DNA from: an uncultured Rhodocyclaceae bacterium
GTDB taxonomy: Bacteria; Pseudomonadota; Gammaproteobacteria; Burkholderiales; Rhodocyclaceae
DNA length: 64,000 bases
Assembly (NCBI GenBank): GCA_907163075.1
Contig: CAJQTY010000001.1
Location: forward strand, 744,001-808,000
Reading direction: 5' to 3'
Shown: in pieces, positions 1 through 64,000 of the stretch
How the letters are laid out: the number at the start of each line of letters is the position of its first letter
Position numbering within the stretch: the first letter of the stretch is position 1
The notes under the pieces: model-generated
The model's input: the letters and a program-made list of their open reading frames with translations, nothing else
The model's database searches: none
What the model was told of the DNA's origin: nothing
Translations under genes and position numbers: made by a program

Positions 1-539
1 TGCAGCACCTGTCGGTCGGCGATGCCGTCGTCGTCAGCCGCAAGCCGACCGGTACGCTGGTGCTGCGCGACCTGAAGCCGGGGAAGAATCTCTACATGCT
101 GGCCACCGGCACGGGCCTGGCGCCCTTTATCAGCCTGATCCAGGACCCGGAAAGCTATGAGCGCTTCGACAAGGTGGTGCTGGTGCACGGCGTGCGCACG
201 GTGAGCGAACTGGCGTATCGCGACTTCATCACGCGCGAACTCCCGAACCACGAGTACTTTGCCGACCTGGTGCGCGACAAGCTGGTCTATTACCCGACCG
301 TTACCCGCGAGCCGTTCCCGAACCGGGGCCGGATCACTCACCTGGTCGACAGCGGCAAGCTGTTTGCCGATATCGGCCTGCCCGAGTTCGACCCGGCGCA
401 CGACCGCGTCATGATCTGCGGCAGCCCGGCGATGATCAAGGATTGCTGCACGCTGCTCGATCGGCGCGGCTTCAAAATCTCGCCGCACATCGGGGCAATG
501 GGCGATTACGTCATCGAACGCGCTTTCGTCGAGAAGTAG
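1..539 (+). CDS. fpr: Ferredoxin-NADP+ reductase, C-terminal part (5' end outside window)
   Basis: The reading frame is open from base 3, so the gene starts before the window; about 178 residues are visible. It shows the end of the FAD domain, then the NADP-binding domain with the motif YMLATGTGLAPF and, later, VMICGSPAMI. It ends in YVIERAFVEK, the aromatic C-terminus typical of bacterial Fpr proteins, whose tyrosine-containing tail packs on the flavin. The enzyme moves electrons between NADPH and ferredoxin or flavodoxin in the cytoplasm. A rho-independent terminator follows directly. The methionine at base 60 is internal and not the true start. Confidence 0.9.
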   Translation, partial: QHLSVGDAVVVSRKPTGTLVLRDLKPGKNLYMLATGTGLAPFISLIQDPESYERFDKVVLVHGVRTVSELAYRDFITRELPNHEYFADLVRDKLVYYPTVTREPFPNRGRITHLVDSGKLFADIGLPEFDPAHDRVMICGSPAMIKDCCTLLDRRGFKISPHIGAMGDYVIERAFVEK

Positions 540-562
540 TCCGGTTAGAATGGCGGCACTTG

Positions 563-602
563 AAACGGGTTTTGCCTGACATCAGGTATAACCCGTTTTT
601 TT
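563..602 (+). terminator. Rho-independent terminator after the ferredoxin reductase
   Basis: An 8-bp stem (AACGGGTT paired with AACCCGTT) encloses a loop that itself contains the inverted pair CCTGA/TCAGG, and the second arm runs into a tract of seven T. It lies 24 bp after the fpr stop codon and just before the lipoyl-domain gene. Confidence 0.75.
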
Positions 603-620
603 CCGGAGCCATCGCCGCCC

Positions 621-896
621 ATGGGCAGGATCATCGAAGTTCGCCTCCCGAAATACCCCGAATGCTGGGAATCCTGCGGCAATTGCGCCAGCGGCGCGGT
701 GCTCGTCGATGATGTACTGGTGCTGCCAGGTGACAGCGTCGAACGCGACGACACGCTGATCGTGCTGGAAACCGGCAAGGTCGCCGTCGACATCCCGGCG
801 CCGGAATCGGGAACCGTCGTCGAGTTGTTCGTTGCCGCGGGCGACCCGGTTCTCGAACGCCAGGTCATCATGACAATTGAACTGCGCGAGGGCTGA
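621..896 (+). CDS. Free-standing biotin/lipoyl-domain protein
   Basis: This 91-residue protein is a single biotinyl/lipoyl attachment domain. The segment LIVLETGKVAVDIPAP places the probable modified lysine at residue 53, and the following PESGTVVEL strand completes the hammerhead fold. In 2-oxoacid dehydrogenases this domain is fused to an E2 core, but here nothing else is attached. An unusual N-terminal cysteine cluster (C15, C19, C22 in a CxxxCxxC arrangement) precedes the domain. It sits 52 bp upstream of a GcvR-like regulator, which could hint at a lipoyl/glycine-related role, but the carrier's partner enzyme is unknown. The fold assignment is firm; the function is open. Confidence 0.8.
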   Translation: MGRIIEVRLPKYPECWESCGNCASGAVLVDDVLVLPGDSVERDDTLIVLETGKVAVDIPAPESGTVVELFVAAGDPVLERQVIMTIELREG

Positions 897-948
897 TCGC
901 GACAGTTTCCGAGTGTAAAATGGCGCATTACCCTGCCAGGAGCGCCCC

Positions 949-1485
949 ATGAGCATCACGCACAATGCTTCACTCGTTCTGACCGTCATCGGCGATGACA
1001 AACCGGGCCTCGTTGAACGACTGGCCACCGCCATCAGTCAGCACCAGGGCAATTGGCTGGAGTCGTCGATGTCGCACCTTTCGGGCAAATTCGCCGGCAT
1101 CGTGTGCGTCAGTGTTCCCGAGTCCGAACTGGCCGCGCTAAGCGCCACGCTCGCCGCACTGCCCGGCCTGCGCGTCACGTCCGAGGCGTCAGCCGCCGTC
1201 GAATCGAAGGCCGGCAGCCGGCGCCTGAAGCTCTCGCTGGTCGGCCACGACCGTATCGGCATCGTGCGCGAGGTCTCGCAGGTGCTCGCCCGCCATGCGA
1301 TCAACGTCGAGGACCTGAGCACGCACACCGCCAGCGCGCCGATGTCGGCCGAGATCCTTTTCCATGCCACGGCCGAGTTGACCGCCTCGCCGACACTCGA
1401 CGCGCGCGCGCTGACGTCAGACCTGGAGCAGATATCGAACGACCTAATGGTCGACATCACCCTGGACGAAACCATCCGCACCTGA
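949..1485 (+). CDS. gcvR: GcvR-like glycine cleavage regulator with two ACT domains
   Basis: The 178-residue protein has two tandem ACT domains, at about residues 8-80 (LVLTVIGDDKPGLVERLA) and 92-175 (KLSLVGHDRIGIVREVSQVL), the organisation of GcvR/ACT_6 proteins. In enterobacteria GcvR binds glycine and antagonises the activator GcvA of the glycine cleavage operon. There is no gcvA or gcvTHP in the window, so whether this protein does the same is inferred from family membership. A ribosome-binding site (CCAGGAG) lies 8 bp before the ATG. The upstream neighbour is a lipoyl-domain protein. Confidence 0.75.
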   Translation: MSITHNASLVLTVIGDDKPGLVERLATAISQHQGNWLESSMSHLSGKFAGIVCVSVPESELAALSATLAALPGLRVTSEASAAVESKAGSRRLKLSLVGHDRIGIVREVSQVLARHAINVEDLSTHTASAPMSAEILFHATAELTASPTLDARALTSDLEQISNDLMVDITLDETIRT

Positions 1486-1530
1486 CGCGATGCATCCGCA
1501 TTCACGTCGCCAAGGCCCGGCGCATTCCCG

Positions 1531-3039
1531 ATGAAGCGCTTCCGCTCGATCAATGACAGGGCGAAGCTGATGGTCGTCCTCTGTCTGCTGCTCGGCGCCG
1601 GATTCCTGGCGACGACACTGGTCAGTTACTATGTTTCGCGCAACGTCCTGCGTCAATCGATCATCACCACCGAACTGCCGCTGACGTCGGATAACGTCTA
1701 TTCCGAAATCCAGAAGGACCTGATCCGGCCGATCCTGATCTCCTCGATGATGGCGCACGACACCTTCCTGCGCGACTGGGCGCTCGCCGGCGAAGGCGAC
1801 GTCGACCAGATGACGCGCTACCTCAAGGAAATCGCGTCGCGCTACGGCACCGTGACGAGTTTTTTCGTTTCGGAGCATAGCCGGGCCTACTATTCGGTCA
1901 ACGGCATCGTCAAGTCGGTGCGCGAGGACGTGGCGCGCGACGCCTGGTACTTCCGTGTGCGCGACATGAACGAACCCTACGAGATCAACGTCGACCCGGA
2001 TATCGTCAACCGCGATGTGCTGACCATCTTCATCAACAACAAGGTCTTCGATTACCGTCAGCAATTCATCGGCGCCACCGGCGTCGGCCTCACCGTCGAT
2101 ACGGTGAACAGCATGATCGACGACTACCAGCAGCGTTATGACCGAACCATCTACCTGGTCGACACCGGTGGGAAAATTGCGCTTTCCGGGAAAGGCGTGA
2201 AGGCTCCCGACGGCACCATGCGTACGGCCCGCTCGAGCATTCACGACATCGATGGACTGCGCGAGCAGGCGCGGAGCATTCTGGAGGCCGGCCACGGCTC
2301 CTTTGAATACATCGAGGACGGGCGGCGCCATTTTCTCAATGTGCGCTTCATCCCCGAACTCAAGTGGCATCTTTTCGTCATCACGCGGGAAGGAAAGGCG
2401 CTGGACGACATTCAGCAGACGCTTTACCTCAACCTGCTGCTGTGTTTTGTCATTACCGCGGTCGTGCTGCTGATCGTCCATCTGACGATCAGGAACTACC
2501 ATCAGCGGCTGGAAACCATGGCCACCACCGACAGCCTGACCGGGCTCGCCAACCGGCATGCCCTCGATCTCCTGCTTGACCAGCAAACCCGCGATGTGGC
2601 GCGCAACAATCGCCCATTGTCGGCGATCATGCTCGACATCGACCATTTCAAGCGTCTCAACGACAGCCGCGGACACCTGGCCGGCGACGAGGTTTTGCGC
2701 GGCGTCGCGGCAACACTCAGGGACAATCTGCGCGCCACGGACATAGCCTGCCGGTGGGGTGGCGAAGAGTTTCTGCTGATCCTGCCGAACACCGACCTGG
2801 CCTCGGCGACGCTGGTGGCCTGCAACTTGCGCGAGAGTTTCGAGACGGCCCGCTACAGATTCAATGAGCGCTCGCTTTCCATCACGGTCAGTTCCGGGGT
2901 TGCCGCCTATCGGACGAACGAGTCGCGCGAGAGTCTTATCGCGCGTGCCGACGCCCTGCTCTACCAGGCCAAGAGCGATGGCCGCAACCGGGTGTGCAGC
3001 GAGGCCGACGACAAGGACAAGGGGCGGCGGCGCCGCTAG
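1531..3039 (+). CDS. Membrane dCache-sensor diguanylate cyclase (GGDEF)
   Basis: The 502-residue protein has a transmembrane helix at about residues 13-35, a long periplasmic double-Cache-type sensor region (about 40-290), a second transmembrane helix (about 298-318) and a C-terminal GGDEF domain (about 330-490). The active-site signature is GGEEF at about residues 410-414. An inhibitory-site motif RATD lies exactly five residues before it, so product inhibition by c-di-GMP is likely. It should make c-di-GMP from two GTP at the inner membrane in response to an unknown periplasmic ligand. The C-terminus ends in a basic, low-complexity tail (KDKGRRRR). Confidence 0.9.
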   Translation: MKRFRSINDRAKLMVVLCLLLGAGFLATTLVSYYVSRNVLRQSIITTELPLTSDNVYSEIQKDLIRPILISSMMAHDTFLRDWALAGEGDVDQMTRYLKEIASRYGTVTSFFVSEHSRAYYSVNGIVKSVREDVARDAWYFRVRDMNEPYEINVDPDIVNRDVLTIFINNKVFDYRQQFIGATGVGLTVDTVNSMIDDYQQRYDRTIYLVDTGGKIALSGKGVKAPDGTMRTARSSIHDIDGLREQARSILEAGHGSFEYIEDGRRHFLNVRFIPELKWHLFVITREGKALDDIQQTLYLNLLLCFVITAVVLLIVHLTIRNYHQRLETMATTDSLTGLANRHALDLLLDQQTRDVARNNRPLSAIMLDIDHFKRLNDSRGHLAGDEVLRGVAATLRDNLRATDIACRWGGEEFLLILPNTDLASATLVACNLRESFETARYRFNERSLSITVSSGVAAYRTNESRESLIARADALLYQAKSDGRNRVCSEADDKDKGRRRR

Positions 3040-3392
3040 CCTGAAGTTCGTGCCTCAAAAGGGCGAATTTTCCTTGCTGTTCAAGCGATGGCCTGAAAGC
3101 CGAGTACCGCGTTCTGACTACACGGCAATCAGTCGCAAGAGTTGGAGGGCGTGTTGTTGTTTTGCCGTGGGCGTTGTCAGCAAATCGAAGGTTGGTGCGA
3201 TTTCAGTGCTCTGCGGAAAGCGGCAGGTGTTGCGCACGATGGTTGCACGCTCCGCCATCAAGGTGGTAAAGCTGTGCGCTGGCGAGTGATCGTCGAGGAC
3301 TTGGCGAGCGACCTTGTGCAAAGCGCGTTCGGAGCGAAGAGCGGGCGCTACCGGATCACGAGTCGCCTTGGCCGCCTGATCCGGATCGGCAA
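3040..3392. other. Gap between the GGDEF gene and rimO, with a possible transposase scrap
   Basis: No intact gene is supported. A minus-strand open frame at 3118-3321 has a C-terminal segment (TIVRNTCR, then PTFDLLTTPTAKQQHAL) that resembles the C-terminal tail of some transposases. It may be a degraded insertion sequence end. This is recognition from memory of the motif only, and the remainder of the gap shows nothing. Confidence 0.3.
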
Positions 3393-4712
3393 CTAGTCTC
3401 TTGCGATCTCCGCGTAAAGGTCGTGCTCATCGGCATCGACCACTCGCACGCGCAGGAAATCGCCCGGCTCGGTATCGAAAAAGTCGTTGATGAAGACCAG
3501 GCCGTCGATTTCGGGCGCATCCGCCGCGGAACGGGCGATAGTGCCTTCGTCATCGACGGCGTCGACCAGGACCTCGATTTCGCGCCCGATCTTCGCGGCG
3601 AGCAGGTCGGCGGAAATGTCTTCCTGGATTTCCATGAGACGGCGGCAACGCTCGTTGCGCACCTCGTCGGGAAGCGCGCCGGGCAGGGCGTTGGCCGTCG
3701 CGCCATCGACCGGCGAGTAGGCAAAGCAGCCGACCCGGTCAAGCCTGGCTTCTTCGATAAAGGCGAGCAGTTCCTCGAACTCGGCGTCGGTTTCGCCCGG
3801 GAAGCCGGCAATGAAGGTGCTGCGGATGGTGATATCCGGGCACACGGCACGCCACGCGCGGATGCGCTCCAGGTTGTTCTCGGCGCTGGCCGGACGCTTC
3901 ATGGCCTTGAGAATGCGCGGGTTGGCATGTTGGAACGGCACGTCGAGATACGGCAGAATCCTGCCTTCGGCCATCAGCGGCAGCAGATCGTCGACGCTCG
4001 GGTAAGGGTAGACGTAATGCAGGCGCACCCAGATACCGAACTCGGCGAGCGCCTCGCACAACTCGCGCAGCCGCGTCTTGACCGGCCGGCCGCCAAAAAA
4101 GCCGGTGCGGTATTTCACATCGACACCGTAGGCGCTGGTGTCCTGCGAAATGACGAGCAGTTCGCGCACACCGGCTTCCGCGAGATTCTTCGCTTCCTGC
4201 AGCACGTCCCCGATCGGCCGGCTGACCAGCGGCCCGCGCAGCGACGGGATGATGCAGAAGGTGCAGCTGTGGTTGCAGCCCTCGGAAATCTTGAGATAGG
4301 CGAAATGCTGCGGCGTCAGCTTGATCCCCTGCGGCGGGACGAGGCTGGTGAACGGATCGTGCGGCTGCGGAAGATGCGCATGCACGTGCTGCAGCACCTC
4401 GTCGGACGCATGCGGTCCGGTGATCGCCAGCACTTGCGGGTGCACCTTGCGGATGACCTCGTCCCTGGCGCCCAGGCAGCCGGTAACGATGACCTTGCCG
4501 TTCTCGGCGAGCGCCTCGCCGATGGCGTCGAGCGACTCCTCAACCGCCGCATCGATGAAGCCGCAGGTGTTGACGACCACCAGGTCGGCGCCTTCATACG
4601 ACGGAGAAATGATGTAGCCCTCGGCACGCAGCTTGGTAAGAATTTGTTCCGAATCGACGAGCGCCTTCGGGCACCCGAGCGATACAAGACCAATACGTTT
4701 CGGCTTAGACAT
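3393..4712 (-). CDS. rimO: Ribosomal protein S12 methylthiotransferase RimO
   Basis: The 439-residue radical-SAM methylthiotransferase has the N-terminal UPF0004 domain with its three cluster cysteines ([23 protein letters not shown]), and the radical SAM motif CNHSCTFC inside [18 protein letters not shown]-terminal TRAM-like domain ends in DLYAEIARD. It methylthiolates the conserved aspartate of ribosomal protein S12 in the cytoplasm. The sequence [14 protein letters not shown] and the [10 protein letters not shown] region are RimO-like rather than MiaB-like. The start was set at the ATG giving [13 protein letters not shown]; the upstream in-frame methionine adds a non-homologous leader. Confidence 0.95.
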
Positions 4713-4820
4713 GGCAAACCACGAGAATGAATGAGGCGGAAGTATACCGCCATCTGCGCTGCAACGACCCAACGCTAAATCGGGCTAAGGGCAGTTCGGC
4801 CGGCAACCCGTGCGATAGCG

Positions 4821-4849
4821 TTGAATGCAGTCGTAGCAAGGACTATATT
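4821..4849 (+). promoter_or_regulatory. Sigma70-type promoter of the first small Cys/His protein
   Basis: TTGAAT and TATATT are separated by exactly 17 bp, and the -10 box ends 30 bp before the ATG. The same arrangement recurs before the paralogous gene at 5421, so the two promoters support each other. Confidence 0.6.
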
Positions 4850-4878
4850 GAGTATGTAGCATCGTCAAGGAGACCACC

Positions 4879-5091
4879 ATGAGCTATTTTGACTCCCCGA
4901 TTTCACGCTGCGAAGCAGCGCACACAATGGTGCTCACCGATCAGACACAGGAAAACTGCGCGCATGAGCATGAATGCCCGCCGGGACGTATTTGCCCTCT
5001 GGCCGGGTATTTCGCCAATATACATTTGGCTGAACGCAACCCGCAGAACGACCGGCGCCCAAGCTGGATGTCGCCACTCAGAATTCATTGA
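4879..5091 (+). CDS. Small Cys/His-rich protein, copy 1 of a tandem pair
   Basis: The 70-residue protein begins MSYFDSPISRCEAAH and is clearly paralogous to the gene at 5421. Residues C11, H15, C27, H31, C33 and C39 are shared, giving a pattern CxxxH-x11-CxxxHxC-x5-C that could bind a metal such as zinc or iron. Both have VLTDQT after the first half and a CPPGR/CPRGR turn. After residue 47 the copies diverge and this one has a longer, unrelated tail. AGGAG lies 8 bp before the ATG. No known family is recognised. The position upstream of phaC is suggestive only. Confidence 0.7.
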   Translation: MSYFDSPISRCEAAHTMVLTDQTQENCAHEHECPPGRICPLAGYFANIHLAERNPQNDRRPSWMSPLRIH

Positions 5092-5113
5092 CCCAGCCGT
5101 GTTGCTTGGTCAG

Positions 5114-5149
5114 GCCTTGACCGTCATGCCGAAACGTGGCGGTCAAGGC
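5114..5149. terminator. Hairpin between the two small paralogs
   Basis: A perfect 10-bp inverted repeat (GCCTTGACCG with CGGTCAAGGC) with a 16-nt loop lies 22 bp after the first small gene. There is no clear T tract, so it may be a weak terminator or a transcript-stabilising hairpin. The rest of the 5092-5420 gap holds only the promoter of the second copy. Confidence 0.4.
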
Positions 5150-5362
5150 GGTGGTGCGAGGCGGGCAAGTACGGTTTCCAGTGTGAGAAGCCATAGTCGG
5201 CGCCCGGGGTGAGGGGATTTTTGCGTTTTGGCTCATCCCTTCGCAGAGTTCGCCTACCGGTCTAGGGCGGCGGTCGTTGCTTGCTTCACCGCAGTTGAAT
5301 TACCGCCAGCGCGCGCAAGCTCCGGCGCCATGCGGTTTTTCCGGGCTGCTTCGGTGCCGGGA

Positions 5363-5391
5363 TTGAATGCTCATGTAGTAGGGTCTATAGT
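5363..5391 (+). promoter_or_regulatory. Sigma70-type promoter of the second small Cys/His protein
   Basis: TTGAAT and TATAGT are separated by exactly 17 bp, with the -10 box ending 30 bp before the ATG. Spacer and distance match the promoter at 4821, so the promoter was duplicated along with the gene. Confidence 0.6.
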
Positions 5392-5420
5392 GAGTTGGAG
5401 TCATTCACTAGGAGCAGGAA

Positions 5421-5612
5421 ATGAGCTTTTTTGATTCCCCCATCAGCCGTTGCGAGCCGGCGCATGCGCTGGTATTGACCGATCAAACCAAGGGCGAGTG
5501 CATGATCGAACATGGCTGCCCGCGTGGGCGCCAGTGCCCGCTGGACGGCTGTTTCGCGAGAATTTCGGGCCTGAGTGAAAGCGAAATTCCCAAGAAAGCA
5601 GTCAAGCATTAG
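5421..5612 (+). CDS. Small Cys/His-rich protein, copy 2 of a tandem pair
   Basis: The 63-residue protein begins MSFFDSPISRCEPAH and shares C11, H15, C27, H31, C33 and C39 with copy 1; it has an extra C44 (GCFARISGL). AGGAG precedes the ATG. The conserved cysteines and histidines suggest a small metal-binding or redox-active domain. It is not recognised as a named family. Its own promoter and the intervening hairpin indicate separate transcription from copy 1. It lies 198 bp upstream of phaC. Confidence 0.75.
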   Translation: MSFFDSPISRCEPAHALVLTDQTKGECMIEHGCPRGRQCPLDGCFARISGLSESEIPKKAVKH

Positions 5613-5809
5613 CGCGCTTGCGAGCGCGCCCGGGCAGTTCCCGATTGGCCTTGGGCGCGTGGTGGATGCGGCTCGGCCGGTACCGGCTTGGCGGATTTGG
5701 CGTAAAGCCGTTTTTTCTTCGACTCCAGCTCCTTGCCGCCGCTCCGTGAGAACGTCGGGCAGTATCGAAGCGAGGAATTACGCTTCCAAGTCCAATTGTG
5801 GAGAAAGTC

Positions 5810-7564
5810 ATGAGCCGGAACGGTTCCGCAGAAAAACAGGTTTCGGATATCGACCTGACAGGCTTCAGCACCTATGAGGGGATGATCGCGTCGCTGCAGC
5901 AGGGGCTCGACCCCTTTGGCATGACAACTTCGATTGTCAACGCGCAAACGGCGTGGATGATGCATCCGCAGGAGTTGTCACGGGCGATCAGCGACATGTC
6001 CGGCGAAGTACTGGCCCTCCAGCTGCACCTCATTCGCCGTGCTGTCGGCATGACCGATCCGGATGTGATCAAACCGCACGCCGACGACGCACGCTTTCTC
6101 GACCCGCTGTGGAGCGACGTGCCGACGTGGGACATCATCAAGGAATCCTACCTGGCCTTGACCCACCGCCTTGAAAACATGCTCTTCGATACACCCGGTC
6201 TTTCGGACAAGGAGCGCAGGCGAGCCGCCTTCTGGGTGCGAAAGTGGCTCAACGCGATGGCGCCGACCAATTTCTTTTTCACCAACCCGGTCGCCATCCG
6301 CAAATACATCGAGACGAACGGCGAAAGTCTGAGAAAGGGTTTCGAGTACCTGATGCGTGACATCCGGGCCGGCAATATCAGCATGGTCGAGGACGATGCC
6401 TTCCAGGTCGGGACCGATCTGGCGACAACGCCGGGGCGTGTGGTTTTCCGTAACCGCATGCTTGAGCTGATCCACTACACGCCGACCACCGACAGCGTGC
6501 ACGAAACCCCGATCGTCATCATCACCCCGTGGATCAACAAGTTCTACATCCTTGATTTAACGCCAAAAAAGAGCATGGTCAAGTACCTTACCGACCACGG
6601 CTACAGCGTTTTCATCACCAGCTGGAAGAACCCCGGCGCCGACATGCGCGACGTCAGCTTCGACGATTACCTGTACGACGGCGTCGATCAGGTGATCAAC
6701 CGCGTGCGCGAGCTGTGCCATGTACCAAAGGTGCATCTGACCGGCTACTGCATTGGCGGCACCCTGGTCGCGACCTACGTGGCCTGGGCCAGCCGTCACT
6801 ATGGCGAGGAGAATACCCCGGTGGCGCACTGGACTCTGTTCACGACGCTGACCGATTTTTCCAAGCCAGGCGACATCGACGTTTTCATCGACGAGGGGGC
6901 GATTCGCGCGCTCGAGGAGAAAATGGCGAAAACCGGCTATCTCGACGGCGACGACATGGCCTCCAGCTTCCGCCTGCTGCGTTCGAACAGCCTGATCTGG
7001 CATTACTTCGAGCGCAGCTACCTGTTCGGCGAACCCCTGCCGGCCTTTGACGTGCTGTTCTGGAACATGGACACCACGCGCATGCCGGCGGCCATGCATT
7101 CCTTCTACCTGCGCGAAATGTACCTGCACAACAACCTGATGAAGCGCGACGCGCTGACCATCGCCGGCGAGCCGATCGACCTCGACCGCATCACCCAGCC
7201 GCTCTATGCGGTCAGCGCCGAGGACGATCACATCGTGCCGTGGCGGCAGTCCTACCGCATTCGCAAGTACATCAACATCAAGGCTCCGGTACGTTTCGTG
7301 CTGTCCACCTCGGGCCACATTCTCGGGATCGTCAATCCGGTCGTCAATCCGCCCAAGCGCAACTTCTGGGTCGGCGAACCCGAACGCAACGAGCACTTCG
7401 AACACTGGTTCGGACGTGCCGAGAAAAAGCCGGGATCATGGTGGGAGGACTGGCTGGCCTGGCTTTCGCCGCAGTGCGGCCCGATGGTCGCAGCGCCAGA
7501 TTGCAAGGCGGATGGCTATCCCAATCTCGGCCCGGCACCAGGAACCTACGTCTTCGAAAAGTAG
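5810..7564 (+). CDS. phaC: Class I poly(3-hydroxyalkanoate) synthase PhaC
   Basis: The 584-residue enzyme has the N-terminal PhaC domain and an alpha/beta-hydrolase catalytic domain with the lipase-like box GYCIGG, where the catalytic cysteine is residue 314. The catalytic aspartate lies in SAEDDHIVPW (about 472) and the histidine in TSGHILGIVNP (about 503). Length and motifs match class I synthases of the Cupriavidus necator type, which polymerise short-chain 3-hydroxyacyl-CoA at granule surfaces. The start is the ATG at 5810, with GGAG 6 bp before it; the in-frame GTG upstream is less likely. No phaA, phaB or phasin gene is adjacent. Confidence 0.95.
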   Translation: MSRNGSAEKQVSDIDLTGFSTYEGMIASLQQGLDPFGMTTSIVNAQTAWMMHPQELSRAISDMSGEVLALQLHLIRRAVGMTDPDVIKPHADDARFLDPLWSDVPTWDIIKESYLALTHRLENMLFDTPGLSDKERRRAAFWVRKWLNAMAPTNFFFTNPVAIRKYIETNGESLRKGFEYLMRDIRAGNISMVEDDAFQVGTDLATTPGRVVFRNRMLELIHYTPTTDSVHETPIVIITPWINKFYILDLTPKKSMVKYLTDHGYSVFITSWKNPGADMRDVSFDDYLYDGVDQVINRVRELCHVPKVHLTGYCIGGTLVATYVAWASRHYGEENTPVAHWTLFTTLTDFSKPGDIDVFIDEGAIRALEEKMAKTGYLDGDDMASSFRLLRSNSLIWHYFERSYLFGEPLPAFDVLFWNMDTTRMPAAMHSFYLREMYLHNNLMKRDALTIAGEPIDLDRITQPLYAVSAEDDHIVPWRQSYRIRKYINIKAPVRFVLSTSGHILGIVNPVVNPPKRNFWVGEPERNEHFEHWFGRAEKKPGSWWEDWLAWLSPQCGPMVAAPDCKADGYPNLGPAPGTYVFEK

Positions 7565-7677
7565 TGTTCTAGCGGTCGTCTATCGGCTTTGTCTGCAAAC
7601 CACTTCGCTCCGGCCCGCGCCGCAATGACGCGGCGCCAAGCGACCGACCCACGGCCATTCCAGCAAGCCGTAGCGCC

Positions 7678-7771
7678 GTAGGTCGGAAAAGCGCAGCGCC
7701 TTCCGACACCGCGCGCGCGGCACACCTCCACCGCCGAACGTCGGAAGGCTCCTTCGGCTTGTCCGACCTAC
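7678..7771. repeat. Dispersed palindromic repeat (GTAGGTCGGAAAAGCGCAGCG family), copy 1
   Basis: The element begins GTAGGTCGGAAAAGCGCAGCG and ends with the inverted CTTGTCCGACCTAC, so the two ends pair. Related copies lie at 33386-33473 and 46668-46753. It occupies part of the 418-bp gap between phaC and the EamA gene; the remainder of that gap shows no gene. Confidence 0.75.
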
Positions 7772-7982
7772 GGCCGAGCTTGCAAGTGCATGTCATAACT
7801 CGTTGTCTGTAAGCAGCTTTTTTCAGGGTTTACGACATTTGTGTATGCGACAGCCCCGGCGCCTCGGCTTTGCCTGCCGCGGCGTAGTTTGTTAAGGTGT
7901 CGCCTGGATTCTGCTATGGGGGCAAGGTGAGAACCATTGGCTTGATCGGCGGCGCGAGCCGGAAACCGACGATGCAAGAGTC

Positions 7983-8417
7983 ATGACGACGGCGGCTCCC
8001 TGGTTCTACTGGGCGCTTCTCTCGGCGGTGTTTGCCGCCCTGACCGCCATCTTTGCCAAGATCGGCATCCAGGGCGTCGATTCGGACCTGGCGACGCTGG
8101 TGCGTACCGCGATCATCATCGTCGTGCTCAGCGCCTTCGTCTGGGTTAACGGAAAGTGGAGCAACCCGCTTGCGCTGCCCGCGCGAACCTGGCTCTTTCT
8201 CGGCCTCTCCGGCCTGGCCACGGGCGCGTCCTGGGTCTGCTACTTTCGCGCGCTGCAGATCGGCGAAGCATCGAAAGTGGCGCCGGTCGACAAGCTGAGC
8301 CTGGTCCTGGTCGCCGTCTTCGCCTTTGCCTTTCTCGGCGAACGCCCGTCACTGCGCGAGTGGACGGGCATCGCCATGGTCGCCGGCGGCGTGCTGATGC
8401 TGGCGCTCAAGCGCTGA
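7983..8417 (+). CDS. Single-domain EamA/DMT-family membrane transporter
   Basis: The 144-residue protein is a single EamA domain with about five hydrophobic helices. It starts WFYWALLSAVFAALTAIFAKIG and ends in the typical AMVAGGVLMLALKR. The usual DMT exporter has two such domains in about 300 residues, so this is a half-size member that would need to dimerise. The substrate is unknown. It is followed by an NSS-family transporter 97 bp downstream but no shared function is evident. Confidence 0.85.
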   Translation: MTTAAPWFYWALLSAVFAALTAIFAKIGIQGVDSDLATLVRTAIIIVVLSAFVWVNGKWSNPLALPARTWLFLGLSGLATGASWVCYFRALQIGEASKVAPVDKLSLVLVAVFAFAFLGERPSLREWTGIAMVAGGVLMLALKR

Positions 8418-8514
8418 AACCGGCGCCGGAGCGATCAGTCAAGCCATCAAATCCCGGCGGCCCCACCCTTTGAAATTCAACCCGCATTCACACGCCTGAC
8501 CACCCGGAGAAATA

Positions 8515-9873
8515 ATGAATCAAACCAAGCGCGACGGCTTCACCAGCACCTTTGGCGTGCTCGTTGCCACCCTCGGCTCGGCCGTCGGACTGGGCAACAT
8601 CTGGAAATTCCCGTCGCTCACCGGCGCCAACGGCGGTGCCGGCTTCCTGCTCGTCTACCTGATCGCCACGCTGCTCGTCGGTCTGCCGGTGATGATCGTC
8701 GAAACCATGCTCGGACGCGCCGCACGCGCCAACGCGGTAAGCACTTTCGAGCGCGTCGCCCCGCGTGGACAACCGGGATGGCAAGCCGTCGGCTGGATGG
8801 GCTTTGCCGCCGCCTTGCTGATCATGGCGTTTTACTCGGGGGTGGCCGGCTGGGTCTACGCCTACATCTTCAAGGCGATTTCCGGCGAAATCGCGACGAC
8901 CGATCCGAAAGTGGCCGCGGCCGTCTTCGGCAGCCTGGTGTCGAATCCGGTGTCGTCGCTGCTCTGGCAATGGGTGGTGCTCGGCATCACCGGCAGTATC
9001 ATCATGATGGGAGTGGCCAAGGGCATCGAGGCCGTCGCGCGCAAGCTGATGCCGCTGCTCTTCATCCTGCTCCTGGTGCTGTGCGCGCGCAGCCTGACGC
9101 TGCCCGGCGCGATGCCGGGGCTGACCTTCCTGTTCAGCCCCGATTTCTCGAAAATCACGCCGGCGGTGCTGCTGACCGCGCTGGGGCTGGCCTTCTTCAA
9201 GCTGTCCATCGGCATGGGCACGATGCTGACCTACGGCAGCTATTTCCGCGACGACCAGAACATCCCAGCGACGACGACGCGGGTGATGCTGGCTGACCTC
9301 TCGGTGTCGCTGCTCGCCGGCATCGCCATCTTTCCGGCGGTGTTCGCCTTCGGCTTCGAGCCGGCGGCAGGGCCTTCGCTGGTGTTCATGACCATTCCGG
9401 CGGTGTTTACGGCGATGCCGGGCGGCACCGTGTTCATGACGATTTTCTTCATCCTGACGGCGATCGCCAGCGTCGGCGCTATCCTTTCGCTGCTCGAAGT
9501 ACCGGTGGCCATCCTCTCCGAGCGCTTCGGATTCGGGCGCAAGCGGGCGTCGCTATACACCATTCTGGCGATCGCGCTGCTCGGGGTTCCGGCAGCGCTG
9601 TCGCAGAGCCTAAGCGCCGAATGGAAGGTTTTCGGCATGAATCCGTTCGACCTGTTCGACTTTCTCAGCTCCAACCTGCTGCTGCCGCTGGGAGGCATCC
9701 TGATCTGCGTCTTCGTCGGCTGGGTCTATGGTTTTCCCGAGCTGGAAAAGCAGCTTGGCAACCGGGGAACGCTGCACAACGCCTGGCTGGTCAAAACGGT
9801 ATTCTTCCTCATCCGGTTCGTGACGCCTTTGTCGATTGCAGCCGTTCTGCTGCATGGCCTGAAGGTATTCTGA
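8515..9873 (+). CDS. Sodium-dependent transporter of the NSS (LeuT-like) family
   Basis: The 452-residue inner-membrane protein opens with the NSS hallmark GSAVGLGNIWKFPSLTGANGGAGF, the unwound TM1 and TM2 region that holds sodium and substrate in LeuT. About 11 hydrophobic segments follow and the length is normal for bacterial members. It should cotransport an amino acid or related amine with Na+; the exact substrate cannot be read from the sequence. GGAGAA lies 5 bp before the ATG. Confidence 0.92.
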   Translation: MNQTKRDGFTSTFGVLVATLGSAVGLGNIWKFPSLTGANGGAGFLLVYLIATLLVGLPVMIVETMLGRAARANAVSTFERVAPRGQPGWQAVGWMGFAAALLIMAFYSGVAGWVYAYIFKAISGEIATTDPKVAAAVFGSLVSNPVSSLLWQWVVLGITGSIIMMGVAKGIEAVARKLMPLLFILLLVLCARSLTLPGAMPGLTFLFSPDFSKITPAVLLTALGLAFFKLSIGMGTMLTYGSYFRDDQNIPATTTRVMLADLSVSLLAGIAIFPAVFAFGFEPAAGPSLVFMTIPAVFTAMPGGTVFMTIFFILTAIASVGAILSLLEVPVAILSERFGFGRKRASLYTILAIALLGVPAALSQSLSAEWKVFGMNPFDLFDFLSSNLLLPLGGILICVFVGWVYGFPELEKQLGNRGTLHNAWLVKTVFFLIRFVTPLSIAAVLLHGLKVF

Positions 9874-9918
9874 AGCAGGACGTCACCCGCCTCGCCCACC
9901 CACAGGAGCATCGCAGCG

Positions 9919-11001
9919 ATGAAAACCCATTCACAGCTTCCCTACTGGACGATCGCCGCACCGATTCTTGGCTGGCTGCTGCTCGCCGGGCAGCGGCTCG
10001 AACTCGGCAATTATTATCTGCTGCTCATGATTCCCGGGCTCCTTGCCGGAGTCCTGGCGGCGGTACATCACGCCGAGGTGGTGGCGCACCGCGTCGGCGA
10101 ACCGTACGGGACGCTGGTGCTGGCGGCGGCCGTGACCGTGATCGAGGTGGCGCTGATCGTTTCGCTGATGCTGGCTGGCGGCCCGGCAACTGCCGCGCTG
10201 GCCAGGGACACCGTGTTTGCCACCGTGATGATCATCCTCAACGGCATTGTCGGACTGTGCCTGCTGATGGGCGGCAGCCGCTTCGGCGAACAGAACTTCA
10301 GGCAGCCCGGAGTCAGCGCGTCGCTCGCCACGCTGGCCGCCATCGTCGTGCTGACGCTGGTGCTGCCGAACTATACGACATCGGTGGCCGGCCCCGTTTA
10401 CAGTCCGAGTCAGCTCGCCTTCGTGGCGGTCGTTTCGCTGATCCTTTACGGCACTTTCGTTTTTGTGCAGACCGTTCGCCATCGCCACTACTTCCTGCCG
10501 GAACAGGGCGCGGATGGGGAGGAAGAGCATGCCGCACCGCCCACCAACCGGACCGCCCTGATCAGCACCACGCTCCTGTTCGTCTGCCTCGGCGCGGTAG
10601 TCCTGATCGCCAAGGCCATCTCGCCTTCCGTCGAGACGGCCGTGGCCCGGCTTGGCGCGCCCGCTACGCTGGTCGGCGTCATCATCGCCGCCATCGTGCT
10701 CCTGCCGGAATGCCTGGCCTCGCTACGCGCGGCACGCTCCAACCGCCTGCAGACCAGCCTCAATCTGGCCCTCGGCTCGGCCCTGGCAAGCATCGGCCTG
10801 TCCATCCCGGCGGTGGCCATCGTCTCGCTGGCCACCGGCTGGACGCTGACGCTCGGCATCGACTTGAAATCGACCGTTCTGCTGATCCTTTCCCTGATGG
10901 TGGCCACCCTGTCGCTAGGCACCGGCCGAACCACGGTGCTGCAGGGCGCGGTTCATCTTGTAATTTTTGCCGTCTATTTGTTTACGACGATCGTTCCCTG
11001 A
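9919..11001 (+). CDS. ChaA-like calcium/cation:proton antiporter (CaCA family)
   Basis: The 360-residue protein has about 11 transmembrane segments. It carries two inverted alpha-repeat signatures with their acidic residues: HHAEVVAHRVGEPYGTLV followed by VTVIEVALI, and later IIAAIVLLPECLASLRAA followed by SLNLALGSALASIGLSIP. This is the ChaA subgroup of the Ca2+/cation antiporter superfamily, which expels Ca2+, Na+ or K+ for protons. CAGGAG lies 9 bp before the ATG. Confidence 0.9.
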   Translation: MKTHSQLPYWTIAAPILGWLLLAGQRLELGNYYLLLMIPGLLAGVLAAVHHAEVVAHRVGEPYGTLVLAAAVTVIEVALIVSLMLAGGPATAALARDTVFATVMIILNGIVGLCLLMGGSRFGEQNFRQPGVSASLATLAAIVVLTLVLPNYTTSVAGPVYSPSQLAFVAVVSLILYGTFVFVQTVRHRHYFLPEQGADGEEEHAAPPTNRTALISTTLLFVCLGAVVLIAKAISPSVETAVARLGAPATLVGVIIAAIVLLPECLASLRAARSNRLQTSLNLALGSALASIGLSIPAVAIVSLATGWTLTLGIDLKSTVLLILSLMVATLSLGTGRTTVLQGAVHLVIFAVYLFTTIVP

Positions 11002-11171
11002 CTGTTCTCGATGCTCCGGCGGCAATCGGCGGCGGCAGTTTTTGCCGGCGTGGCGGCAGCGAACCTTGCCGCCGCCTCCGGGCGGAACGCAGCAAGCCGC
11101 CCGAATGCCATTTGCCGCAGCTGGCGCAATTATTGCTCTGAAGCCATTGAGAAAATTCGCCAGGAGGTCGT

Positions 11172-12140
11172 ATGTCACCCATCGGAATCGCGAGCACTCT
11201 ACTCGGGCTGATCCAGTCGGCCGTATCAACGAGCAGCAGCACGTCAAACCAGGCTGCAACGGCGCGCTCCGGCTCGATTGAGGAAGCCAACTTTTCCTCG
11301 TCGCTGACGCTGCGCATGGCGGCACTTCAGGCGCAATCGGTGACTGGCCTGCTCGGCTCGCTGCCGGCTGGCGGCAAGGCTTCGTCCGCTTTCGACTTCC
11401 TCGGCACCATGCAAACCGCCGGCTCCGCCGCGATCCCCGGGCTTTCCGCGACGGGGCGCAATCTGACGCTGTTCGACCCGGAATCGGCCTACCGGATGAT
11501 GACCGCGATCAACAACGGCGATGTCACCTACAAGGCCCAATTTTCCGAGCTGAGTGAGATGAAAACCGCGGTGACCGGCATGCAGCAGGCTGGCCTGACG
11601 CTGGGCGCGGTGAGCGAGTCGCTGGACGACGCGGCGATCAAGACCCAGTTGCAGACGTTTGCCGCGAAGTACAACGAATGGATCGGGCGTTTCGACGGCA
11701 CGGTGCAAGGCGATGGCCTGCTGGCCGGCACGCAGGCCGCCACGATCTCGCTCTACGAACTCAAGCAGAGCGTCGAAAACATCTTCAATGGCGCCAAGGG
11801 CGGCTTCCACGGCCTGCGCGACCTGGGTTTAAGCATCGACCCGAAAACCAATCTCGCCGTGCTCGACACCGCCAAGCTGGATTCGGTACTGGGCACCAAC
11901 CGGCAAGGTGCCATCGGTACCATCACCGAGTTCGGCGCCAACTTTGCCCGATCGGCCGAGCTGCTCAATTCCGCCAACAACTTCATCCCCAACCGGCTGG
12001 CCAACCTGGACCGGGTGATCGACTACATCGGCGAGAACAAGCCCGCCCTGCAGGCCGAATTCGGGCTCGGCAACCCGGCCACGCCGTCAGCACAGGTCGC
12101 CAGGGCGCTGGCCGCCTACAACCAGAACTGGCCGACATAA
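11172..12140 (+). CDS. FliD C-terminal-like protein without flagellar neighbours
   Basis: The 322-residue protein has a serine-rich N-terminus. Its C-terminal half resembles the FliD_C domain of flagellar hook-associated protein 2: FAAKYNEWIGRF, GLLAGTQAATISLYELKQSV, LRDLGLSIDPKTNLAVLD and the late helix LLNSANNFIPNRLANLDRVIDYI. True FliD proteins are 450-600 residues with an N-terminal FliD_N domain that is missing here, and no flagellar gene is in the window. A perfect AGGAGG lies 7 bp before the ATG. It may be a FliD-derived surface protein; the role is unknown. Confidence 0.7.
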   Translation: MSPIGIASTLLGLIQSAVSTSSSTSNQAATARSGSIEEANFSSSLTLRMAALQAQSVTGLLGSLPAGGKASSAFDFLGTMQTAGSAAIPGLSATGRNLTLFDPESAYRMMTAINNGDVTYKAQFSELSEMKTAVTGMQQAGLTLGAVSESLDDAAIKTQLQTFAAKYNEWIGRFDGTVQGDGLLAGTQAATISLYELKQSVENIFNGAKGGFHGLRDLGLSIDPKTNLAVLDTAKLDSVLGTNRQGAIGTITEFGANFARSAELLNSANNFIPNRLANLDRVIDYIGENKPALQAEFGLGNPATPSAQVARALAAYNQNWPT

Positions 12141-12252
12141 GGCCGCCGCTGGCGCCCGTTCAGGCACTAGAAATCGCCCCTCCGCGCTGTTGCCACAGCG
12201 CAACAATGGAGACCTGCCGCACGGTCAGAATTCCCCGTTCCGCATCATAAAT

Positions 12253-12281
12253 TTGTATGCTGCACCGCAGCAGCCTATAAT
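12253..12281 (+). promoter_or_regulatory. Candidate promoter for the MaoC-Pta / ackA operon
   Basis: TTGTAT and a consensus TATAAT are separated by 17 bp in the 354-bp gap between 12141 and 12494. It would give a leader of about 200 nt before the ATG at 12495. No other feature is seen in the gap. Confidence 0.45.
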
Positions 12282-12494
12282 CAATTCCACACTGGAAAAA
12301 GGGACGCTCCGCGTATTCATGCTGTTCGACTACGGGGCGCATCACAGGGAACAAGTCGCCTGTGACTGCAGCGGATTGTCGCTTCCGGCAAATGTTGCGG
12401 CCAAATTTCCGACTGAGGTCGTCGCCTGTTTTGACATCCGGGTCGAGGATGCCCGAGTGGGTGGTACAGGAACAATCCTTTTCGGAGCTTTAAC

Positions 12495-13916
12495 ATGCGC
12501 ATAGAAACCCACCAAAACTTTCTCGAGAGCCGGACTTACGACGAATTGCATGTCGGCGACAGCTCGGAACTGGTACGCACGCTGCGTGCCGAAGACATCC
12601 AGCTCTTTGCCATCATGTCCGGCGACGTCAATCCGGCGATCGGCGATCTGGCATTTTCGAAGAGTGGCATGTTCCGGGAAGTCATTGCGCACGGCATGTG
12701 GAGCGCCTCGCTGATTTCCACCGTGCTCGGCACGCAATTGCCCGGGCCGGGCACCATCCTGTTCGATCAGTCCCTGCGCTTCGTGCGACCGGTAACGCTC
12801 GGCGACACGATTACCGTCATGGTCACGGTCAAACAGATGTTCGCCCACAACCAGCACATCCTGTTCGACTGCTCGTGCGTCAACCAGGAAGGCATGCAGG
12901 TGGTACAGGGCACGGCCGAAGTCCTGGCACCGAGTGAAAAGGTGAGAACCAAGCGCGTCGATTTGCCCGACATCACGATTTCGGACAAATACTCGCGGCT
13001 GCAAAACCTGGTCGCCCGCGCCAAGGGGCTCCCGCCGATCGACATGGCCGTCGTTCACCCGTGCGACCTGGAATCACTGAAGGGCGCGCTGATGGCCGCC
13101 GAAGCCGGCCTGATCGATCCCATCCTGATCGGCCCCGAGCCCAAGATCCGCGGCATCGCCGACGAATACGGACTGGACCTCAGGCAGCACCGCATCGTCA
13201 ATGTCAAGCACAGCCACGAATCGGCGGCCATGGCCGTCACCCTGATCCGCAGCGGCGATGCCGAAGCGCTGATGAAGGGCAGTCTGCACACCGACGAACT
13301 GATGGCCGAAGTGGTATCGCGTGCCGCCGGCCTGCGCACCGCGCGCCGTATCAGCCATGTCTTCCTGATGGACGTGCCGACCTACCCGCGCCCGATCCTG
13401 ATCACCGATGCGGCGATCAACATTGCACCGACGCTCGAGGAAAAGGTTCACATCATCCAGAACGCCATCGACCTGGCGCACATCATCGGCATTCCGGAAC
13501 CCAAAGTGGCCATCCTCTCCGCGGTCGAAACGATCAATCCCAAGATCCAGTCCACGCTCGACGCCGCCGCGTTGTGCAAGATGGCTGATCGTGGCCAGAT
13601 CACCGGCGGTCTGCTCGACGGCCCGCTGGCCTTTGACAACGCGGTATCGATCGACGCCGCAAGAACCAAGGGCATCAGCTCGGCGGTGGCCGGTCGTGCC
13701 GAAATTCTCGTCGTCCCCGACCTCGAATCGGGCAACATGGTGGCCAAGCAACTGGAGTATCTGGCCAACGCACTGACCGCCGGCATCGTGCTCGGCGCCA
13801 AGGTGCCGATCGTGCTCACCAGCCGTGCCGATACGGCCGAGACACGCATCGCCTCGTGCGTCATCGCCACCCTGATCGCCCACTACAACCGGAACAAGGT
13901 GCTCGAAACTGAATGA
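12495..13916 (+). CDS. Fused MaoC-type enoyl-CoA hydratase and phosphate acyltransferase
   Basis: The 473-residue protein fuses a MaoC-like hot-dog domain (residues about 10-150, with FAIMSGDVNPAIGD and IAHGMWSASLIS) to a phosphate acetyl/butyryltransferase domain (about 170-470, with MKGSLHTDELM, FLMDVPTYPRPILITDAAIN and VVPDLESGNMVAKQL). The second half should swap acyl groups between CoA and phosphate; the first half is a predicted (R)-hydratase. It overlaps ackA by 4 bp (ATGA), so acyl-CoA to acyl-phosphate to acid plus ATP is the likely operon function. The hydratase half could also link crotonyl-CoA to PHA metabolism (inference). Confidence 0.92.
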   Translation: MRIETHQNFLESRTYDELHVGDSSELVRTLRAEDIQLFAIMSGDVNPAIGDLAFSKSGMFREVIAHGMWSASLISTVLGTQLPGPGTILFDQSLRFVRPVTLGDTITVMVTVKQMFAHNQHILFDCSCVNQEGMQVVQGTAEVLAPSEKVRTKRVDLPDITISDKYSRLQNLVARAKGLPPIDMAVVHPCDLESLKGALMAAEAGLIDPILIGPEPKIRGIADEYGLDLRQHRIVNVKHSHESAAMAVTLIRSGDAEALMKGSLHTDELMAEVVSRAAGLRTARRISHVFLMDVPTYPRPILITDAAINIAPTLEEKVHIIQNAIDLAHIIGIPEPKVAILSAVETINPKIQSTLDAAALCKMADRGQITGGLLDGPLAFDNAVSIDAARTKGISSAVAGRAEILVVPDLESGNMVAKQLEYLANALTAGIVLGAKVPIVLTSRADTAETRIASCVIATLIAHYNRNKVLETE

Positions 13917-15097
13917 AGCCGTGCATTCTGACGATCAACGCCGGTTCGTCGTCGATCAAGTTCGCGCTATTCGAACTCGCCCATCCGCTGTCTGAAAAAG
14001 CGAGTGTCTCGGGCCAGATCGACGCCATCGGGAGCGATGCAATCCGGCTTGTCGCCAGGAACCAGGCCGGTACGCGCATGGTCGACCAAGCCTTGCCGGG
14101 CGGCGCCGCGACCCGCCACCAGCAGGCCTTCGAGCACCTGCTGCAATGGTTCGCGGCCAACGAAAATGGCGGCACGATTATCGCCGTCGGTCACCGGGTG
14201 GTGCATGGCGGCGACAGCCATGCGACACCGGTCGTGCTCGACGTCGCCGCGGTGGAACAACTGGCCCAGTACACCAAGCTCGCCCCCCTGCACCAGCCGC
14301 ACAACCTGAACGGCATCCACGCCCTGCAGGCGACACTTCCCGACGTGCCGCAGGTGGCCTGTTTCGACACCGCCTTCCACCGCGCGCAGCCGAGCATCGC
14401 GCAAACCTACGGGCTGCCGCGCAAGCTGACGGAGGAAGGCGCCAAGCGCTACGGATTCCACGGCCTGTCCTACGAATACATCGCCGGCGCCTTGCCCCGG
14501 TACAGCGCCAAGGCTGACGGCCGGGTCGTCGTCGCGCACCTCGGCAACGGTGCCAGCATGTCGGCCATGGTCGGTCGCCAATGCGTCGCCTCGACGCTCG
14601 GCTTTTCCACCATCGACGGCCTCATCATGGGCACCCGCTGCGGCAATCTCGATCCGGGCCTGGTCCTTCACCTGATGGAAACCCGGGGGCTCGGCGTCAA
14701 GGAAATGACCCGGATCCTCTACAAGGAATCCGGCCTGCTGGGCATTTCCGGCATTTCGTCGGACATGCGCACCCTGCGCGCAAGCGACCGGCCGGAAGCG
14801 GCGGAAGCCATCGAACTCTTCTGCTACCGCATCGTGCGCGAGCTGGGCTCGCTGACGGCCGCCGCTGGCGGGCTCGACGCGCTGGTATTCACCGGCGGCA
14901 TCGGCGAGCACGATGCCCACGTGCGCCGCCGCATCTGCCAGCAGGCGCGGTGGCAGGGCGTACTGCTCGACGAGACAGCGAACGAGCGCCACGATCTTCG
15001 CATCAGCGCACCGGAAAGCGCGGTCGATGTGCTGGTAATCCCGACCAACGAGGAATGGATGATCGCCCACCACGTCCAGGTCCTGCTCCGGCTGTAG
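13913..15097 (+). CDS. ackA: Acetate kinase
   Basis: The 394-residue protein has the acetate/propionate kinase signatures: ILTINAGSSSIKFALF at the N-terminus, VGHRVVHGG, RYGFHGLSYEYI, VAHLGNGASMSA, GLIMGTRCGNLDPG and VFTGGIGEH. It makes ATP from acetyl phosphate or works in reverse. The start overlaps the stop of the upstream MaoC-phosphotransacetylase gene, so translation is probably coupled. A strong terminator follows 23 bp after the stop codon. Confidence 0.96.
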   Translation: MKPCILTINAGSSSIKFALFELAHPLSEKASVSGQIDAIGSDAIRLVARNQAGTRMVDQALPGGAATRHQQAFEHLLQWFAANENGGTIIAVGHRVVHGGDSHATPVVLDVAAVEQLAQYTKLAPLHQPHNLNGIHALQATLPDVPQVACFDTAFHRAQPSIAQTYGLPRKLTEEGAKRYGFHGLSYEYIAGALPRYSAKADGRVVVAHLGNGASMSAMVGRQCVASTLGFSTIDGLIMGTRCGNLDPGLVLHLMETRGLGVKEMTRILYKESGLLGISGISSDMRTLRASDRPEAAEAIELFCYRIVRELGSLTAAAGGLDALVFTGGIGEHDAHVRRRICQQARWQGVLLDETANERHDLRISAPESAVDVLVIPTNEEWMIAHHVQVLLRL

Positions 15098-15120
15098 TCC
15101 ACTAATCCACACCCCTGAAA

Positions 15121-15162
15121 GCCACGCGCCGCGGCGAGTCGATGCCGCGGCGCGTGGCTTTT
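15121..15162 (+). terminator. Strong rho-independent terminator after ackA
   Basis: A perfect 15-bp GC-rich stem (GCCACGCGCCGCGGC paired with its complement) with an 8-nt loop is followed by TTTT. It closes the acyltransferase-kinase operon before the nrdJ control region. Confidence 0.85.
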
Positions 15163-15280
15163 GTGCATCGGCGGCCGACGCCCGCCGATGGCCTGGCACG
15201 GCGCAGCAAAAAATAAATTTTCTCCCCGCAAAACGGTGATTTCAAAGTCTTTTTTGTGATGGCGATGAATAAGTCACAAC

Positions 15281-15327
15281 AACTACATTTAGTCAACTAA
15301 TTGCCTTGGACCACTACATATAGTAGA
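15281..15327. promoter_or_regulatory. Pair of NrdR boxes upstream of nrdJ
   Basis: Two imperfect palindromes, AACTACATTTAGTCAA (15281-15296) and CACTACATATAGTAGA (15312-15327), match the NrdR-box pattern acaCwATATwGtgt. Their starts are 31 bp apart, three helical turns, the classic spacing for the ATP/dATP-sensing repressor NrdR. They lie about 140-180 bp before the nrdJ start. The rest of the 366-bp gap holds the ackA terminator; no cobalamin riboswitch was recognised. Confidence 0.75.
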
Positions 15328-15463
15328 TTTGCGTCTGACCGAGCCCAACGAACCGGCCCCGATAAGCCCGTGCTTGCAGAACCGGATCACAAGCGGTCTG
15401 ATCCAATCGATTGACCGCGACCGCCAACCACAACGCGCCGACCACGACACAGAGAGGCAGAAC

Positions 15464-18361
15464 ATGAGCCAGATTTCAGAGCAGCTATCCTTGACCGCAA
15501 TCGCCGAAGTACCGGAAAGCGTCCCCCTCGCCGAGCAGGAAATCTCCGGCGAGGTTCTCCTCGAAAAATACGCCAAGGGCAGCGAAACCAGCGTTCACGA
15601 CGTGCGCCGCCGCGTCGCTCGGGCGCTCGCCGTGATTGAGGACGAGAAGCACCGCGCGCGCTGGGAAGAGCGCTTCCTGTGGGCTCAGGAAAACGGATTC
15701 GTCCCCGCCGGCCGCATCAACTCCGCCGCCGGAACGCCGCTGGCAGCGACGCTGATCAACTGTTTCGTGCAGCCGGTGGGCGACTCCATCGTCGAAATCG
15801 TCGATGGCAAGCCGGGCATCTACAGCGCGCTGGCCGAGGCGGCCGAAACCATGCGCCGCGGCGGCGGCGTCGGCTACGATTTTTCGTCGATCCGGCCGCA
15901 GGGCGCGCTGGTCAAGGGTACGCAGTCGCGTGCATCCGGCCCCGTCTCGTACATGCGCGTTTTTGACCGCTCGTGTGAAACCGTCGAATCGGCCGGCGCC
16001 CGCCGTGGCGCGCAGATGGGCGTACTGCGCTGCGATCATCCGGACATCGAGGTCTTCATCCACGCCAAGGACAAGGGCGACCTGAGCAACTTCAACGTCT
16101 CCATAGCCGTCACCGACGCCTTCATGCAAGCCGTCGAAGCCGATGCCGAGGTTGAACTCTCGCACCGCGCCGAACCCAACGCCGACATGAAGTCGTTTGG
16201 CGCCTACCAGCGCGACGACGGCCTGTGGGTCTATCGCAAGGTGCGCGCCCGCGACCTGTGGGACCAGGTCATGAAGTCCACCTACGATCATGCCGAACCG
16301 GGAATCCTCTTCCTCGACCGCATGAACAAGGACAACAACCTCTACTACTGCGAACTGATCGAGGCCACCAACCCCTGCGCCGAACAGCCGCTGCCGCCCT
16401 ACGGCTGCTGCTGCCTGGGTTCGATCAACCTCACCCTGTTCGTCAGGCGGGCCTTCACCAACCGTGCCGAGTTCGATTTCGCCGCCTTCGGCGAAGTCAT
16501 CAAGGTATCGACGCGCATGCTCGACAACGTGCTCGACGTCACCGCCTGGCCGCTCGAGCGTCAGCGCGAGGAAGCCGCCAACAAGCGCCGCGTCGGCCTT
16601 GGCTTTACCGGCCTGGGCGATGCCCTATGCATGCTGGCGCTGCGCTACGACCGCCCGGAAGCCTTCGCCATGGCGGCGCGCATCTCCGAATACATGCGCG
16701 ACACGGCCTACCTGGCGTCGGTCGAACTGGCGCGCGAGCGCGGCGCCTTCCCGCTGTTCAACGCCGAACTCTATCTGTCCGGCGGCAATTTCGCCTCGCG
16801 CCTGCCGGCCGGCGTCAAGGCCGAGATCCGCAAGCACGGCCTGCGCAACTCGCACCTGCTCTCCATCGCGCCGACCGGAACCATCTCGCTGGCCTTCGCC
16901 GACAACGCCAGCAACGGCATCGAACCGCCCTTCTCGTGGACCTACAACCGCAAGAAACGCATGATCGACGGTACGCTCAAGGAATACGCCGTCGAGGACT
17001 ACGCCTGGCGCCTCTACCGGCACATGGGTGGCGACGTCGACAAGCTGCCCGACTACTTCGTCACGGCGCTCGAACTCTCCGCCCAGGCGCACAAGGACAT
17101 GGTGGCCGCTGTCGCCCCGTACATCGACACCTCGATCTCGAAGACGGTCAATGTCCCGGCCGACTACCCCTATGAAGAGTTCCAGGATCTCTACATGAGC
17201 GCCTGGAAAGCCGGGCTCAAGGGTCTCGCCACCTATCGCCCGAACAGCGTGCTCGGCTCGGTCCTCTCGGTCGAATCGGCGAGCGCCCCGAGCAAGGCCG
17301 AGGTCGACGCCAAGTCGCCGCAGGACTTCGTCAGCGGCGACGCCAACCGCCGCCTGTCGATCAAGGACTTGCCGGCACCGGTGCTCTCCAGCCTGCGCTG
17401 GCCTGGCCGCCCGAACCTGCCGGAAGGCAACATGGCATGGACTTACATGATCGACCACGAGCACGGCAAGTTCGCCCTCTTCGTCGGTCATATCGAGCAG
17501 GAAGGCCGCTCGTGGCCGTTCGAAGCCTGGGTCAACGGCCCGGCGCAGCCGCGCGGCCTCGGTGCCGTGGCCAAGACGCTGTCGATGGACATGCGCGCCA
17601 ACGACCACGCCTGGCTGGCGCTCAAACTCGAATCGCTGGCCAGGACGCCCGACGGCCAGGGCTTCGAGATGCCCTACCCGCCGCACGGCGAACGCAAGCG
17701 CATGCCGTCGATCGTCTCGGCGATGGCGCGACTGATCCAGTTCCGCGTCGAACAGCTCGGCTTCTTCAAGAACGAGGGCCCGACCCCGGTGCTCGACGCC
17801 ATGTTCAGCCTGAAGGAACCGAAGACCGGCACCGACGGCACGCTGTCATGGACGGTCGACATCTTCAACCCGGCCACCGAAGAAGATTTCGTTCTCGGCC
17901 TCAAGGAAATCACCCTGCCCGACGGCGTCACCCGCCCCTACTCGGTGTGGCTCTCCGGCAACTACCCGCGCGCCCTTGACGGCCTGACCAAGCTGCTCTC
18001 GCTCGACATGCGCGTGCTCGACCCGGCCTGGATCGGTATGAAACTGCGCAAGCTGCTCGACTACCCCGAGCCGCTCGGCGACTTCATGGCCTTCATCCCC
18101 GGCACGCGCAAGCAGACCAACTACCCGTCGACCGTCGCCTACCTGGCGCAACTCATCATCCACCGCTACGCCATGCTCGGCATCCTCGACGAGAACGGCA
18201 TGCCGCTGCAGCAGATGGGGATTCTGCAATCCCCGGTCGGCAGCACCGCCGCCAAGCCAACCGCCGGCAAGTTGTGCGGCGAATGCGGCAACCACACCAT
18301 GATCCGCAAGGACGGCTGCGACTTCTGCACCGCCTGCGGCGCAGTCGGTACCTGCGGCTAG
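15464..18361 (+). CDS. nrdJ: Adenosylcobalamin-dependent (class II) ribonucleotide reductase
   Basis: The 965-residue enzyme starts at [16 protein letters not shown] with AGAGAGG 7 bp upstream; the open frame before it is not homologous. It contains the reductase core with [47 protein letters not shown] (about 303) and [12 protein letters not shown]-terminal extension carries repeated hydrophobic segments, and a terminal zinc-ribbon/redox tail has CGECG and CDFCTACG. It makes deoxyribonucleotides without needing oxygen, using vitamin B12. NrdR boxes upstream indicate dNTP-responsive control. The same genome fragment encodes another B12 enzyme, IcmF. Confidence 0.95.
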
Positions 18362-18403
18362 GCGGCGCTGGCCGGTACCCAGTCGTGTAGGTCCGCAACT
18401 ACC

Positions 18404-18480
18404 GTCATACCGGCGAAAGCCGGTATCCAGACCGGAGCCGGACTCAACCCCTGGACCCCGGCTTGCGCCGGGGTGACGGA
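18404..18480. repeat. REP/BIME-type intergenic repeat
   Basis: Two hairpins in tandem: ATACCGGC-GAAA-GCCGGTAT, then CCCCGGCTTGCGCCGGGG. The same two-hairpin layout occurs at 21709, 24451 and 53897 and, inside a coding region, at 31445. Confidence 0.75.
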
Positions 18481-18558
18481 TCGTCAGAATATTTCGCAAT
18501 TAGCCAGCCGCTATTGGACTGAATTCGTTATCCTCGCCTCGCCGAGAACGTAATCTCT

Positions 18559-18942
18559 ATGTCAAATGAAGCAATTGTCGTAACGATAGTTTCGTCCCTG
18601 ATATCAGGAATACTCGGTATTGCTGTGTCCACTTGGTACTTTTACAAGTTGGAGCGCCACAAGCTCAAACTTGATCTTGCGCGCCGCCTGTTCGGCAACC
18701 GCTTCAGCGTCTCCGGCGATTCATTCTCGTGCGCAGTAAACGAAGTGATTGTGGTTTTTGCTGATTCAGAAGCGGTACTTCAGAAGATGGGGCGCCTCTA
18801 TGAAGCACTGCAAGTAGAAGGCAAACCCAACGCTGAGGGTGCCCTCATTGACTTTCTCAAGGCGGTTAGCAAGGCATCTGGCCTTGCGCAAGAAACATTA
18901 AACGATGCTTACCTGATCAAGACTTTCAATGCTCGCAACTGA
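18559..18942 (+). CDS. Hypothetical membrane-anchored protein
   Basis: The 127-residue protein has one N-terminal transmembrane helix (IVVTIVSSLISGILGIAVSTWYFY) followed by a positively charged stretch (KLERHKLKLDLARRL), then a soluble helical domain of about 85 residues. This would place the bulk in the cytoplasm. It resembles small uncharacterised proteins with an N-terminal anchor; no function is recognised. Its base composition is less GC-rich than its neighbours, suggesting a recently acquired gene. The ribosome-binding site is weak. Confidence 0.6.
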   Translation: MSNEAIVVTIVSSLISGILGIAVSTWYFYKLERHKLKLDLARRLFGNRFSVSGDSFSCAVNEVIVVFADSEAVLQKMGRLYEALQVEGKPNAEGALIDFLKAVSKASGLAQETLNDAYLIKTFNARN

Positions 18943-19308
18943 TATGTATTGACCTGTCAAGTTTTGAGTACCAATTTTTAGATCATCGTTCATTGTGTAG
19001 CTAGCAGAACGGGCGGCAAGCCGACGGTTGATCAGTCTGATATGCGCGGGTTGGTTACCGCATGACAACCGATTCGTCGGGGAACTGCCTCCTAGTCGCT
19101 TCGAGGGTTCTCCTACCGTTGCCCACTCTGCTACCGGCACACTGCACGCACATTGGGTTTTCTCCTTACGCCTTCGCTGCCGGCAGCGGCACCGCTTGTC
19201 TTCAAACTGGCTCCATTAAGCCGATCATCGGTGGCTCCATAACGCCGATCAATGACATTTGATTGACGGCGGTATACACGCGACAGCCCTGATTGCCATC
19301 CCTGGCGA
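18943..19308. other. Gap without a supported gene
   Basis: Only short open frames without ribosome-binding sites are present. The composition is mixed and no palindromic repeat or recognisable gene remnant was identified. Confidence 0.4.
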
Positions 19309-20718
19309 TCAGAGCACCTTGCCGGGATTCATCAGTCCCTTGGCGTCAAGCGCCCGCTTGATGGTACGCATCATCTCGATTTCGAGCGGACTCTTGTAGC
19401 GCAGGAGTTCCTCGCGCTTGAGCTGGCCAATGCCGTGCTCGGCGCTGATGCTGCCGCCCAGCCGGTGCACGATATCGTGGACGATCTTGTTCACCTGCGG
19501 CTGAACAGCAATGAACGCGGCGTTGTCGCCGGTTTCGGACTTGGACTGGTTGTAGTGCAGATTGCCGTCACCGACATGGCCGAAGGTGACGATGCGGATC
19601 CCGGGAAACGCCTGTTTCAGCTCGGTGTCGGCGGCTTCGACAAAATCTCCGATGCGCGAAATCGGCACCGATATGTCGTGCTTGATGCTGGTGCCCTCGA
19701 TCTTCTGTGCTTCGCTGATGTTTTCGCGCAGTGCCCACAGGCGCCTGGCCTGGTCACCGCTCTGCGCCACCACCGCATCGCTGATCGCGCCGTTCTCCAG
19801 CGCCTGTTCGAGAAAGCCTTCCAGGGCGGCGCGCAGTTCGCCCTCTTCGCCCGTGCCGGAAAGCTCGATGAGCAGATTCCACGGACTCTCGGAAAGCGGC
19901 GGCTGCGACCCCGGAATGTGTTTGAGCACCATGCCGAGCGAAACGTCCGAAACCAGCTCGCACGCCGTCAGGCTGGCGCCGAACATCCCCTGCAGATTGC
20001 CGAGCAGGTGCACGGCGGCCTGCGGCGATTCGATCGCCAGCCAGGCCGTGGCGATCGCCCGCGGCAGCGGAAAGAGTTTCATGACCGCCGCGGTGATAAT
20101 TCCCAGTGTGCCCTCGGCGCCGATGAACAACTGCTTGAGATCGTAACCGGTGTTGTCCTTGCGCAGGCCGCGCAGGCCATCCCAGATTTCGCCGCTGGGC
20201 AGAACGACTTCCAGGCCGAGCGTGAGCTCCCGCGTATTGCCGTAACGCAGCACCTGCACGCCGCCGGCGTTGGTCGAAAGATTGCCGCCGATCTGGCAGC
20301 TCCCTTCGGCGGCCAGCGACAGCGGAAACAGCCGTCCCACCTCGAATGCCGCTTCCTGCAAGGCCTGCAGGATACATCCGGCGTCGACGGTGATGGTATT
20401 GTTGGCCGCGTCGATTACCCGTATCCGGTTCATGCGCGACAGGTTGACCAGCACGGCCTCGCCGCTCTCATCCGGGATGCTCGCCCCGCAATGGCTGGTG
20501 TTGCCGCCCTGCGGCACGATCGCCACGCCGGCCGCGGCGCAGGCGCGAACGACAGCCGATACCTGCCCGGTGGACGCCGGGCGCACCACGCAGCGCGCCC
20601 GCCCGTGGTAGCGTCCGCGCCAGTCCACAAGATGCGGCGCCATGTCGCTGGCCGCTGTCAAGACATTGTCGGCACCGACGATTGCAAGCAGTTGTTCGAT
20701 CAAATTCACTTGGGACAC
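19309..20718 (-). CDS. FAD-linked oxidase of the GlcD / D-2-hydroxyacid dehydrogenase family
   Basis: The 469-residue flavoprotein has an FAD_binding_4 domain with VPQGGNTSHCGASIP and GGNLSTNAGGVQVLRYG, and a C-terminal FAD-oxidase domain with ITFGHVGDGNLHYN-like sequence (VTFGHVGDGNLHYN), SAEHGIGQLKREEL and GLMNPGKVL. Such enzymes oxidise D-lactate, glycolate or D-2-hydroxyglutarate and pass electrons to quinone, flavoprotein or cytochrome; the substrate is not decidable here. The chosen start is a GTG at 20718 because CAGGAG sits 7 bp before it; the ATG at 20745 has no such site. It is transcribed alone. Confidence 0.88.
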   Translation of the reverse strand: MSQVNLIEQLLAIVGADNVLTAASDMAPHLVDWRGRYHGRARCVVRPASTGQVSAVVRACAAAGVAIVPQGGNTSHCGASIPDESGEAVLVNLSRMNRIRVIDAANNTITVDAGCILQALQEAAFEVGRLFPLSLAAEGSCQIGGNLSTNAGGVQVLRYGNTRELTLGLEVVLPSGEIWDGLRGLRKDNTGYDLKQLFIGAEGTLGIITAAVMKLFPLPRAIATAWLAIESPQAAVHLLGNLQGMFGASLTACELVSDVSLGMVLKHIPGSQPPLSESPWNLLIELSGTGEEGELRAALEGFLEQALENGAISDAVVAQSGDQARRLWALRENISEAQKIEGTSIKHDISVPISRIGDFVEAADTELKQAFPGIRIVTFGHVGDGNLHYNQSKSETGDNAAFIAVQPQVNKIVHDIVHRLGGSISAEHGIGQLKREELLRYKSPLEIEMMRTIKRALDAKGLMNPGKVL

Positions 20719-20792
20719 GCTCTTGCTCCTGAAAAAAACGATCAACCGCCGCCTGTTTAGTAGTCAGTCGTGCTGAAACAGGTTGATAACCC

Positions 20793-20818
20793 GTTATTCC
20801 GGCGAAGCCCGGAATAAC
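20793..20818. repeat. Palindromic hairpin upstream of the flavoprotein gene
   Basis: A perfect 10-bp stem (GTTATTCCGG with CCGGAATAAC) encloses a 6-nt loop. It is a single-hairpin relative of the ATTCCGGC-type repeats found elsewhere in the window. Confidence 0.6.
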
Positions 20819-20856
20819 AAGATTTTTAAGTCTATTTGTTCCAACATGACTGATTG

Positions 20857-21581
20857 CTAGTGTAGTGATGCGATCTTGATGGCGCTTATTTGAAAGCTAC
20901 ACCGGTTCGGCTTTAAGCTGCGGGCGGATGAGCGTAGCGTCATCCGCCGAATGGCGCTCTGACGGCGCAAGGCGCTGCGCTTTTCCGCCCTACCGGCGGT
21001 CGGTATAAGTTCCAGACAGCGTGGTCGTGCCGTTTGTCTTCGCGCTTCTCGACGAACCGCAGATCACGCGAGACCTTGAAGCCGCGTACGACGTGAGGTT
21101 TGAACCCATTGGCGCGCCAATGCCGCGAGACGCTCGCCGCGCTCACGCCAAGCTCGGCCGCCATCTTGCGCGTGCTCCAGTGCGTGGCCGCTGCGGGTTT
21201 TGTCTGCGTCGTCAGTTCTAACCGTCGCGCCAAATCCACCTTGGCCGGTGGCGCACCGCGCGGTAGATCGCGCTCAATGCCGGCCAATCGCGACGCAGCA
21301 TAGCACTCGCGCCAGCGCGCGACCCGCAGGCGGCCTACGCCCAACTCCTGAGCAATAGACTTGTTCTGCATCCCGTCTGCCGCCAACAGGACGATGTGCG
21401 CACGTTGCACAAGCCTCACGCTGGAAAGCTTGGAGCACGCCAACTTCGTCAATTCAGCATGCTCTTCGTGGGTCACTATGATTTCCGGCGCAACTCGCAT
21501 TTGATGGCCCACCAGCAATGACCTGAGCACTATAGCAGGTCCATCACAATAAGCATCCTCAAGATCGCAACACTACACTAG
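20857..21581. mobile_element. Decayed IS630-family element with terminal inverted repeats
   Basis: The ends at 20857-20887 and 21551-21581 are inverted repeats of about 31 bp, each beginning CTAGTGTAGTG. Between them is a truncated IS630-type transposase gene on the minus strand. The right part (20857 to about 21040) carries a GC-rich palindrome instead of the transposase C-terminus, and this same right part recurs at 35297-35491. The copy cannot be autonomous. Confidence 0.75.
20940..21530 (-). pseudogene. Truncated IS630-family transposase
   Basis: The N-terminal helix-turn-helix part is intact: LSSVRLVQRAHIVLLAADG, then NKSIAQELGVGRLRVARWRECY, then the linker THWSTRKMAAELGVSAASVSRHWRANG and KPHVVRGFKVSRD. 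Homology to IS630-type transposases stops near FVEKRED; the DDE catalytic domain that should follow is absent. The frame then runs by chance through the palindromic repeat to 20940. It is therefore about half of a normal transposase and inactive. Confidence 0.8.
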
Positions 21582-21708
21582 ACTGGCGCGGCGGCACCGA
21601 CTGCCCTTCTATCCAGAATACCAAACGATGCGCCGGTCGTCCGGCTGGCGGCCAGGGTAATCGCATGAATGTCGCCGGAATGGCCGGTGGCCGGTTAAAC
21701 GAAGGCCG

Positions 21709-21780
21709 GTCATTCCGCCGTATGCCGGAATCCAGGTTTGCGGAGCACGAACTGGGTCCCGGCTTGCGTCGGAACGACAA
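21709..21780. repeat. REP/BIME-type intergenic repeat, degenerate copy
   Basis: It has the same two-hairpin order as the element at 18404: ATTCCGCCGTATGCCGGAAT, then a CCCGGCTTGCGTCGGAAC segment. The stems contain mismatches. The remaining bases of the 21582-21926 stretch show no gene. Confidence 0.6.
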
Positions 21781-21926
21781 GCTTGAGGATGAAATGAAGC
21801 TTGCGGAACCTCCCTAAAATGACTATGGCATTTACGCGATTGCCCTGGGCTGGCGGCATTAGTCGCACGCGGAGGCGACCATGTTCTTGAGGTCGTATTT
21901 CGGCCGCCAGCTTTATTCACAACATA

Positions 21927-23930
21927 TTACATGCTCGTAAAGAACCCCACCCCGACCAGTGTCAGCAAGGTCAGCCCGATCACGATCAGCGTAAAACCAA
22001 GCACCTTCGACGCCGCCGTCACCGGTGGCGACGGCGCCTCGACCAGATGGCGCTCCAGTTCGCCCGAGTCGAGCAGGCGCTGATACTCCAGCGGATGATC
22101 GCGCTTGTACTCTTCCAGCGAAACGGTGCCGGTGAACATCACCAGTTCCAGCGGGAACTTGTCCGGACGGAAGTGGTTGTTGAAGAAATGCACCGTGAAC
22201 AGGAAGACCACCGCCAGGAAAGCTTCTTCGCCATGGAATATGGCCGCCACGTTGAACACCCAGCCGGGCAGATACTGTGCCGTCAGTTGCGGCAGCCACA
22301 TCATCAGGCCGCTGACGCCGATGATCGTCACCCCCCAGAATGGCGCCCAATAGTCGAACTTCTCCCAGTAGGTCCAGCGGTCGAACACCGGCCGCGGCGC
22401 CATCCCGAGGAACCACTTGAACATGGCGATGATGTCTTTCAGATCCTGCAGGCCGGGAACCAGCGAGTTGGGGCCGAAGATCCTGAAGTTCTTCCAGTCG
22501 CGCGCGAGCTTGATGCCGATGTAGACGAGGTGCCAGATGAACACCCCGCCGAAGATCACGGCGTTGGCGCGGTGGATGATTCCGGCGGTGTGCGGGCCGC
22601 CGAGCGCGGTCATCAGCGGCGCCGCCCACGGCGCTTCCGGGTAGAACAGCGGGATGCCGGTCAGCGTCAGTATCATCAGGCTCAGGGCGAAGGTGATGTG
22701 GGCGATCCGCCAGGTGCGGCTAAAGCGCTTGAAGTGCTTGCCATGCAGGCGGGGCGGCAGTTCGCTCAAGGGGGCGGCCTTGATCTGCGGCTGTCCCTTG
22801 CGCAGCTGGCGTTCCTTGTATTCGCGGTAGAACCACAGGAGGGTATGCAGCCAGAAGAAGGCGAAGGTGCCGACCAGCAGCTGGGTCATGACCTGGTCGG
22901 CGATCCAGATCTGCGGGTAGCGCTTGAAATCGCCGGCATGGCCGTGCGGCTGGAAGCTGGCGAAGCCGGGCGGCGCGTCAGGCAGTTCCTTCTTGCCGTT
23001 GTGGCAGCTGCGGCAGGTCTTCATGCGGTTGTCGGGGTGCACCCTGGACGCCGGGTTGCTGGCTTCGAGGATGCCGTGGCTGCCGTGGCAGTCGAAGCAT
23101 TTGGCGGTGTAGGCGTAGCCGAGGGTGTTGATCTGACCGTGGTAGGTGGCCTTGTAGGTCTTGAAGTTTTCCTCGTGGCAGTTGCCGCACAGGGTGGTAA
23201 TGGCCAGTTTGGTGGGAACCGCCGAGGTGTTGCCGACGTCGTGGCTGAAGTGGCAGTCGGAGCAGACGGCGGATTTGAGGTTGTGCTTTTCCGAAATCTG
23301 CGTCCCGTGGACGGACTCCGAATACTCTTCGAGTTCATCGCTGTGGCACTTCTCGCCGCATACCTGGGGAACGGTGCGGCGCCATTCCTCGCGTTCGGTG
23401 GTGCCGAGCGCCGGGACGTCAAAGCGGTGCACGTCGTGGCAGTCGTTGCAGGAGGCGTTGAGGCGGGTGCCATCGTCCTTGTTTACGCGGGCGTGAAAGG
23501 ATTTTTTGTAGGCGGCGATGTTGTCGACGACGATGCCCAGGCGGGGCTTTTCGGCTGTCTTGTTTTCTTTTTTGGCCTTTTCCCACAGCGTTTCATGGCA
23601 CTGGGCGCAATCGGGGGGTTTTACTCCCGGGGCCTTCCGATGCCCGTCCTTACTGTCGACAATATCCGTATGGCAGGAAACACACTCCAGTTGCGCATGC
23701 ACACTCTTGCTAAAGTGCTCGGGGCTGATGGGGAGTAGCGCACGTTTGTCGCCGTCGGCGCCGGGTACTTCGAGTTTGCCTTTTTTCCCGTCGTGACAGC
23801 TCTGGCAGGTGGCGTTGTCGAGCCTGGCCGGGGCCGCGGGGTCGGCCGCCAGGGCCGGGGCGGTGGCCAGGACGCCGCAGAGGAGAATGGCGCAGGCGAT
23901 GGCCCGCACGGATTTCATTATTGCTGTCAT
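21927..23930 (-). CDS. Multiheme cytochrome c fused to a membrane cytochrome b
   Basis: The protein of 667 residues starts MTAIMKSVRA with a signal peptide cleaved near APALAAD. The periplasmic half has eight CxxCH heme motifs (CQSCH, CVSCH, CAQCH, CNDCH, CSDCH, CGNCH, CFDCH, CRSCH) plus one CxxxCH (CGEKCH), so up to nine hemes. The C-terminal half (about 360-667) is a cytochrome b561/PhsC-like domain with several transmembrane helices and conserved histidines (HITFALSLMILT, IIHRANAVIFGG, HGEEAFLAVVFLFTVHFF). It should carry electrons between the quinone pool and periplasmic partners. AGGGGGA precedes the chosen start. It is last in a leftward three-gene operon. The terminal reaction is unknown. 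Confidence 0.88.
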   Translation of the reverse strand: MTAIMKSVRAIACAILLCGVLATAPALAADPAAPARLDNATCQSCHDGKKGKLEVPGADGDKRALLPISPEHFSKSVHAQLECVSCHTDIVDSKDGHRKAPGVKPPDCAQCHETLWEKAKKENKTAEKPRLGIVVDNIAAYKKSFHARVNKDDGTRLNASCNDCHDVHRFDVPALGTTEREEWRRTVPQVCGEKCHSDELEEYSESVHGTQISEKHNLKSAVCSDCHFSHDVGNTSAVPTKLAITTLCGNCHEENFKTYKATYHGQINTLGYAYTAKCFDCHGSHGILEASNPASRVHPDNRMKTCRSCHNGKKELPDAPPGFASFQPHGHAGDFKRYPQIWIADQVMTQLLVGTFAFFWLHTLLWFYREYKERQLRKGQPQIKAAPLSELPPRLHGKHFKRFSRTWRIAHITFALSLMILTLTGIPLFYPEAPWAAPLMTALGGPHTAGIIHRANAVIFGGVFIWHLVYIGIKLARDWKNFRIFGPNSLVPGLQDLKDIIAMFKWFLGMAPRPVFDRWTYWEKFDYWAPFWGVTIIGVSGLMMWLPQLTAQYLPGWVFNVAAIFHGEEAFLAVVFLFTVHFFNNHFRPDKFPLELVMFTGTVSLEEYKRDHPLEYQRLLDSGELERHLVEAPSPPVTAASKVLGFTLIVIGLTLLTLVGVGFFTSM

Positions 23931-24014
23931 TTTTCCCCCTGCCTGAGCACTGCACGACAGGGGGCCGGAGTCACCAACATTCACCGGCCCCATGCGCATT
24001 ACGGGCGTGTCGCC

Positions 24015-24353
24015 TTAGCGCGACAGTATCCAGTCGATGAGGTTCTTCAGCTCTTTCGGATCCTTGGTGTCGATGATCTTGTGGTCTTCTTCCGTTCCGT
24101 CCTCGAGCTTGACCTTGGGGCCGGTGGTGAGGTTCTTCATGATCTTTTCTTCGGCGTCGGCCTTGCCCTTGAACTTGGCGGCGATCTTCTGGTACGACGG
24201 GCCTTTCTTGGTCTTGTCGACGGCGTGGCATTTGAAGCAGTCGTTGCGTTTGCCGAGAGCCTTTGCGGCCTGGTCGTCAACGGCAGCCAGCGCGGAGCCG
24301 GCCAGAGCCAGCGAAATAAGACCGGCAAGCAGGAGGGGTGTGGTCGGTTTCAT
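24015..24353 (-). CDS. Small class I cytochrome c
   Basis: The 112-residue periplasmic protein has a signal peptide (PLLLAGLISLALAGSALAA) and one heme motif, CFKCH, followed by KKGPSYQKIAAKFKGK and a C-terminal helix DPKELKNLIDWILSR, as in cytochrome c551/c552. No methionine is evident in the usual ligand region, so the sixth heme ligand is unclear. The start at 24353 has GAGG 5 bp upstream; the longer frame is unsupported. It lies between the EBDH-type protein and the multiheme cytochrome and probably shuttles electrons between them. Confidence 0.9.
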   Translation of the reverse strand: MKPTTPLLLAGLISLALAGSALAAVDDQAAKALGKRNDCFKCHAVDKTKKGPSYQKIAAKFKGKADAEEKIMKNLTTGPKVKLEDGTEEDHKIIDTKDPKELKNLIDWILSR

Positions 24354-24450
24354 CGTATCCTCGGTAAGAAAGTTCAGGTTTCCGCGGCCCGGACCGGATA
24401 CCGGACCGCATTTGGGGTGTGGCTTGGGGAACCGCTGATCAAATAAAAAA

Positions 24451-24530
24451 GAGTCATTCCGGCGAAAGCCGGAATCCATAAAAATCAACGAACTGGACAC
24501 CGGCTTCCGCCGGTGCGACGAATAAATCAG
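24451..24530. repeat. 80-bp two-hairpin intergenic repeat, copy A
   Basis: It contains ATTCCGGC-GAAA-GCCGGAAT and CACCGGC-TTCC-GCCGGTG joined by a fixed A/T-rich spacer. The 80 bp are identical at 78 positions to 53897-53976, about 29 kb away. It sits between two genes of the cytochrome operon. Confidence 0.85.
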
Positions 24531-24543
24531 CGCCTCCTTCGGC

Positions 24544-25875
24544 TCAAGGCAATTTGACCGCGTTGATATCGACCTTGGTGCCTTTGGGGGCGCCAAGAGC
24601 CAGGGTCTTCACGAACGAAACGTGGTGACCGCGGGTGGTGATGTTGTCGTCGTGCGCACCGAACCCTATGTTGTAGACGCCGCCCGGCTTCAAGGCCTTG
24701 TCGTCACTATTGGTCAGGCCGAGCGGACGGATCATTACGAGCGTCCACGTACCATCCTTCCAGCTGGCGATGGCGTTGTTGTCGGCGGCCGAGCCCTTGG
24801 CGTCTTCACGACTCGTGATGTAGTCGGGAATCAGGTCGCCTTCTTTCCATCCGGCGTTCGGGTCAAACGGGACAGCGTTCTTTTCGCGGATCAGGAAATG
24901 ATCGCCTTTGTGCAACTGGTCGACGGTAATCGACTTGTAGCCGACCTTCTTCTCGTCCCACATGAATTTCGGGGCGTGGGTCTTGCTGTCCGCATTGCCG
25001 CTGTACACGTCCTTGCCGGCGTCCGAGAGCCGGAACTCAAGCACGTAGCCGTCATCAGCCATGCCTATCGCGTGGCTGCGGTGCGCGCGCCACTGGATGA
25101 GGTCAACGAAGCCGCCGGCGGCCTTGATCTTGTTGATCTCGTCAACGGTCTTGCCGGTTTTCCAGTCAAGCGGGTCGGTGCGGGTCTCCGGCAGGTACTT
25201 GCGCACGTCGCTCTTCTTGATGGCGGTCAGCAGGGGATTGGCCGCGACTTCATCCTTGGTGAACTGTTTTTGCATGTCGCGCTGGCCGTCGTGGCAGGAG
25301 AGCCAGCAACCTTGCTTGGCGAAGCCGGGAACGCTGCCGTCGTCGATCATGATCGACATGCGGTCTTCGTAGAGGCCGATCATCTTGCGATCCTGGACGA
25401 TCTTGTCGAGTTTGGGGAAGCCCCAGACCTTCCATTCCTTGCCGTCAAAGCGCAGGTATTGGTGCTCGGTGCCGGGGTAGTCGTTCTGTGTCTTCCACTG
25501 CAAGCGCAGATAGGCGTTCTTGTCGTCGTAAGCGGCCTGGACCTTGAGGTCCTTGTAGCCTTCCTTGCCGGCGATCGGCATCGGTTCGAGCGGGCCAGCC
25601 TTGACCAGCTTTTCGCCCATGTCCTTCTCGGCATCTTCCTCATCGTGGCATGAGACGCAGGAGTCCCCGCGCTTGACTTCTTTCGCGGCGTTCTTGTGGG
25701 CATCGCTGCGCAGCCATTCGTACGACGATTGCCCCGGGTAGAACAGGGGAACATGCGTCGCCGGGATCTTCGACCAATTGATCTTGGCCGGATCGGCAGC
25801 CAGCGTCGTACCGCTGCCAATGACCCCGAAAAACCCGAGCGCAGCTATTTGCGCACATAGTGCCGTTTTATTCAT
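24544..25875 (-). CDS. Ethylbenzene-dehydrogenase-type heme protein with c-type heme motifs
   Basis: The 443-residue periplasmic protein starts MNKTALCAQI with a signal peptide ending near SGTTLAAD. After an N-terminal region with a CVSCH motif it has the EBDH/DMSO-dehydrogenase gamma-like beta-sandwich: DLKVQAAYDDKNAYLRLQW, RMSIMIDDG, GCWLSCHDG (a CxxxCH motif), HRSHAIGMADDGYVLEFR and a C-terminal TWTLVMIRPL segment. Such domains bind heme b as the gamma subunit of molybdenum enzymes, but no molybdopterin subunit is adjacent. Here it is first in an operon with two cytochromes, suggesting a periplasmic electron-transfer unit. GGGGAAA precedes the ATG. Confidence 0.82.
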   Translation of the reverse strand: MNKTALCAQIAALGFFGVIGSGTTLAADPAKINWSKIPATHVPLFYPGQSSYEWLRSDAHKNAAKEVKRGDSCVSCHDEEDAEKDMGEKLVKAGPLEPMPIAGKEGYKDLKVQAAYDDKNAYLRLQWKTQNDYPGTEHQYLRFDGKEWKVWGFPKLDKIVQDRKMIGLYEDRMSIMIDDGSVPGFAKQGCWLSCHDGQRDMQKQFTKDEVAANPLLTAIKKSDVRKYLPETRTDPLDWKTGKTVDEINKIKAAGGFVDLIQWRAHRSHAIGMADDGYVLEFRLSDAGKDVYSGNADSKTHAPKFMWDEKKVGYKSITVDQLHKGDHFLIREKNAVPFDPNAGWKEGDLIPDYITSREDAKGSAADNNAIASWKDGTWTLVMIRPLGLTNSDDKALKPGGVYNIGFGAHDDNITTRGHHVSFVKTLALGAPKGTKVDINAVKLP

Positions 25876-26288
25876 TTGCTTTCCCCGTTCGTTTGCGTTG
25901 ATGAATTGGTAACACGGTCCCCGCAACTTGCGTGCCCCCCTCCGTCAAACACGCTTGGCCCGGCAGTGCGGGAACTCGGATACGGGCGTAAGAATAACTG
26001 GTTTTGCCGGCACCTGAACGAAATCGTCTACAACGTTCCACAGCGTCGATTGTTGTCTGATTCGTCCCGGCTCCCGCTTCGCTCGTACTCGCAATAGTGC
26101 CGAGCACCGCTTGGTACTCACCTGCCATGTTCATCATGAGCGAGTTCAAACTCTCGTGCGGAGTGACCTGGCATTGAGTCGAGCCCAATTCCAAGATCCA
26201 AGATTACAGAAATGTAATTTTTCGGTCAGCTTCCTGTTGGAATGCCTTCGGTAAAGTCGGCGCATCCGATCAAGCAGGAGATACGCTC
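25876..26288. other. Divergent control region between cytochrome and copper-efflux operons
   Basis: The 413-bp region separates leftward cytochrome genes from rightward copper genes. It holds the palindromic operator at 26203 near the copper side. No further gene or hairpin is clear. Confidence 0.5.
26203..26218. promoter_or_regulatory. Candidate metal-responsive operator ATTACA-N4-TGTAAT
   Basis: A perfect palindrome, ATTACAGAAATGTAAT, lies 71 bp before the first gene of the copper operon. The half-sites resemble those of CopR/CusR/CzcR-family two-component regulators of metal efflux. No copper sensor or regulator gene is in the window. Confidence 0.55.
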
Positions 26289-26727
26289 ATGAAATTTCAT
26301 CTTCGTTCACTCGCCTTCGTCGCGCTCATGGGTTCCGCTTCACTGTGGGCGCAATCCGCCGCCACCGTCGAGGTCTACAAAAGCCCGTCCTGCGACTGCT
26401 GCGTGAAGTGGGTCGAGCACATGCAAAAAAAACGGATTCAGGGTTGAAGTTCACGACGTGGATAACATCCCCGCTTGGCGCAATAAACTCGGCATGCCCG
26501 AAAAATTCGCGTCCTGCCACACGTCCAGGATCGGCGACTACCTGGTCGAAGGACATGTCCCGGCGGCTGACGTCCAGCGCTTGCTGAAGGAAAAACCCAG
26601 GGCGCTCGGTCTGGCCGTACCCTCGATGCCGCCTGGATCTCCAGGAATGGATATCGCCAATTCCCCGGCCTATGAAACCCTGCTCGTCCAGGCCGACGGC
26701 CGCGCCCGCGTTTACGCCAAACACTGA
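26289..26727 (+). pseudogene. DUF411 copper-associated protein, frameshifted in a run of eight A
   Basis: The N-terminal frame has a signal peptide (LAFVALMGSASLWAQS) and VEVYKSPSCDCCVKWVEHM, the CxxC-type metal motif of DUF411 proteins. At 26424-26431 eight A residues shift the frame to an early stop (QKKRIQG). Reading seven A restores QKNGFRVEVHDVDNI and joins the downstream frame PEKFASCHTSRIGDYLVEGHVPAADVQRLL, which runs to 26727. The full product would be about 145 residues, normal for the family. The shift may be a real mutation, transcriptional slippage or a sequencing error. DUF411 proteins commonly accompany copper resistance genes. Confidence 0.88.
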
Positions 26728-26745
26728 TTGTCGACGGAGTACACT

Positions 26746-27102
26746 ATGAATACCGCATTCACAGCAGCCCTTATCGCCCTCGCCGCTACCTTTTCCGCAT
26801 CCGCCATGGCCGCCGGCGAACACGAGAGCCACGGCAGCATGGGCATGTCTGCGCCGGCGGCAGCACCGGCCGCGGCGCAGATGGCCGAAGGGGTGGTGAA
26901 AAAAGTGGACAAGGCGGCTGGGAAAGTCACCCTCGCACATGGACCGCTGACCAACCTGGGAATGAACATGCCGATGACCATGGCGTTCCGCGTCAAGGAT
27001 GCGACCTGGCTCGATCAGATGAAAGAAGGAAGCAAGATTCGTTTTATGGCGGACAGCGTCAATGGCGCCCTGACGGTCGTCAAGTTTGAACCGGTCAAAT
27101 AA
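26746..27102 (+). CDS. cusF: Periplasmic copper-binding protein CusF
   Basis: The 118-residue protein has a signal peptide (TAALIALAATFSASAMAA), a His/Met-rich linker (GEHESHGSMGMS), and the CusF beta-barrel with GVVKKVDKAAGKVTLAHGP and the metal-binding segment NMPMTMAFRV. It binds Cu(I) or Ag(I) in the periplasm and hands it to the CusCBA pump. The start at 26746 follows CGGAG by 7 bp; the TTG upstream is not needed. A fused CusF-like domain is also present at the end of the CusB here. Confidence 0.9.
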   Translation: MNTAFTAALIALAATFSASAMAAGEHESHGSMGMSAPAAAPAAAQMAEGVVKKVDKAAGKVTLAHGPLTNLGMNMPMTMAFRVKDATWLDQMKEGSKIRFMADSVNGALTVVKFEPVK

Positions 27103-27222
27103 ACGTCGCGCGGCCGGCGCCGTCGATCGGCGGCGGATACGAGCCGGAGTGTCGCGCGGCATACCCGCGATCGCCCGGCAAGTTCCCCGGTCCGTCACCC
27201 ACACGCTACTCTCGGAGCTTTT

Positions 27223-28494
27223 ATGCGAGCAATCACTCCCCCACCGGCATTGATCCTGATGCTCGCGCTGGGTGCCGCCAACCCGGCGCCGGCACAGGAA
27301 ACGGCCATCGGCAGGACGGTCGAAAGCCTGCTCGATTTCGCCAGGGAGAGCAATCCGGAATACGCGTCGATGCGCTACGAAGCGGAGGCGGCCGGCGAAC
27401 GCGTAGCGCCGGCGGGCGCGCTGCCCGATCCGCGACTGCGAACGGAAATAATGGACATCACCCGAATGGGTGAGCAAAATCCCACCCTGAATCCGAGCAA
27501 GGTCGGCAGTACCAAATACACACTGATGCAGGATTTGCCGTGGTACGGCAAGCGCGACCTAAAGCGCGAGATCGCCGAACTCGACGCCGAGGGCGCGCAA
27601 GGGCGGGCGCGTGGCACCTGGGCCGAACTCGCAGCGCGCATCAAGGCGGCCCATGCCCAGTTGTACTACGTCAATCGAAACGAACGGCTGAGCAGCGAGA
27701 TCCTTGAACTGATGGTGCGCCTGGAAAAGATTGCCCAGGTCCGCTATGCCGGCGGACTGGCCGTGCAGCAGGACGTGATCCGGGCGCAGGTCGAGCAGAC
27801 CGGCATGCAATCGGAACTGATCGCCCTCGAAAACGAACGCACGCAGCTTCGCGCGAGGTTGAACGCCCTGCTCGCGCGTCCGGCCGGCGCCAGGCTGGCC
27901 GACCCGGACAGCCTGCGTCCCTTGCCGGCACCGGTGAAGCTCGACTACGCGGCGCTAGAAGAGCGCGTGCGCAGTCGCAATCCAGTCCTTTTTGCCGAAG
28001 AGGCGCGCATCAAGTCCGCCGAGAAAAGCCGCGAGCTGGCCTACAAGAACCGCTATCCCGACTTCACGCTGGGCATTGCCCCGACCCAGTATCAAAGCGC
28101 GATCAGGGAGTGGGAAGTGATGTTCGAATTCAACATCCCGCTTCAGCAATCGTCGCGCCGCGCCCAGGAACGCGAATCCGAGTCCATGCTGTCGGCAGCC
28201 CGGTCGCGCAAGGAAGCGGCGGCGAACCAGGTACTCGCCGATCTCGCGGAAAACCTCTCGGCCATCGAGGCTGCCCGGCGCACCGAAATGCTGGCGACGA
28301 ACCGGCTGCTGCCGCAGGCTGAGTTGACGTTCAGCGCCGCGCTCGCTGGCTACGAGAACGGAAAAGTGGATTTTGCCACGCTGCTCGAAGCCCAGAAGCA
28401 AATCCGGCAAGCGAAGCAGAGCCGGATCAAGGCACAGACTGAAGCGCAGATGCGCCTTGCCGAAATAGAAAAACTCCTGGGAGAAGAACTATGA
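27223..28494 (+). CDS. cusC: Outer-membrane efflux channel CusC (TolC family)
   Basis: The 423-residue protein has a signal peptide and two outer-membrane-efflux repeats rich in amphipathic helices, with the N-terminal segment LLDFARESNPEYASMRYEAEAAGERV and a late LTFSAALAGYENGKVDFATLLEAQ motif typical of heavy-metal RND channels. It forms the trimeric outer-membrane exit duct for CusBA. Its stop overlaps the start of cusB by 4 bp (ATGA), so the two are translationally coupled. Confidence 0.9.
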   Translation: MRAITPPPALILMLALGAANPAPAQETAIGRTVESLLDFARESNPEYASMRYEAEAAGERVAPAGALPDPRLRTEIMDITRMGEQNPTLNPSKVGSTKYTLMQDLPWYGKRDLKREIAELDAEGAQGRARGTWAELAARIKAAHAQLYYVNRNERLSSEILELMVRLEKIAQVRYAGGLAVQQDVIRAQVEQTGMQSELIALENERTQLRARLNALLARPAGARLADPDSLRPLPAPVKLDYAALEERVRSRNPVLFAEEARIKSAEKSRELAYKNRYPDFTLGIAPTQYQSAIREWEVMFEFNIPLQQSSRRAQERESESMLSAARSRKEAAANQVLADLAENLSAIEAARRTEMLATNRLLPQAELTFSAALAGYENGKVDFATLLEAQKQIRQAKQSRIKAQTEAQMRLAEIEKLLGEEL

Positions 28495-30152
28495 GCGCAG
28501 GAAATCCCGGCGGGATGAAACATGGCGGCGGATTCACCGGATTAACGGGATTGACGATCGGCCTCGCGCTCGGCGTGATTGTCGCCGGTGCCGCTGGCTA
28601 CTGGCTGGGAACTCGTGGCGCAACGCACCAGAGCGCCGGCGCCGTGGCCGTTTCCGCTGCGGCCGGGGCCGCCGCAGATAGCGGCCGGAAAGAACGCAAA
28701 CTGCTTTACTACCGCAACCCGATGGGACTGCCCGACACCTCGCCGACGCCCAAGAAAGACCCGATGGGCATGGACTACATCGCCGTCTTCGAGGGCGAGG
28801 ACGACAATGACCCGGACGCGGCCAGGCAGATCAGGATCAGCACTGAAAAAGTGCAGAAGCTTGGCGTGCGGACCGAAGCCGCCCAGCTTCGCAGCCTGGA
28901 CAGGACAGTGCGTGCGGCCGGTCGCATCGAAGCTGACGAGCGGAAAACCTACACCATTTCGCCAAAGTTCGAAGGTTACGTCGAGCGCCTGCACGTCAAC
29001 ATTACCGGACAGGCCGTCGGCAAGGGACAGCCCTTGCTTGAAGTGTACAGCCCGGAACTGGTTTCCGCGCAGCGCGAATACGCCATCGCCATACAAGGCG
29101 TCGATGCGCTCAAGGACGCCGAAGGATCGGCCCGGTCGGGGATGAAGCAGTTGGCTGACGCCAGCCTGCAACGCCTGAAGAACTGGGATATTTCGGATGC
29201 GCAGATCAAGGCGTTGAGCGGATCCGGCGAAGCCAGACGGACCCTCATCCTCCGCTCGCCGGTGTCGGGCATCGTGACCGAGAAGAAGGTGCTGCAAGGG
29301 ATGCGCTTCATGCCGGGCGAAGCGCTTTACCAGATCGCCGACCTTTCTTCGGTATGGGTGGTCGCCGACGTCTTCGAACAGGACATCGGCCTGATCACGC
29401 TCGGCGCCGTGGCGAAGGTCCGCATCAACGCCTACCCGGACAAGTCGTTCGAAGGCAAGGTCAGCTACGTTTATCCGACGCTGAACGCGACGACGCGTAC
29501 CGTGCCGGTTCGTGTCGAACTGGCCAACCCCGGCCAGCTGTTGAAACCCGCCATGTTCGCACAGGTAGAGTTACCCGTAGCGGCCAAGGGGAGCGTGGTT
29601 ACGATTCCCGCATCGGCCGTGATCGACAGCGGAACGCGCCAGATCGTACTGCTCGAAAAGGGTGAAGGACGCTTCGAACCGCGCGAGGTCAGGCTCGGTG
29701 CGCGCAGCGACACGCATGTCGAAGTCATTGAAGGGGTGAAGGACGGCGAACCGGTGGTGGTCGCCGCCAATTTCCTGATCGATGCCGAAAGCAACCTCCG
29801 GGCGGCCGTCGGCGGCTTCGGCCAGGCCGCTTCGGCAACGAACGAAAAAGCGGCCGGGCAGGCCGCCAGCCACCGCGCCGAGGGAACGGTCGAGGAAATC
29901 GACGCCAAAGCCGGTACGGTCAGTCTCACGCATAGCCCGATCGCCAGCCTCAAGTGGCCGACCATGACCATGGAATTCAAGGTGGCCAATGACTCGCTGC
30001 TCAAGGTGCTGAAGCCCGGCGCCAAGGTGTCGGCCGAGTTCGTCGAGCGCCAGCCGGGCGAATGGGTCATCACCAGTGTCAACCCGATTAACCCGACGGC
30101 GACGGGCAAAGGCGCGCCAGCCCCCGCCGCCGACGCGCACGCCGGCCATTAA
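28491..30152 (+). CDS. cusB: Membrane-fusion protein CusB with fused CusF-like C-terminus
   Basis: The 553-residue adaptor has an N-terminal membrane anchor (GLTIGLALGVIVAGAAGYWLG), a heavy-metal-binding segment (YYRNPMGLPDTSPTPKKDPMGMDY), and the barrel-sandwich/lipoyl and beta-barrel regions of HlyD-type adaptors (GRIEADERKTYTISPKF, ILRSPVSGIVTEKKVLQG, SSVWVVADVFEQDIG). Beyond residue about 460 it has a second metal domain: AEGTVEEIDAKAGTVSLTHSP and WPTMTMEFKV, matching CusF. E. coli CusB lacks this extension. It links CusA to CusC in the periplasm. Confidence 0.93.
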   Translation: MSAGNPGGMKHGGGFTGLTGLTIGLALGVIVAGAAGYWLGTRGATHQSAGAVAVSAAAGAAADSGRKERKLLYYRNPMGLPDTSPTPKKDPMGMDYIAVFEGEDDNDPDAARQIRISTEKVQKLGVRTEAAQLRSLDRTVRAAGRIEADERKTYTISPKFEGYVERLHVNITGQAVGKGQPLLEVYSPELVSAQREYAIAIQGVDALKDAEGSARSGMKQLADASLQRLKNWDISDAQIKALSGSGEARRTLILRSPVSGIVTEKKVLQGMRFMPGEALYQIADLSSVWVVADVFEQDIGLITLGAVAKVRINAYPDKSFEGKVSYVYPTLNATTRTVPVRVELANPGQLLKPAMFAQVELPVAAKGSVVTIPASAVIDSGTRQIVLLEKGEGRFEPREVRLGARSDTHVEVIEGVKDGEPVVVAANFLIDAESNLRAAVGGFGQAASATNEKAAGQAASHRAEGTVEEIDAKAGTVSLTHSPIASLKWPTMTMEFKVANDSLLKVLKPGAKVSAEFVERQPGEWVITSVNPINPTATGKGAPAPAADAHAGH

Positions 30153-30174
30153 CGAGTAACAGGGGAACTTCGCG

Positions 30175-33100
30175 ATGCTGGCCAAAATCATCGACTGGTC
30201 GGGCCGGAACCGCTTTCTGGTTTTGCTCGCCACCCTGTTCATCGTCCTCTGGGGTGTATTCGCCGTCCTCAGGACGCCGATCGACGCACTACCCGATCTC
30301 TCCGACGTGCAGGTCATCGTCTACACCGAGTACCCCGGCCAGGCGCCGCAGGTGGTCGAGGATCAGGTCACCTACCCGCTGACGACGTCGATGCTGTCGG
30401 TGCCGAAGTCGAAGGTCGTGCGCGGTTTCTCGTTCTTTGGCGCCTCCTTCGTCTACATCATCTTTGAAGACGGCACCGACATCTACTGGGCGCGCTCGCG
30501 CGTGCTGGAATACCTCAACTTCGCCGCCGGACGCATGCCCAGGGGCGTCACGCCGCAACTCGGGCCGGATGCCACCGGCGTCGGCTGGGTCTATCAGTAC
30601 GTGCTGCTGGCCAAGGACAAGACGCTGGCCGAACTGCGCTCGATCCAGGACTGGTATGTCCGTTACCAGCTGAGCAAGGCGCAGGGCGTCGCCGAAGTGG
30701 CGTCGATCGGCGGCTTTGTGCAGACCTACCAGGTGACGGTCGACCCGGTCCGGCTGCGTTCCTACGGCATTCCGCTGATGAAGGTCGCGCAGGTGATCCG
30801 CGATTCGAACCGCGACGTCGGCGGACGCGCCGTGGAAATGGCCGAAACCGAGTACATGGTGCGCGGCAAGGGCTATCTGCGTGGCAAGGGCGATATCGAG
30901 ATGCTGGTCGTCAAGGCCGACAGGGGAACCCCGGTGCTGATCCGCGACATCGCCCGTGTCGAACTGGTCCCCGACGAGCGGCGCGGCCTCACCGAACTCA
31001 ACGGCGAGGGTGAAGTGGTGTCGGGCATCGCCATGGCCCGTTATGGCCAGAACGCCCTGGAAGTCATCAGCAACCTGAAGGCGAAAATCGAGGAAATCGG
31101 CCCCGGTCTGCCCGCCGGCGTTACGGTCGAGACCGTCTATGACCGTTCGGAACTCATCCATCGCGCCATCGAGACGCTGAAAAGAACGCTCATCGAAGAG
31201 TCGATCATCGTCGCGCTGGTGTGCCTCGTCTTCCTGATGCACGTACGCAGCGCGCTGGTCGCCATCCTGATGCTGCCCGTCGGCATCCTGATCTCTTTCA
31301 TCGCCATGCGCCTGCTGGGCATGAACTCCAACCTGATGAGCCTCGGCGGCATTGCCATCGCCATCGGCGCCATGATCGATGCCGCCATCGTCATGATCGA
31401 GAACGCGCACAAGCACCTGGAAAGGCTGGAACAGCGCCGTGTCGGTCATTCCGGCGCAAGCGGTGATCCGGCCGGAAACCAGGCCACCGGGATTCCGGCC
31501 TTCGCCGGAATGACGGAGCGCGCCGAAGCCATGCTGGCCGCGTGCAAGGAAGTCGGCCCGGCCCTGTTCTTCTCGCTGCTCATCATCACCGTCTCCTTCC
31601 TGCCGGTGTTCAGCCTGGAAGGCCAGGAAGGGCGGCTGTTCTCGCCGCTGGCCTATACTAAGACGTTTGCCATGGCCGGCGCGGCGATGCTTTCGGTGAC
31701 GCTGGTGCCGGTGCTGATGATGCTGTTCATTCGCGGCAAGATCATGCCGGAAGCGAAAAACCCGGTGAATCGCTTCCTGATCTGGATCTATCGGCCGATC
31801 ATCGCCGCCGTGCTGCGCTGGAAAAAACTGACCATCCTTCTCGCGGTACTGGCCCTCGGCGTCTCGATCTACCCGGCCACCAGGCTCGGCTCCGAGTTCA
31901 TGCCGACGCTCAACGAAGGGACGCTGCTGTACATGCCGACTTCGCTGCCCGGCCTGTCGATCACCAAGGCCGCCGAGCTCATGCAGACGCAGAACAAGAT
32001 CATCAAGAGCTTCCCCGAAGTCGCGTCGGTCTATGGCAAGGCCGGCCGCGCCAACACGGCGACCGATCCGGCGCCAACCGAAATGTTCGAAACGGTGATC
32101 AACCTCAAGCCGGATTCCGAATGGCGTGCCGGCATGACGACCGACAAGCTGATCGCCGAGCTCGACAAGGCGCTGCAGTTCCCCGGCGTGGCGAACGCCT
32201 GGACGATGCCGATCAAGGCGCGCATCGACATGCTGTCGACCGGTATCCGGACGCCGATCGGCATCAAGGTCTTCGGCAAGAACCTCGATGAAATGGAGAA
32301 GCTGGCCAAGGAAATCGAGGCCGTGGTGAAAAACGTGCCAGGCACCACCAGTGCCTTCGCCGAGCGCATCACCGGCGGCTTTTATCTGAACATCGAACCG
32401 GACCGCGAACAGCTGGCGCGCTACGGACTGTCGGTTGGCGAATTGCAGGATGTGATAGGTACCGCCCTTGGCGGTGAGATGGTGACCACCACCGTCGAAG
32501 GCCGGGAGCGCTACGGCGTCACCGTACGTTATCCGCGCGAGATGCGCTCCGACGCGCAGCAGATTGCCCGCGAAATCCTCGTCCCGACCATGGACGGGGC
32601 CATGATCCCGCTCGGGCAGGTGGCCAGGGTCGTCGTCGCCAAGGGAACGCCGGGCATCCGCACCGAGAACGGCCTGCTTTCGGCGTATATCTACGTCGAC
32701 ATCCGTGACCGCGACATCGGCGGCTACGTCGCCGATGCGAAGAAAGCGGTGGCCGATCAGGTCAAGTTCCCGGCTGGCTACTACGTCACCTGGAGCGGCC
32801 AGTTCGAGAACATGGAACACGCCATCGAGAAGATGAAACTCGTCATCCCGATCACGCTGTTGTCGATCTTCCTGCTGCTTTATCTCAATTTTCGGCGCCT
32901 TACCGAGACGTTCATCGTCATGCTCTCCGTCCCCTTCGCGCTGGTCGGCGGCGTCTGGCTGATGTGGCTGCTCGGCTACAACCTCTCGGTCGCGGTGGCC
33001 GTCGGCTTTATCGCACTGGCCGGGGTGGCCGCCGAAACCGGCGTGATCATGCTAATTTACCTTGATCACGCGTGGGAAGCGATCAAGGCCGAGTGCCGTG

Positions 33101-33375
33101 AATCAGGGCGCGCACCCGACGTCGGTGATCTGTACGCGGCGGTGATGGAAGGCGCCGTCGAACGCGTGCGGCCGAAGATGATGACGGTGGTGGCGATCAT
33201 GGCCGGCCTGCTGCCGATCATGTGGGGCACCGGCACCGGCTCGGAAGTGATGAGCCGCATCGCCGCGCCGATGGTCGGCGGCATGGTGTCGTCGACCGTG
33301 CTGACGCTGGCCGTGATCCCGGCGATCTACACGCTGGTCAAGCAGTGGCGGATCAAGCGCGGACTGGAACGATAG
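30175..33375 (+). CDS. cusA: Copper/silver RND efflux pump CusA
   Basis: The 1066-residue inner-membrane RND pump of the heavy-metal (HME) subfamily shows RNRFLVLLATLFIVLWG at the N-terminus, DLSDVQVIVYTEYPGQAPQ, the TM4 segment LGGIAIAIGAMIDAAIVMIENAHKHLE with its charged residues, and the C-terminal MSRIAAPMVGGMVSS. The periplasmic domain has the methionine-containing segments expected of Cu/Ag pumps. It exports Cu(I)/Ag(I) using the proton gradient through CusBC. Residues about 424-447 are encoded by a palindromic repeat inserted in frame, described separately. Otherwise the length is normal. Confidence 0.95.
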   Translation: MLAKIIDWSGRNRFLVLLATLFIVLWGVFAVLRTPIDALPDLSDVQVIVYTEYPGQAPQVVEDQVTYPLTTSMLSVPKSKVVRGFSFFGASFVYIIFEDGTDIYWARSRVLEYLNFAAGRMPRGVTPQLGPDATGVGWVYQYVLLAKDKTLAELRSIQDWYVRYQLSKAQGVAEVASIGGFVQTYQVTVDPVRLRSYGIPLMKVAQVIRDSNRDVGGRAVEMAETEYMVRGKGYLRGKGDIEMLVVKADRGTPVLIRDIARVELVPDERRGLTELNGEGEVVSGIAMARYGQNALEVISNLKAKIEEIGPGLPAGVTVETVYDRSELIHRAIETLKRTLIEESIIVALVCLVFLMHVRSALVAILMLPVGILISFIAMRLLGMNSNLMSLGGIAIAIGAMIDAAIVMIENAHKHLERLEQRRVGHSGASGDPAGNQATGIPAFAGMTERAEAMLAACKEVGPALFFSLLIITVSFLPVFSLEGQEGRLFSPLAYTKTFAMAGAAMLSVTLVPVLMMLFIRGKIMPEAKNPVNRFLIWIYRPIIAAVLRWKKLTILLAVLALGVSIYPATRLGSEFMPTLNEGTLLYMPTSLPGLSITKAAELMQTQNKIIKSFPEVASVYGKAGRANTATDPAPTEMFETVINLKPDSEWRAGMTTDKLIAELDKALQFPGVANAWTMPIKARIDMLSTGIRTPIGIKVFGKNLDEMEKLAKEIEAVVKNVPGTTSAFAERITGGFYLNIEPDREQLARYGLSVGELQDVIGTALGGEMVTTTVEGRERYGVTVRYPREMRSDAQQIAREILVPTMDGAMIPLGQVARVVVAKGTPGIRTENGLLSAYIYVDIRDRDIGGYVADAKKAVADQVKFPAGYYVTWSGQFENMEHAIEKMKLVIPITLLSIFLLLYLNFRRLTETFIVMLSVPFALVGGVWLMWLLGYNLSVAVAVGFIALAGVAAETGVIMLIYLDHAWEAIKAECRESGRAPDVGDLYAAVMEGAVERVRPKMMTVVAIMAGLLPIMWGTGTGSEVMSRIAAPMVGGMVSSTVLTLAVIPAIYTLVKQWRIKRGLER
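31445..31515. repeat. REP/BIME-type repeat inserted in frame within cusA
   Basis: The 71-bp element starts GTCATTCCGGCG and ends CGCCGGAATGAC, a perfect 12-bp inverted pair, and contains the inner hairpin ATTCCGGC/GCCGGAAT. It matches the intergenic repeats at 18404 and 24451. It translates as HSGASGDPAG to IPAFAGMTE within the loop after TM4, exactly where homologous pumps have an unrelated hydrophilic segment. The reading frame of cusA stays open. Confidence 0.85.
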
Positions 33376-33385
33376 GTAGCGTCGC

Positions 33386-33473
33386 AGGTCGGAAAAGCGC
33401 AGCGCATTCCGACGCCCTGCCTGCGCTAACTCCAAGGCCGCATGTCGCAAGGCGCCTTCGGTTTTTCCGACCG
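33386..33473. repeat. Dispersed palindromic repeat (AGGTCGGAAAAGCGCAGCG family), copy 2
   Basis: It starts CAGGTCGGAAAAGCGCAGCG and ends GGTTTTTCCGACC, with the ends complementary, directly after the cusA stop. It may end or stabilise the operon transcript. Confidence 0.7.
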
Positions 33474-33634
33474 ACCAGGGCGCGGGGCGGACCTCGGCTA
33501 CGGTAGAATCAGGGCTTGCAAGCAAACCGCCCCGGGAGCGGAGACATCCAGCGGAAAAAGCCGCGATTTTCGCCGTGGCCGCCGTGCTTGGATCGCGTTT
33601 CCGGTTTCAATTCTCATCTCATATCGAACAAACA

Positions 33635-35296
<1,662 letters not shown>

Positions 35297-35299
<3 letters not shown>

Positions 35300-35491
35300 T
35301 GTGCTGTTGCACGCGGTCTGGAACTCATGCAGTCAGCAGGCAGGGCGGAACAGCGCAGCGCCTTCCGCCATACAAGCCCCGCCGTCTGAGCCCCATTCGG
35401 CGGCTAACGCTACGCTCATCCGCCCTACGCACTTTATTGCCCAAGCGGCGTAGCTTTCAAATAAGCGTCAGCAAGATCGGATCACGACAAG
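35297..35491. mobile_element. MITE-like non-autonomous derivative of the IS630 element
   Basis: On the minus strand this stretch is collinear with 20857 to about 21040, the right end of the decayed IS630 copy. The sub-terminal 30 nt (35450-35479) match 20871-20900 at 28 positions, followed by the same GC-rich palindrome and a shared GTTCCAGAC. Its left end reads CTAGTGTGCTGTTGC, resembling the IS end CTAGTGTAGTGTTGC. It contains no gene. The element begins in the ettA stop codon and fills most of the gap to 35637. Confidence 0.65.
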
Positions 35492-35521
35492 GCCGCCCGC
35501 GATTACGGCTGCGCCCAAGAC

Positions 35522-35555
35522 AAAAGACCCGCAAAGTAAACTTTGCGGGTCTTTT
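35522..35555. terminator. Bidirectional rho-independent terminator
   Basis: A perfect 15-bp stem (AAAAGACCCGCAAAG with its complement) has a 4-nt loop and A/T tracts on both sides, so it can act on both strands. It lies between ettA and the convergent small gene at 35638. Confidence 0.85.
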
Positions 35556-35637
35556 CTATTCCCCGAAAACCCGCACAATGCCGGAAATCGGTGGATTCGT
35601 TCCGGTTGGCCGCGCCTCCGGCGCAGCCAACCGTTGA

Positions 35638-35922
35638 TCAATGTTCGGAGCGAAGGCTGGCGGCGAAGGCCGCTTCCATGCTTTCGGGAAACTGGAACTG
35701 CGTAAAGGCACGGTGAATCTCGGCTTCATTGCCACCGGCGCTGTGATCCTGGAAGCGAATACCCAGCGGACGGCCATTGGAGGCCAGCGTCGAAAAGGCA
35801 AAGCGCCAGCGCTGTGCTTCGGCAAGACGCTCGCGCAGTTCACGTTCATTGCTGATCGCAACACCGGCTTGTTTCAAGGAATCAAGAAACTCATCAAACG
35901 ACTCGGTACTCAGACTACCCAT
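35638..35922 (-). CDS. Small hypothetical protein, convergent to ettA
   Basis: The 94-residue acidic, probably helical protein begins MGSLSTESFDEFLDSLKQAGV and has a central LRERLAEAQRWRFAFSTLASNG, then GIRFQDHSAGGNEAEIHRAF. The ATG at 35922 has GGAG 6 bp upstream. No signal peptide, membrane helix or known domain is recognised. A shared terminator lies after its stop codon. Its function is unknown. Confidence 0.65.
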   Translation of the reverse strand: MGSLSTESFDEFLDSLKQAGVAISNERELRERLAEAQRWRFAFSTLASNGRPLGIRFQDHSAGGNEAEIHRAFTQFQFPESMEAAFAASLRSEH

Positions 35923-36108
35923 CTTCAACTCCGTTGGTTCAGTGGATATTCACCCTGTGCCTTATAACGCGCCTTCCTGAAAGCGGTTGACACGCTGACA
36001 TGGAAAATGAAAGCGAACGTTCGGCGCCCGATGCGTTCCCTGATCGATTGCCGATGTTGCTTTTACATCAACGGGTTAAAATAGCGATCCCTGTTCGCGA
36101 AGGCCTTC

Positions 36109-38001
36109 ATGACCACTAGACTCAAGACGCTGGAACTCCTTGCACCGGCGAAAAATTCCGATTTCGGCATCGAAGCCATCACGCACGGCGCCGACGCAGT
36201 GTATATCGGCGGTCCGGCCTTCGGTGCCCGTGCCAATGCCGGCAACCCGGTCGCCGACATCGAGCGGCTGGCCACCTACGCCCATCGTTTCAACGCCCGC
36301 GTTCTTGTCGCGCTCAATACCATTGTCAAGGACGACGAACTGGACGAGGCCAGGCGACTGGTCTGGCAGCTCCACGACGCGGGTGCCGACGCACTGATCG
36401 TGCAGGACATGGGACTGCTCGAACTCGATCTGCCGCCGATCGAATTGCACGCCAGTACGCAAACAGATATCCGGAGCCCGGAAAAAGCCCGCTTTCTTGC
36501 GGACGTCGGTTTTTCGCAGATCGTCCTGGCGCGCGAACTCTCGCTCGAACAGATTCGCGCCATTGCCGGATGCACGACGGCGACGCTCGAATTTTTCGTG
36601 CATGGGGCGCTCTGCGTGAGTTACAGCGGCCTGTGCAACATCAGCCACGCGCAGACAGGGCGCAGCGCCAACCGCGGCGACTGTTCCCAGGCCTGCCGGC
36701 TGCCGTACACGCTGACCGACCAGGAAGGCCAGGTCGTCGCCGGCGACAAGCACCTGCTGTCGATGAAGGACAATGACCAGAGCGCCAACCTGCGTGCGCT
36801 GATCGACGCCGGCATCCGCTCGTTCAAGATCGAAGGACGGCTGAAGGATCTTTCCTACGTCAAGAACATCACCGCCTACTATCGCCAGCAGCTCGACGAA
36901 ATCATCGCCGAACAGCCGGGCTACCGCCGCAGCTCGTCCGGGCGCAGCCGAGTTTTCTTTACGCCGCGGCCGGAGAAGACTTTCAACCGCGGCTCGACCG
37001 ACTACTTCCTGAACGATCGCCAGGCCGATATCGGCGCCTTCGAGTCGCCGAAATTCATCGGCGAGAAAATCGGTGAAGTCATCAAGACCGGGCGCACGAC
37101 CTTTGACGTAAGCAGTAACGCGCCTCTGCACAATGGCGACGGGATCACCTTCTTCAACGCCGACAACGAACTGACCGGCATGCGCATCAACCTCGCCGAA
37201 CCTGCAGGTAACGGCTACCGGCTTTCCCCGGCGCTGGTCGACGGCCAACTGCCGGCTGGACTACGGGTCGGCACGCCGATACATCGCAATCGCGACCAGG
37301 CCTTCGAGCGCCAGTTAGAGAAGGCGTCGGCCGAGCGACGCATTCCCCTAAGCCTGCGCTTCGCGGAAACCGCCGACGGCTTTGCTCTGCGGCTGTGCGA
37401 CGATGAAGGCATAAGCGCCGTTGCCCACCTGACAAACGCCAGGGAAGCGGCGCAAAATGCCGAACGCGCGCTGAGCTCCCTGCGTGAGAACCTGGGCAAA
37501 CTCGGGACGACGATCTACAGCGCGGAAGCGATCGAACTGGACATCGCCGCGCCCTGGTTCATCCCGGCGTCAGCAGTCAATGCGCTACGCCGCGCTGCCG
37601 TCGAAGCGCTCGACGCGGCCAGGATCGCCGCCTACAAACGCCCGGCCCGGCGCGCCGCGCTTGAGCCGCCCGCCCGCTACCCGCAGGAAATGCTGAGCTA
37701 CCTGGGCAACGTGTTCAACGAGAAAGCCCGCGCCTTCTACGAAAAACACGGAGTTCGCGTCATCGAGCCGGCCTACGAGTGCCACGCGGAAAAAGGCGAC
37801 GTGCCGCTGATGATCACCAAGCACTGCCTGCGCTACAGTTTCAACCTTTGTCCCAAGCAGGTCAAAGGCATTCGTCCGGACCCGATGATCCTGATCAACG
37901 GCGATGAAAAACTGACCCTGCGCTTCGATTGCAAGCCGTGTGAAATGCACGTCATCGGCAAACTGAAGAAAAACCGGACGATTCAGCTCACGGTCAGGTA
38001 A
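36109..38001 (+). CDS. rlhA: 23S rRNA hydroxylation protein RlhA (peptidase U32 family)
   Basis: The 630-residue protein matches the U32 family along its length: LELLAPAKNSDFGIEAITHGADAVYIGGP, IELHASTQTDIRS, LEFFVHGALCVSYSGLC, GRSANRGDCSQACRLPY and SFKIEGRLKDLSYVKN. The long C-terminal half, with MITKHCLRYSFNLCPKQ and FDCKPCEMHVIGK, distinguishes RlhA (YdcP, about 650 residues) from the shorter TrhP (YegQ). Conserved cysteines may hold a metal or iron-sulfur centre. RlhA makes 5-hydroxycytidine at position 2501 of 23S rRNA in E. coli. It stands alone here. Confidence 0.88.
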   Translation: MTTRLKTLELLAPAKNSDFGIEAITHGADAVYIGGPAFGARANAGNPVADIERLATYAHRFNARVLVALNTIVKDDELDEARRLVWQLHDAGADALIVQDMGLLELDLPPIELHASTQTDIRSPEKARFLADVGFSQIVLARELSLEQIRAIAGCTTATLEFFVHGALCVSYSGLCNISHAQTGRSANRGDCSQACRLPYTLTDQEGQVVAGDKHLLSMKDNDQSANLRALIDAGIRSFKIEGRLKDLSYVKNITAYYRQQLDEIIAEQPGYRRSSSGRSRVFFTPRPEKTFNRGSTDYFLNDRQADIGAFESPKFIGEKIGEVIKTGRTTFDVSSNAPLHNGDGITFFNADNELTGMRINLAEPAGNGYRLSPALVDGQLPAGLRVGTPIHRNRDQAFERQLEKASAERRIPLSLRFAETADGFALRLCDDEGISAVAHLTNAREAAQNAERALSSLRENLGKLGTTIYSAEAIELDIAAPWFIPASAVNALRRAAVEALDAARIAAYKRPARRAALEPPARYPQEMLSYLGNVFNEKARAFYEKHGVRVIEPAYECHAEKGDVPLMITKHCLRYSFNLCPKQVKGIRPDPMILINGDEKLTLRFDCKPCEMHVIGKLKKNRTIQLTVR

Positions 38002-38143
38002 GCCGCGATGTAGCGCGCAGACCAGGAGATTCATCGAAGTTTCTCCGTGGGTGCGGCGCGAAACCACTTTTTGCCCGCGCTTTTCGCCGCAAGGGAACGC
38101 GGATTGGCGGCAAAGCCGGCATGAAACGCCGGCCCGGAAAGAA

Positions 38144-38761
38144 TCAGTATTCGACGGGCAGCGGATCGAGGCTACGCCAGAGGTACCAGGTGGCGACCGA
38201 GCGCCATGGGCGCCAGCGCTCGCCGTGCGAGGCCAGGATACCTCTTGGCGGGCGCTCGCCCGCGAAGTAATGCAGCGCCACCGCTTTCTGCAACCCGATG
38301 TCGTCAAGCGGAAAGACGTCGGGGCGCAACTGGTTGAAGATCAGGAACATCTCGGCCGTCCACACGCCGATGCCGCGCACCGCCGTCAGCTCGGCGATGA
38401 TTTCCGCGTCGCTCATGGCCGCCCACCGGTCGAGGTGGATCTGCCCCAGGCTGAAGTGGCGGGCCAGGTCGCCGACGTATTCGGCCTTGCGCGCCGACAG
38501 GCCGCAGCCGCGCAAGGTTTCGCTTGTGCTGGCCAGGATGGCCGCCGGCACCATCTCCGGCAAGGCGGCCGACAGCCGCGACCAGACGCTGTCGGCCGCC
38601 TTCACCGAGATCTGCTGGCCGACGATGGAGCGTACCAGCGTGGCAAACGGGTCGCCGCGCGATACCAGCGAAGCGCCGGAATAACGCTCGACAAAGCCGG
38701 CCATCACCGGATCGCTTCGCGCCAGTTCGAGAGAAGCCTGTTGCCAGTAGTCGGGAGCCAT
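38144..38761 (-). CDS. DNA-3-methyladenine glycosylase II (AlkA-like)
   Basis: The 205-residue protein is a helix-hairpin-helix GPD glycosylase: DPFATLVRSIVGQQISVKAA, then LTAVRGIGVWTAEMFLIF with the HhH loop, and the probable catalytic aspartate in VFPLDDIGLQ. It removes alkylated bases from DNA. It lacks the N-terminal extra domain of E. coli AlkA (282 residues), so it belongs to the short AlkA/MagIII-like group. It ends in WYLWRSLDPLPVEY, typical of these short forms. It is convergent with rlhA and divergent from fadD. Confidence 0.9.
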   Translation of the reverse strand: MAPDYWQQASLELARSDPVMAGFVERYSGASLVSRGDPFATLVRSIVGQQISVKAADSVWSRLSAALPEMVPAAILASTSETLRGCGLSARKAEYVGDLARHFSLGQIHLDRWAAMSDAEIIAELTAVRGIGVWTAEMFLIFNQLRPDVFPLDDIGLQKAVALHYFAGERPPRGILASHGERWRPWRSVATWYLWRSLDPLPVEY

Positions 38762-38878
38762 GGCTTCATTGTAAGGCTCGCCAAACGGGAGCCGCGAATT
38801 GTTGTTTGCACTTGCCGAATTATTGACTAGTCTGAACCTGCACGCTCAATAGGTTCGAATACAACAGGACAAGCGACC

Positions 38879-40567
38879 ATGGGAGAAAAGATCTGGCTGC
38901 GAAGCTACCCGGCGGACATGCCCGCCGAAATCGTACCGACACCGTTTTCGTCGGTACCTGAGCTGATCGCGGAAACAATCCGCAAATTCGGCGACAAGCC
39001 GGCCTTCCACAACCTTGGCCACAGTATCAGCTTCAACGAACTCGATCGCCTCTCGCGCGATTTCGCGGCTTTTCTGCAAGGCTTGCCGGGCGTCGTGAAG
39101 GGCGACCGGGTGGCGATCATGCTGCCCAACCTGCTGCAGTATCCGGCGGTATTGTTCGGCATCCTGCGCGCCGGCCTCACCGCGGTGAACGTCAATCCCC
39201 TGTACACCGCCCGCGAGCTGGAAGTCCAGCTGAAAGACTCGGGCGCCAAAGTCATCGTCATTCTCGAGAACTTTGCCAGCATCCTGCAGGAGGTGGCGCC
39301 CGAAACGGCGCTTGAACACGTGATCAGCACCCAGGTCGGCGACATGCTGCCGGCGCCGCGGCGCTGGCTGGTCAATTTCGTCGTCAAGCGGGTCAAGAAA
39401 ATGGTGCCGGGCTGGCGCATCGCCGGCGCCCTGCCGCTGCGCAAGGCGCTCGAACGCGGCGCCAGGGCCGAATTCAAGCCGGTAAAAATTGCTCATGACG
39501 ACATCGCCTTCCTGCAATATACCGGCGGCACCACCGGTGTCGCCAAGGGCGCCATGCTCACGCATGGCAACATGCTGGCCAACCTGGAGCAGGTCAATCT
39601 GTGGATCTCCAGCAGTTTCCGGGAGGGCTGCGAAATCGCCATCGCCCCGCTACCGATGTACCACATCTTCTGCCTGACCTCGTCGTTGGGCTTCATGAAG
39701 TGGGGCAGCCTGATCGTCCTGATCACCAATCCGCGCGATCTGCCAGCCTTCGTCGAGGAACTCGGGCACTGGAAGTTCAGCGTCCTGACTGGCGTCAATA
39801 CGCTGTTCAACGGCCTGATGAATACGCCCGGTTTCGACAAGCTCGACTTTTCGGCGCTGAAGGTGGTGGTCGGCGGCGGCGCCTCGGTGCACCAGGCTGT
39901 GGCCGAACGCTGGCAGAAGATCACCGGCACCTTCCTGACCGAAGCCTACGGACTGACGGAAACCTCGCCCGGCGTCTGCTGCACGCCGCTGGGTACGCCC
40001 TGGAACGGCACCATCGGCCTGCCCGTGTCGTCCACCGAAGTGACGATCCGCGACGAAGCCTTCAACGAGTTACCGGTATGGACCGGCGACGGCGACATCG
40101 ACCGGCACACTGGCGAAATCTGCGTACGCGGGCCGCAGGTAATGCGCGGCTACTGGAACAAGCCGGAAGAAACCGCCAAGGTCATGCAGGACGGCTGGCT
40201 GAAAACCGGCGACATCGGCAACATGAACGACAAGGGCTACGTCACCATCACCGACCGCAAGAAGGACATGATCCTGGTCTCCGGTTTCAACGTCTACCCG
40301 AACGAGGTCGAAAGCGTCGTCATGATGCATCCCGGCGTGGCCGAATGCGCGGTCATCGGCGTACCCGACGAAAAATCGGGCGAGGCGGTAAAGCTGGTGA
40401 TCGTGCGCAAAGACCCGAACCTGAGCAAGGAGGACGTCATTGACCACTGCAAGACACAGCTTACCGGCTACAAGCGACCGCACCATGTCGACTTCCGCGA
40501 CTCCCTGCCGAAAACGCCGATCGGCAAGATCCTGCGGCGCGAACTGCGCGACGAGCACAAAGGCTGA
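38879..40567 (+). CDS. fadD: Long-chain fatty-acid-CoA ligase
   Basis: The 562-residue enzyme of the ANL superfamily has the AMP-binding motif YTGGTTGVAKGAMLTHGN, the EAYGLTETSP motif, the hinge region TGDIGNMNDKGYVTITDRKKD and the catalytic lysine motif PKTPIGKILRRELR. It activates fatty acids to acyl-CoA with ATP, feeding beta-oxidation or lipid synthesis. Length and VKGDRVAIMLPNLLQYP fit FadD. CAGGA lies about 8 bp before the ATG. The convergent downstream gene is an aminotransferase. Confidence 0.92.
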   Translation: MGEKIWLRSYPADMPAEIVPTPFSSVPELIAETIRKFGDKPAFHNLGHSISFNELDRLSRDFAAFLQGLPGVVKGDRVAIMLPNLLQYPAVLFGILRAGLTAVNVNPLYTARELEVQLKDSGAKVIVILENFASILQEVAPETALEHVISTQVGDMLPAPRRWLVNFVVKRVKKMVPGWRIAGALPLRKALERGARAEFKPVKIAHDDIAFLQYTGGTTGVAKGAMLTHGNMLANLEQVNLWISSSFREGCEIAIAPLPMYHIFCLTSSLGFMKWGSLIVLITNPRDLPAFVEELGHWKFSVLTGVNTLFNGLMNTPGFDKLDFSALKVVVGGGASVHQAVAERWQKITGTFLTEAYGLTETSPGVCCTPLGTPWNGTIGLPVSSTEVTIRDEAFNELPVWTGDGDIDRHTGEICVRGPQVMRGYWNKPEETAKVMQDGWLKTGDIGNMNDKGYVTITDRKKDMILVSGFNVYPNEVESVVMMHPGVAECAVIGVPDEKSGEAVKLVIVRKDPNLSKEDVIDHCKTQLTGYKRPHHVDFRDSLPKTPIGKILRRELRDEHKG

Positions 40568-40586
40568 AAAAGGCTGAAAGCGGGCG

Positions 40587-41828
40587 CTACCGGCAGGCGC
40601 GAATCGCCCCTGCCAGCCGCTCGACACCTTCTTCAATGCGCGGCGGCGGCACGGTGACGAAAGCCAGGCGCAAGGACTCCAGCACCGGGTTGGCGGCATA
40701 GAACGGCGCGCCCGGCACGAAGGCGACGTTCTGCTCGACGGCGCGCGCCAGCACCACCGAGGCATCGACGCCGCGCGGCAACTCGGCCCACAGGAACATG
40801 CCGCCACGCGGTTTGTTCCAGGTCACACCTTCCGGCATGTGATGCGCCAGCGCCGCCAGCATCGCCGCGCACTGCTCCCGGTAGAGCTTGCGGATGGTCG
40901 GGATGTGCGTGTCGAGAAAGCCGTCCTTGACCACGTCAAAAACCGCCATCTGCGACAGCGTCGCGGTATGCAGATCAGTCGCCTGCTTGGCCTGCACCAG
41001 CTTGGCGCGCAGGGCCGGCGGCGCAATCACGTAGCCGATGCGCAGCCCCGGCGCCAGCACTTTCGAGAACGAGCCCATGTAGACCGTCCGCTCCGGGGCC
41101 AGCGAGCGGATCGAGCGTGGCGATTCGCCGTCGTACGAAAGCGCCCCGTAGGGGTCGTCTTCCAGGATCAGCAGATCGAGTTCGCGCGCACGCTCGGCGA
41201 GTCGATAACGGCGCTCTTCGGAAAGCAGGCGGCCGGTCGGATTCTGGAAATTCGGCAGGCAGTAGAGAAACTTCGCGCCGCGCATCGATTCGCTCATCGC
41301 CTCCGGCAGCAGACCGTCCTCGTCCGAGGCAATCGACACATATTTCGGCGAGAACAGCGAAAACGCCTGCAAGGCGCCAAGGTAAGTCGGCGTTTCGACG
41401 AGCACCGTGTCGCCCGGATCGATCAGCGCCTTGGCCAGCAGGTCCAGGCCCTGCTGCGAACCGGAAACGATCAGCACTTCCTCGGGCGACACCGGCGCTT
41501 CCGGCGTGCCCACGTGCCTGGCGATCCACTCGCGCAAGGGCGCATAGCCTTCGGTCGTGCTGTATTGCAGGGCTTCGCGGCCGACCGTCGACAGCACCCG
41601 CTCGAAGGCCCGGCGCATCTCGTCGACCGGAAAGGTCGCCGACGACGGCAAGCCGCCGGCGAATGAAATCACCTCGGGGCGTTCGGTCACCTTGAGGATT
41701 TCCCGAATCGCCGAACTCTGGATCGCGCGCGCCCGTTCCGAAAACAGGCGGTTAAAATCGGGCGCGTTCACTTGGCGGGTGGGATCGGCGGTCACTTTTT
41801 GCGCGGCGTTTTTTGTCATGGTCATCAA
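40587..41828 (-). CDS. PLP-dependent aminotransferase (2-aminoadipate / LysN-like)
   Basis: The 413-residue fold-type I aminotransferase shows VISFAGGLPSSATFPVD, EVLIVSGSQQGLDLLAKAL, YCLPNFQNPTGRLLSEERR and ILEDDPYGALSY with the PLP-binding aspartate and tyrosine, and the Schiff-base lysine in MGSFSKVLAPGLRIGY. This is the MocR-catalytic-like / 2-aminoadipate aminotransferase group, which often acts on aromatic or branched amino acids. The exact substrate is undecided. The AzlCD branched-chain amino-acid exporter is on the same strand upstream, separated by 239 bp. Confidence 0.88.
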   Translation of the reverse strand: MMTMTKNAAQKVTADPTRQVNAPDFNRLFSERARAIQSSAIREILKVTERPEVISFAGGLPSSATFPVDEMRRAFERVLSTVGREALQYSTTEGYAPLREWIARHVGTPEAPVSPEEVLIVSGSQQGLDLLAKALIDPGDTVLVETPTYLGALQAFSLFSPKYVSIASDEDGLLPEAMSESMRGAKFLYCLPNFQNPTGRLLSEERRYRLAERARELDLLILEDDPYGALSYDGESPRSIRSLAPERTVYMGSFSKVLAPGLRIGYVIAPPALRAKLVQAKQATDLHTATLSQMAVFDVVKDGFLDTHIPTIRKLYREQCAAMLAALAHHMPEGVTWNKPRGGMFLWAELPRGVDASVVLARAVEQNVAFVPGAPFYAANPVLESLRLAFVTVPPPRIEEGVERLAGAIRACR

Positions 41829-42067
41829 TCGCTGAAAATCGGTCTGGCACCGGAATCGCTTTCCCCGGCGTGGCCCGCCAGTTTAAGCTGTTTTGGCCGC
41901 CGGCCAAAAGGCGGAAAGGAAAATTTTCAGATCGACGGCGCCGGAAAGCGACAAAAAATTTCCAAGGCAGGCGCGCCCTGCCCGCCACCCGGCGAGCGCA
42001 ACGCGCCGCCGCCTCTGCCGGCCGGCAACGATCCGCGCGCGCTTCGACGGGCAATCGGAAGTGCCGG

Positions 42068-42394
42068 TCAAATCATCCGCTGCGCAGCCCACAGTGCGAT
42101 CAGGCCGCAGGCGATAGTCGCCAGCACGCTGCGCGAGAAGAACGCAACCGCCACGGCGACGGCGCCGGCGAGCAGGCGCGGGTTGTCCAGACCGAAGTCG
42201 ATGCTGCCCTGGCGCACCAGGATCTCCGGCGCGATCAAGGCCGCCAGTACGGCCGGTGGCACGTAACCAAGCACCGCCTTGATGCGCCGGCCGGGCTTGA
42301 TCTGCGCCCCGCCGACGATGAACGACAGGCGCAGCGCGAACGTCGCCAGCCCGCAGCCGACGATGGTCAGCAACAGCCACAGATCGTCGCTCAT
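42068..42394 (-). CDS. azlD: AzlD branched-chain amino acid exporter subunit
   Basis: The 108-residue membrane protein starts MSDDLWLLLTIVGCGLATFALR and has about four hydrophobic helices, the AzlD family pattern. With AzlC it forms a branched-chain amino acid exporter. The start at 42394 overlaps the stop of azlC (ATGA), implying translational coupling. Confidence 0.9.
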   Translation of the reverse strand: MSDDLWLLLTIVGCGLATFALRLSFIVGGAQIKPGRRIKAVLGYVPPAVLAALIAPEILVRQGSIDFGLDNPRLLAGAVAVAVAFFSRSVLATIACGLIALWAAQRMI

Positions 42395-43125
42395 GCCGCC
42401 GGGCTTCCGTCGTAGCGCCGGCACGCCATCCCGGCCAGCATTCCGGCCAGCGCCGCGGCCATGATCCACAGCTTGTGCGGCATCCCCTGCGCGAGCAAGG
42501 CGACGCTGGCGGCAACGGCGGCGGCGACGAACTCGCTGCGCCGGCGTAGCGCGGGAACGAGCAGCGCGATGAACGTGAGCGCGATCGAGAAATCCAGCGC
42601 CCAGGCGGCGGGAATGGTCGCCCCGATCAGCACCCCGGCGACCGTCGCCAGCTGCCAGCCGAACCACAGCGTGAAGCCCGTGCCGAACAGGAACCAGTGG
42701 CGCATGGCGCCGGCCGGTCCGAAGGACAGGCGTCCGATGGCCGCGACGTAGGCTTCGTCGGTCAACAGGTAGGCGAGCAACAGCTTCCAGCGCCACGACA
42801 GTTCGGACAGGAACTGCGCCACGCTGGCGCTGTACAGCACGTGTCGCAGATTGACCACGCCGACGGTGGCGCCGATCACCGCGGCCGGCACCTGCGCCCC
42901 CCACAGTTGCGCGAAGACCACCTGCGACGAGCCGCCGAACAGCACCGACGACATCGCGATCACGGCCCACGCCGGCAAGCCGGCCTGCAGGCCGAGAACG
43001 CCATAGACCAGCCCGAACGGCACGACGCCGAGCAGCAGCGGCAGCTCGATGCGCACGCCTGCCGCCAGTTCCTGCTGCCAGCCCGCTCCCTCCAGATGCG
43101 CCCAGCGCGCTCCGCCATCGTTCAT
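42391..43125 (-). CDS. azlC: AzlC branched-chain amino acid exporter subunit
   Basis: The 244-residue membrane protein has the AzlC features GVRIELPLLLGVVPFGLVYG, SSVLFGGSSQVVF, VVNLRHVLYSASVA and FLFGTGFTLWFGWQLAT. It forms the larger subunit of the AzlCD (LIV-E family) exporter. The start at MNDGGARWAH has GGGAGA 3-4 bp upstream. The frame stays open much further upstream on this strand, but that part is antisense to icmF and not coding. Confidence 0.92.
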   Translation of the reverse strand: MNDGGARWAHLEGAGWQQELAAGVRIELPLLLGVVPFGLVYGVLGLQAGLPAWAVIAMSSVLFGGSSQVVFAQLWGAQVPAAVIGATVGVVNLRHVLYSASVAQFLSELSWRWKLLLAYLLTDEAYVAAIGRLSFGPAGAMRHWFLFGTGFTLWFGWQLATVAGVLIGATIPAAWALDFSIALTFIALLVPALRRRSEFVAAAVAASVALLAQGMPHKLWIMAAALAGMLAGMACRRYDGSPAA

Positions 43126-43365
43126 GCTTCTCCCTTGTTCCGCTCGCCTCGCGCTGCCATGGTCAACCGGATTTATTCGCTGTCGCCGTCCTCGTCGGTC
43201 GCATTCAGCCTCGTATTTTAATGGATTATCATAAAGCACCCGTTGAACTTGTAAGTTTAGGCAAACCAAAGGGTAAAGTAGCGGCTGGCCCCTGCGCTGG
43301 ATATAGAGCAACATCGACAACAACATCGACAACAACATTAACGTGTTTCGTGGAGCGTGATCATC

Positions 43366-46300
43366 ATGACCGACCTGTCCATCACCCGCAAGCTGCAACC
43401 CTACAAACCCAAGCACAAGGTGCGTTTCGTCACTGCGGCGGCGCTTTTCGACGGGCACGACGCGTCGATCAACATCATGCGCCGCATCCTTCAGTCGACC
43501 GGCGCCGAGGTCATTCACCTGGGCCACAACCGCTCCGTGCAGGAGATCGTTAATGCCGCGTTGCAGGAGGATGTGCAGGGAATCGCCATCACCTCGTACC
43601 AGGGCGGGCATGTCGAGTTCTTCAAATACATGCTCGACCTGCTGAAAGCCGGCGGCGGTGAAAACATCAAGGTCTTCGGCGGCGGCGGCGGCGTCATCGT
43701 CGCCTCCGAGATCCAGGAATTGCACGATTACGGCGTGACGCGCCTGTATTCGCCGGAGGATGGCGCCGCGCTCGGCTTGCAGGGCATGATCAACGAGTTG
43801 GTCGCCGAGTGCGACAGCGACCCGAGCACCGCCTCGCCGCAGGGCGCTGAGGCGGTGCTTGCGGCGCTGGCGGCGGGCGATCGCCGGCAGTTGGCGCGCA
43901 TCATCACCGGCCTGGAAAATGGCGCTTACGACGCCGAGGTCAAGCAGCGCCTGCTCGACGCCGCCGCAGCGCTGACCATTCCGGCGCTCGGCATCACCGG
44001 GACAGGCGGCGCCGGCAAGTCGTCGCTGACCGACGAACTGGTGCGCCGCCTGCGGCTCGACCAGGGCGACCGGCTCAAGCTGGCCATCGTCTCCATCGAT
44101 CCCTCGCGCAAGCGTACCGGCGGCGCGCTGCTTGGCGACCGCATCCGCATGAACGCCATCGAACATCCGAACATCTTCATGCGCTCGCTGGCCACGCGCG
44201 ATACCGGCTCGGAGATTTCCGCCGCCCTGCCCGAGGTCATCGCCGCCTGCAAGCTGGCCGGCTTCGACCTGGTGATCGTCGAAACCTCCGGTATCGGCCA
44301 GGGCAACGCGGCGATCGTGCCCTTCGTCGACGTCTCGCTGTACGTCATGACGCCGGAGTTCGGCGCCGCCAGCCAGCTCGAAAAGATCGACATGCTCGAC
44401 TTCGCCGATTTCGTCGCCATCAACAAATTCGACCGCAAGGGCGCCGACGATGCGCTGCGCGATGTGCGCAAACAGTACCAGCGCAACCGCGAGCTGTTTT
44501 CGAGCGCCACCGACGAGATGCCGGTGTTCGGCACCATGGCTGCGCGCTTCAACGACGATGGCGTGACCGCGCTCTATCAGGCGCTGGCCCCGGCGCTGCA
44601 GGCCAAGGGCCTGCAACTGGGCGCGCCGAGCCTGCCCAGGGTGGCGGTCAAGGCCTCCTCGCACGGCCGGGCGATCATTCCCGCCGAGCGCAGCCGCTAC
44701 CTGGCCGAGATTGCCGAAACGGTGCGCAGTTACCACCGCCACACCGCCGAACAGTCGCACATCGCCCGCGAACGGCAGGCACTGCGCATCGCCAGGCGGC
44801 TATTCGAAGGCAGCGGCAAGGATATCGGCGGTTTCGACGAGCTGATCGGCGCCCGCGACGGCGACCTCACCCGCTCGGCGCACAAGCTGCTCGACATGTG
44901 GCCGAAAACCGTCGAACTCTACGGCGCCGACGAATACGTGGTGAAAATTCGCGACAAGGAAATCCGCACCGCACTGACCTCCGAATCGCTCTCGGGCAGC
45001 AAGATTCGCAAGGTCGCCCTACCCCGCTTCGAGGACGACGGCGAGACGCTGAAATTCCTGATGAAGGAAAACGTCCCCGGCTCCTTCCCCTTCACGGCGG
45101 GGGTCTTTGCCTTCAAGCGCGAGGGCGAGGACCCTACCCGCATGTTCGCCGGCGAGGGCGACGCCTTCCGCACCAACCGCCGCTTCAAGCGGGTGTCCGA
45201 GGGGATGCCGGCGCATCGTCTGTCGACGGCCTTCGACTCGGTCACGCTTTACGGCTGCGATCCGGATTCGCGCCCGGACATCTACGGCAAGGTCGGCAAC
45301 TCCGGCGTCTCGATCGCCACGCTCGATGACATGAAAGTGCTGTTCGACGGCTTTGCCCTGTGTGCGCCGAACACCTCGGTATCGCTGACGATCAACGGCC
45401 CGGCGCCGGTTATCCTGGCGTTTTACTTCAACACCGCGTTCGACCAGCAGATTGCCCGCTTCAATACCGACAATGGCCGCGACCCGACCGAGGACGAGAT
45501 CGAGAAAATCCGCGAATGGACGCTGGAGACGATACGCGGCACCGTGCAGGCCGACATCCTGAAGGAAGACCAGGGCCAGAACACCTGCATTTTCAGCACC
45601 GAGTTCGCGCTCAAGATGATGGGCGACATCCAGGAGTACTTCGTGCACCACAAGGTGCAGAACTTCTACTCGGTATCGATCTCCGGCTATCACATTGCCG
45701 AAGCCGGCGCCAACCCGATCAGCCAGCTCGCCTTCACGCTATCCAACGGCTTTACCTACGTCGAAAGCTACCTGGCGCGCGGCATGCACATCGACGACTT
45801 TTCGCCCAATCTCTCCTTCTTCTTCAGCAACGGCATGGACCCGGAATACTCGGTGATCGGCCGCGTGGCTCGCCGCATCTGGGCGGTGGCGATGAAAAAC
45901 AAGTACGGCGCCAACGAGCGCAGCCAGAAACTGAAGTACCACATCCAGACCTCCGGCCGCTCGCTGCACGCCCAGGAAATGGACTTCAACGACATCCGCA
46001 CGACCTTGCAGGCGCTGATCGCCATCTACGACAACTGTAACAGCCTGCACACCAACGCCTACGACGAGGCAATCACGACGCCGACCGAGGAATCCGTGCG
46101 GCGCGCCATGGCCATCCAGCTCATCATCAACCGCGAATGGGGTCTGGCCAAAAACGAAAACCCGAACCAGGGCGCGTTCATCATCGACGAGCTGACCGAT
46201 CTCGTCGAAGAGGCCGTACTCAAGGAATTCGAAGCCATCAGCTCGCGCGGCGGCGTACTCGGCGCCATGGAAACGGGCTTCCAGCGCAGCAAAATCCAGG

Positions 46301-46632
46301 AAGAATCGCTGTATTACGAGCACCGCAAGCACGATGGCTCCTACCCGATCATCGGCGTCAACACCTTCCTCAACCCGAAGGGCAACGCCCAGCCGGACAT
46401 TGAAATGGCGCGCTCGACCGAGGCGGAAAAACAGAGCCAGCTCACGCGCCTTGCCGATTTCCAGCGGCGCAACAGCGATCAGGCGCCGCTCTGGCTGGCC
46501 AGACTGCAGCAGACGGTGATCGAGAACGGCAACGTGTTCGCGGTGCTGGTCGACGCCGTGCGCCATTGCTCGCTGGGACAGATCACCGGCGCGCTCTACG
46601 CGGTGGGTGGCCAGTACCGGCGCAGCATGTAG
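43366..46632 (+). CDS. icmF: Fused isobutyryl-CoA mutase IcmF
   Basis: The protein of 1088 residues combines three parts. An N-terminal B12-binding domain (about 16-150) has the DGHDASI cobalamin motif, SYQGGH and GGGGG. A MeaB-type GTPase chaperone domain (about 180-500) has P-loop [18 protein letters not shown] and NKFD. A C-terminal acyl-CoA mutase barrel (about 560-1088) includes [11 protein letters not shown]. It interconverts isobutyryl-CoA and n-butyryl-CoA (sometimes also pivalyl/isovaleryl-CoA) using adenosylcobalamin. GGAG is 10 bp before the ATG at 43366; the GTG at 43357 is too close to it. Confidence 0.95.
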
Positions 46633-46667
46633 GTGAGCCAACGGGCTCGACGCGCCGCCGCAGCGCC

Positions 46668-46753
46668 GTAGGTCGGAAAAGCGCAGCGCCTTCCGACACC
46701 GAGGGTGAGGTACCGCCGCCGAACGTCGGAATGCGCCCTCGGTTTTTCCGACC
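46668..46753. repeat. Dispersed palindromic repeat (GTAGGTCGGAAAAGCGCAGCG family), copy 3
   Basis: It begins GTAGGTCGGAAAAGCGCAGCG, identical over this block to the copy at 7678, and ends GGTTTTTCCGACC. It occupies the first part of the 351-bp gap after icmF; the rest of the gap shows no gene. Confidence 0.75.
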
Positions 46754-46983
46754 GGGATGTGCTGCGCCTTGGGCCCCGCCGACGATGCCGGAAAACCACT
46801 GCCGTTAGCCGCTTTCGAATACCCTGGCATCGCGCACGCGGAACACCTTAGCCAATTTATACCCGTCGCGTTCCTGTCTTCGCGTGCCCCGTGCAAAGAA
46901 TTGTAATGCTTTGTATCCGGCGTCCACCCAACACCGGACTTCAGCGTTTATAGCTCACTATCAACAAATTCGTGAGGCGAAGC

Positions 46984-47736
46984 ATGGAACACCAAACCCG
47001 TAACACCCACCCGATGATCATTGTCGCCGCGACCGCGATCACCATCGCCAGTCTGGCGGCCATTGCCTCGTTTGCCGGCTGGATTCCCGGCAAGGGTGCG
47101 CCTGAACCGGCCGCCCTGGTCGCCTCGGCGCCAGTGGCCGCCGCTCCCGCAACGCTTCCGGCGCCGGCTCCCGTGGCTGCCGCTCGGGCAACGCCTGCCG
47201 CCCCCGCCAAGGCAGCCCCGGCACCCAAGGCGACACCGCGGAAGGCCGCCAAGGAAGCCGACTACACCTACGAATCGACGCCCGGCAACGGCAACCGCGG
47301 CGCAACGCCGGTAGCCAACTACCCGATGAACGATAGCGGTATTTACGTCGAGAACGGCCGCTCGCAAACACAAAACGGCCGAAATGCGCAGAATTCAAAT
47401 ACCTGCCGGGACTGCGCCACGGTCGAAAGCGTGCGTGAAATCAAGCAGGACGGCGAAGGCACGGGGCTTGGCGCGATCAGCGGCGGCGTCATCGGCGGTC
47501 TGCTCGGCAACCAGATCGGCGGCGGACGCGGCAAGACTGTCGGCGCCGTCGTCGGTGCCGTCGGCGGTGCCTACGCCGGCAACACGGTTGAGAAGAACCT
47601 GCGCGGCACGAAGCAGTATGAAATCACCGTTCGCCTTGACGACGGCACTACGCGCGTCTTCACGGAAGCGCAGACGCCTTCGCTGCAAAGCGGCGACCGA
47701 GTGCGCATCAACAATGACCAGTTGAGCCGCCTGTAA
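46984..47736 (+). CDS. Glycine-zipper 2TM surface protein
   Basis: The 250-residue protein has an N-terminal membrane anchor (MIIVAATAITIASLAAIASFAG), an Ala/Pro-rich linker of about 60 residues, then GLGAISGGVIGGLLGNQIGGG and VGAVVGAVGGAYAGNTVE, the Gly-zipper 2TM (Rick_17kDa-like) motif, followed by a beta-rich tail YEITVRLDDGTTRVF. Such proteins sit in the cell envelope. A cysteine pair CRDC precedes the zipper. GAGG lies 7 bp before the ATG at 46984. A terminator follows. The role is not known beyond envelope location. Confidence 0.82.
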   Translation: MEHQTRNTHPMIIVAATAITIASLAAIASFAGWIPGKGAPEPAALVASAPVAAAPATLPAPAPVAAARATPAAPAKAAPAPKATPRKAAKEADYTYESTPGNGNRGATPVANYPMNDSGIYVENGRSQTQNGRNAQNSNTCRDCATVESVREIKQDGEGTGLGAISGGVIGGLLGNQIGGGRGKTVGAVVGAVGGAYAGNTVEKNLRGTKQYEITVRLDDGTTRVFTEAQTPSLQSGDRVRINNDQLSRL

Positions 47737-47756
47737 GAGCTTTCGGCACACAGCAC

Positions 47757-47780
47757 AGCGCCCTCCGGGGCGCTTTTTTT
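47757..47780 (+). terminator. Rho-independent terminator after the glycine-zipper gene
   Basis: A 7-bp stem, AGCGCCC with GGGCGCT, and a 4-nt loop precede seven T. It lies 21 bp after the stop codon. Confidence 0.85.
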
Positions 47781-47895
47781 ATGCGGGCCTCTGGGTTTTC
47801 TGGTGGAACAGTGGTAGACCCCTTTGGCTCCCTTTGATTTTTGAATAACAGTTCGGCCAAAATGGCAGATAAAGTGCAATTCGAGCACGGCCCCT

Positions 47896-47932
47896 TTAAT
47901 TGATTGAATTTTTCAATTCACTCTGGCCCAGT
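47896..47932. repeat. Half copy of the TCAGAGTGAATT hairpin repeat
   Basis: The segment TTGATTGAATTTTTCAATTCACTCTGGCCCA resembles one arm and loop of the hairpin repeat at 48881. It lies in the 47737-48075 gap, which otherwise holds two terminators. Confidence 0.45.
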
Positions 47933-48027
47933 TGGCCGTAAATAGAGCTCCAGCGAAATCGGCAGCGAGTGCGCAAGCCGGTGGTGTTTTGCGCAGAGCG
48001 GTCTCTCGTCTCGCAAGTTAAGCGCAC

Positions 48028-48054
48028 AAAAAAACAAGCCCCGCAGCAGCGGGG
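48028..48054 (-). terminator. Rho-independent terminator of the PEP-CTERM gene
   Basis: Read on the minus strand, CCCCGC-TGCT-GCGGGG is followed by CTTG and seven T, 21 bp after the stop of the gene at 48076. Confidence 0.8.
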
Positions 48055-48075
48055 TCGGTTGCCGAGTGCGAGTTA

Positions 48076-48651
48076 TCAGCTTGTGTGCTTACGTCTGCTG
48101 AAGAGGAGTCCGCCTAGGCCGAGAGCGACAAGGGCGAGCGTGGCGGGTTCGGGAACAGGTGCAGCCACAGCGATGACTTGAACTCCGGACAACGGCAGCC
48201 ACGCCTCATAAACCCCACCATCATCCTGCGGCCAACCTATTTCAATTCCGTGGTGACCGCTACCGCAACGTCCAGCTTGGTAACAGAGCACAGGAAGCCC
48301 TCCACCAGCTGCAAAGCCAAAGTCTGGACCATCAGTGAAATCGAACGTTAACTGCGACAACGATGCAGTCACCGATCCGCCGCCAAAGACGTGAGAATTC
48401 CCGCCACTGAGCGGTCCAAGTAGATCGAACGTTTGTGGTTCGGGTTGTCCAAACCAAGCCCGCAAGGATAGGTTCCAATCAAGAAAAGCAGACGATGGCA
48501 TAAGAACACCGAGTTCCCCATCGGTTTGGATAAAGCCAGACACGGCTCCATGGTTTAAACCGTAGTTAACAAGATAAGTTATAGGAGCGGCAGTGCCGAT
48601 GGACGATACGCCAAGTATGAGCACGAACAAAAAGCGAAACAAGTTTTTCAC
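48076..48651 (-). CDS. PEP-CTERM sorting-signal secreted protein
   Basis: The 191-residue protein has a signal peptide (FLFVLILGVSSIGTAAP) and a C-terminal exosortase signal: VPEPATLALVALGLGGLLFSRRK, that is PEP motif, hydrophobic helix and basic end. The mature part is a Gly/Ser/aromatic-rich beta domain without a known family. It would be exported, processed by exosortase and anchored in or released from the envelope; no exosortase gene is in the window. The start is probably the GTG at 48651, which has AAGGGG 5 bp upstream; an ATG at 48672 is the alternative. Its own terminator follows. Confidence 0.85.
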   Translation of the reverse strand: MKNLFRFLFVLILGVSSIGTAAPITYLVNYGLNHGAVSGFIQTDGELGVLMPSSAFLDWNLSLRAWFGQPEPQTFDLLGPLSGGNSHVFGGGSVTASLSQLTFDFTDGPDFGFAAGGGLPVLCYQAGRCGSGHHGIEIGWPQDDGGVYEAWLPLSGVQVIAVAAPVPEPATLALVALGLGGLLFSRRKHTS

Positions 48652-48836
48652 GTTTACCCCTTTAGTTTCCAAACGAGATTATAAGAATGACCTTCGATGA
48701 GCGAAGAACAAGAACAAATCACGCGCAAGATGACATTTGCATCGATACAGAGTCATTGCTGATGCCACTACGCCTTTCGACGCTTGCTAAATGCTCGCTA
48801 AATCCGGGTCCTAGGACGTTTCAAGAACTGACTGAA

Positions 48837-49061
48837 CTATCGAAACAATAAGCTTGAGCGAAACCTCAGGGTCAGAACCTCAGGGTCAGAGTGAATTACA
48901 TTTTCCAATTCACTCTGACCCTGATTGCTGCCGTACCCCACGCCGCCACTGAACGTTGCATTGGCGATATCAAACTGCACCGGCACGGCCTGAGTCGCCG
49001 GAGCGACGACGACCATCCCAACGACCGAAAAAGCAAGCGTAACCATCTTGACCGTTTTCAT
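48837..49061 (-). pseudogene. Truncated secreted protein gene broken by a hairpin repeat
   Basis: The product starts with a good signal peptide (MVTLAFSVVGMVVVAPATQA) followed by VPVQFDIANATFSGGVGYG, a beginning typical of PEP-CTERM-type secreted proteins. From there the frame reads into the hairpin repeat at 48881-48923 (SELENVIHSDPEVL is its translation) and ends after 74 residues. The remainder of the gene, including any sorting signal, is missing. It is probably a remnant and not a functional gene. Confidence 0.65.
48881..48923. repeat. 17-bp perfect inverted repeat (CAGGGTCAGAGTGAATT)
   Basis: CAGGGTCAGAGTGAATT and its exact complement flank a 9-nt spacer, ACATTTTCC. A direct partial copy of the left arm (CTCAGGGTCAGAA) precedes it. 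This type of palindrome is common in betaproteobacterial genomes and is reminiscent of REP sequences mobilised by RAYT transposases; no such transposase is in the window. Confidence 0.8.
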
Positions 49062-49069
49062 TGCCCCCT

Positions 49070-49437
49070 ATGAACACACATTGCAAATGAGTGAAAAGAG
49101 CAATAATTACGCCATAAAATATTATTACTAATAATCATATGGTTAAATATTTTCAACTGGGCTGATTGTAAAATATTGTAAAAATAGTCGACAGGCAATA
49201 ATGGTTTTTTCGCAATAATAAGCAATAATAAGTAATAAGGGACAGACCACGTTTTCCCAGCACGCGACCGAATTTTTGCCCTTCAACAAGCGGTGCGTTC
49301 ATCGCCGTCTCCACTTGGCCTTGCAGAGCGCTCGTGCTTTAAACCGTTTGGTTCCCGCTCGTCCAGCTTGGGTTGCTGAGTAAATCTACTCGCAACAGCA
49401 AACGATCGTCTTGCCGAACGCGAGCACCGCTACAAAA
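49070..49437. other. AT-rich stretch with repeated AATAATAAG and a GGGACAGACCACG motif
   Basis: From 49100 to 49240 the DNA is far more AT-rich than anything else here, with repeated AATAATAAGxAATAATAAG. It ends in GGGACAGACCACGTTTT (49239-49255), another motif frequently seen in REP-type repeats. No gene is supported. The composition suggests foreign DNA or a control region. Confidence 0.5.
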
Positions 49438-50376
49438 TCAGCCTCCCCGCATCTTGCTCAGCGCCAGATTGGCCGCGGCTGTCCGGGTTTCCACACCGAG
49501 CTTCTCGAAGACGTGTTCGAGGTGTTTGTTCACGGTGCGCGGACTGCTGCCGAGGATGTCGCCGATATCCTTGCTGGTCTTGCCGAGCGTTACCCAGTAG
49601 AGCACTTCGGCTTCGCGCTGGGTCAGCCGGAAGACGGCGATCAGCGATTCGATCGCGGAGGCGTCGTTTTCCTCGCGCAGGACGACCAGCCATTCCTGGT
49701 CCCCGGTCTGGTCGTGGAAGGAGGCGAGCAGCCGCCGGCTGCCGTCGGCGATCAGCAGCGCATTTGCTTCGCGGCCGTCACGGCGGGCGGCGTCGGCGTC
49801 GACGATCCATTCCAGCAGGCGTTGCGGCGTTTCGTCCTCGCCGCGTGCGAAGTACTCCTTGAGCAGTTTCCTGGACAGCGGCGTCTGCCACACCAGTTTG
49901 CCGTCATTCGCCCGCACGGCCACGGTGGCCTGGCCAAACGCATCCAGCGCCGTACGTGCCTGTTTCATCTGGCGGGCGTTCTGCATGTGCGCGGCGATGC
50001 GCGCCAGCACTTCCGCCGGGCGGATCGGCTTGGTGACGTAGTCGGCGCCGCCGGCCGCGAAGGCGGCGACGACGTGTTCGGTTTCGGTCAGCCCGGTCAT
50101 GAAAACGATGGGGATGTGATGCGTGGCAAAGTCGGCCTTCAGGCGCCGGGCGACTTCGAAACCGTCCATGCCCGGCATCAGCGCGTCGAGCAGGACGACG
50201 TCGGGCAGGCTCTGGCGGGCGCGCTGCAGCGCCGACTCGCCATTGGTCGCGACGAGCACCGTATAGCCCGACTCATCGAGTGCGTCGTGCAGCAGCGAAA
50301 GGTTCTCCGGAATGTCGTCCACGATCAGGACGATGTCGGAGATGGCGCGTTCGGGCGCCGGCGGTTCAGGTGGCAT
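49438..50376 (-). CDS. Response regulator, REC plus LuxR-type HTH
   Basis: The 312-residue regulator has an N-terminal receiver domain (IVLIVDDIPENLSLL, phospho-acceptor aspartate in VVLLDALMPGMDGFE, and the KPIRPAEVLARI lysine), a central unassigned region (about 135-235), and a C-terminal LuxR/GerE helix-turn-helix (LTQREAEVLYWVTLGKTSKDIGDIL, SPRTVNKHLEHVFEKLGV). It overlaps the end of the upstream permease-kinase gene by 11 bp, so the two form a two-component pair. It should bind DNA when phosphorylated; targets are unknown. Confidence 0.93.
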   Translation of the reverse strand: MPPEPPAPERAISDIVLIVDDIPENLSLLHDALDESGYTVLVATNGESALQRARQSLPDVVLLDALMPGMDGFEVARRLKADFATHHIPIVFMTGLTETEHVVAAFAAGGADYVTKPIRPAEVLARIAAHMQNARQMKQARTALDAFGQATVAVRANDGKLVWQTPLSRKLLKEYFARGEDETPQRLLEWIVDADAARRDGREANALLIADGSRRLLASFHDQTGDQEWLVVLREENDASAIESLIAVFRLTQREAEVLYWVTLGKTSKDIGDILGSSPRTVNKHLEHVFEKLGVETRTAAANLALSKMRGG

Positions 50377-53300
50377 CGCGGCTCTTTCTGAGAACTTCTT
50401 TCATGGCGTCGAACTGGAACTGGCGCGCCAGATCGCGCAGAACGCGGACGAACTCGGCGTGGACCGGGTCCAGGCGTTCGATTTCTCCGAGCTTGTTGAG
50501 TATGCCGCGGACGTAGCCCAGGCTGACCAGTTCGTCGAGCGCGATAAGGTACTCGCGGCCAGGCGGAATGAGCGCCGCCGGCTGGATCGGATAGGGACGA
50601 TCGATGTCGGGCACAGCGGCACTGACCCAGTCGAGGTTCAGCTTGCGCCCAATCCAGTCGAGCAGTTCATCGACGCGCAGGGGCTTGACGATGAAATCCT
50701 CGGCCGCGATACCGGCATCGTTGTCGAGGTTCTTGTCGAAGGCGTTGGCGGAAAGGATGGCGATGTGGGCATCGCTCAGCTTCTGCCGGCGGATGCGGCG
50801 GATGGTTTCCCAACCGTCGATTCCCGGCATGGCCAGGTCCATGAACACCAGGTGAGGCGCGAAGCCGGGCAGCAACTGCAGGCAGTCGTAGCCGCTGGCT
50901 GCCTGTTCCACCTGGAATCCGAGCGGATCGAGGACGCTCTGCAGCATGTCGCGGTCGACTTTTTCGTTATCGACCACCAGGATGCGGCGGCGAATGCCGA
51001 CGTAGCCGATACGGTTGGCGCGCGGCTGTTCGCGCATGGCCTGCCCGGAGTGCACCTGCGGCAGGAACAGGCGGATGCGGAAGTTGCTGCCCGTCCCCGG
51101 CGTGCTGCTGACCTGCATCTCGCCGCCCATCAGGTCGGTGAGCATGCGCGCAATGGTCAGGCCGACGCCGCTGCCGCCGGCCTGCGCGCTGCTGCCGCGG
51201 ACAAAGGGTTCGAAGATGAGCTCAAGATCATGCGCCGGAATGCCCGGGCCGCTGTCGCTTATGTCGAAGACGGCGATGTCGCGCAGGTATTCGACACGCA
51301 GGCTGACGCCGCCGCGTACCGTGAACTTGACGGCATTGCCCAGAACGTTGATCAGTATCTGCCGAAACCGCCGCTCGTCGGCCCGCACCACCGCAGGCAG
51401 GTCGCCGACCGGCTGGTACTCGAAATTCAGCCCCTTGTTGCGTGCCTGCAACTCGAACATGCCAATGATCTGCCGCAGGAATTCGGGAAAGTCGAGCGGC
51501 CTGACGTCCAGCGTCAGTTTTCCGCCTTCGATGCGGGCAATGTCCAGCGTGCCTTCGATCACCGACAGCAGGTGGTCGCCGCTCTTGCGGATGACGTCGA
51601 CCGCCTGCCGGCGGTTGGGCGGGATCGATTCATCGCCGTCCAGGATCTGCGCGTAGCCGAGGATGCTGTTGAGCGGCGTGCGCAGTTCGTGGCTGATCGA
51701 CGTGATATAGCGGGTCTTGGCCAGGTTGGCCTGTTCCGCCGCCTGCCTGGTCTTCTGCAGTTGTTCGTCGGTGCGCTGGTGCGACTCGATCTCGTGCATC
51801 AGCAGGCGCGTTTGCCGATTCGATTCCTCCTGCGCCACCTGCCGGCTCTTGTGCGTCAGCACCATCCACCAGGCGCCGATGCCGGACAACAGCAACAGCC
51901 CTGAAAACGCCTTGATGAAGGTCTGCCGCAGGTGCGGAATCAGCTCGGCCTGGGCCGGGCCCAGCGCCAGAACTTCGTGCGTGTAGAGCAGGCCGAGCAG
52001 GCCGGCCAGCAGCGGGACGATGCCGGCCATCAGCAACAGGTAGTGGCCGAGCCCGGTCTCCAGGTAGGGAATTGCCGCCGCCGGCAGGATGCGGCGCAGC
52101 ATGCCGTTCCATTGCGCCGCGAGATTGGCGCCGGGTTTGCACAGGTCGTCGCAGCGCGCGTCGAGCGAGCAGCACAGCGAGCAGATTGTTTCGCCGTAGG
52201 CTGGACAATGCGCGGTGTCATCGTTCTCGTATTCACGTTCGCAGATGCAGCAGCGGCGCTTGCCGCCGTCGCCCGCCGCGGCATTGCGCCGGACAAGGTA
52301 GTAATGGCCGCCGGTCAGCCAGGCGATCAGCGGTGCGGCGACGAAGGCGGCGAGCAAGGCGATGAACGACGCGTAGGGCTGGAGGCGCGGACCGAACAAG
52401 CCGGTGAAGGCGGCGATCGAGAGCAGCGAAGCGATGCCCATGGCGCCGACGCCGACCGGATTGATGTCGTAGAGATGGCTGCGCTTGAACTCGATGTGCG
52501 GTGGCGAGAGGCCAAGCGGCTTGTTGATGACCAGGTCGGCGACCACCGCGGCCATCCACGAAATGGCGATATTGGAGTAGAGGCCGAGGATCTGTCCGAG
52601 CGCCTGAAAAACGTCGAGTTCCATTAGCAGCAGTGCGATCAGCGTATTGAAGACGACCCAGACGACGCGCCCCGGATGACTGTGGGTCAGCCTGGAAAAG
52701 AAGTTGGACCAGGCCAGCGAGCCGGCATAGGCATTGGTGACGTTGATCTTGAGCTGTGAAATGACGACAAAAAGGACGGTAGCGCCGATGGCCAGCGACG
52801 AGTTGCTGAAGACGTGGGAAAAGCCGATCAGGTACATCTGGTTCGGATCGACCGCCTTCTCGGCAGGCACCGAATTACGCAAGGCAAGATAGGCGAGCAG
52901 CGCCCCGCCAAGCATCTTGGCGACGCCCGGAAGCACCCAGCCGGGCCCGCCGAGCACCATGCCCAGCCACCAGCGGCGGCGGTTGGCCGACGTGCGCTCG
53001 GGCATGAAGCGCAGGTAATCGGCCTGTTCGCCCATTTGCGTGACGAGCGCGATGCCGACACTGAGCGCGGCGCCGAACAGCGGCATCGAGAATTCGCTGC
53101 CCTGCCCGTTCTCCCCCGGATAGCGCATCAGTCCACCCAGAACTTCGGGTTCCTGGAAGAGCAGAAAAGCATAGGGCAACACCAGCAGCGCCAGCCACAG
53201 CGGCTGCGTCCACGCCTGCAGGCGGCTGATCACGGTGACGCCGTGGGTCACCAGTGGAATGACCGCCAGGGCGCAGATCAGGTAGCCCCAGCGCGGCGGG

Positions 53301-53770
53301 ATGTGGAAGGCGAGTTCCAGTGCATAGGCCATGATCGCCGCTTCGAGCGCGAAGAAAATGAAGGTGAACGACGCGTAGATCAGCGACGTAACGGTCGAGC
53401 CGATGTAGCCGAAACCGGCGCCGCGCGTCAGCAGATCCATGTCCAGCCCGTAGCGCGCCGCGGCGTGGCTGATCGGAAGGCCGATCAGGAAGATGATCAG
53501 GCCAGTCGCCAGAATCGCCCAGAAGGCGTTGATGAAGCCGCCATTGACCAGCATGGTCGCGCCAACCGCTTCGAGCACCAGGAACGAGGCGGCGCCGAAG
53601 GCGGTGTTGGCGACGCGCATCTCCGACCATTTGCGGAAACTGTGCGGCGTGAAGCGCAAGGCGTAGTCCTCGAGCGTTTCGTTGGCCACCCAGGTGTTGT
53701 AGTCGCGCCTGATCTTGACGACACGCTGCAGCGGTTCAGTGCGGGTTGCGGATGAGTGCGGACTGGTCAT
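50366..53770 (-). CDS. NCS1 permease fused to a hybrid histidine kinase
   Basis: The 1134-residue protein starts MTSPHSSATR. Residues about 40-495 are a nucleobase:cation symporter-1 permease with about 12 helices (TRGAGFGYIGSTVTSLIYASFTF region, INVTNAYAGSLAWSNFF). A cysteine cluster follows at about 502-540 with nine or more cysteines (RCCICEREYE, CSLCCSLDARCDDLC). Two more helices (about 560-625), a HisKA domain with SISHELRTPLNSILGY (H near 690), an HATPase domain (DISDSGPGIPAHDLELIFEPFVRG) and a receiver domain with FMDLAMPGIDGWE follow, plus a C-terminal tail. It is probably a transporter-like sensor of a purine, pyrimidine or hydantoin. It is the partner of the LuxR regulator. Confidence 0.92.
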   Translation of the reverse strand: MTSPHSSATRTEPLQRVVKIRRDYNTWVANETLEDYALRFTPHSFRKWSEMRVANTAFGAASFLVLEAVGATMLVNGGFINAFWAILATGLIIFLIGLPISHAAARYGLDMDLLTRGAGFGYIGSTVTSLIYASFTFIFFALEAAIMAYALELAFHIPPRWGYLICALAVIPLVTHGVTVISRLQAWTQPLWLALLVLPYAFLLFQEPEVLGGLMRYPGENGQGSEFSMPLFGAALSVGIALVTQMGEQADYLRFMPERTSANRRRWWLGMVLGGPGWVLPGVAKMLGGALLAYLALRNSVPAEKAVDPNQMYLIGFSHVFSNSSLAIGATVLFVVISQLKINVTNAYAGSLAWSNFFSRLTHSHPGRVVWVVFNTLIALLLMELDVFQALGQILGLYSNIAISWMAAVVADLVINKPLGLSPPHIEFKRSHLYDINPVGVGAMGIASLLSIAAFTGLFGPRLQPYASFIALLAAFVAAPLIAWLTGGHYYLVRRNAAAGDGGKRRCCICEREYENDDTAHCPAYGETICSLCCSLDARCDDLCKPGANLAAQWNGMLRRILPAAAIPYLETGLGHYLLLMAGIVPLLAGLLGLLYTHEVLALGPAQAELIPHLRQTFIKAFSGLLLLSGIGAWWMVLTHKSRQVAQEESNRQTRLLMHEIESHQRTDEQLQKTRQAAEQANLAKTRYITSISHELRTPLNSILGYAQILDGDESIPPNRRQAVDVIRKSGDHLLSVIEGTLDIARIEGGKLTLDVRPLDFPEFLRQIIGMFELQARNKGLNFEYQPVGDLPAVVRADERRFRQILINVLGNAVKFTVRGGVSLRVEYLRDIAVFDISDSGPGIPAHDLELIFEPFVRGSSAQAGGSGVGLTIARMLTDLMGGEMQVSSTPGTGSNFRIRLFLPQVHSGQAMREQPRANRIGYVGIRRRILVVDNEKVDRDMLQSVLDPLGFQVEQAASGYDCLQLLPGFAPHLVFMDLAMPGIDGWETIRRIRRQKLSDAHIAILSANAFDKNLDNDAGIAAEDFIVKPLRVDELLDWIGRKLNLDWVSAAVPDIDRPYPIQPAALIPPGREYLIALDELVSLGYVRGILNKLGEIERLDPVHAEFVRVLRDLARQFQFDAMKEVLRKSRDAT

Positions 53771-53896
53771 GTCGGACAATTCGAAGTGAACGCCGATTGT
53801 ACCCCGCAGGGCCTGGCCGCTTTTTTCAGCTCTGATCGAGGCTCTTTCGACACGGAGAAGACGGAGAGTCAGGGAAACGTTGATTGAATGAGAAAG

Positions 53897-53976
53897 AGTC
53901 ATTCCGGCGAAAGCCGGAATCCATAAAAATCAACGAACTGGACACCGGCTTCCGCCGGTGTGACGGATAAATCAGA
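53897..53976. repeat. 80-bp two-hairpin intergenic repeat, copy B
   Basis: It differs from the copy at 24451-24530 at only two of 80 positions. It lies in the 312-bp gap between the permease-kinase start and the YSC84-like gene; nothing else is seen in the gap. Confidence 0.85.
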
Positions 53977-54082
53977 GACTCCTTGGCAGCCAGCGACGAT
54001 TCACCCGGCGGGTGAGGACATGTTTCTCTCCGTCGCTCGGCATTCTCCGTGCTGAAAGAGCTTACAACCGGATTTTCCAGGC

Positions 54083-54655
54083 TCAGTTCAGATCGTCATT
54101 CTTGTAATACTTGGTGCCCTTGCCTGTAAGCTCGGCAGCCAGCCCCTTTTCCGTCACCTGATACATCCATACGCCGGGCATCACCGAGGCCGCGCCCTGA
54201 TACGCCGCGCCCGACTTGCCATCCGTTGCCGCTACGGTCGCCTGTCCGCCAAACTCCCAGCCGGAATTGACGAATTCGCTCAGCGCTCTTTCCGTCTCAA
54301 AGATAAAGACGACGCCGAATTTCTTGGCACCGAAACCCAGCCCGGCCTGCACCTCGACCATTTTCATGAACACTTCTTTCCGGGTGGCGTTGTTGACGGC
54401 TATGCCAGCACCCTTGCCACCACCGGCAAAGAGTATCTTCATCCCGAAATTGCTGAATACCGCATAGCCGGCAGCCGATGCAACCGCCCCCTTGGCCGAC
54501 GGACTGGTCCGGTAGAGCTGCTTCAAAACCTGCTGAGTGGCCTTGCGCACTTCCGCCCGCTGCTGTTCCGTGCTGTCCTTGGCGACGGCCGGAGCGCTGG
54601 CCATCAGCGTGAGGCCAAGCGCGAACAGGACACTGGCTGCGAATCTTGCAAACAT
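54083..54655 (-). CDS. YSC84-domain (lipid-binding SYLF) exported protein
   Basis: The 190-residue protein has a signal peptide (ASVLFALGLTLMASAPAVA) and a YSC84/SYLF-type domain: AKGAVASAAGYAVFSNFGMKILFAGGGKGAGIAV, VQAGLGFGAKKFGVVFIFE and WEFGGQATVAA. SYLF domains bind phosphoinositides or other lipids in eukaryotes; bacterial members are exported and of unknown role. The start at 54655 has GGAGA 6 bp upstream; the longer frame is unsupported. It ends in KGTKYYKNDDLN. Confidence 0.88.
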   Translation of the reverse strand: MFARFAASVLFALGLTLMASAPAVAKDSTEQQRAEVRKATQQVLKQLYRTSPSAKGAVASAAGYAVFSNFGMKILFAGGGKGAGIAVNNATRKEVFMKMVEVQAGLGFGAKKFGVVFIFETERALSEFVNSGWEFGGQATVAATDGKSGAAYQGAASVMPGVWMYQVTEKGLAAELTGKGTKYYKNDDLN

Positions 54656-55066
54656 GATCGTTCTCCATTTATGATTTTTGAATAAATCGGAAAAGCTCGA
54701 CGATTCGGCGTCGGATTTTCCGTATTTCCAATACACCGGTCCGGGCGGCGTCTCGCCGTCAAGGTGGATCGATGAGGCACTCAAGTCTTGTGCCTGTTTC
54801 AGTATAGTGCTTTCCGAGGCTGGCGATACCTGGCGACGTGCTCGCCCGCCGCATTCCGGCTTGTGGATATCGCCCGACACAGCACAGGCAATCACCGCTT
54901 GATCGGCGGCGTCGCAAAACAGTCCCGAGTTTTTTGCCGCATCCGATAAAATGGACGTGATGAAGCGCTACCTCGACAAGCATGTTGCCGCCGACCGGCA
55001 ATGCACGGTGATTTTGTTTATGTCACTGCCTCATGCCGCGGCAAACTGGCGGATTAAGCGGGCGGC

Positions 55067-55852
55067 ATGATCGGCGTATTTGACAGCGGAATCGGCGGCC
55101 TCTCGGTGCTGAGCGCCATCGCGCAGGCCCTGCCGAGCGCCGACCTCGTTTACCTCGCCGACACGGCGCATCTTCCCTATGGCGACAAGGACGATGCCTT
55201 CATCCGCCGCCGCGTGCTGGCGATCGGCCGCCACCTTGTCGACCAGGGCTGCACGCTGATCGTCGTCGCCTGCAACACGGCGACCGCCGCCGCCGTCGCC
55301 GCCCTGCGCGAAAGTCTGCCGGACATCCCCCTGGTCGGTGTCGAGCCAGGCGTTAAACCGGCCGCTGCCGCGTCGAAAAGTGGCCACATCGCCGTGCTCA
55401 CCACCACCTCCACGGCACGCAGCGAACGGCTGTCGCGCCTGATCCGGCAGCATGCGGGGAACGTCCGGGTCGACGTCCTGCCCTGTCCCGGCTGGGCCAC
55501 TCGCGTCGAAACCCTGCATCTGGATGACGCCGGCTTTGCCGAGGCGGCGCGCCTGCACCTGGCGCCGACATTGGCCGCCGGTGCCGACCAGATCGTACTC
55601 GGCTGTACGCACTACGCCTTTCTCGCGCCAGTGCTGGCGCCCATCGTTGCCGGTCGCGCCACCCTGGTCGACGTGGCCAACGCCGTAGCGCGCCAGTGCG
55701 TGCGCCTGGGCGGGGCGTCGGCGCTCGGCCACGGCGGGCTGCGCCTGCTAACTACGGCGCACCCCGAGCGTCTGCAAGCGGCGCTGCCGGCGCTCGGGCT
55801 TAAGCGGCTGGCCGTGCGTCTAAACGGGCCGGCGCGCCTGTCGGCCGTCTGA
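55067..55852 (+). CDS. murI: Glutamate racemase
   Basis: The 261-residue enzyme has VFDSGIGGLSVL with the catalytic-region aspartate, the first catalytic cysteine in IVVACNTATAAA, and the second in VLGCTHYAFLAP. It makes D-glutamate for peptidoglycan in the cytoplasm. The following flavoprotein gene starts 2 bp after its stop, so they are cotranscribed. A 34-codon frame just upstream (54951-55055) has no support as a gene. Confidence 0.95.
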   Translation: MIGVFDSGIGGLSVLSAIAQALPSADLVYLADTAHLPYGDKDDAFIRRRVLAIGRHLVDQGCTLIVVACNTATAAAVAALRESLPDIPLVGVEPGVKPAAAASKSGHIAVLTTTSTARSERLSRLIRQHAGNVRVDVLPCPGWATRVETLHLDDAGFAEAARLHLAPTLAAGADQIVLGCTHYAFLAPVLAPIVAGRATLVDVANAVARQCVRLGGASALGHGGLRLLTTAHPERLQAALPALGLKRLAVRLNGPARLSAV

Positions 55853-55854
55853 GC

Positions 55855-57054
55855 GTGGCGCAGCAGCCCATGGTGGCGGTCATCGGCGGCGGTCCGGCCG
55901 GCCTCATGGCGGCTGAAGTGCTCGGCCGCGCCGGCCTGCGCGTCGAGCTTTTCGACGCCATGCCCTCGCTGGGCCGCAAGTTCCTGATGGCCGGCAAGGG
56001 CGGAATGAACATCACGCACAGCGAAGCGCCGGCCGCCTTCCGCGCCCGCTACGGTGCACGCCGGGAGCGCATCTCGGGCCTGCTCGACGCCTTCGGGCCG
56101 GAGGCGTTGCGCGAATGGATTCATGGCCTTGGCATCGCCACTTTTGTCGGCAGTTCCGGGCGCGTCTTCCCCACCGACATGAAGGCCGCGCCGCTGCTGC
56201 GCGCCTGGCTGCACCGCCTGCGCGAAGCCCGCGTGGGCATTCATGTACGCCATCGCTGGTGCGGCATCGCCGCGCATGATGCGGGACCGTACCGACTGCG
56301 CTTTGCCACGCCCGCAGGCGAAAAGGACATCGAAGCCGACGCCGTGGTGCTGGCGCTTGGCGGCGGCAGTTGGACAAAACTCGGTTCGGACGGGCGCTGG
56401 ATCGGGCTGCTCGAAGCAGCCGGCGTGCCGGTCGCGCCGCTGCGTCCGTCCAACTGCGGTTTCGATGTGAACTGGAGCGAGCATCTGCGCGAGCGCTGCG
56501 CCGGCCAGCCGGTAAAGCCTGTTGTCGCTTTCTTCACCGATGCCGGCGGTACGCCGCATCGTCGGCAGGGCGAATTCGTGATCACCGCGAACGGCGTCGA
56601 AGGCGGCCTGATCTACGCCTTCTCGGCGCCGCTGCGCGACACCATCGAGCGAACCGGCAGCGTCACCCTGCACCTCGACCTGCTGCCCGGCCACGATCTG
56701 CCGCGCGTGCTGGCCGAAGTGGCGCATCCGCGCGCTTCGCGTTCGCTCTCCAGCCATCTGCACAGCCGGCTCGGGCTAAAAGGCGTGAAAATGGCGCTAC
56801 TGCACGAATGCGTTCCGCGCGAGGATTTTTCCGACGCGCAGCGACTCAGCCGGGCCATCAAGCCCTTGCCGCTACGCCTGGTGGCGCCGCGCCCGCTCGA
56901 GGAAGCGATCAGCAGCGCCGGCGGCGTGTGCTTCGAGGCGCTCGATGAGCGCCTGATGATCCGCTCGCTGCCCGGCGTTTTTGTCGCCGGCGAGATGCTG
57001 CGTCGGAATACGGAGCGCAGCGCTTGCCGAGTCTCCCAATTCGCACTCCACTAG
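55855..57054 (+). CDS. BaiN/HI0933-family flavoprotein, 3'-truncated
   Basis: The 399-residue protein shows the FAD-binding GGGPAGLMAAEVLGRAGL, SLGRKFLMAGKGGMNITHS, LALGGGSWTKLGSDG, and LRPSNCGFDVNWS of the HI0933/TIGR03862 oxidoreductase family. At GVFVAGEML the family normally continues with DWEAPTGGYLL and another 20-25 residues that complete the FAD site. Here it continues RRNTERSACRVSQFALH and stops. The gene is therefore cut at about 57000, which is also where the DGR region begins. It starts at a GTG 2 bp after murI. It is probably non-functional or altered. Confidence 0.85.
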   Translation: MAQQPMVAVIGGGPAGLMAAEVLGRAGLRVELFDAMPSLGRKFLMAGKGGMNITHSEAPAAFRARYGARRERISGLLDAFGPEALREWIHGLGIATFVGSSGRVFPTDMKAAPLLRAWLHRLREARVGIHVRHRWCGIAAHDAGPYRLRFATPAGEKDIEADAVVLALGGGSWTKLGSDGRWIGLLEAAGVPVAPLRPSNCGFDVNWSEHLRERCAGQPVKPVVAFFTDAGGTPHRRQGEFVITANGVEGGLIYAFSAPLRDTIERTGSVTLHLDLLPGHDLPRVLAEVAHPRASRSLSSHLHSRLGLKGVKMALLHECVPREDFSDAQRLSRAIKPLPLRLVAPRPLEEAISSAGGVCFEALDERLMIRSLPGVFVAGEMLRRNTERSACRVSQFALH

Positions 57055-57718
57055 CGGCTTTCACGCTCATCAAGTGAAGCACGAACTTGCCGGAAGTATC
57101 AAACGACATTTTCCGGCAAGTACTTTAAACCTATTTTCCTCTGTTACCCCGCGTGGATTAGTAAGGGATCGGGTGGAGATAGAGCGGGCTGGGAGTGGTT
57201 TTTCGGTTTGGCGTCGATGATTCTGGCGGCGATGTAACGCGCGAGGGCGGGCCAGCGTTCGGATTTTGGCAACTGAGGCGCAGTAGCCAGAATCGTGTCC
57301 AAACCCCGGCGAACCTGGTACCGTCCCCTTGGTGTGTTCACCCGAAGATCTGTCGCCCGCTCGGCCTGCTCTGCAAGCGCGCTTCGGACCGCCGTCACCA
57401 ACCCGTTTGGCTCAAGTTCCGACTCACCCATAGGGTGACCCTCCTCGTCCGTCTGAAAGCACCGTCAGCCCTTAGTTTGCCGCAAGTTCAGCGGTGTTAA
57501 ATGAGGAAAATAGGATCACTCGAATGCGGTCATTCATTTTATTGACCAAGCCAATGCGGTGGCCAGCTTCGTTGACGTCAACATTCCAAAAAAGAGCGTG
57601 AAAACGAATATGATAAACGGCAGCGCCGAACTTCTAGACTGTTTCATCTTCCAAGAACCGATGCGTGCAGTTGCGTTGAAGCCCGCGCCGCCTTCAATAC
57701 GTACGGTGAGTAATCGTC
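57055..57718. other. Junction region between core genes and the DGR/NACHT island
   Basis: It contains an 11-bp perfect inverted repeat (ACTTGCCGGAA at 57085-57095 with its complement at 57111-57121), a possible small gene on the minus strand, and an AT-richer stretch before the effector operon. No integrase or attachment site was recognised. Confidence 0.45.
57144..57431 (-). CDS. Small hypothetical protein or transposase remnant
   Basis: The 95-residue frame starts MGESELEPNGLVTAVRSALAE with a good ribosome-binding site (GAGGAGG, 8 bp before the ATG). The N-terminal 40 residues, through LRVNTPRGRYQVR, resemble the start of some transposases (recalled by motif only), after which a helical WPALARYIAARII segment follows. 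It may be the start of a transposase gene joined to other DNA, or a small genuine protein. No function is assigned. Confidence 0.4.
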   Translation of the reverse strand: MGESELEPNGLVTAVRSALAEQAERATDLRVNTPRGRYQVRRGLDTILATAPQLPKSERWPALARYIAARIIDAKPKNHSQPALSPPDPLLIHAG

Positions 57719-58756
57719 ATGCTAATCAAAAAGATATTCCTGGCATCATCCGCTGAACTGAAAGACGATCGCGATCAGTTCGAAATCCTTATGTGCCGCA
57801 AGAACAAGGAATGGGTCAAACGGGACGTTTTTCTCGAACTCGTTATCTGGGAGGACTTTCTTGACGCGGTTTCCAGGACCCGGTTGCAGGACGAATACAA
57901 CCAGGCCATTCGCGACTGCGACATCTTCGCCATGCTCTTTTGGACGAAGGTGGGCAAATACACCGAGGAAGAATTCGAAACAGCCTTCAAGCAGTTCAAG
58001 GCCACCAACAAGCCCTTCATCTTCACCTATTTCAAAAAGCCACCGACTGGTGCTGACAACGCCAACGAGGAAGGTCAGACGAGCCTATCGGCCTTTCAGA
58101 AGAAACTGAAGGCACTGGGTCACTTCCAGACGGTCTACGAGAACACCGAAGGACTCTTGCTCCACTTCACACAGCAACTGGAAAAACTGGCGGATAGCGG
58201 ATTCATCGAGTTCAGGTGGGACGATGACCGACTCGGCAGCACGACTTATCAGGCGACACTCACCGGCGACGGTGCGATCGCTCAGGGTAAAGAGGCTATC
58301 GCAGTTGCCAAGGGCGGCGTCTTTGTCGGCGGCAAGAACACCGGCCGCATCAACACCGGCACCCAGACGAACATCGACACGGGCGGCGGTGCCTATGTCG
58401 GCGGAGGCGTGAATGTTCATGGTGGCGATTTCATCGGCCGTGACCAGGTCAAGATCAGCCACGGCGTTTCGCCGGGAGACCTGGAGCCGCTGTTCGCGGA
58501 GTTGCAGCGTGAGATAGAGAACAAGGCGCCGACCGGTACCCAGGCGGCCGCCGAGCAGCAAGTCAACAAACTCAAGTCCGAGATCGCCAAGGGCAAGCAG
58601 GCCGAAGACCGCAAGGTCGCCGGGATCATCGAAGGCTTGACCAAGATGGTACCCGGCGCCATCGGAACGGTCGTCAGCCTGTTCGCGACACCGATCCTCG
58701 GCGGGATTGTCGGACCGGTCACGAAGTACGTGCTCGACAAGCTGAAACCGGACTGA
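57719..58756 (+). CDS. DUF4062/TIR-like putative effector with glycine-rich repeats
   Basis: The 345-residue protein begins with a Rossmann-like domain (1-115): KKIFLASSAELKDDRDQF, LVIWEDFLDAVS, CDIFAMLFWTKVGKYTEEEFETAF and KPFIFTYFK. Strand order and the EEEFETAF acidic helix resemble DUF4062 and TIR-like domains. Residues about 180-245 are glycine-rich short beta repeats (KGGVFVGGKNTGRINTG, GGAYVGGGVNVHGGDFIGRD). A coiled coil follows, then a hydrophobic end (about 305-335, PGAIGTVVSLFATPILGGIV) that could insert in a membrane. It is the first gene of an operon with the NACHT protein 10 bp downstream. Effector function is inferred. Confidence 0.8.
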   Translation: MLIKKIFLASSAELKDDRDQFEILMCRKNKEWVKRDVFLELVIWEDFLDAVSRTRLQDEYNQAIRDCDIFAMLFWTKVGKYTEEEFETAFKQFKATNKPFIFTYFKKPPTGADNANEEGQTSLSAFQKKLKALGHFQTVYENTEGLLLHFTQQLEKLADSGFIEFRWDDDRLGSTTYQATLTGDGAIAQGKEAIAVAKGGVFVGGKNTGRINTGTQTNIDTGGGAYVGGGVNVHGGDFIGRDQVKISHGVSPGDLEPLFAELQREIENKAPTGTQAAAEQQVNKLKSEIAKGKQAEDRKVAGIIEGLTKMVPGAIGTVVSLFATPILGGIVGPVTKYVLDKLKPD

Positions 58757-58766
58757 AAGGCCGACG

Positions 58767-61568
58767 ATGGCAAGCGAACCGACAAACATCGACGCCCTAC
58801 AACGTCAGATCGCCGAGTTGCAGGCTCAACTGGCCACCGCCGAAGGTACCGCCAGCGCTCGTACGCAGAACATTACGACCGGCGGTGGCGCTGCCGTTCA
58901 GGGCCCGGTCGAGGTTTTTGGCGGCCATTTCATTGGCCGCGATTACTTGCAGTTCATCACTCATATCGTCAAATCCGGCGAAGACCCCGAAGAAGCGAAG
59001 TCGGTCATCGCACACTATCTGGAGGCACTGGTCACCGATCTGGCCGGGCTGAAACTGGGTGAAATCGACACCTCGGTCGACCAGACGAAAAAATCCCCGC
59101 TCGAACTCGCTGACATCTACGTGCCGCTCGATACCACGCTGAGCATTCTGCCGGACGCGACGCTCGCGGAATGGCTGGCGCTCGAGCGATCCATTCAGCG
59201 CGACGCAAGCAGTTCAGAGCGTGAGATGCGATCAGTTTCCGCACTGGAGGCGCTGGCCGAACATCGCGAGTTGACTTTGCTCGGCAAGCCCGGCAGCGGC
59301 AAGAGCACCTTCGGGGCGAGCGTATTGCTGGCGCTGGCGCAGGCCTGGCAAGGCCATGCCGAAGAACTGGCGAAACTCGGCGAAAGCTGGAAGCACGGCC
59401 CTCTGCTGCCGGTCCGCGTGATCCTGCGCCGCTTCGCCGAGCAACTGCCACCCGGCGAGCAGCCGGTGCGAGCGGGCGATCTCTGGGACTTCATCGGAAG
59501 CGAGCTCGACGCCAGCGCTTATGGCCTATCGTCCGATGCCATGAAGTACGTCCAGCGAATCGCGCGCGAGCATGGTGCGCTGATCCTGTTCGATGGCCTC
59601 GATGAGTGCGGCGACAGCACTCGTCGAGAGCGGGTGCTGTCGGCGGTAAAGGAACTGATGAAGAAAGCCGGAGCGAAATGCCGCTTCGTGCTCACCGCCC
59701 GGCCGTACGCCTGGCCCCGCGGCCCCGATCCCGCCGCCGGCGTCTATGTGCTGGCCGACCTTGATGACGCGCAGATCGAGCAGTTCATTCGCGCCTGGTA
59801 CGCCGCGCTGGTCAGGCGTAAGTGGCTGCCGCCCGCCAAGGCAGATGATAAGAGGGATGACCTGCTGGCGGCGCGGCATCGCCACGACCTGCTGCCGCTG
59901 GCGCAGAACCCCTTGCTGCTGACGCTGATGACCACCCTGCACACCAACGTCGGCCGTCTGCCGGACGACCGTGCCGACCTCTACGACAAGTCGGTGGAAC
60001 TGCTGATGCTGCGCTGGAACCGGCAGATCGGAGCCGACAAGGCATTGCTCGACGAATTGGCCGTGCCCGGGCTGAAACTCTCGGACCTGCGCGAGGTACT
60101 CGAGGAACTGGCCTACAAGGTGCATGAGCAGAACGTAGGGCGCGAAGGCGCCGCCGACATCGGCGAGGACCGGCTGGTACGCGCCTTCCGGCCACTGCTG
60201 AACGACAGCCGGGACAAGGCCGGCATCGTGGTCAACTACATCGAGAAACGTGCCGGTCTGCTGCTTGGGCAGGGCGAGAAGGATGGCGAACGGCAATTCA
60301 CCTTCCCGCATCGCACCTTCCAGGAATTCCTCGCCGCCTGCCATTTGGCCGCGCATCCTGAATTTCCGGCCGAATGCGTCCGCCTCGCCCGTAGCGCGCC
60401 AGCGCACTGGCAAGTCGTCCTGCCGCTGGCGGCGCGGCTGGCCAAGGCCGAGCGCGGCGCCAGCGCGGCTGACGAACTGATCGGTGGCCGCTCTATCGCC
60501 GAGTTCCGTACCCACCGCCGGCCGGTCGCCGAGGACTGGACCTGCGCCCGGCTCGCCGCCATGCAACTGGTGGAGATCGGGAGCGGTGCGATCAATAAGG
60601 GCGGGCGCACACGCGCCATCGCGGAACGCGTCGCCGGCTGGCTCGTCGCATCCTTGCCGGTGCACCCTGAAGACGGTGGCGCAACGGCCCACGAGCGTGC
60701 TCAGGCCGGAGACCTGCTCTCAGCGCTGGGCGACCCGCGCTTCGACCCGGAACGGTTTCATCTGCCGGCCGACGAATCCCTGGGCTTCGTGCGCATCGCC
60801 GCCGACCGCGAATTCCGGATCGGCACACGCCAGACGGACGCCAAGCGGGTAGCCTCGATCATCGAATATGACGTCCTTGACAATGAGATCAACGACGCGC
60901 CGACACCGACGCCGGACTTCTTCATTGCCCGTTATCCGGTGACCGTCGCGCAATTCCGCGCCTTCGTTGACGCAACAGGATTCGAAATCGACGACGCCGA
61001 TGCCCTGCGCGACCCCGATAACCGGCCGGTGCGCAACGTGAACTGGTACGAAGCCATGGCCTATTGCCACTGGCTGAATGACCTCTTCAGCCGGTCGACC
61101 GGGTTCGCTGGCGCCTCGATAGCGCGGCTGGTGCGCGCGCAGGAATGGCGGGTGGCCCTGTCGAGCGAACTCGAGTGGGAAAAAGCCGCGCGCGGCGGAT
61201 TGCGCGACGCGGTCTTTTCCTGGGGCGACTCGTCGGACCCGGAACGGGCGAACTATGGCGACTCGAACATTCGCGACACCTCTACGGTCGGCTGTTTTCC
61301 CGCCAACGGTTTCGGACTGCATGACATGATCGGCAACGTCTGGGAATGGACCCGTAGCTGCTGGTCGGACTATCCCTACGACGCAAGTAATGAGGTGCAG
61401 GCAGACCTACCTCCCGGCGATACAGATACAACTGTGCTCGTGCGCGGCGGCTCGTGGTTCTTCAATCGGGGCTTCGCGCGCTGTGCGATTCGCCGCGGGA
61501 GTCCCCCCGGCTCCCGTAACCTTAACTTCGGTTTTCGCGTGGTGTTGCGTTCTCCCCCTGTTTCGTGA
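58767..61568 (+). CDS. NACHT NTPase with C-terminal FGE-sulfatase domain, DGR target 1
   Basis: The 933-residue protein starts with a short coiled coil and a glycine-rich motif shared with its neighbour (VFGGHFIGRDY, about 50-60). A NACHT domain follows with Walker A GKPGSGKST (about 171-179), Walker B LILFDGLDECGD (about 271-282), VLTARPYAW and LLLTLMTTLH; a helical region continues to about 690. The C-terminus (about 690-933) is an FGE-sulfatase/C-type-lectin-like fold (FFIARYPVTVAQFRAFV, VNWYEAMAYCHWLN, GLHDMIGNVWEWTRS). The last 40 residues are the diversified variable repeat. It is a STAND-type sensor whose ligand tip is rewritten by the DGR. AAAGG precedes the ATG. Confidence 0.93.
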   Translation: MASEPTNIDALQRQIAELQAQLATAEGTASARTQNITTGGGAAVQGPVEVFGGHFIGRDYLQFITHIVKSGEDPEEAKSVIAHYLEALVTDLAGLKLGEIDTSVDQTKKSPLELADIYVPLDTTLSILPDATLAEWLALERSIQRDASSSEREMRSVSALEALAEHRELTLLGKPGSGKSTFGASVLLALAQAWQGHAEELAKLGESWKHGPLLPVRVILRRFAEQLPPGEQPVRAGDLWDFIGSELDASAYGLSSDAMKYVQRIAREHGALILFDGLDECGDSTRRERVLSAVKELMKKAGAKCRFVLTARPYAWPRGPDPAAGVYVLADLDDAQIEQFIRAWYAALVRRKWLPPAKADDKRDDLLAARHRHDLLPLAQNPLLLTLMTTLHTNVGRLPDDRADLYDKSVELLMLRWNRQIGADKALLDELAVPGLKLSDLREVLEELAYKVHEQNVGREGAADIGEDRLVRAFRPLLNDSRDKAGIVVNYIEKRAGLLLGQGEKDGERQFTFPHRTFQEFLAACHLAAHPEFPAECVRLARSAPAHWQVVLPLAARLAKAERGASAADELIGGRSIAEFRTHRRPVAEDWTCARLAAMQLVEIGSGAINKGGRTRAIAERVAGWLVASLPVHPEDGGATAHERAQAGDLLSALGDPRFDPERFHLPADESLGFVRIAADREFRIGTRQTDAKRVASIIEYDVLDNEINDAPTPTPDFFIARYPVTVAQFRAFVDATGFEIDDADALRDPDNRPVRNVNWYEAMAYCHWLNDLFSRSTGFAGASIARLVRAQEWRVALSSELEWEKAARGGLRDAVFSWGDSSDPERANYGDSNIRDTSTVGCFPANGFGLHDMIGNVWEWTRSCWSDYPYDASNEVQADLPPGDTDTTVLVRGGSWFFNRGFARCAIRRGSPPGSRNLNFGFRVVLRSPPVS
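61436..61556 (+). repeat. DGR variable repeat 1 (VR1)
   Basis: This 121-bp segment aligns without gaps to the template repeat at 63436-63556 (minus strand). It differs at 18 positions, every one of them an adenine in the template: 9 A to T, 5 A to G and 4 A to C. All 95 non-adenine positions are identical. It encodes residues about 890-930 of the NACHT-FGE protein. Confidence 0.97.
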
Positions 61569-61647
61569 CTCCGGGCTCTGCGTACTCTGTCCTCCGACCC
61601 TCTGCGTCCTCCGACTCTGGAGGGGGCGCGGGGGAGACTTCCCCCGC
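61557..61647 (+). promoter_or_regulatory. Candidate IMH-adjacent flank and hairpin downstream of VR1
   Basis: Immediately after VR1 the DNA is homologous to the flank after VR2 (CCTGTTT-GTGACTCCGG) but not to that after the template. It ends in a perfect hairpin at 61628-61647: GCGGGGGA, loop GACT, TCCCCCGC. An identical hairpin lies after VR2. In the Bordetella phage DGR, a short hairpin downstream of the IMH promotes target recognition, and this is the likely counterpart. Confidence 0.65.
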
Positions 61648-61669
61648 CTGCGCCGCAGGCGCTTTTTTT
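61645..61669 (+). terminator. Rho-independent terminator of the effector-NACHT operon
   Basis: CGCCTGC and GCAGGCG form a 7-bp stem with a 3-nt loop followed by C and eight T. It overlaps the last bases of the preceding hairpin and lies between the NACHT gene and the convergent RT gene. Confidence 0.8.
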
Positions 61670-61681
61670 TGCGCGTTGCGC

Positions 61682-62743
61682 TCACATAGCACGCGGCGAA
61701 ATCGGGTGCGTCGCAAACACATGCTCGCGCAAGCCCCAACTGTCCGCGTAGCGGGCATGATTAATCCAGCCTTGCACGCTGGCGTCGAGTTCGGCGAAGG
61801 AAATGCGCCCGTTCTGGTAGGCCTCCAGATTGGCCGCCAGCCGGCGGGTGAAATTCACCGCGTTGCGCCGCTTGAGCAGGCGGTGCGTCGGATAGACCAC
61901 GAAGCCCAGCCACGGGATGCCGCCGCGCGTTGGCACGACCTGCGTCTGGGCCTCGTGAATGGTCAGCCGCTCCTGCGCCAGACGGGCGATGATCCGCTGT
62001 TTACACGACCAAAGCTGGCGTTTGTCATCGCCGAACAGCACGAAATCATCGACGTAGCGCAGGTAGGCCGGGCAGCCGAGTTCGCGCTGAACGAACCAGT
62101 CGAAGTCGTTGAGATACACGTTCGACCAGAACTGCGAAGTGAGGTTGCCGATGGGCAATCCGCGCGGGCGGCACAGCGCCAGCAGGTCGTCACCGGGGAA
62201 ATACACCGGGGAGTACTGGTCCGCCAGCACGCCAGCGCCGCTGTCGAGAATGGCGTCGATCAGCCACAGCACCTCGTCCTCCTCAATCACGCGCGCCAGC
62301 TTGGCGCGCAGCAGCGCGTGATCCAGCGACGGAAAATGCTGGACGACATCGGCACGCAGGGCATAGCGATAACGCCGCCCCCAGGTTTGCAGCCGGTCGA
62401 GCGCCCGGTGCGTGCCCTTGCCGGTGCGGTTGGCATAGCTGTGAGTGATGAAGTGCAACTCGAAAAGCGGCTCGATGACGTTGCACAGCGCATGGTGGAT
62501 AACGCGGTCCTGAAACGGGGCGGCGCTGATCTTGCGCCGCTTTGGCTCATGAATAAAGAAGTTGCAGTAGGCACCCGGGCGGTAGCTTCGCTCCCGCAAC
62601 TGCGCCTGCAAGGCGATCAACCGGTCGGCAAGCTGGTGTTCGAAGCTCGCCGCGCTGGCCCGCCGTCGCTTGCCACGCGCAGCCAGCCGATAGGCCAGCG
62701 AAAGATTGTCCCAGGCGCAGATCGCGTCGAACATCGCCCCCAT
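61682..62743 (-). CDS. DGR reverse transcriptase
   Basis: The 353-residue protein is a retroelement RT with the DGR hallmark [19 protein letters not shown], where group II intron RTs have a QGGP/QGSP-type motif, and the catalytic [14 protein letters not shown]. Upstream motifs include [17 protein letters not shown] and the first catalytic aspartate in [18 protein letters not shown]; downstream is [13 protein letters not shown]. There is no maturase or endonuclease domain. GGGAGG lies 5 bp before the ATG. It should make A-mutagenised cDNA from the template RNA together with Avd. It is convergent with the NACHT gene and divergent from avd. Confidence 0.96.
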
Positions 62744-62778
62744 CCGATCCTCCCACCCCCCGAGTCGGCCGTCCCGTC

Positions 62779-63174
62779 ATGCCCAATGCCAAAGAACTGG
62801 TGATCTTCACCCAGACCTACGATCTTCTGACCTGGTTGCTGCCGCAGTGTGAGCACTTTCCAAAGAGCCAGCGCTTCGTCGTCACCCAGCGTCTGCAGGG
62901 CGCCGCGCTAGATTTTCAAGAAGCGATTTTCGATGCCAACGCACGTAGCGGCTTGCTGCGGCTGCAGCATCTGCAGGCCGCCGACGCACACCTGAACAAG
63001 CTGCGATTGTATCTGCGCCTGGCGCGCCAGTGGGAGTGGCTGAGCAGCGGCCAGTACGAGCACGTCAGCCGCCTGGTCGCGGGCATCGGCAGACTCCTGG
63101 GCGGCTGGATCAGGCAGACCAGCGTCGCCGCCGGTGGAGTCCGTGGGCGTAGGGGCGAACCCGAAGCAGGATGA
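62779..63174 (+). CDS. avd: DGR accessory protein Avd (four-helix bundle)
   Basis: The 131-residue protein matches the Avd/four-helix-bundle family: VIFTQTYDLLTWLLPQCEHFPKSQRFVVTQRL, then ALDFQEAIFDANAR, LNKLRLYLRLARQWEWLSSGQYEHVSRL and IGRLLGGWIRQT. Avd forms a positively charged pentamer that binds RT and template RNA and is required for cDNA synthesis. Unusually it is on the strand opposite the RT and template, starting 35 bp from the RT start. No strong ribosome-binding site is seen before the ATG. The last 15 residues (VRGRRGEPEAG) are beyond the conserved core. Confidence 0.92.
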   Translation: MPNAKELVIFTQTYDLLTWLLPQCEHFPKSQRFVVTQRLQGAALDFQEAIFDANARSGLLRLQHLQAADAHLNKLRLYLRLARQWEWLSSGQYEHVSRLVAGIGRLLGGWIRQTSVAAGGVRGRRGEPEAG

Positions 63175-63435
63175 GAAAGCTGATGGGGCGGGGCACGGCG
63201 GGCACTTTGGCCTGGTCGTGCCCCGGCTTGCCTATGCGCCCGGCGCTGGCGATGCCCCAATGTCGCCTTGCCTTGCGGCGTGCGCGCGGACCAGACCTGT
63301 CTGGCGCTGTTCTTCTTCCTTCGCCTCGGCGAACCAATCCGCAGATCGGCCCGCATTGCCGGAACGCGACCGGCCGGGTAAGCCGGCGCGCCGCCCCGCC
63401 TTGCGGCGGAACCAGAAGAAGGGGCGGAAGAACGT

Positions 63436-63556
63436 GGGAGAACGCAACACCACGCGAAAACCGATGTTATTGTTACGGTTGCCGGGGTGATTCCTGTTGC
63501 GAATCGCACAGCGCGCGTTGTCTCGATTGTTGTTCCACGAGCCGCCGCGCACGAGC
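63436..63556 (-). ncRNA. DGR template repeat (TR) within the presumed template RNA
   Basis: This is the 121-bp invariant template, read on the minus strand. It contains 26 adenines and ten AAY codons in the frame of the targets ([24 protein letters not shown]). Both variable repeats differ from it only at adenines. It lies about 150 bp after the second target gene and upstream of the RT on the same strand, with avd antisense between. The final 29 nt, GGTTTTCGCG onward, have no adenine and match both targets exactly, consistent with the priming side. Gap 63175-63703 otherwise shows no gene. Confidence 0.95.
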
Positions 63557-63624
63557 TTTCCAGACCGCCTGACCGGGCGTTGCCACCCGGCGACAAAATT
63601 ATAGCCGAGGAAGCGGCAGCGCCG

Positions 63625-63715
63625 GCGGGGGAAGTCTCCCCCGCACCCCCTCCGGAGGCGGAGTGATCCGAGCTTCGGAGGACGGAGTTTTCAGAGTCCG
63701 GAGTCACAAAACAGG
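63625..63715 (-). promoter_or_regulatory. Candidate IMH-adjacent flank and hairpin downstream of VR2
   Basis: On the minus strand the flank after VR2 repeats the pattern seen after VR1 (CCTGTTTTGTGACTCCGG) and ends in the same hairpin, GCGGGGGA-GACT-TCCCCCGC, at 63625-63644. The two flanks are clearly homologous over about 95 bp. Confidence 0.65.
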
Positions 63716-64000
63716 GGGAGAACGCAACACCACGCGAAAACCGAGGCTATTGACACGGCTGCCGGGGGGATCCCTGCCGCGAAACGCACAGCGCGCGAAG
63801 CCTCGAAAGCCGCTCCACGAGCCGCCGCGCACGAGCAGATCTGTATCGTCGGCTGTCAGGTCTGCCTGCACTTCATTGCGAGCGTCGTAGGGGTAATCCG
63901 CCCAGCGGCTACGGGTCCATTCCCAGACGTTGCCCGCCATGTCCAGGCAGCCATAAGGGCTGGCGCCGTTCAGGAAAATGCCGACTGGCGTCGTGCCCCC
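63704..64000 (-). CDS. FGE-sulfatase-domain protein, DGR target 2 (5' end outside window)
   Basis: The 98 visible residues are the C-terminal end of an FGE-sulfatase/C-type-lectin-like domain: TPVGIFLNGASPYGCLDMAGNVWEWTRS, WADYPYDARNEVQADL, then the variable repeat VRGGSWSGFRGFARCAFRG to [11 protein letters not shown]. The frame is open to the right edge, so the N-terminal part, which may include another NTPase or effector domain, cannot be seen. It shares about 45 residues before the VR with target 1 (WEWTRS-W-DYPYDA-NEVQADL). It is on the same strand as TR and RT. Confidence 0.9.
   Translation of the reverse strand, partial: GGTTPVGIFLNGASPYGCLDMAGNVWEWTRSRWADYPYDARNEVQADLTADDTDLLVRGGSWSGFRGFARCAFRGRDPPGSRVNSLGFRVVLRSPPVL
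63716..63836 (-). repeat. DGR variable repeat 2 (VR2)
   Basis: This 121-bp segment aligns gaplessly to the template on the same strand. It differs at 18 positions, all template adenines: 10 A to G, 6 A to T and 2 A to C. The 95 non-adenine positions are identical. It encodes the last 40 or so residues of target 2. Confidence 0.97.

Follow-up and report, generated by a model that had tools for sequence, protein, structure and literature searches.

A Rhodocyclaceae DGR with two NACHT-FGE proteins rewritten at their tips, and a phased array and hairpin that may mark its targets

In this Rhodocyclaceae locus, the sequence indicates that two immune-sensor-like proteins have had their tips rewritten by a diversity-generating retroelement (DGR). 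Each variable repeat (VR) is followed by an evenly spaced array of short repeats and a hairpin, which may mark the sequences open to rewriting by elements of this type. The window (the whole 64,000-nt stretch analyzed) carries what we consider a genuine, complete DGR, with reverse transcriptase (RT), Avd, template repeat (TR), and IMH boundary present and intact as judged from sequence, and the DGR is of a known kind, by its targets the clade 5 class described by Dore et al. (2024). Four features can be read directly in the DNA: the pattern of TR against VR, RT and Avd genes that are both intact, an IMH distinct from its IMH*, and a hairpin plus array behind both VRs. With high confidence, we explain the locus as a whole as a cellular DGR that diversifies the VRs of the two NACHT-FGE genes flanking it. 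RT with Avd would copy the TR transcript, random bases would be inserted opposite template adenines, and the cDNA would substitute for the VR at the 3′ ends of both flanking genes. The variable FGE surface would then bind ligands, probably phage or other foreign molecules, and the NACHT domain would oligomerize and switch on an effector, here probably a separately encoded TIR-like protein recruited by a common Gly-rich tag. The array and hairpin may be part of the target site that the retrohoming machinery reads.

The Template Repeat and Its Two Variable Repeats

The TR (63436-63556, minus strand) spans 121 nt, 26 adenines and 95 other positions, and three further 5′ adenines are possibly part of it. 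Ungapped 121-nt alignments to VR1 (61436-61556, plus strand) and VR2 (63716-63836, minus strand) give 18 differences from TR each, every one at an adenine (A>T 9, A>G 5, and A>C 4 in VR1; A>G 10, A>T 6, and A>C 2 in VR2). The initial annotation had counted 18 differences per VR without indels, all 36 at adenines, and these figures are correct to the base; its zero differences at the 95 non-A positions also held upon realignment of both VRs (0/190 comparisons). By chance, 18 of 18 differences would fall on 26 adenines among 121 positions with P = 1.2e-15 per VR. All template adenines except A89 (25/26) are altered in at least one VR. Differing substitution spectra had been taken as a sign of independent events, but the spectra are not significantly different (chi-square P = 0.23); the independence of VR1 and VR2 follows instead from the 20 positions at which they differ from each other. 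Eleven sites are altered in both, to the same base at five and to different bases at six.

The 3′ ends of the two target genes are paralogous (82% identical over 334 columns). Outside the VRs themselves, 172/213 columns of these flanks are identical (273/334 minus 101/121), a divergence of about 19%, against which identity at 95/95 non-A sites (P about 1.5e-9) would hardly be expected unless TR had been copied. That neither VR shows a single non-A difference, although their flanks have diverged this far, suggests that homing took place fairly recently.

A finder script tolerating mismatches at adenines alone recovered exactly TR/VR1 and TR/VR2 in the 20-kb host locus (L009) and extended the pairs to 126 nt, adding three 5′ adenines and one 3′ adenine. 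That 3′ position follows an A-free 3′ block; TR has A there whereas both VRs have C, which marks the IMH*/IMH boundary. A whole-genome search with TR returned three strong matches (TR itself, VR1, and VR2), the next having an E-value of 0.29, and no third strong copy of the variable form above chance.

Reverse Transcriptase, Avd, and Related Loci

DGR-type RTs carry the motif [I/L/V]GxxxSQ. The RT encoded at 61682..62743 (minus strand; 353 aa; RVT_1, 1.3e-14) has IGNLTSQ and YVDDF. In an alignment of 11 RTs, all share IGNLTS and the catalytic DD, 10 retain the Q that comes next, and 10 have YVDD (L018 has YADD). Avd (62779..63174, plus strand; 131 aa; NCBIfam DivGenRetAVD NF033474, 92.6 bits, cut-off 80) is placed between TR and RT on the strand opposite to RT, an antisense arrangement found in 19/23 loci. 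Both frames are intact, with their motifs retained. The locus combines an A-only TR/VR pair, a DGR-type RT with catalytic DD, an accessory Avd, and an IMH that differs from its IMH*. The A-only pattern, RT motif, and Avd match agree with the initial annotation of a complete DGR with adenine-directed mutagenic retrohoming and with RT and Avd adjacent. Two additional RT matches in the host genome are 30% identical.

The Bordetella phage BPP-1 DGR likewise has a TR, a VR, an RT (36% identical to the host RT), an Avd-like gene, bbp7, which we take to be Avd, and a hairpin behind the VR. However, it is phage-borne and targets a tail protein, whereas the present element is cellular with NACHT-FGE targets, and its avd is codirectional rather than antisense. 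A phage origin was considered and found no support: no relative was confirmed among viral contigs, and of 156 matching phage records the best 10 are at most 38% identical. No Rfam family matched within the window at gathering thresholds.

The finder script used on the host locus detected A-only TR/VR pairs in 19/23 loci and nothing in L013, L040, L042, and L044; with shorter runs allowed, L013 gave one weak 58-nt pair. Of 23 pairs listed, 21 reach the position immediately after the conserved 3′ block, and all 21 show A in TR against C in VR; in this count L010 and L011 are entered separately, and the finder tolerates mismatches at no base but A, although it accepts changes to bases other than C. 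L010 and L011 have identical VR states, which counts against ongoing activity in a relative. From L010 4341 to 15086 they show nine mismatched columns, all at L010 6071-6100, and the two MAG contigs may in fact be a single contig, either shared or mis-binned. A close RT occurs in 9/297 family genomes (E ≤ 1e-100) and an RT in 3/28 genus genomes (1e-30), the host included in both counts; given this rarity in the neighborhood, the locus could be an acquired element that is no longer used.

NACHT-FGE Targets and a Putative TIR-Like Effector

Both target genes flank the DGR cassette and carry a VR at the 3′ end. Target 1 (58767..61568, plus strand) encodes a 933-aa protein with NACHT and C-terminal FGE-sulfatase (C-type lectin) domains (Pfam matches 2.4e-10 and 1.2e-46, respectively). 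A model of its FGE domain (pLDDT 77) matches TvpA (2y3c, E 1.6e-8) and, weakly, Mtd (1yu4, E 7.5e-3). The 3′ end of target 2 lies at 63704..64000 (minus strand); the whole gene extends past the window (L009 7704-10484) and encodes 926 aa, also with NACHT and FGE. One CLec domain plus a central STAND/NACHT domain in each target is a clade 5D feature in Dore et al. (2024), a likeness of target domain architecture. In that study (PMC10907252), Thiohalocapsa PB-PSB1 DGR 3 and DGR 6 likewise have a pair of targets, both combining a central NACHT or STAND domain with a single CLec/FGE domain at the C-terminus, and an effector gene adjoining them; the study names Accumulibacter among organisms having multiple related DGRs.

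A putative effector gene, TIR-like/DUF4062-like (57719..58756, plus strand; 345 aa), ends 10 bp ahead of the start of target 1. Its assignment as TIR is weak: the match to TIR_2 (E 6e-4, 20.8 bits) lies under the Pfam cut-off of 28, the highest TIR_2 score among the relatives scanned is 25.6 bits, and a fold search with a low-confidence model (mean pLDDT 58) gave no match at E ≤ 1e-3, small GTPases and nucleoside deoxyribosyltransferases ranking top. The protein matches PADLOC PDC-S60 with E 2.9e-12. Its C-terminal end is predicted to be helical, and a Gly-rich tag lies at about residues 178-250, a region with no Pfam match. This tag of about 70 aa is common to the TIR-like protein and both targets, and caspase-like genes bear it at other loci. 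In four relatives' loci (L010, L011, L012, and L036) the TIR-like domain is fused to NACHT-FGE. Here the separately encoded protein is probably the effector, recruited via the common tag. In BASS/EAD adaptor pairs, too, an effector and the N-terminal ends of NACHT proteins next to it carry one and the same short tag, and the effectors can be exchanged (PMC7889193 and PMC10907252), but their tags differ in sequence, and the likeness is one of arrangement. Thiohalocapsa DGR 3, by contrast, has no identified adapter in the excerpts of PMC10907252.

A Phased Array and Hairpin Behind the Variable Repeats

Seven CTCYG units follow VR1 (61569..61619, plus strand) and six follow VR2 (63653..63703, minus strand), the pentamers being spaced 6-9 nt apart with one gap of 17. 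Beyond each array, 71 nt from the VR, stands a hairpin with an 8-bp GC-rich stem and a GACT loop (GCGGGGGA-GACT-TCCCCCGC), at 61628..61647 (plus strand) and, with identical sequence, at 63625..63644 (minus strand). Phage-type target hairpins, as excerpted from Guo et al. (2011; PMC3240598), have a GC-rich stem of 7-10 bp, a 4-nt GRNA loop, and a distance of 4-34 bp from the VR; the stems here are within that range, but loop and distance do not match. In BPP-1 the hairpin starts 4 nt behind the VR with a GAAA loop and there is no array. We found no published description of the phased array in the literature searched, and the excerpts of Dore et al. (2024; PMC10907252) make no mention of one.

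The strict array pattern occurs in the host genome only behind VR1 and VR2, being absent behind its two other FGE genes, and TR flanks lack the array. Relatives with arrays range from Betaproteobacteria to Chloroflexi with the unit register maintained across phyla, although offsets in L039 and L045 are displaced by 2-4 nt and L015 has only two units. The CTCYG unit was picked after inspection of the same flanks. A 4-mer lag test gave P ≤ 0.05 in 22/34 VR flanks versus 2/22 TR flanks; the 12 VR flanks that missed this threshold include VR1 of the window (P = 0.127), Nostoc, Ideonella, and BPP-1. A hairpin of at least 7 bp stands behind 18/19 VRs compared with 77/3900 random stretches of the same loci. 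In all these array and hairpin counts, paralogous and near-identical VRs are entered separately. No such hairpin was found in L018, nor in the 110 nt behind six VRs of Fischerella, Nostoc, and Acaryochloris (full 3′ ends) and two of G504. The strict pattern is present in 3/9 family genomes with a close RT; one of its 10 matches is a low-complexity repeat (G285), and among additional loci one match, in L072, is not preceded by an FGE match. Array-bearing FGE targets are also present in genomes with no close RT listed, such as G182. Base pairing between array and TR transcript is not supported, since the TR neighborhood searched has no CAGAG and one CGGAG.

We tentatively propose, at somewhat less than even confidence, that array and hairpin form an undescribed bipartite cis-element of cellular DGR target sites, consisting of pyrimidine-rich units mostly 7-9 nt apart (CTCYG here; elsewhere, for instance, CCTTT, CTTTG, or TTCTGG, depending on the lineage), joined in many lineages by a GC-rich hairpin that stands about 50-75 nt past the VR. 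Such an element would mark genes open to mutagenic homing and change with the RT lineage, and could thereby point to targets that have no RT nearby.

Alternative Explanations

Regular YC-rich stretches resemble Rho sites, and array plus hairpin might have nothing to do with homing and be only a transcription terminator of the target gene, in which a stem-loop follows a pyrimidine-rich array of the Rho type. Both sit in the 3′ untranslated region, T runs follow the hairpin in L039, L041, L043, and L045, and directly behind the VR1 hairpin, overlapping its last bases, a second stem-loop is followed by T8 (61645..61670, plus strand), likely the intrinsic terminator of target 1. This explanation is nevertheless unlikely, though it deserves weight: it does not account for the confinement of the strict array to the two VRs among the host's FGE genes, for TR flanks free of it, or for a register kept across phyla, and in BPP-1 the hairpin behind the VR is required for homing (PMC3240598, in excerpt). 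Doubtful to a similar degree is the idea that the targets serve some purpose other than immune sensing, for instance as regulators or as labels by which aggregates tell self from non-self, with the TIR-like gene a mere neighbor. Antigen sensing by such targets has been proposed but is yet to be tested according to its authors (PMC10907252); a NACHT domain and an adjoining TIR-like gene with a common tag, their fusion in relatives, and swapped caspase-like partners fit conflict systems.

That the DGR fired formerly and is now silent, the VRs being frozen alleles, we regard as improbable. The evidence comes from a single genome, the L010 and L011 VRs are identical, and array-bearing targets exist apart from any listed close RT (G182), but intact RT and Avd frames and the 0/190 non-A differences despite diverged flanks speak against silence. 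The element had been called evidently active; past retrohoming stands, whereas present activity was overstated, one genome recording past events only. An explanation that dispenses with reverse transcription and combines ordinary gene conversion between paralogs with selection can draw on the paralogy of the target 3′ ends, but leaves the adenine-only differences and perfect identity elsewhere unexplained; it is already contradicted and, in our judgment, next to impossible.

Implications

The host DGR is a further clean case of bacterial hypermutation of NLR-like sensors, candidates for an adaptive repertoire. It also bears on how cellular DGRs choose their targets, as the BPP-1 hairpin lies close to the VR while here it is 71 nt off with a regular array between. 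The tag common to TIR-like genes, caspase-like genes, and sensors makes the signaling step testable, and should the RT-Avd complex prove to read the array, target sites, orphan ones included, would become directly findable and testable.

Template-Directed Diversification of Two NACHT-FGE Genes

The element in the window is a cellular DGR with two NACHT-FGE targets, a kind already known; the clade 5 DGRs described by Dore et al., 2024 (PMC10907252) are of the same kind. The template repeat (TR; 63436–63556, minus strand; 121 nt, comprising 26 A and 95 other positions) was aligned with the variable repeats at the 3′ ends of target 1 (VR1; 61436–61556, plus strand) and target 2 (VR2; 63716–63836, minus strand). 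VR1 and VR2 each show 18 differences from the TR, all of them at template adenines (chance probability 1.2e-15 per VR), reproducing the 36 of 36 adenine-confined differences reported in the initial annotation, with none among the 95 other positions. A direct comparison of VR1 with VR2 gives 20 differing positions, and A89 is the sole template adenine unaltered in both. A repeat finder that accepts mismatches at adenines only, run on the 20-kb host locus around the DGR (L009), recovered exactly the pairs TR/VR1 and TR/VR2. These pairs reach 126 nt; three of the four variable sites gained are 5′ adenines, which may be part of the TR, and the fourth is the boundary base (A in the host TR, C in its VRs). 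Across loci, the base just beyond the 3′ block was A in the TR and C in the VR in 21/21 printed pairs reaching it, from Proteobacteria to Chloroflexi. Within the host's 5.2-Mb genome (4 contigs), a search found no further strong copy of the repeat.

The RT (61682–62743, minus strand; 353 aa) has an RVT_1 match and carries IGNLTSQ and YVDDF. Across the 11 aligned RTs (the host's and those of ten relatives), IGNLTS and DD never vary, and Q and YVDD are each present in 10. The accessory protein Avd (62779–63174, plus strand) scores above the NCBIfam cut-off. Target 1 (58767–61568) lies within the window and target 2 (926 aa) extends beyond its end; both combine NACHT with a C-terminal FGE-sulfatase domain. 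With TR, two VRs, RT, Avd, and both targets present, the DGR is complete, and the initial annotation is right in substance. The modelled FGE domain of target 1 (mean pLDDT 77) resembles formylglycine-generating enzymes by fold match; TvpA, a variable protein from Treponema (2y3c; E 1.6e-8), is matched as well, and BPP-1 Mtd weakly.

Recency of Retrohoming and a Possible Edge of the Island

The VR1 and VR2 flanks are paralogous and diverged (172/213 columns identical), whereas all 95 non-A sites inside the repeats are identical, which at the flank rate has a probability of about 1.5e-9. This identity despite diverged flanks supports the view that both VRs were copied from the TR fairly recently. 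It does not prove present activity, so that the description of the DGR as evidently active is too strong, and the argument that different substitution spectra indicate independent events at the two VRs fails (P 0.23). The Ca. Accumulibacter regalis (L010) and Ca. Accumulibacter appositus (L011) MAGs are identical to each other in their VR states and have just 9 differing columns between 4341 and 15086 of L010; the two may represent a single contig that is shared or was mis-binned.

The DGR island is flanked by two flavoprotein paralogs that face inward and share 60.6% identity over 378 aa (window 55855–57054; L009 11349–12599). The left one lacks a C-terminal end present in the right one, and this shortening may mark an edge of the island. 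The tRNA-Arg(tcg) that ARAGORN placed antisense within the ORF of the left flavoprotein (56371–56447, minus strand) may be a false prediction.

Relatives and Orientation of avd

Ten named loci have a close RT, from four Ca. Accumulibacter MAGs (77–80% RT identity), four MAGs that are Chloroflexi-type by title (Thermoflexus, Chloroflexi, and two Anaerolineae), one Burkholderiales MAG, and one Thiodictyon MAG. Counting the host, a close RT was found in 9/297 sampled family genomes (E ≤ 1e-100) and in 3/28 genus genomes (1e-30). Of 23 loci, with the window among them and L010 and L011 as separate entries, 19 have the avd gene antisense to the RT, lying between TR and RT in all 15 of these 19 in which the TR was located, and codirectional in L016, L017, L046, and L047. 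Codirectional avd genes are also annotated in Nostoc, Prosthecochloris, Ideonella, and Acaryochloris and were found in L094 and L095; in Fischerella an unannotated codirectional ORF occupies the avd place, and in BPP-1 bbp7, which we take to be Avd, is codirectional with the RT. Given this distribution, the antisense place looks derived. Varying cassette order, and different types in Accumulibacter, were noted earlier in DiGReF (PMC3521204).

A Phased Array and Hairpin Behind the VRs

Behind each VR, outside the repeat, stand phased CTCYG pentamers, at offsets 12, 19, 28, 35, 43, 52, and 58 for VR1 and 12, 19, 28, 35, 52, and 58 for VR2, followed in both by GGAGGGGG and then, 71 nt past the VR, by the hairpin GCGGGGGA-GACT-TCCCCCGC. 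The unit was selected after inspection of these flanks. In 19 VR flanks (13 loci), its looser form CNCYG occurs 115 times vs. 39 ± 4.7 in dinucleotide shuffles (maximum 50, 200 shuffles), with 22 in 13 TR flanks; CTCTG occurs 49 times vs. 16 ± 3.2 in shuffles, with none in the TR flanks. Nine other representatives occupy 35/63 of the window offsets (±1; expected 5.8 ± 2.2, maximum 13 of 2000), and the seven more distant of these nine 24/49 (expected 4.5 ± 1.9, maximum 12 of 2000). When offsets were slid, exact matches numbered 7, 7, and 10 at shifts −1, 0, and +1, and 1–4 at shifts 2–5. Hairpins with 7 or more base pairs begin 35–80 nt behind 18/19 VRs vs. 77/3900 random stretches of the same loci, their stem sequence differing from lineage to lineage. 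In cyanobacteria and some others the units differ in sequence at a similar period (e.g., CCCTTTA, ATCTTTG, TTTCTGG), and a lag-7-to-9 test gave P ≤ 0.05 in 22/34 VR flanks vs. 2/22 TR flanks. The BPP-1 VR flank showed no array, and its hairpin begins 4 nt behind the VR. Published phage DGR hairpins lie 4–34 bp from the VR with GRNA loops (PMC3240598), and Nanoarchaeota-type hairpins have GRA loops (PMC4372165). A limited literature search, which took in passages of PMC10907252, PMC3240598, PMC3521204, PMC4372165, and PMC8144416, yielded no description of the array.

The stringent pattern CTCYGNNCTCYGN{3,4}CTCYGNNCTCYG matched 10 times in 297 family genomes, the reversed control never. Nine matches lie directly behind FGE target genes, the two in the host being the VR1 and VR2 flanks, and the remaining one is a low-complexity repeat; 3/9 genomes with a close RT contain the pattern. 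No array was found at the host's two other FGE genes above the cut-off, one of which has an internal stop. The same array and hairpin accompany NACHT-FGE or FGE genes in family genomes G182 (L099/L073), G389 (L074), G324 (L076/L079), and G364 (L072/L078), which are putatively orphan or decayed DGR targets. The family-genome search found no RT at E ≤ 1e-100 in G182, and short RT remnants occur in L076 and L078. Genome G045 contains a second DGR-like place (L096 6136–6426), where two FGE genes enclose RT and Avd matches that are only partial.

A Gly-Rich Stretch Shared by Putative Effectors and Sensors

A gene with an N-terminal TIR-like/DUF4062-like domain (57719–58756) ends 10 bp before target 1. 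Its TIR_2 match is below cut-off, and weak DUF4062 and TIR_2 matches occur in relatives. In L010, L011, L012, and L036, NACHT-FGE targets carry the TIR-like domain as an N-terminal fusion, and a target in L013 has an N-terminal caspase domain (Peptidase_C14, 3.2e-16). A Gly-rich stretch of the TIR-like protein, predicted to be unstructured in a low-confidence model, also lies close to the N-terminal ends of both host targets and at the C-terminal end of a caspase gene (Peptidase_C14, 5.9e-15) that sits immediately upstream of a NACHT-FGE target split over two ORFs in Thiodictyon. It was found in 11/395 sampled family genomes and in 27 ORFs among the loci scanned, many of which (L070–L081) were chosen because the stretch had been found there. 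Adjacent effector/NACHT pairs with the stretch occur in L073, L074, and L075. Immediately upstream of target 2, an ORF of 192 aa (L009 10499–11077, minus strand) with no Pfam match has a stretch resembling the tag region of the TIR-like protein (E 4e-5).

This layout is what one would expect if a homotypic adaptor linked exchangeable effectors to a single type of sensor. In layout, it resembles the EAD (PMC10907252) and BASS (PMC7889193) pairings. Two features deserve a second look: the tag common to the putative effector and the sensors, and the phased array and hairpin at the target sites.
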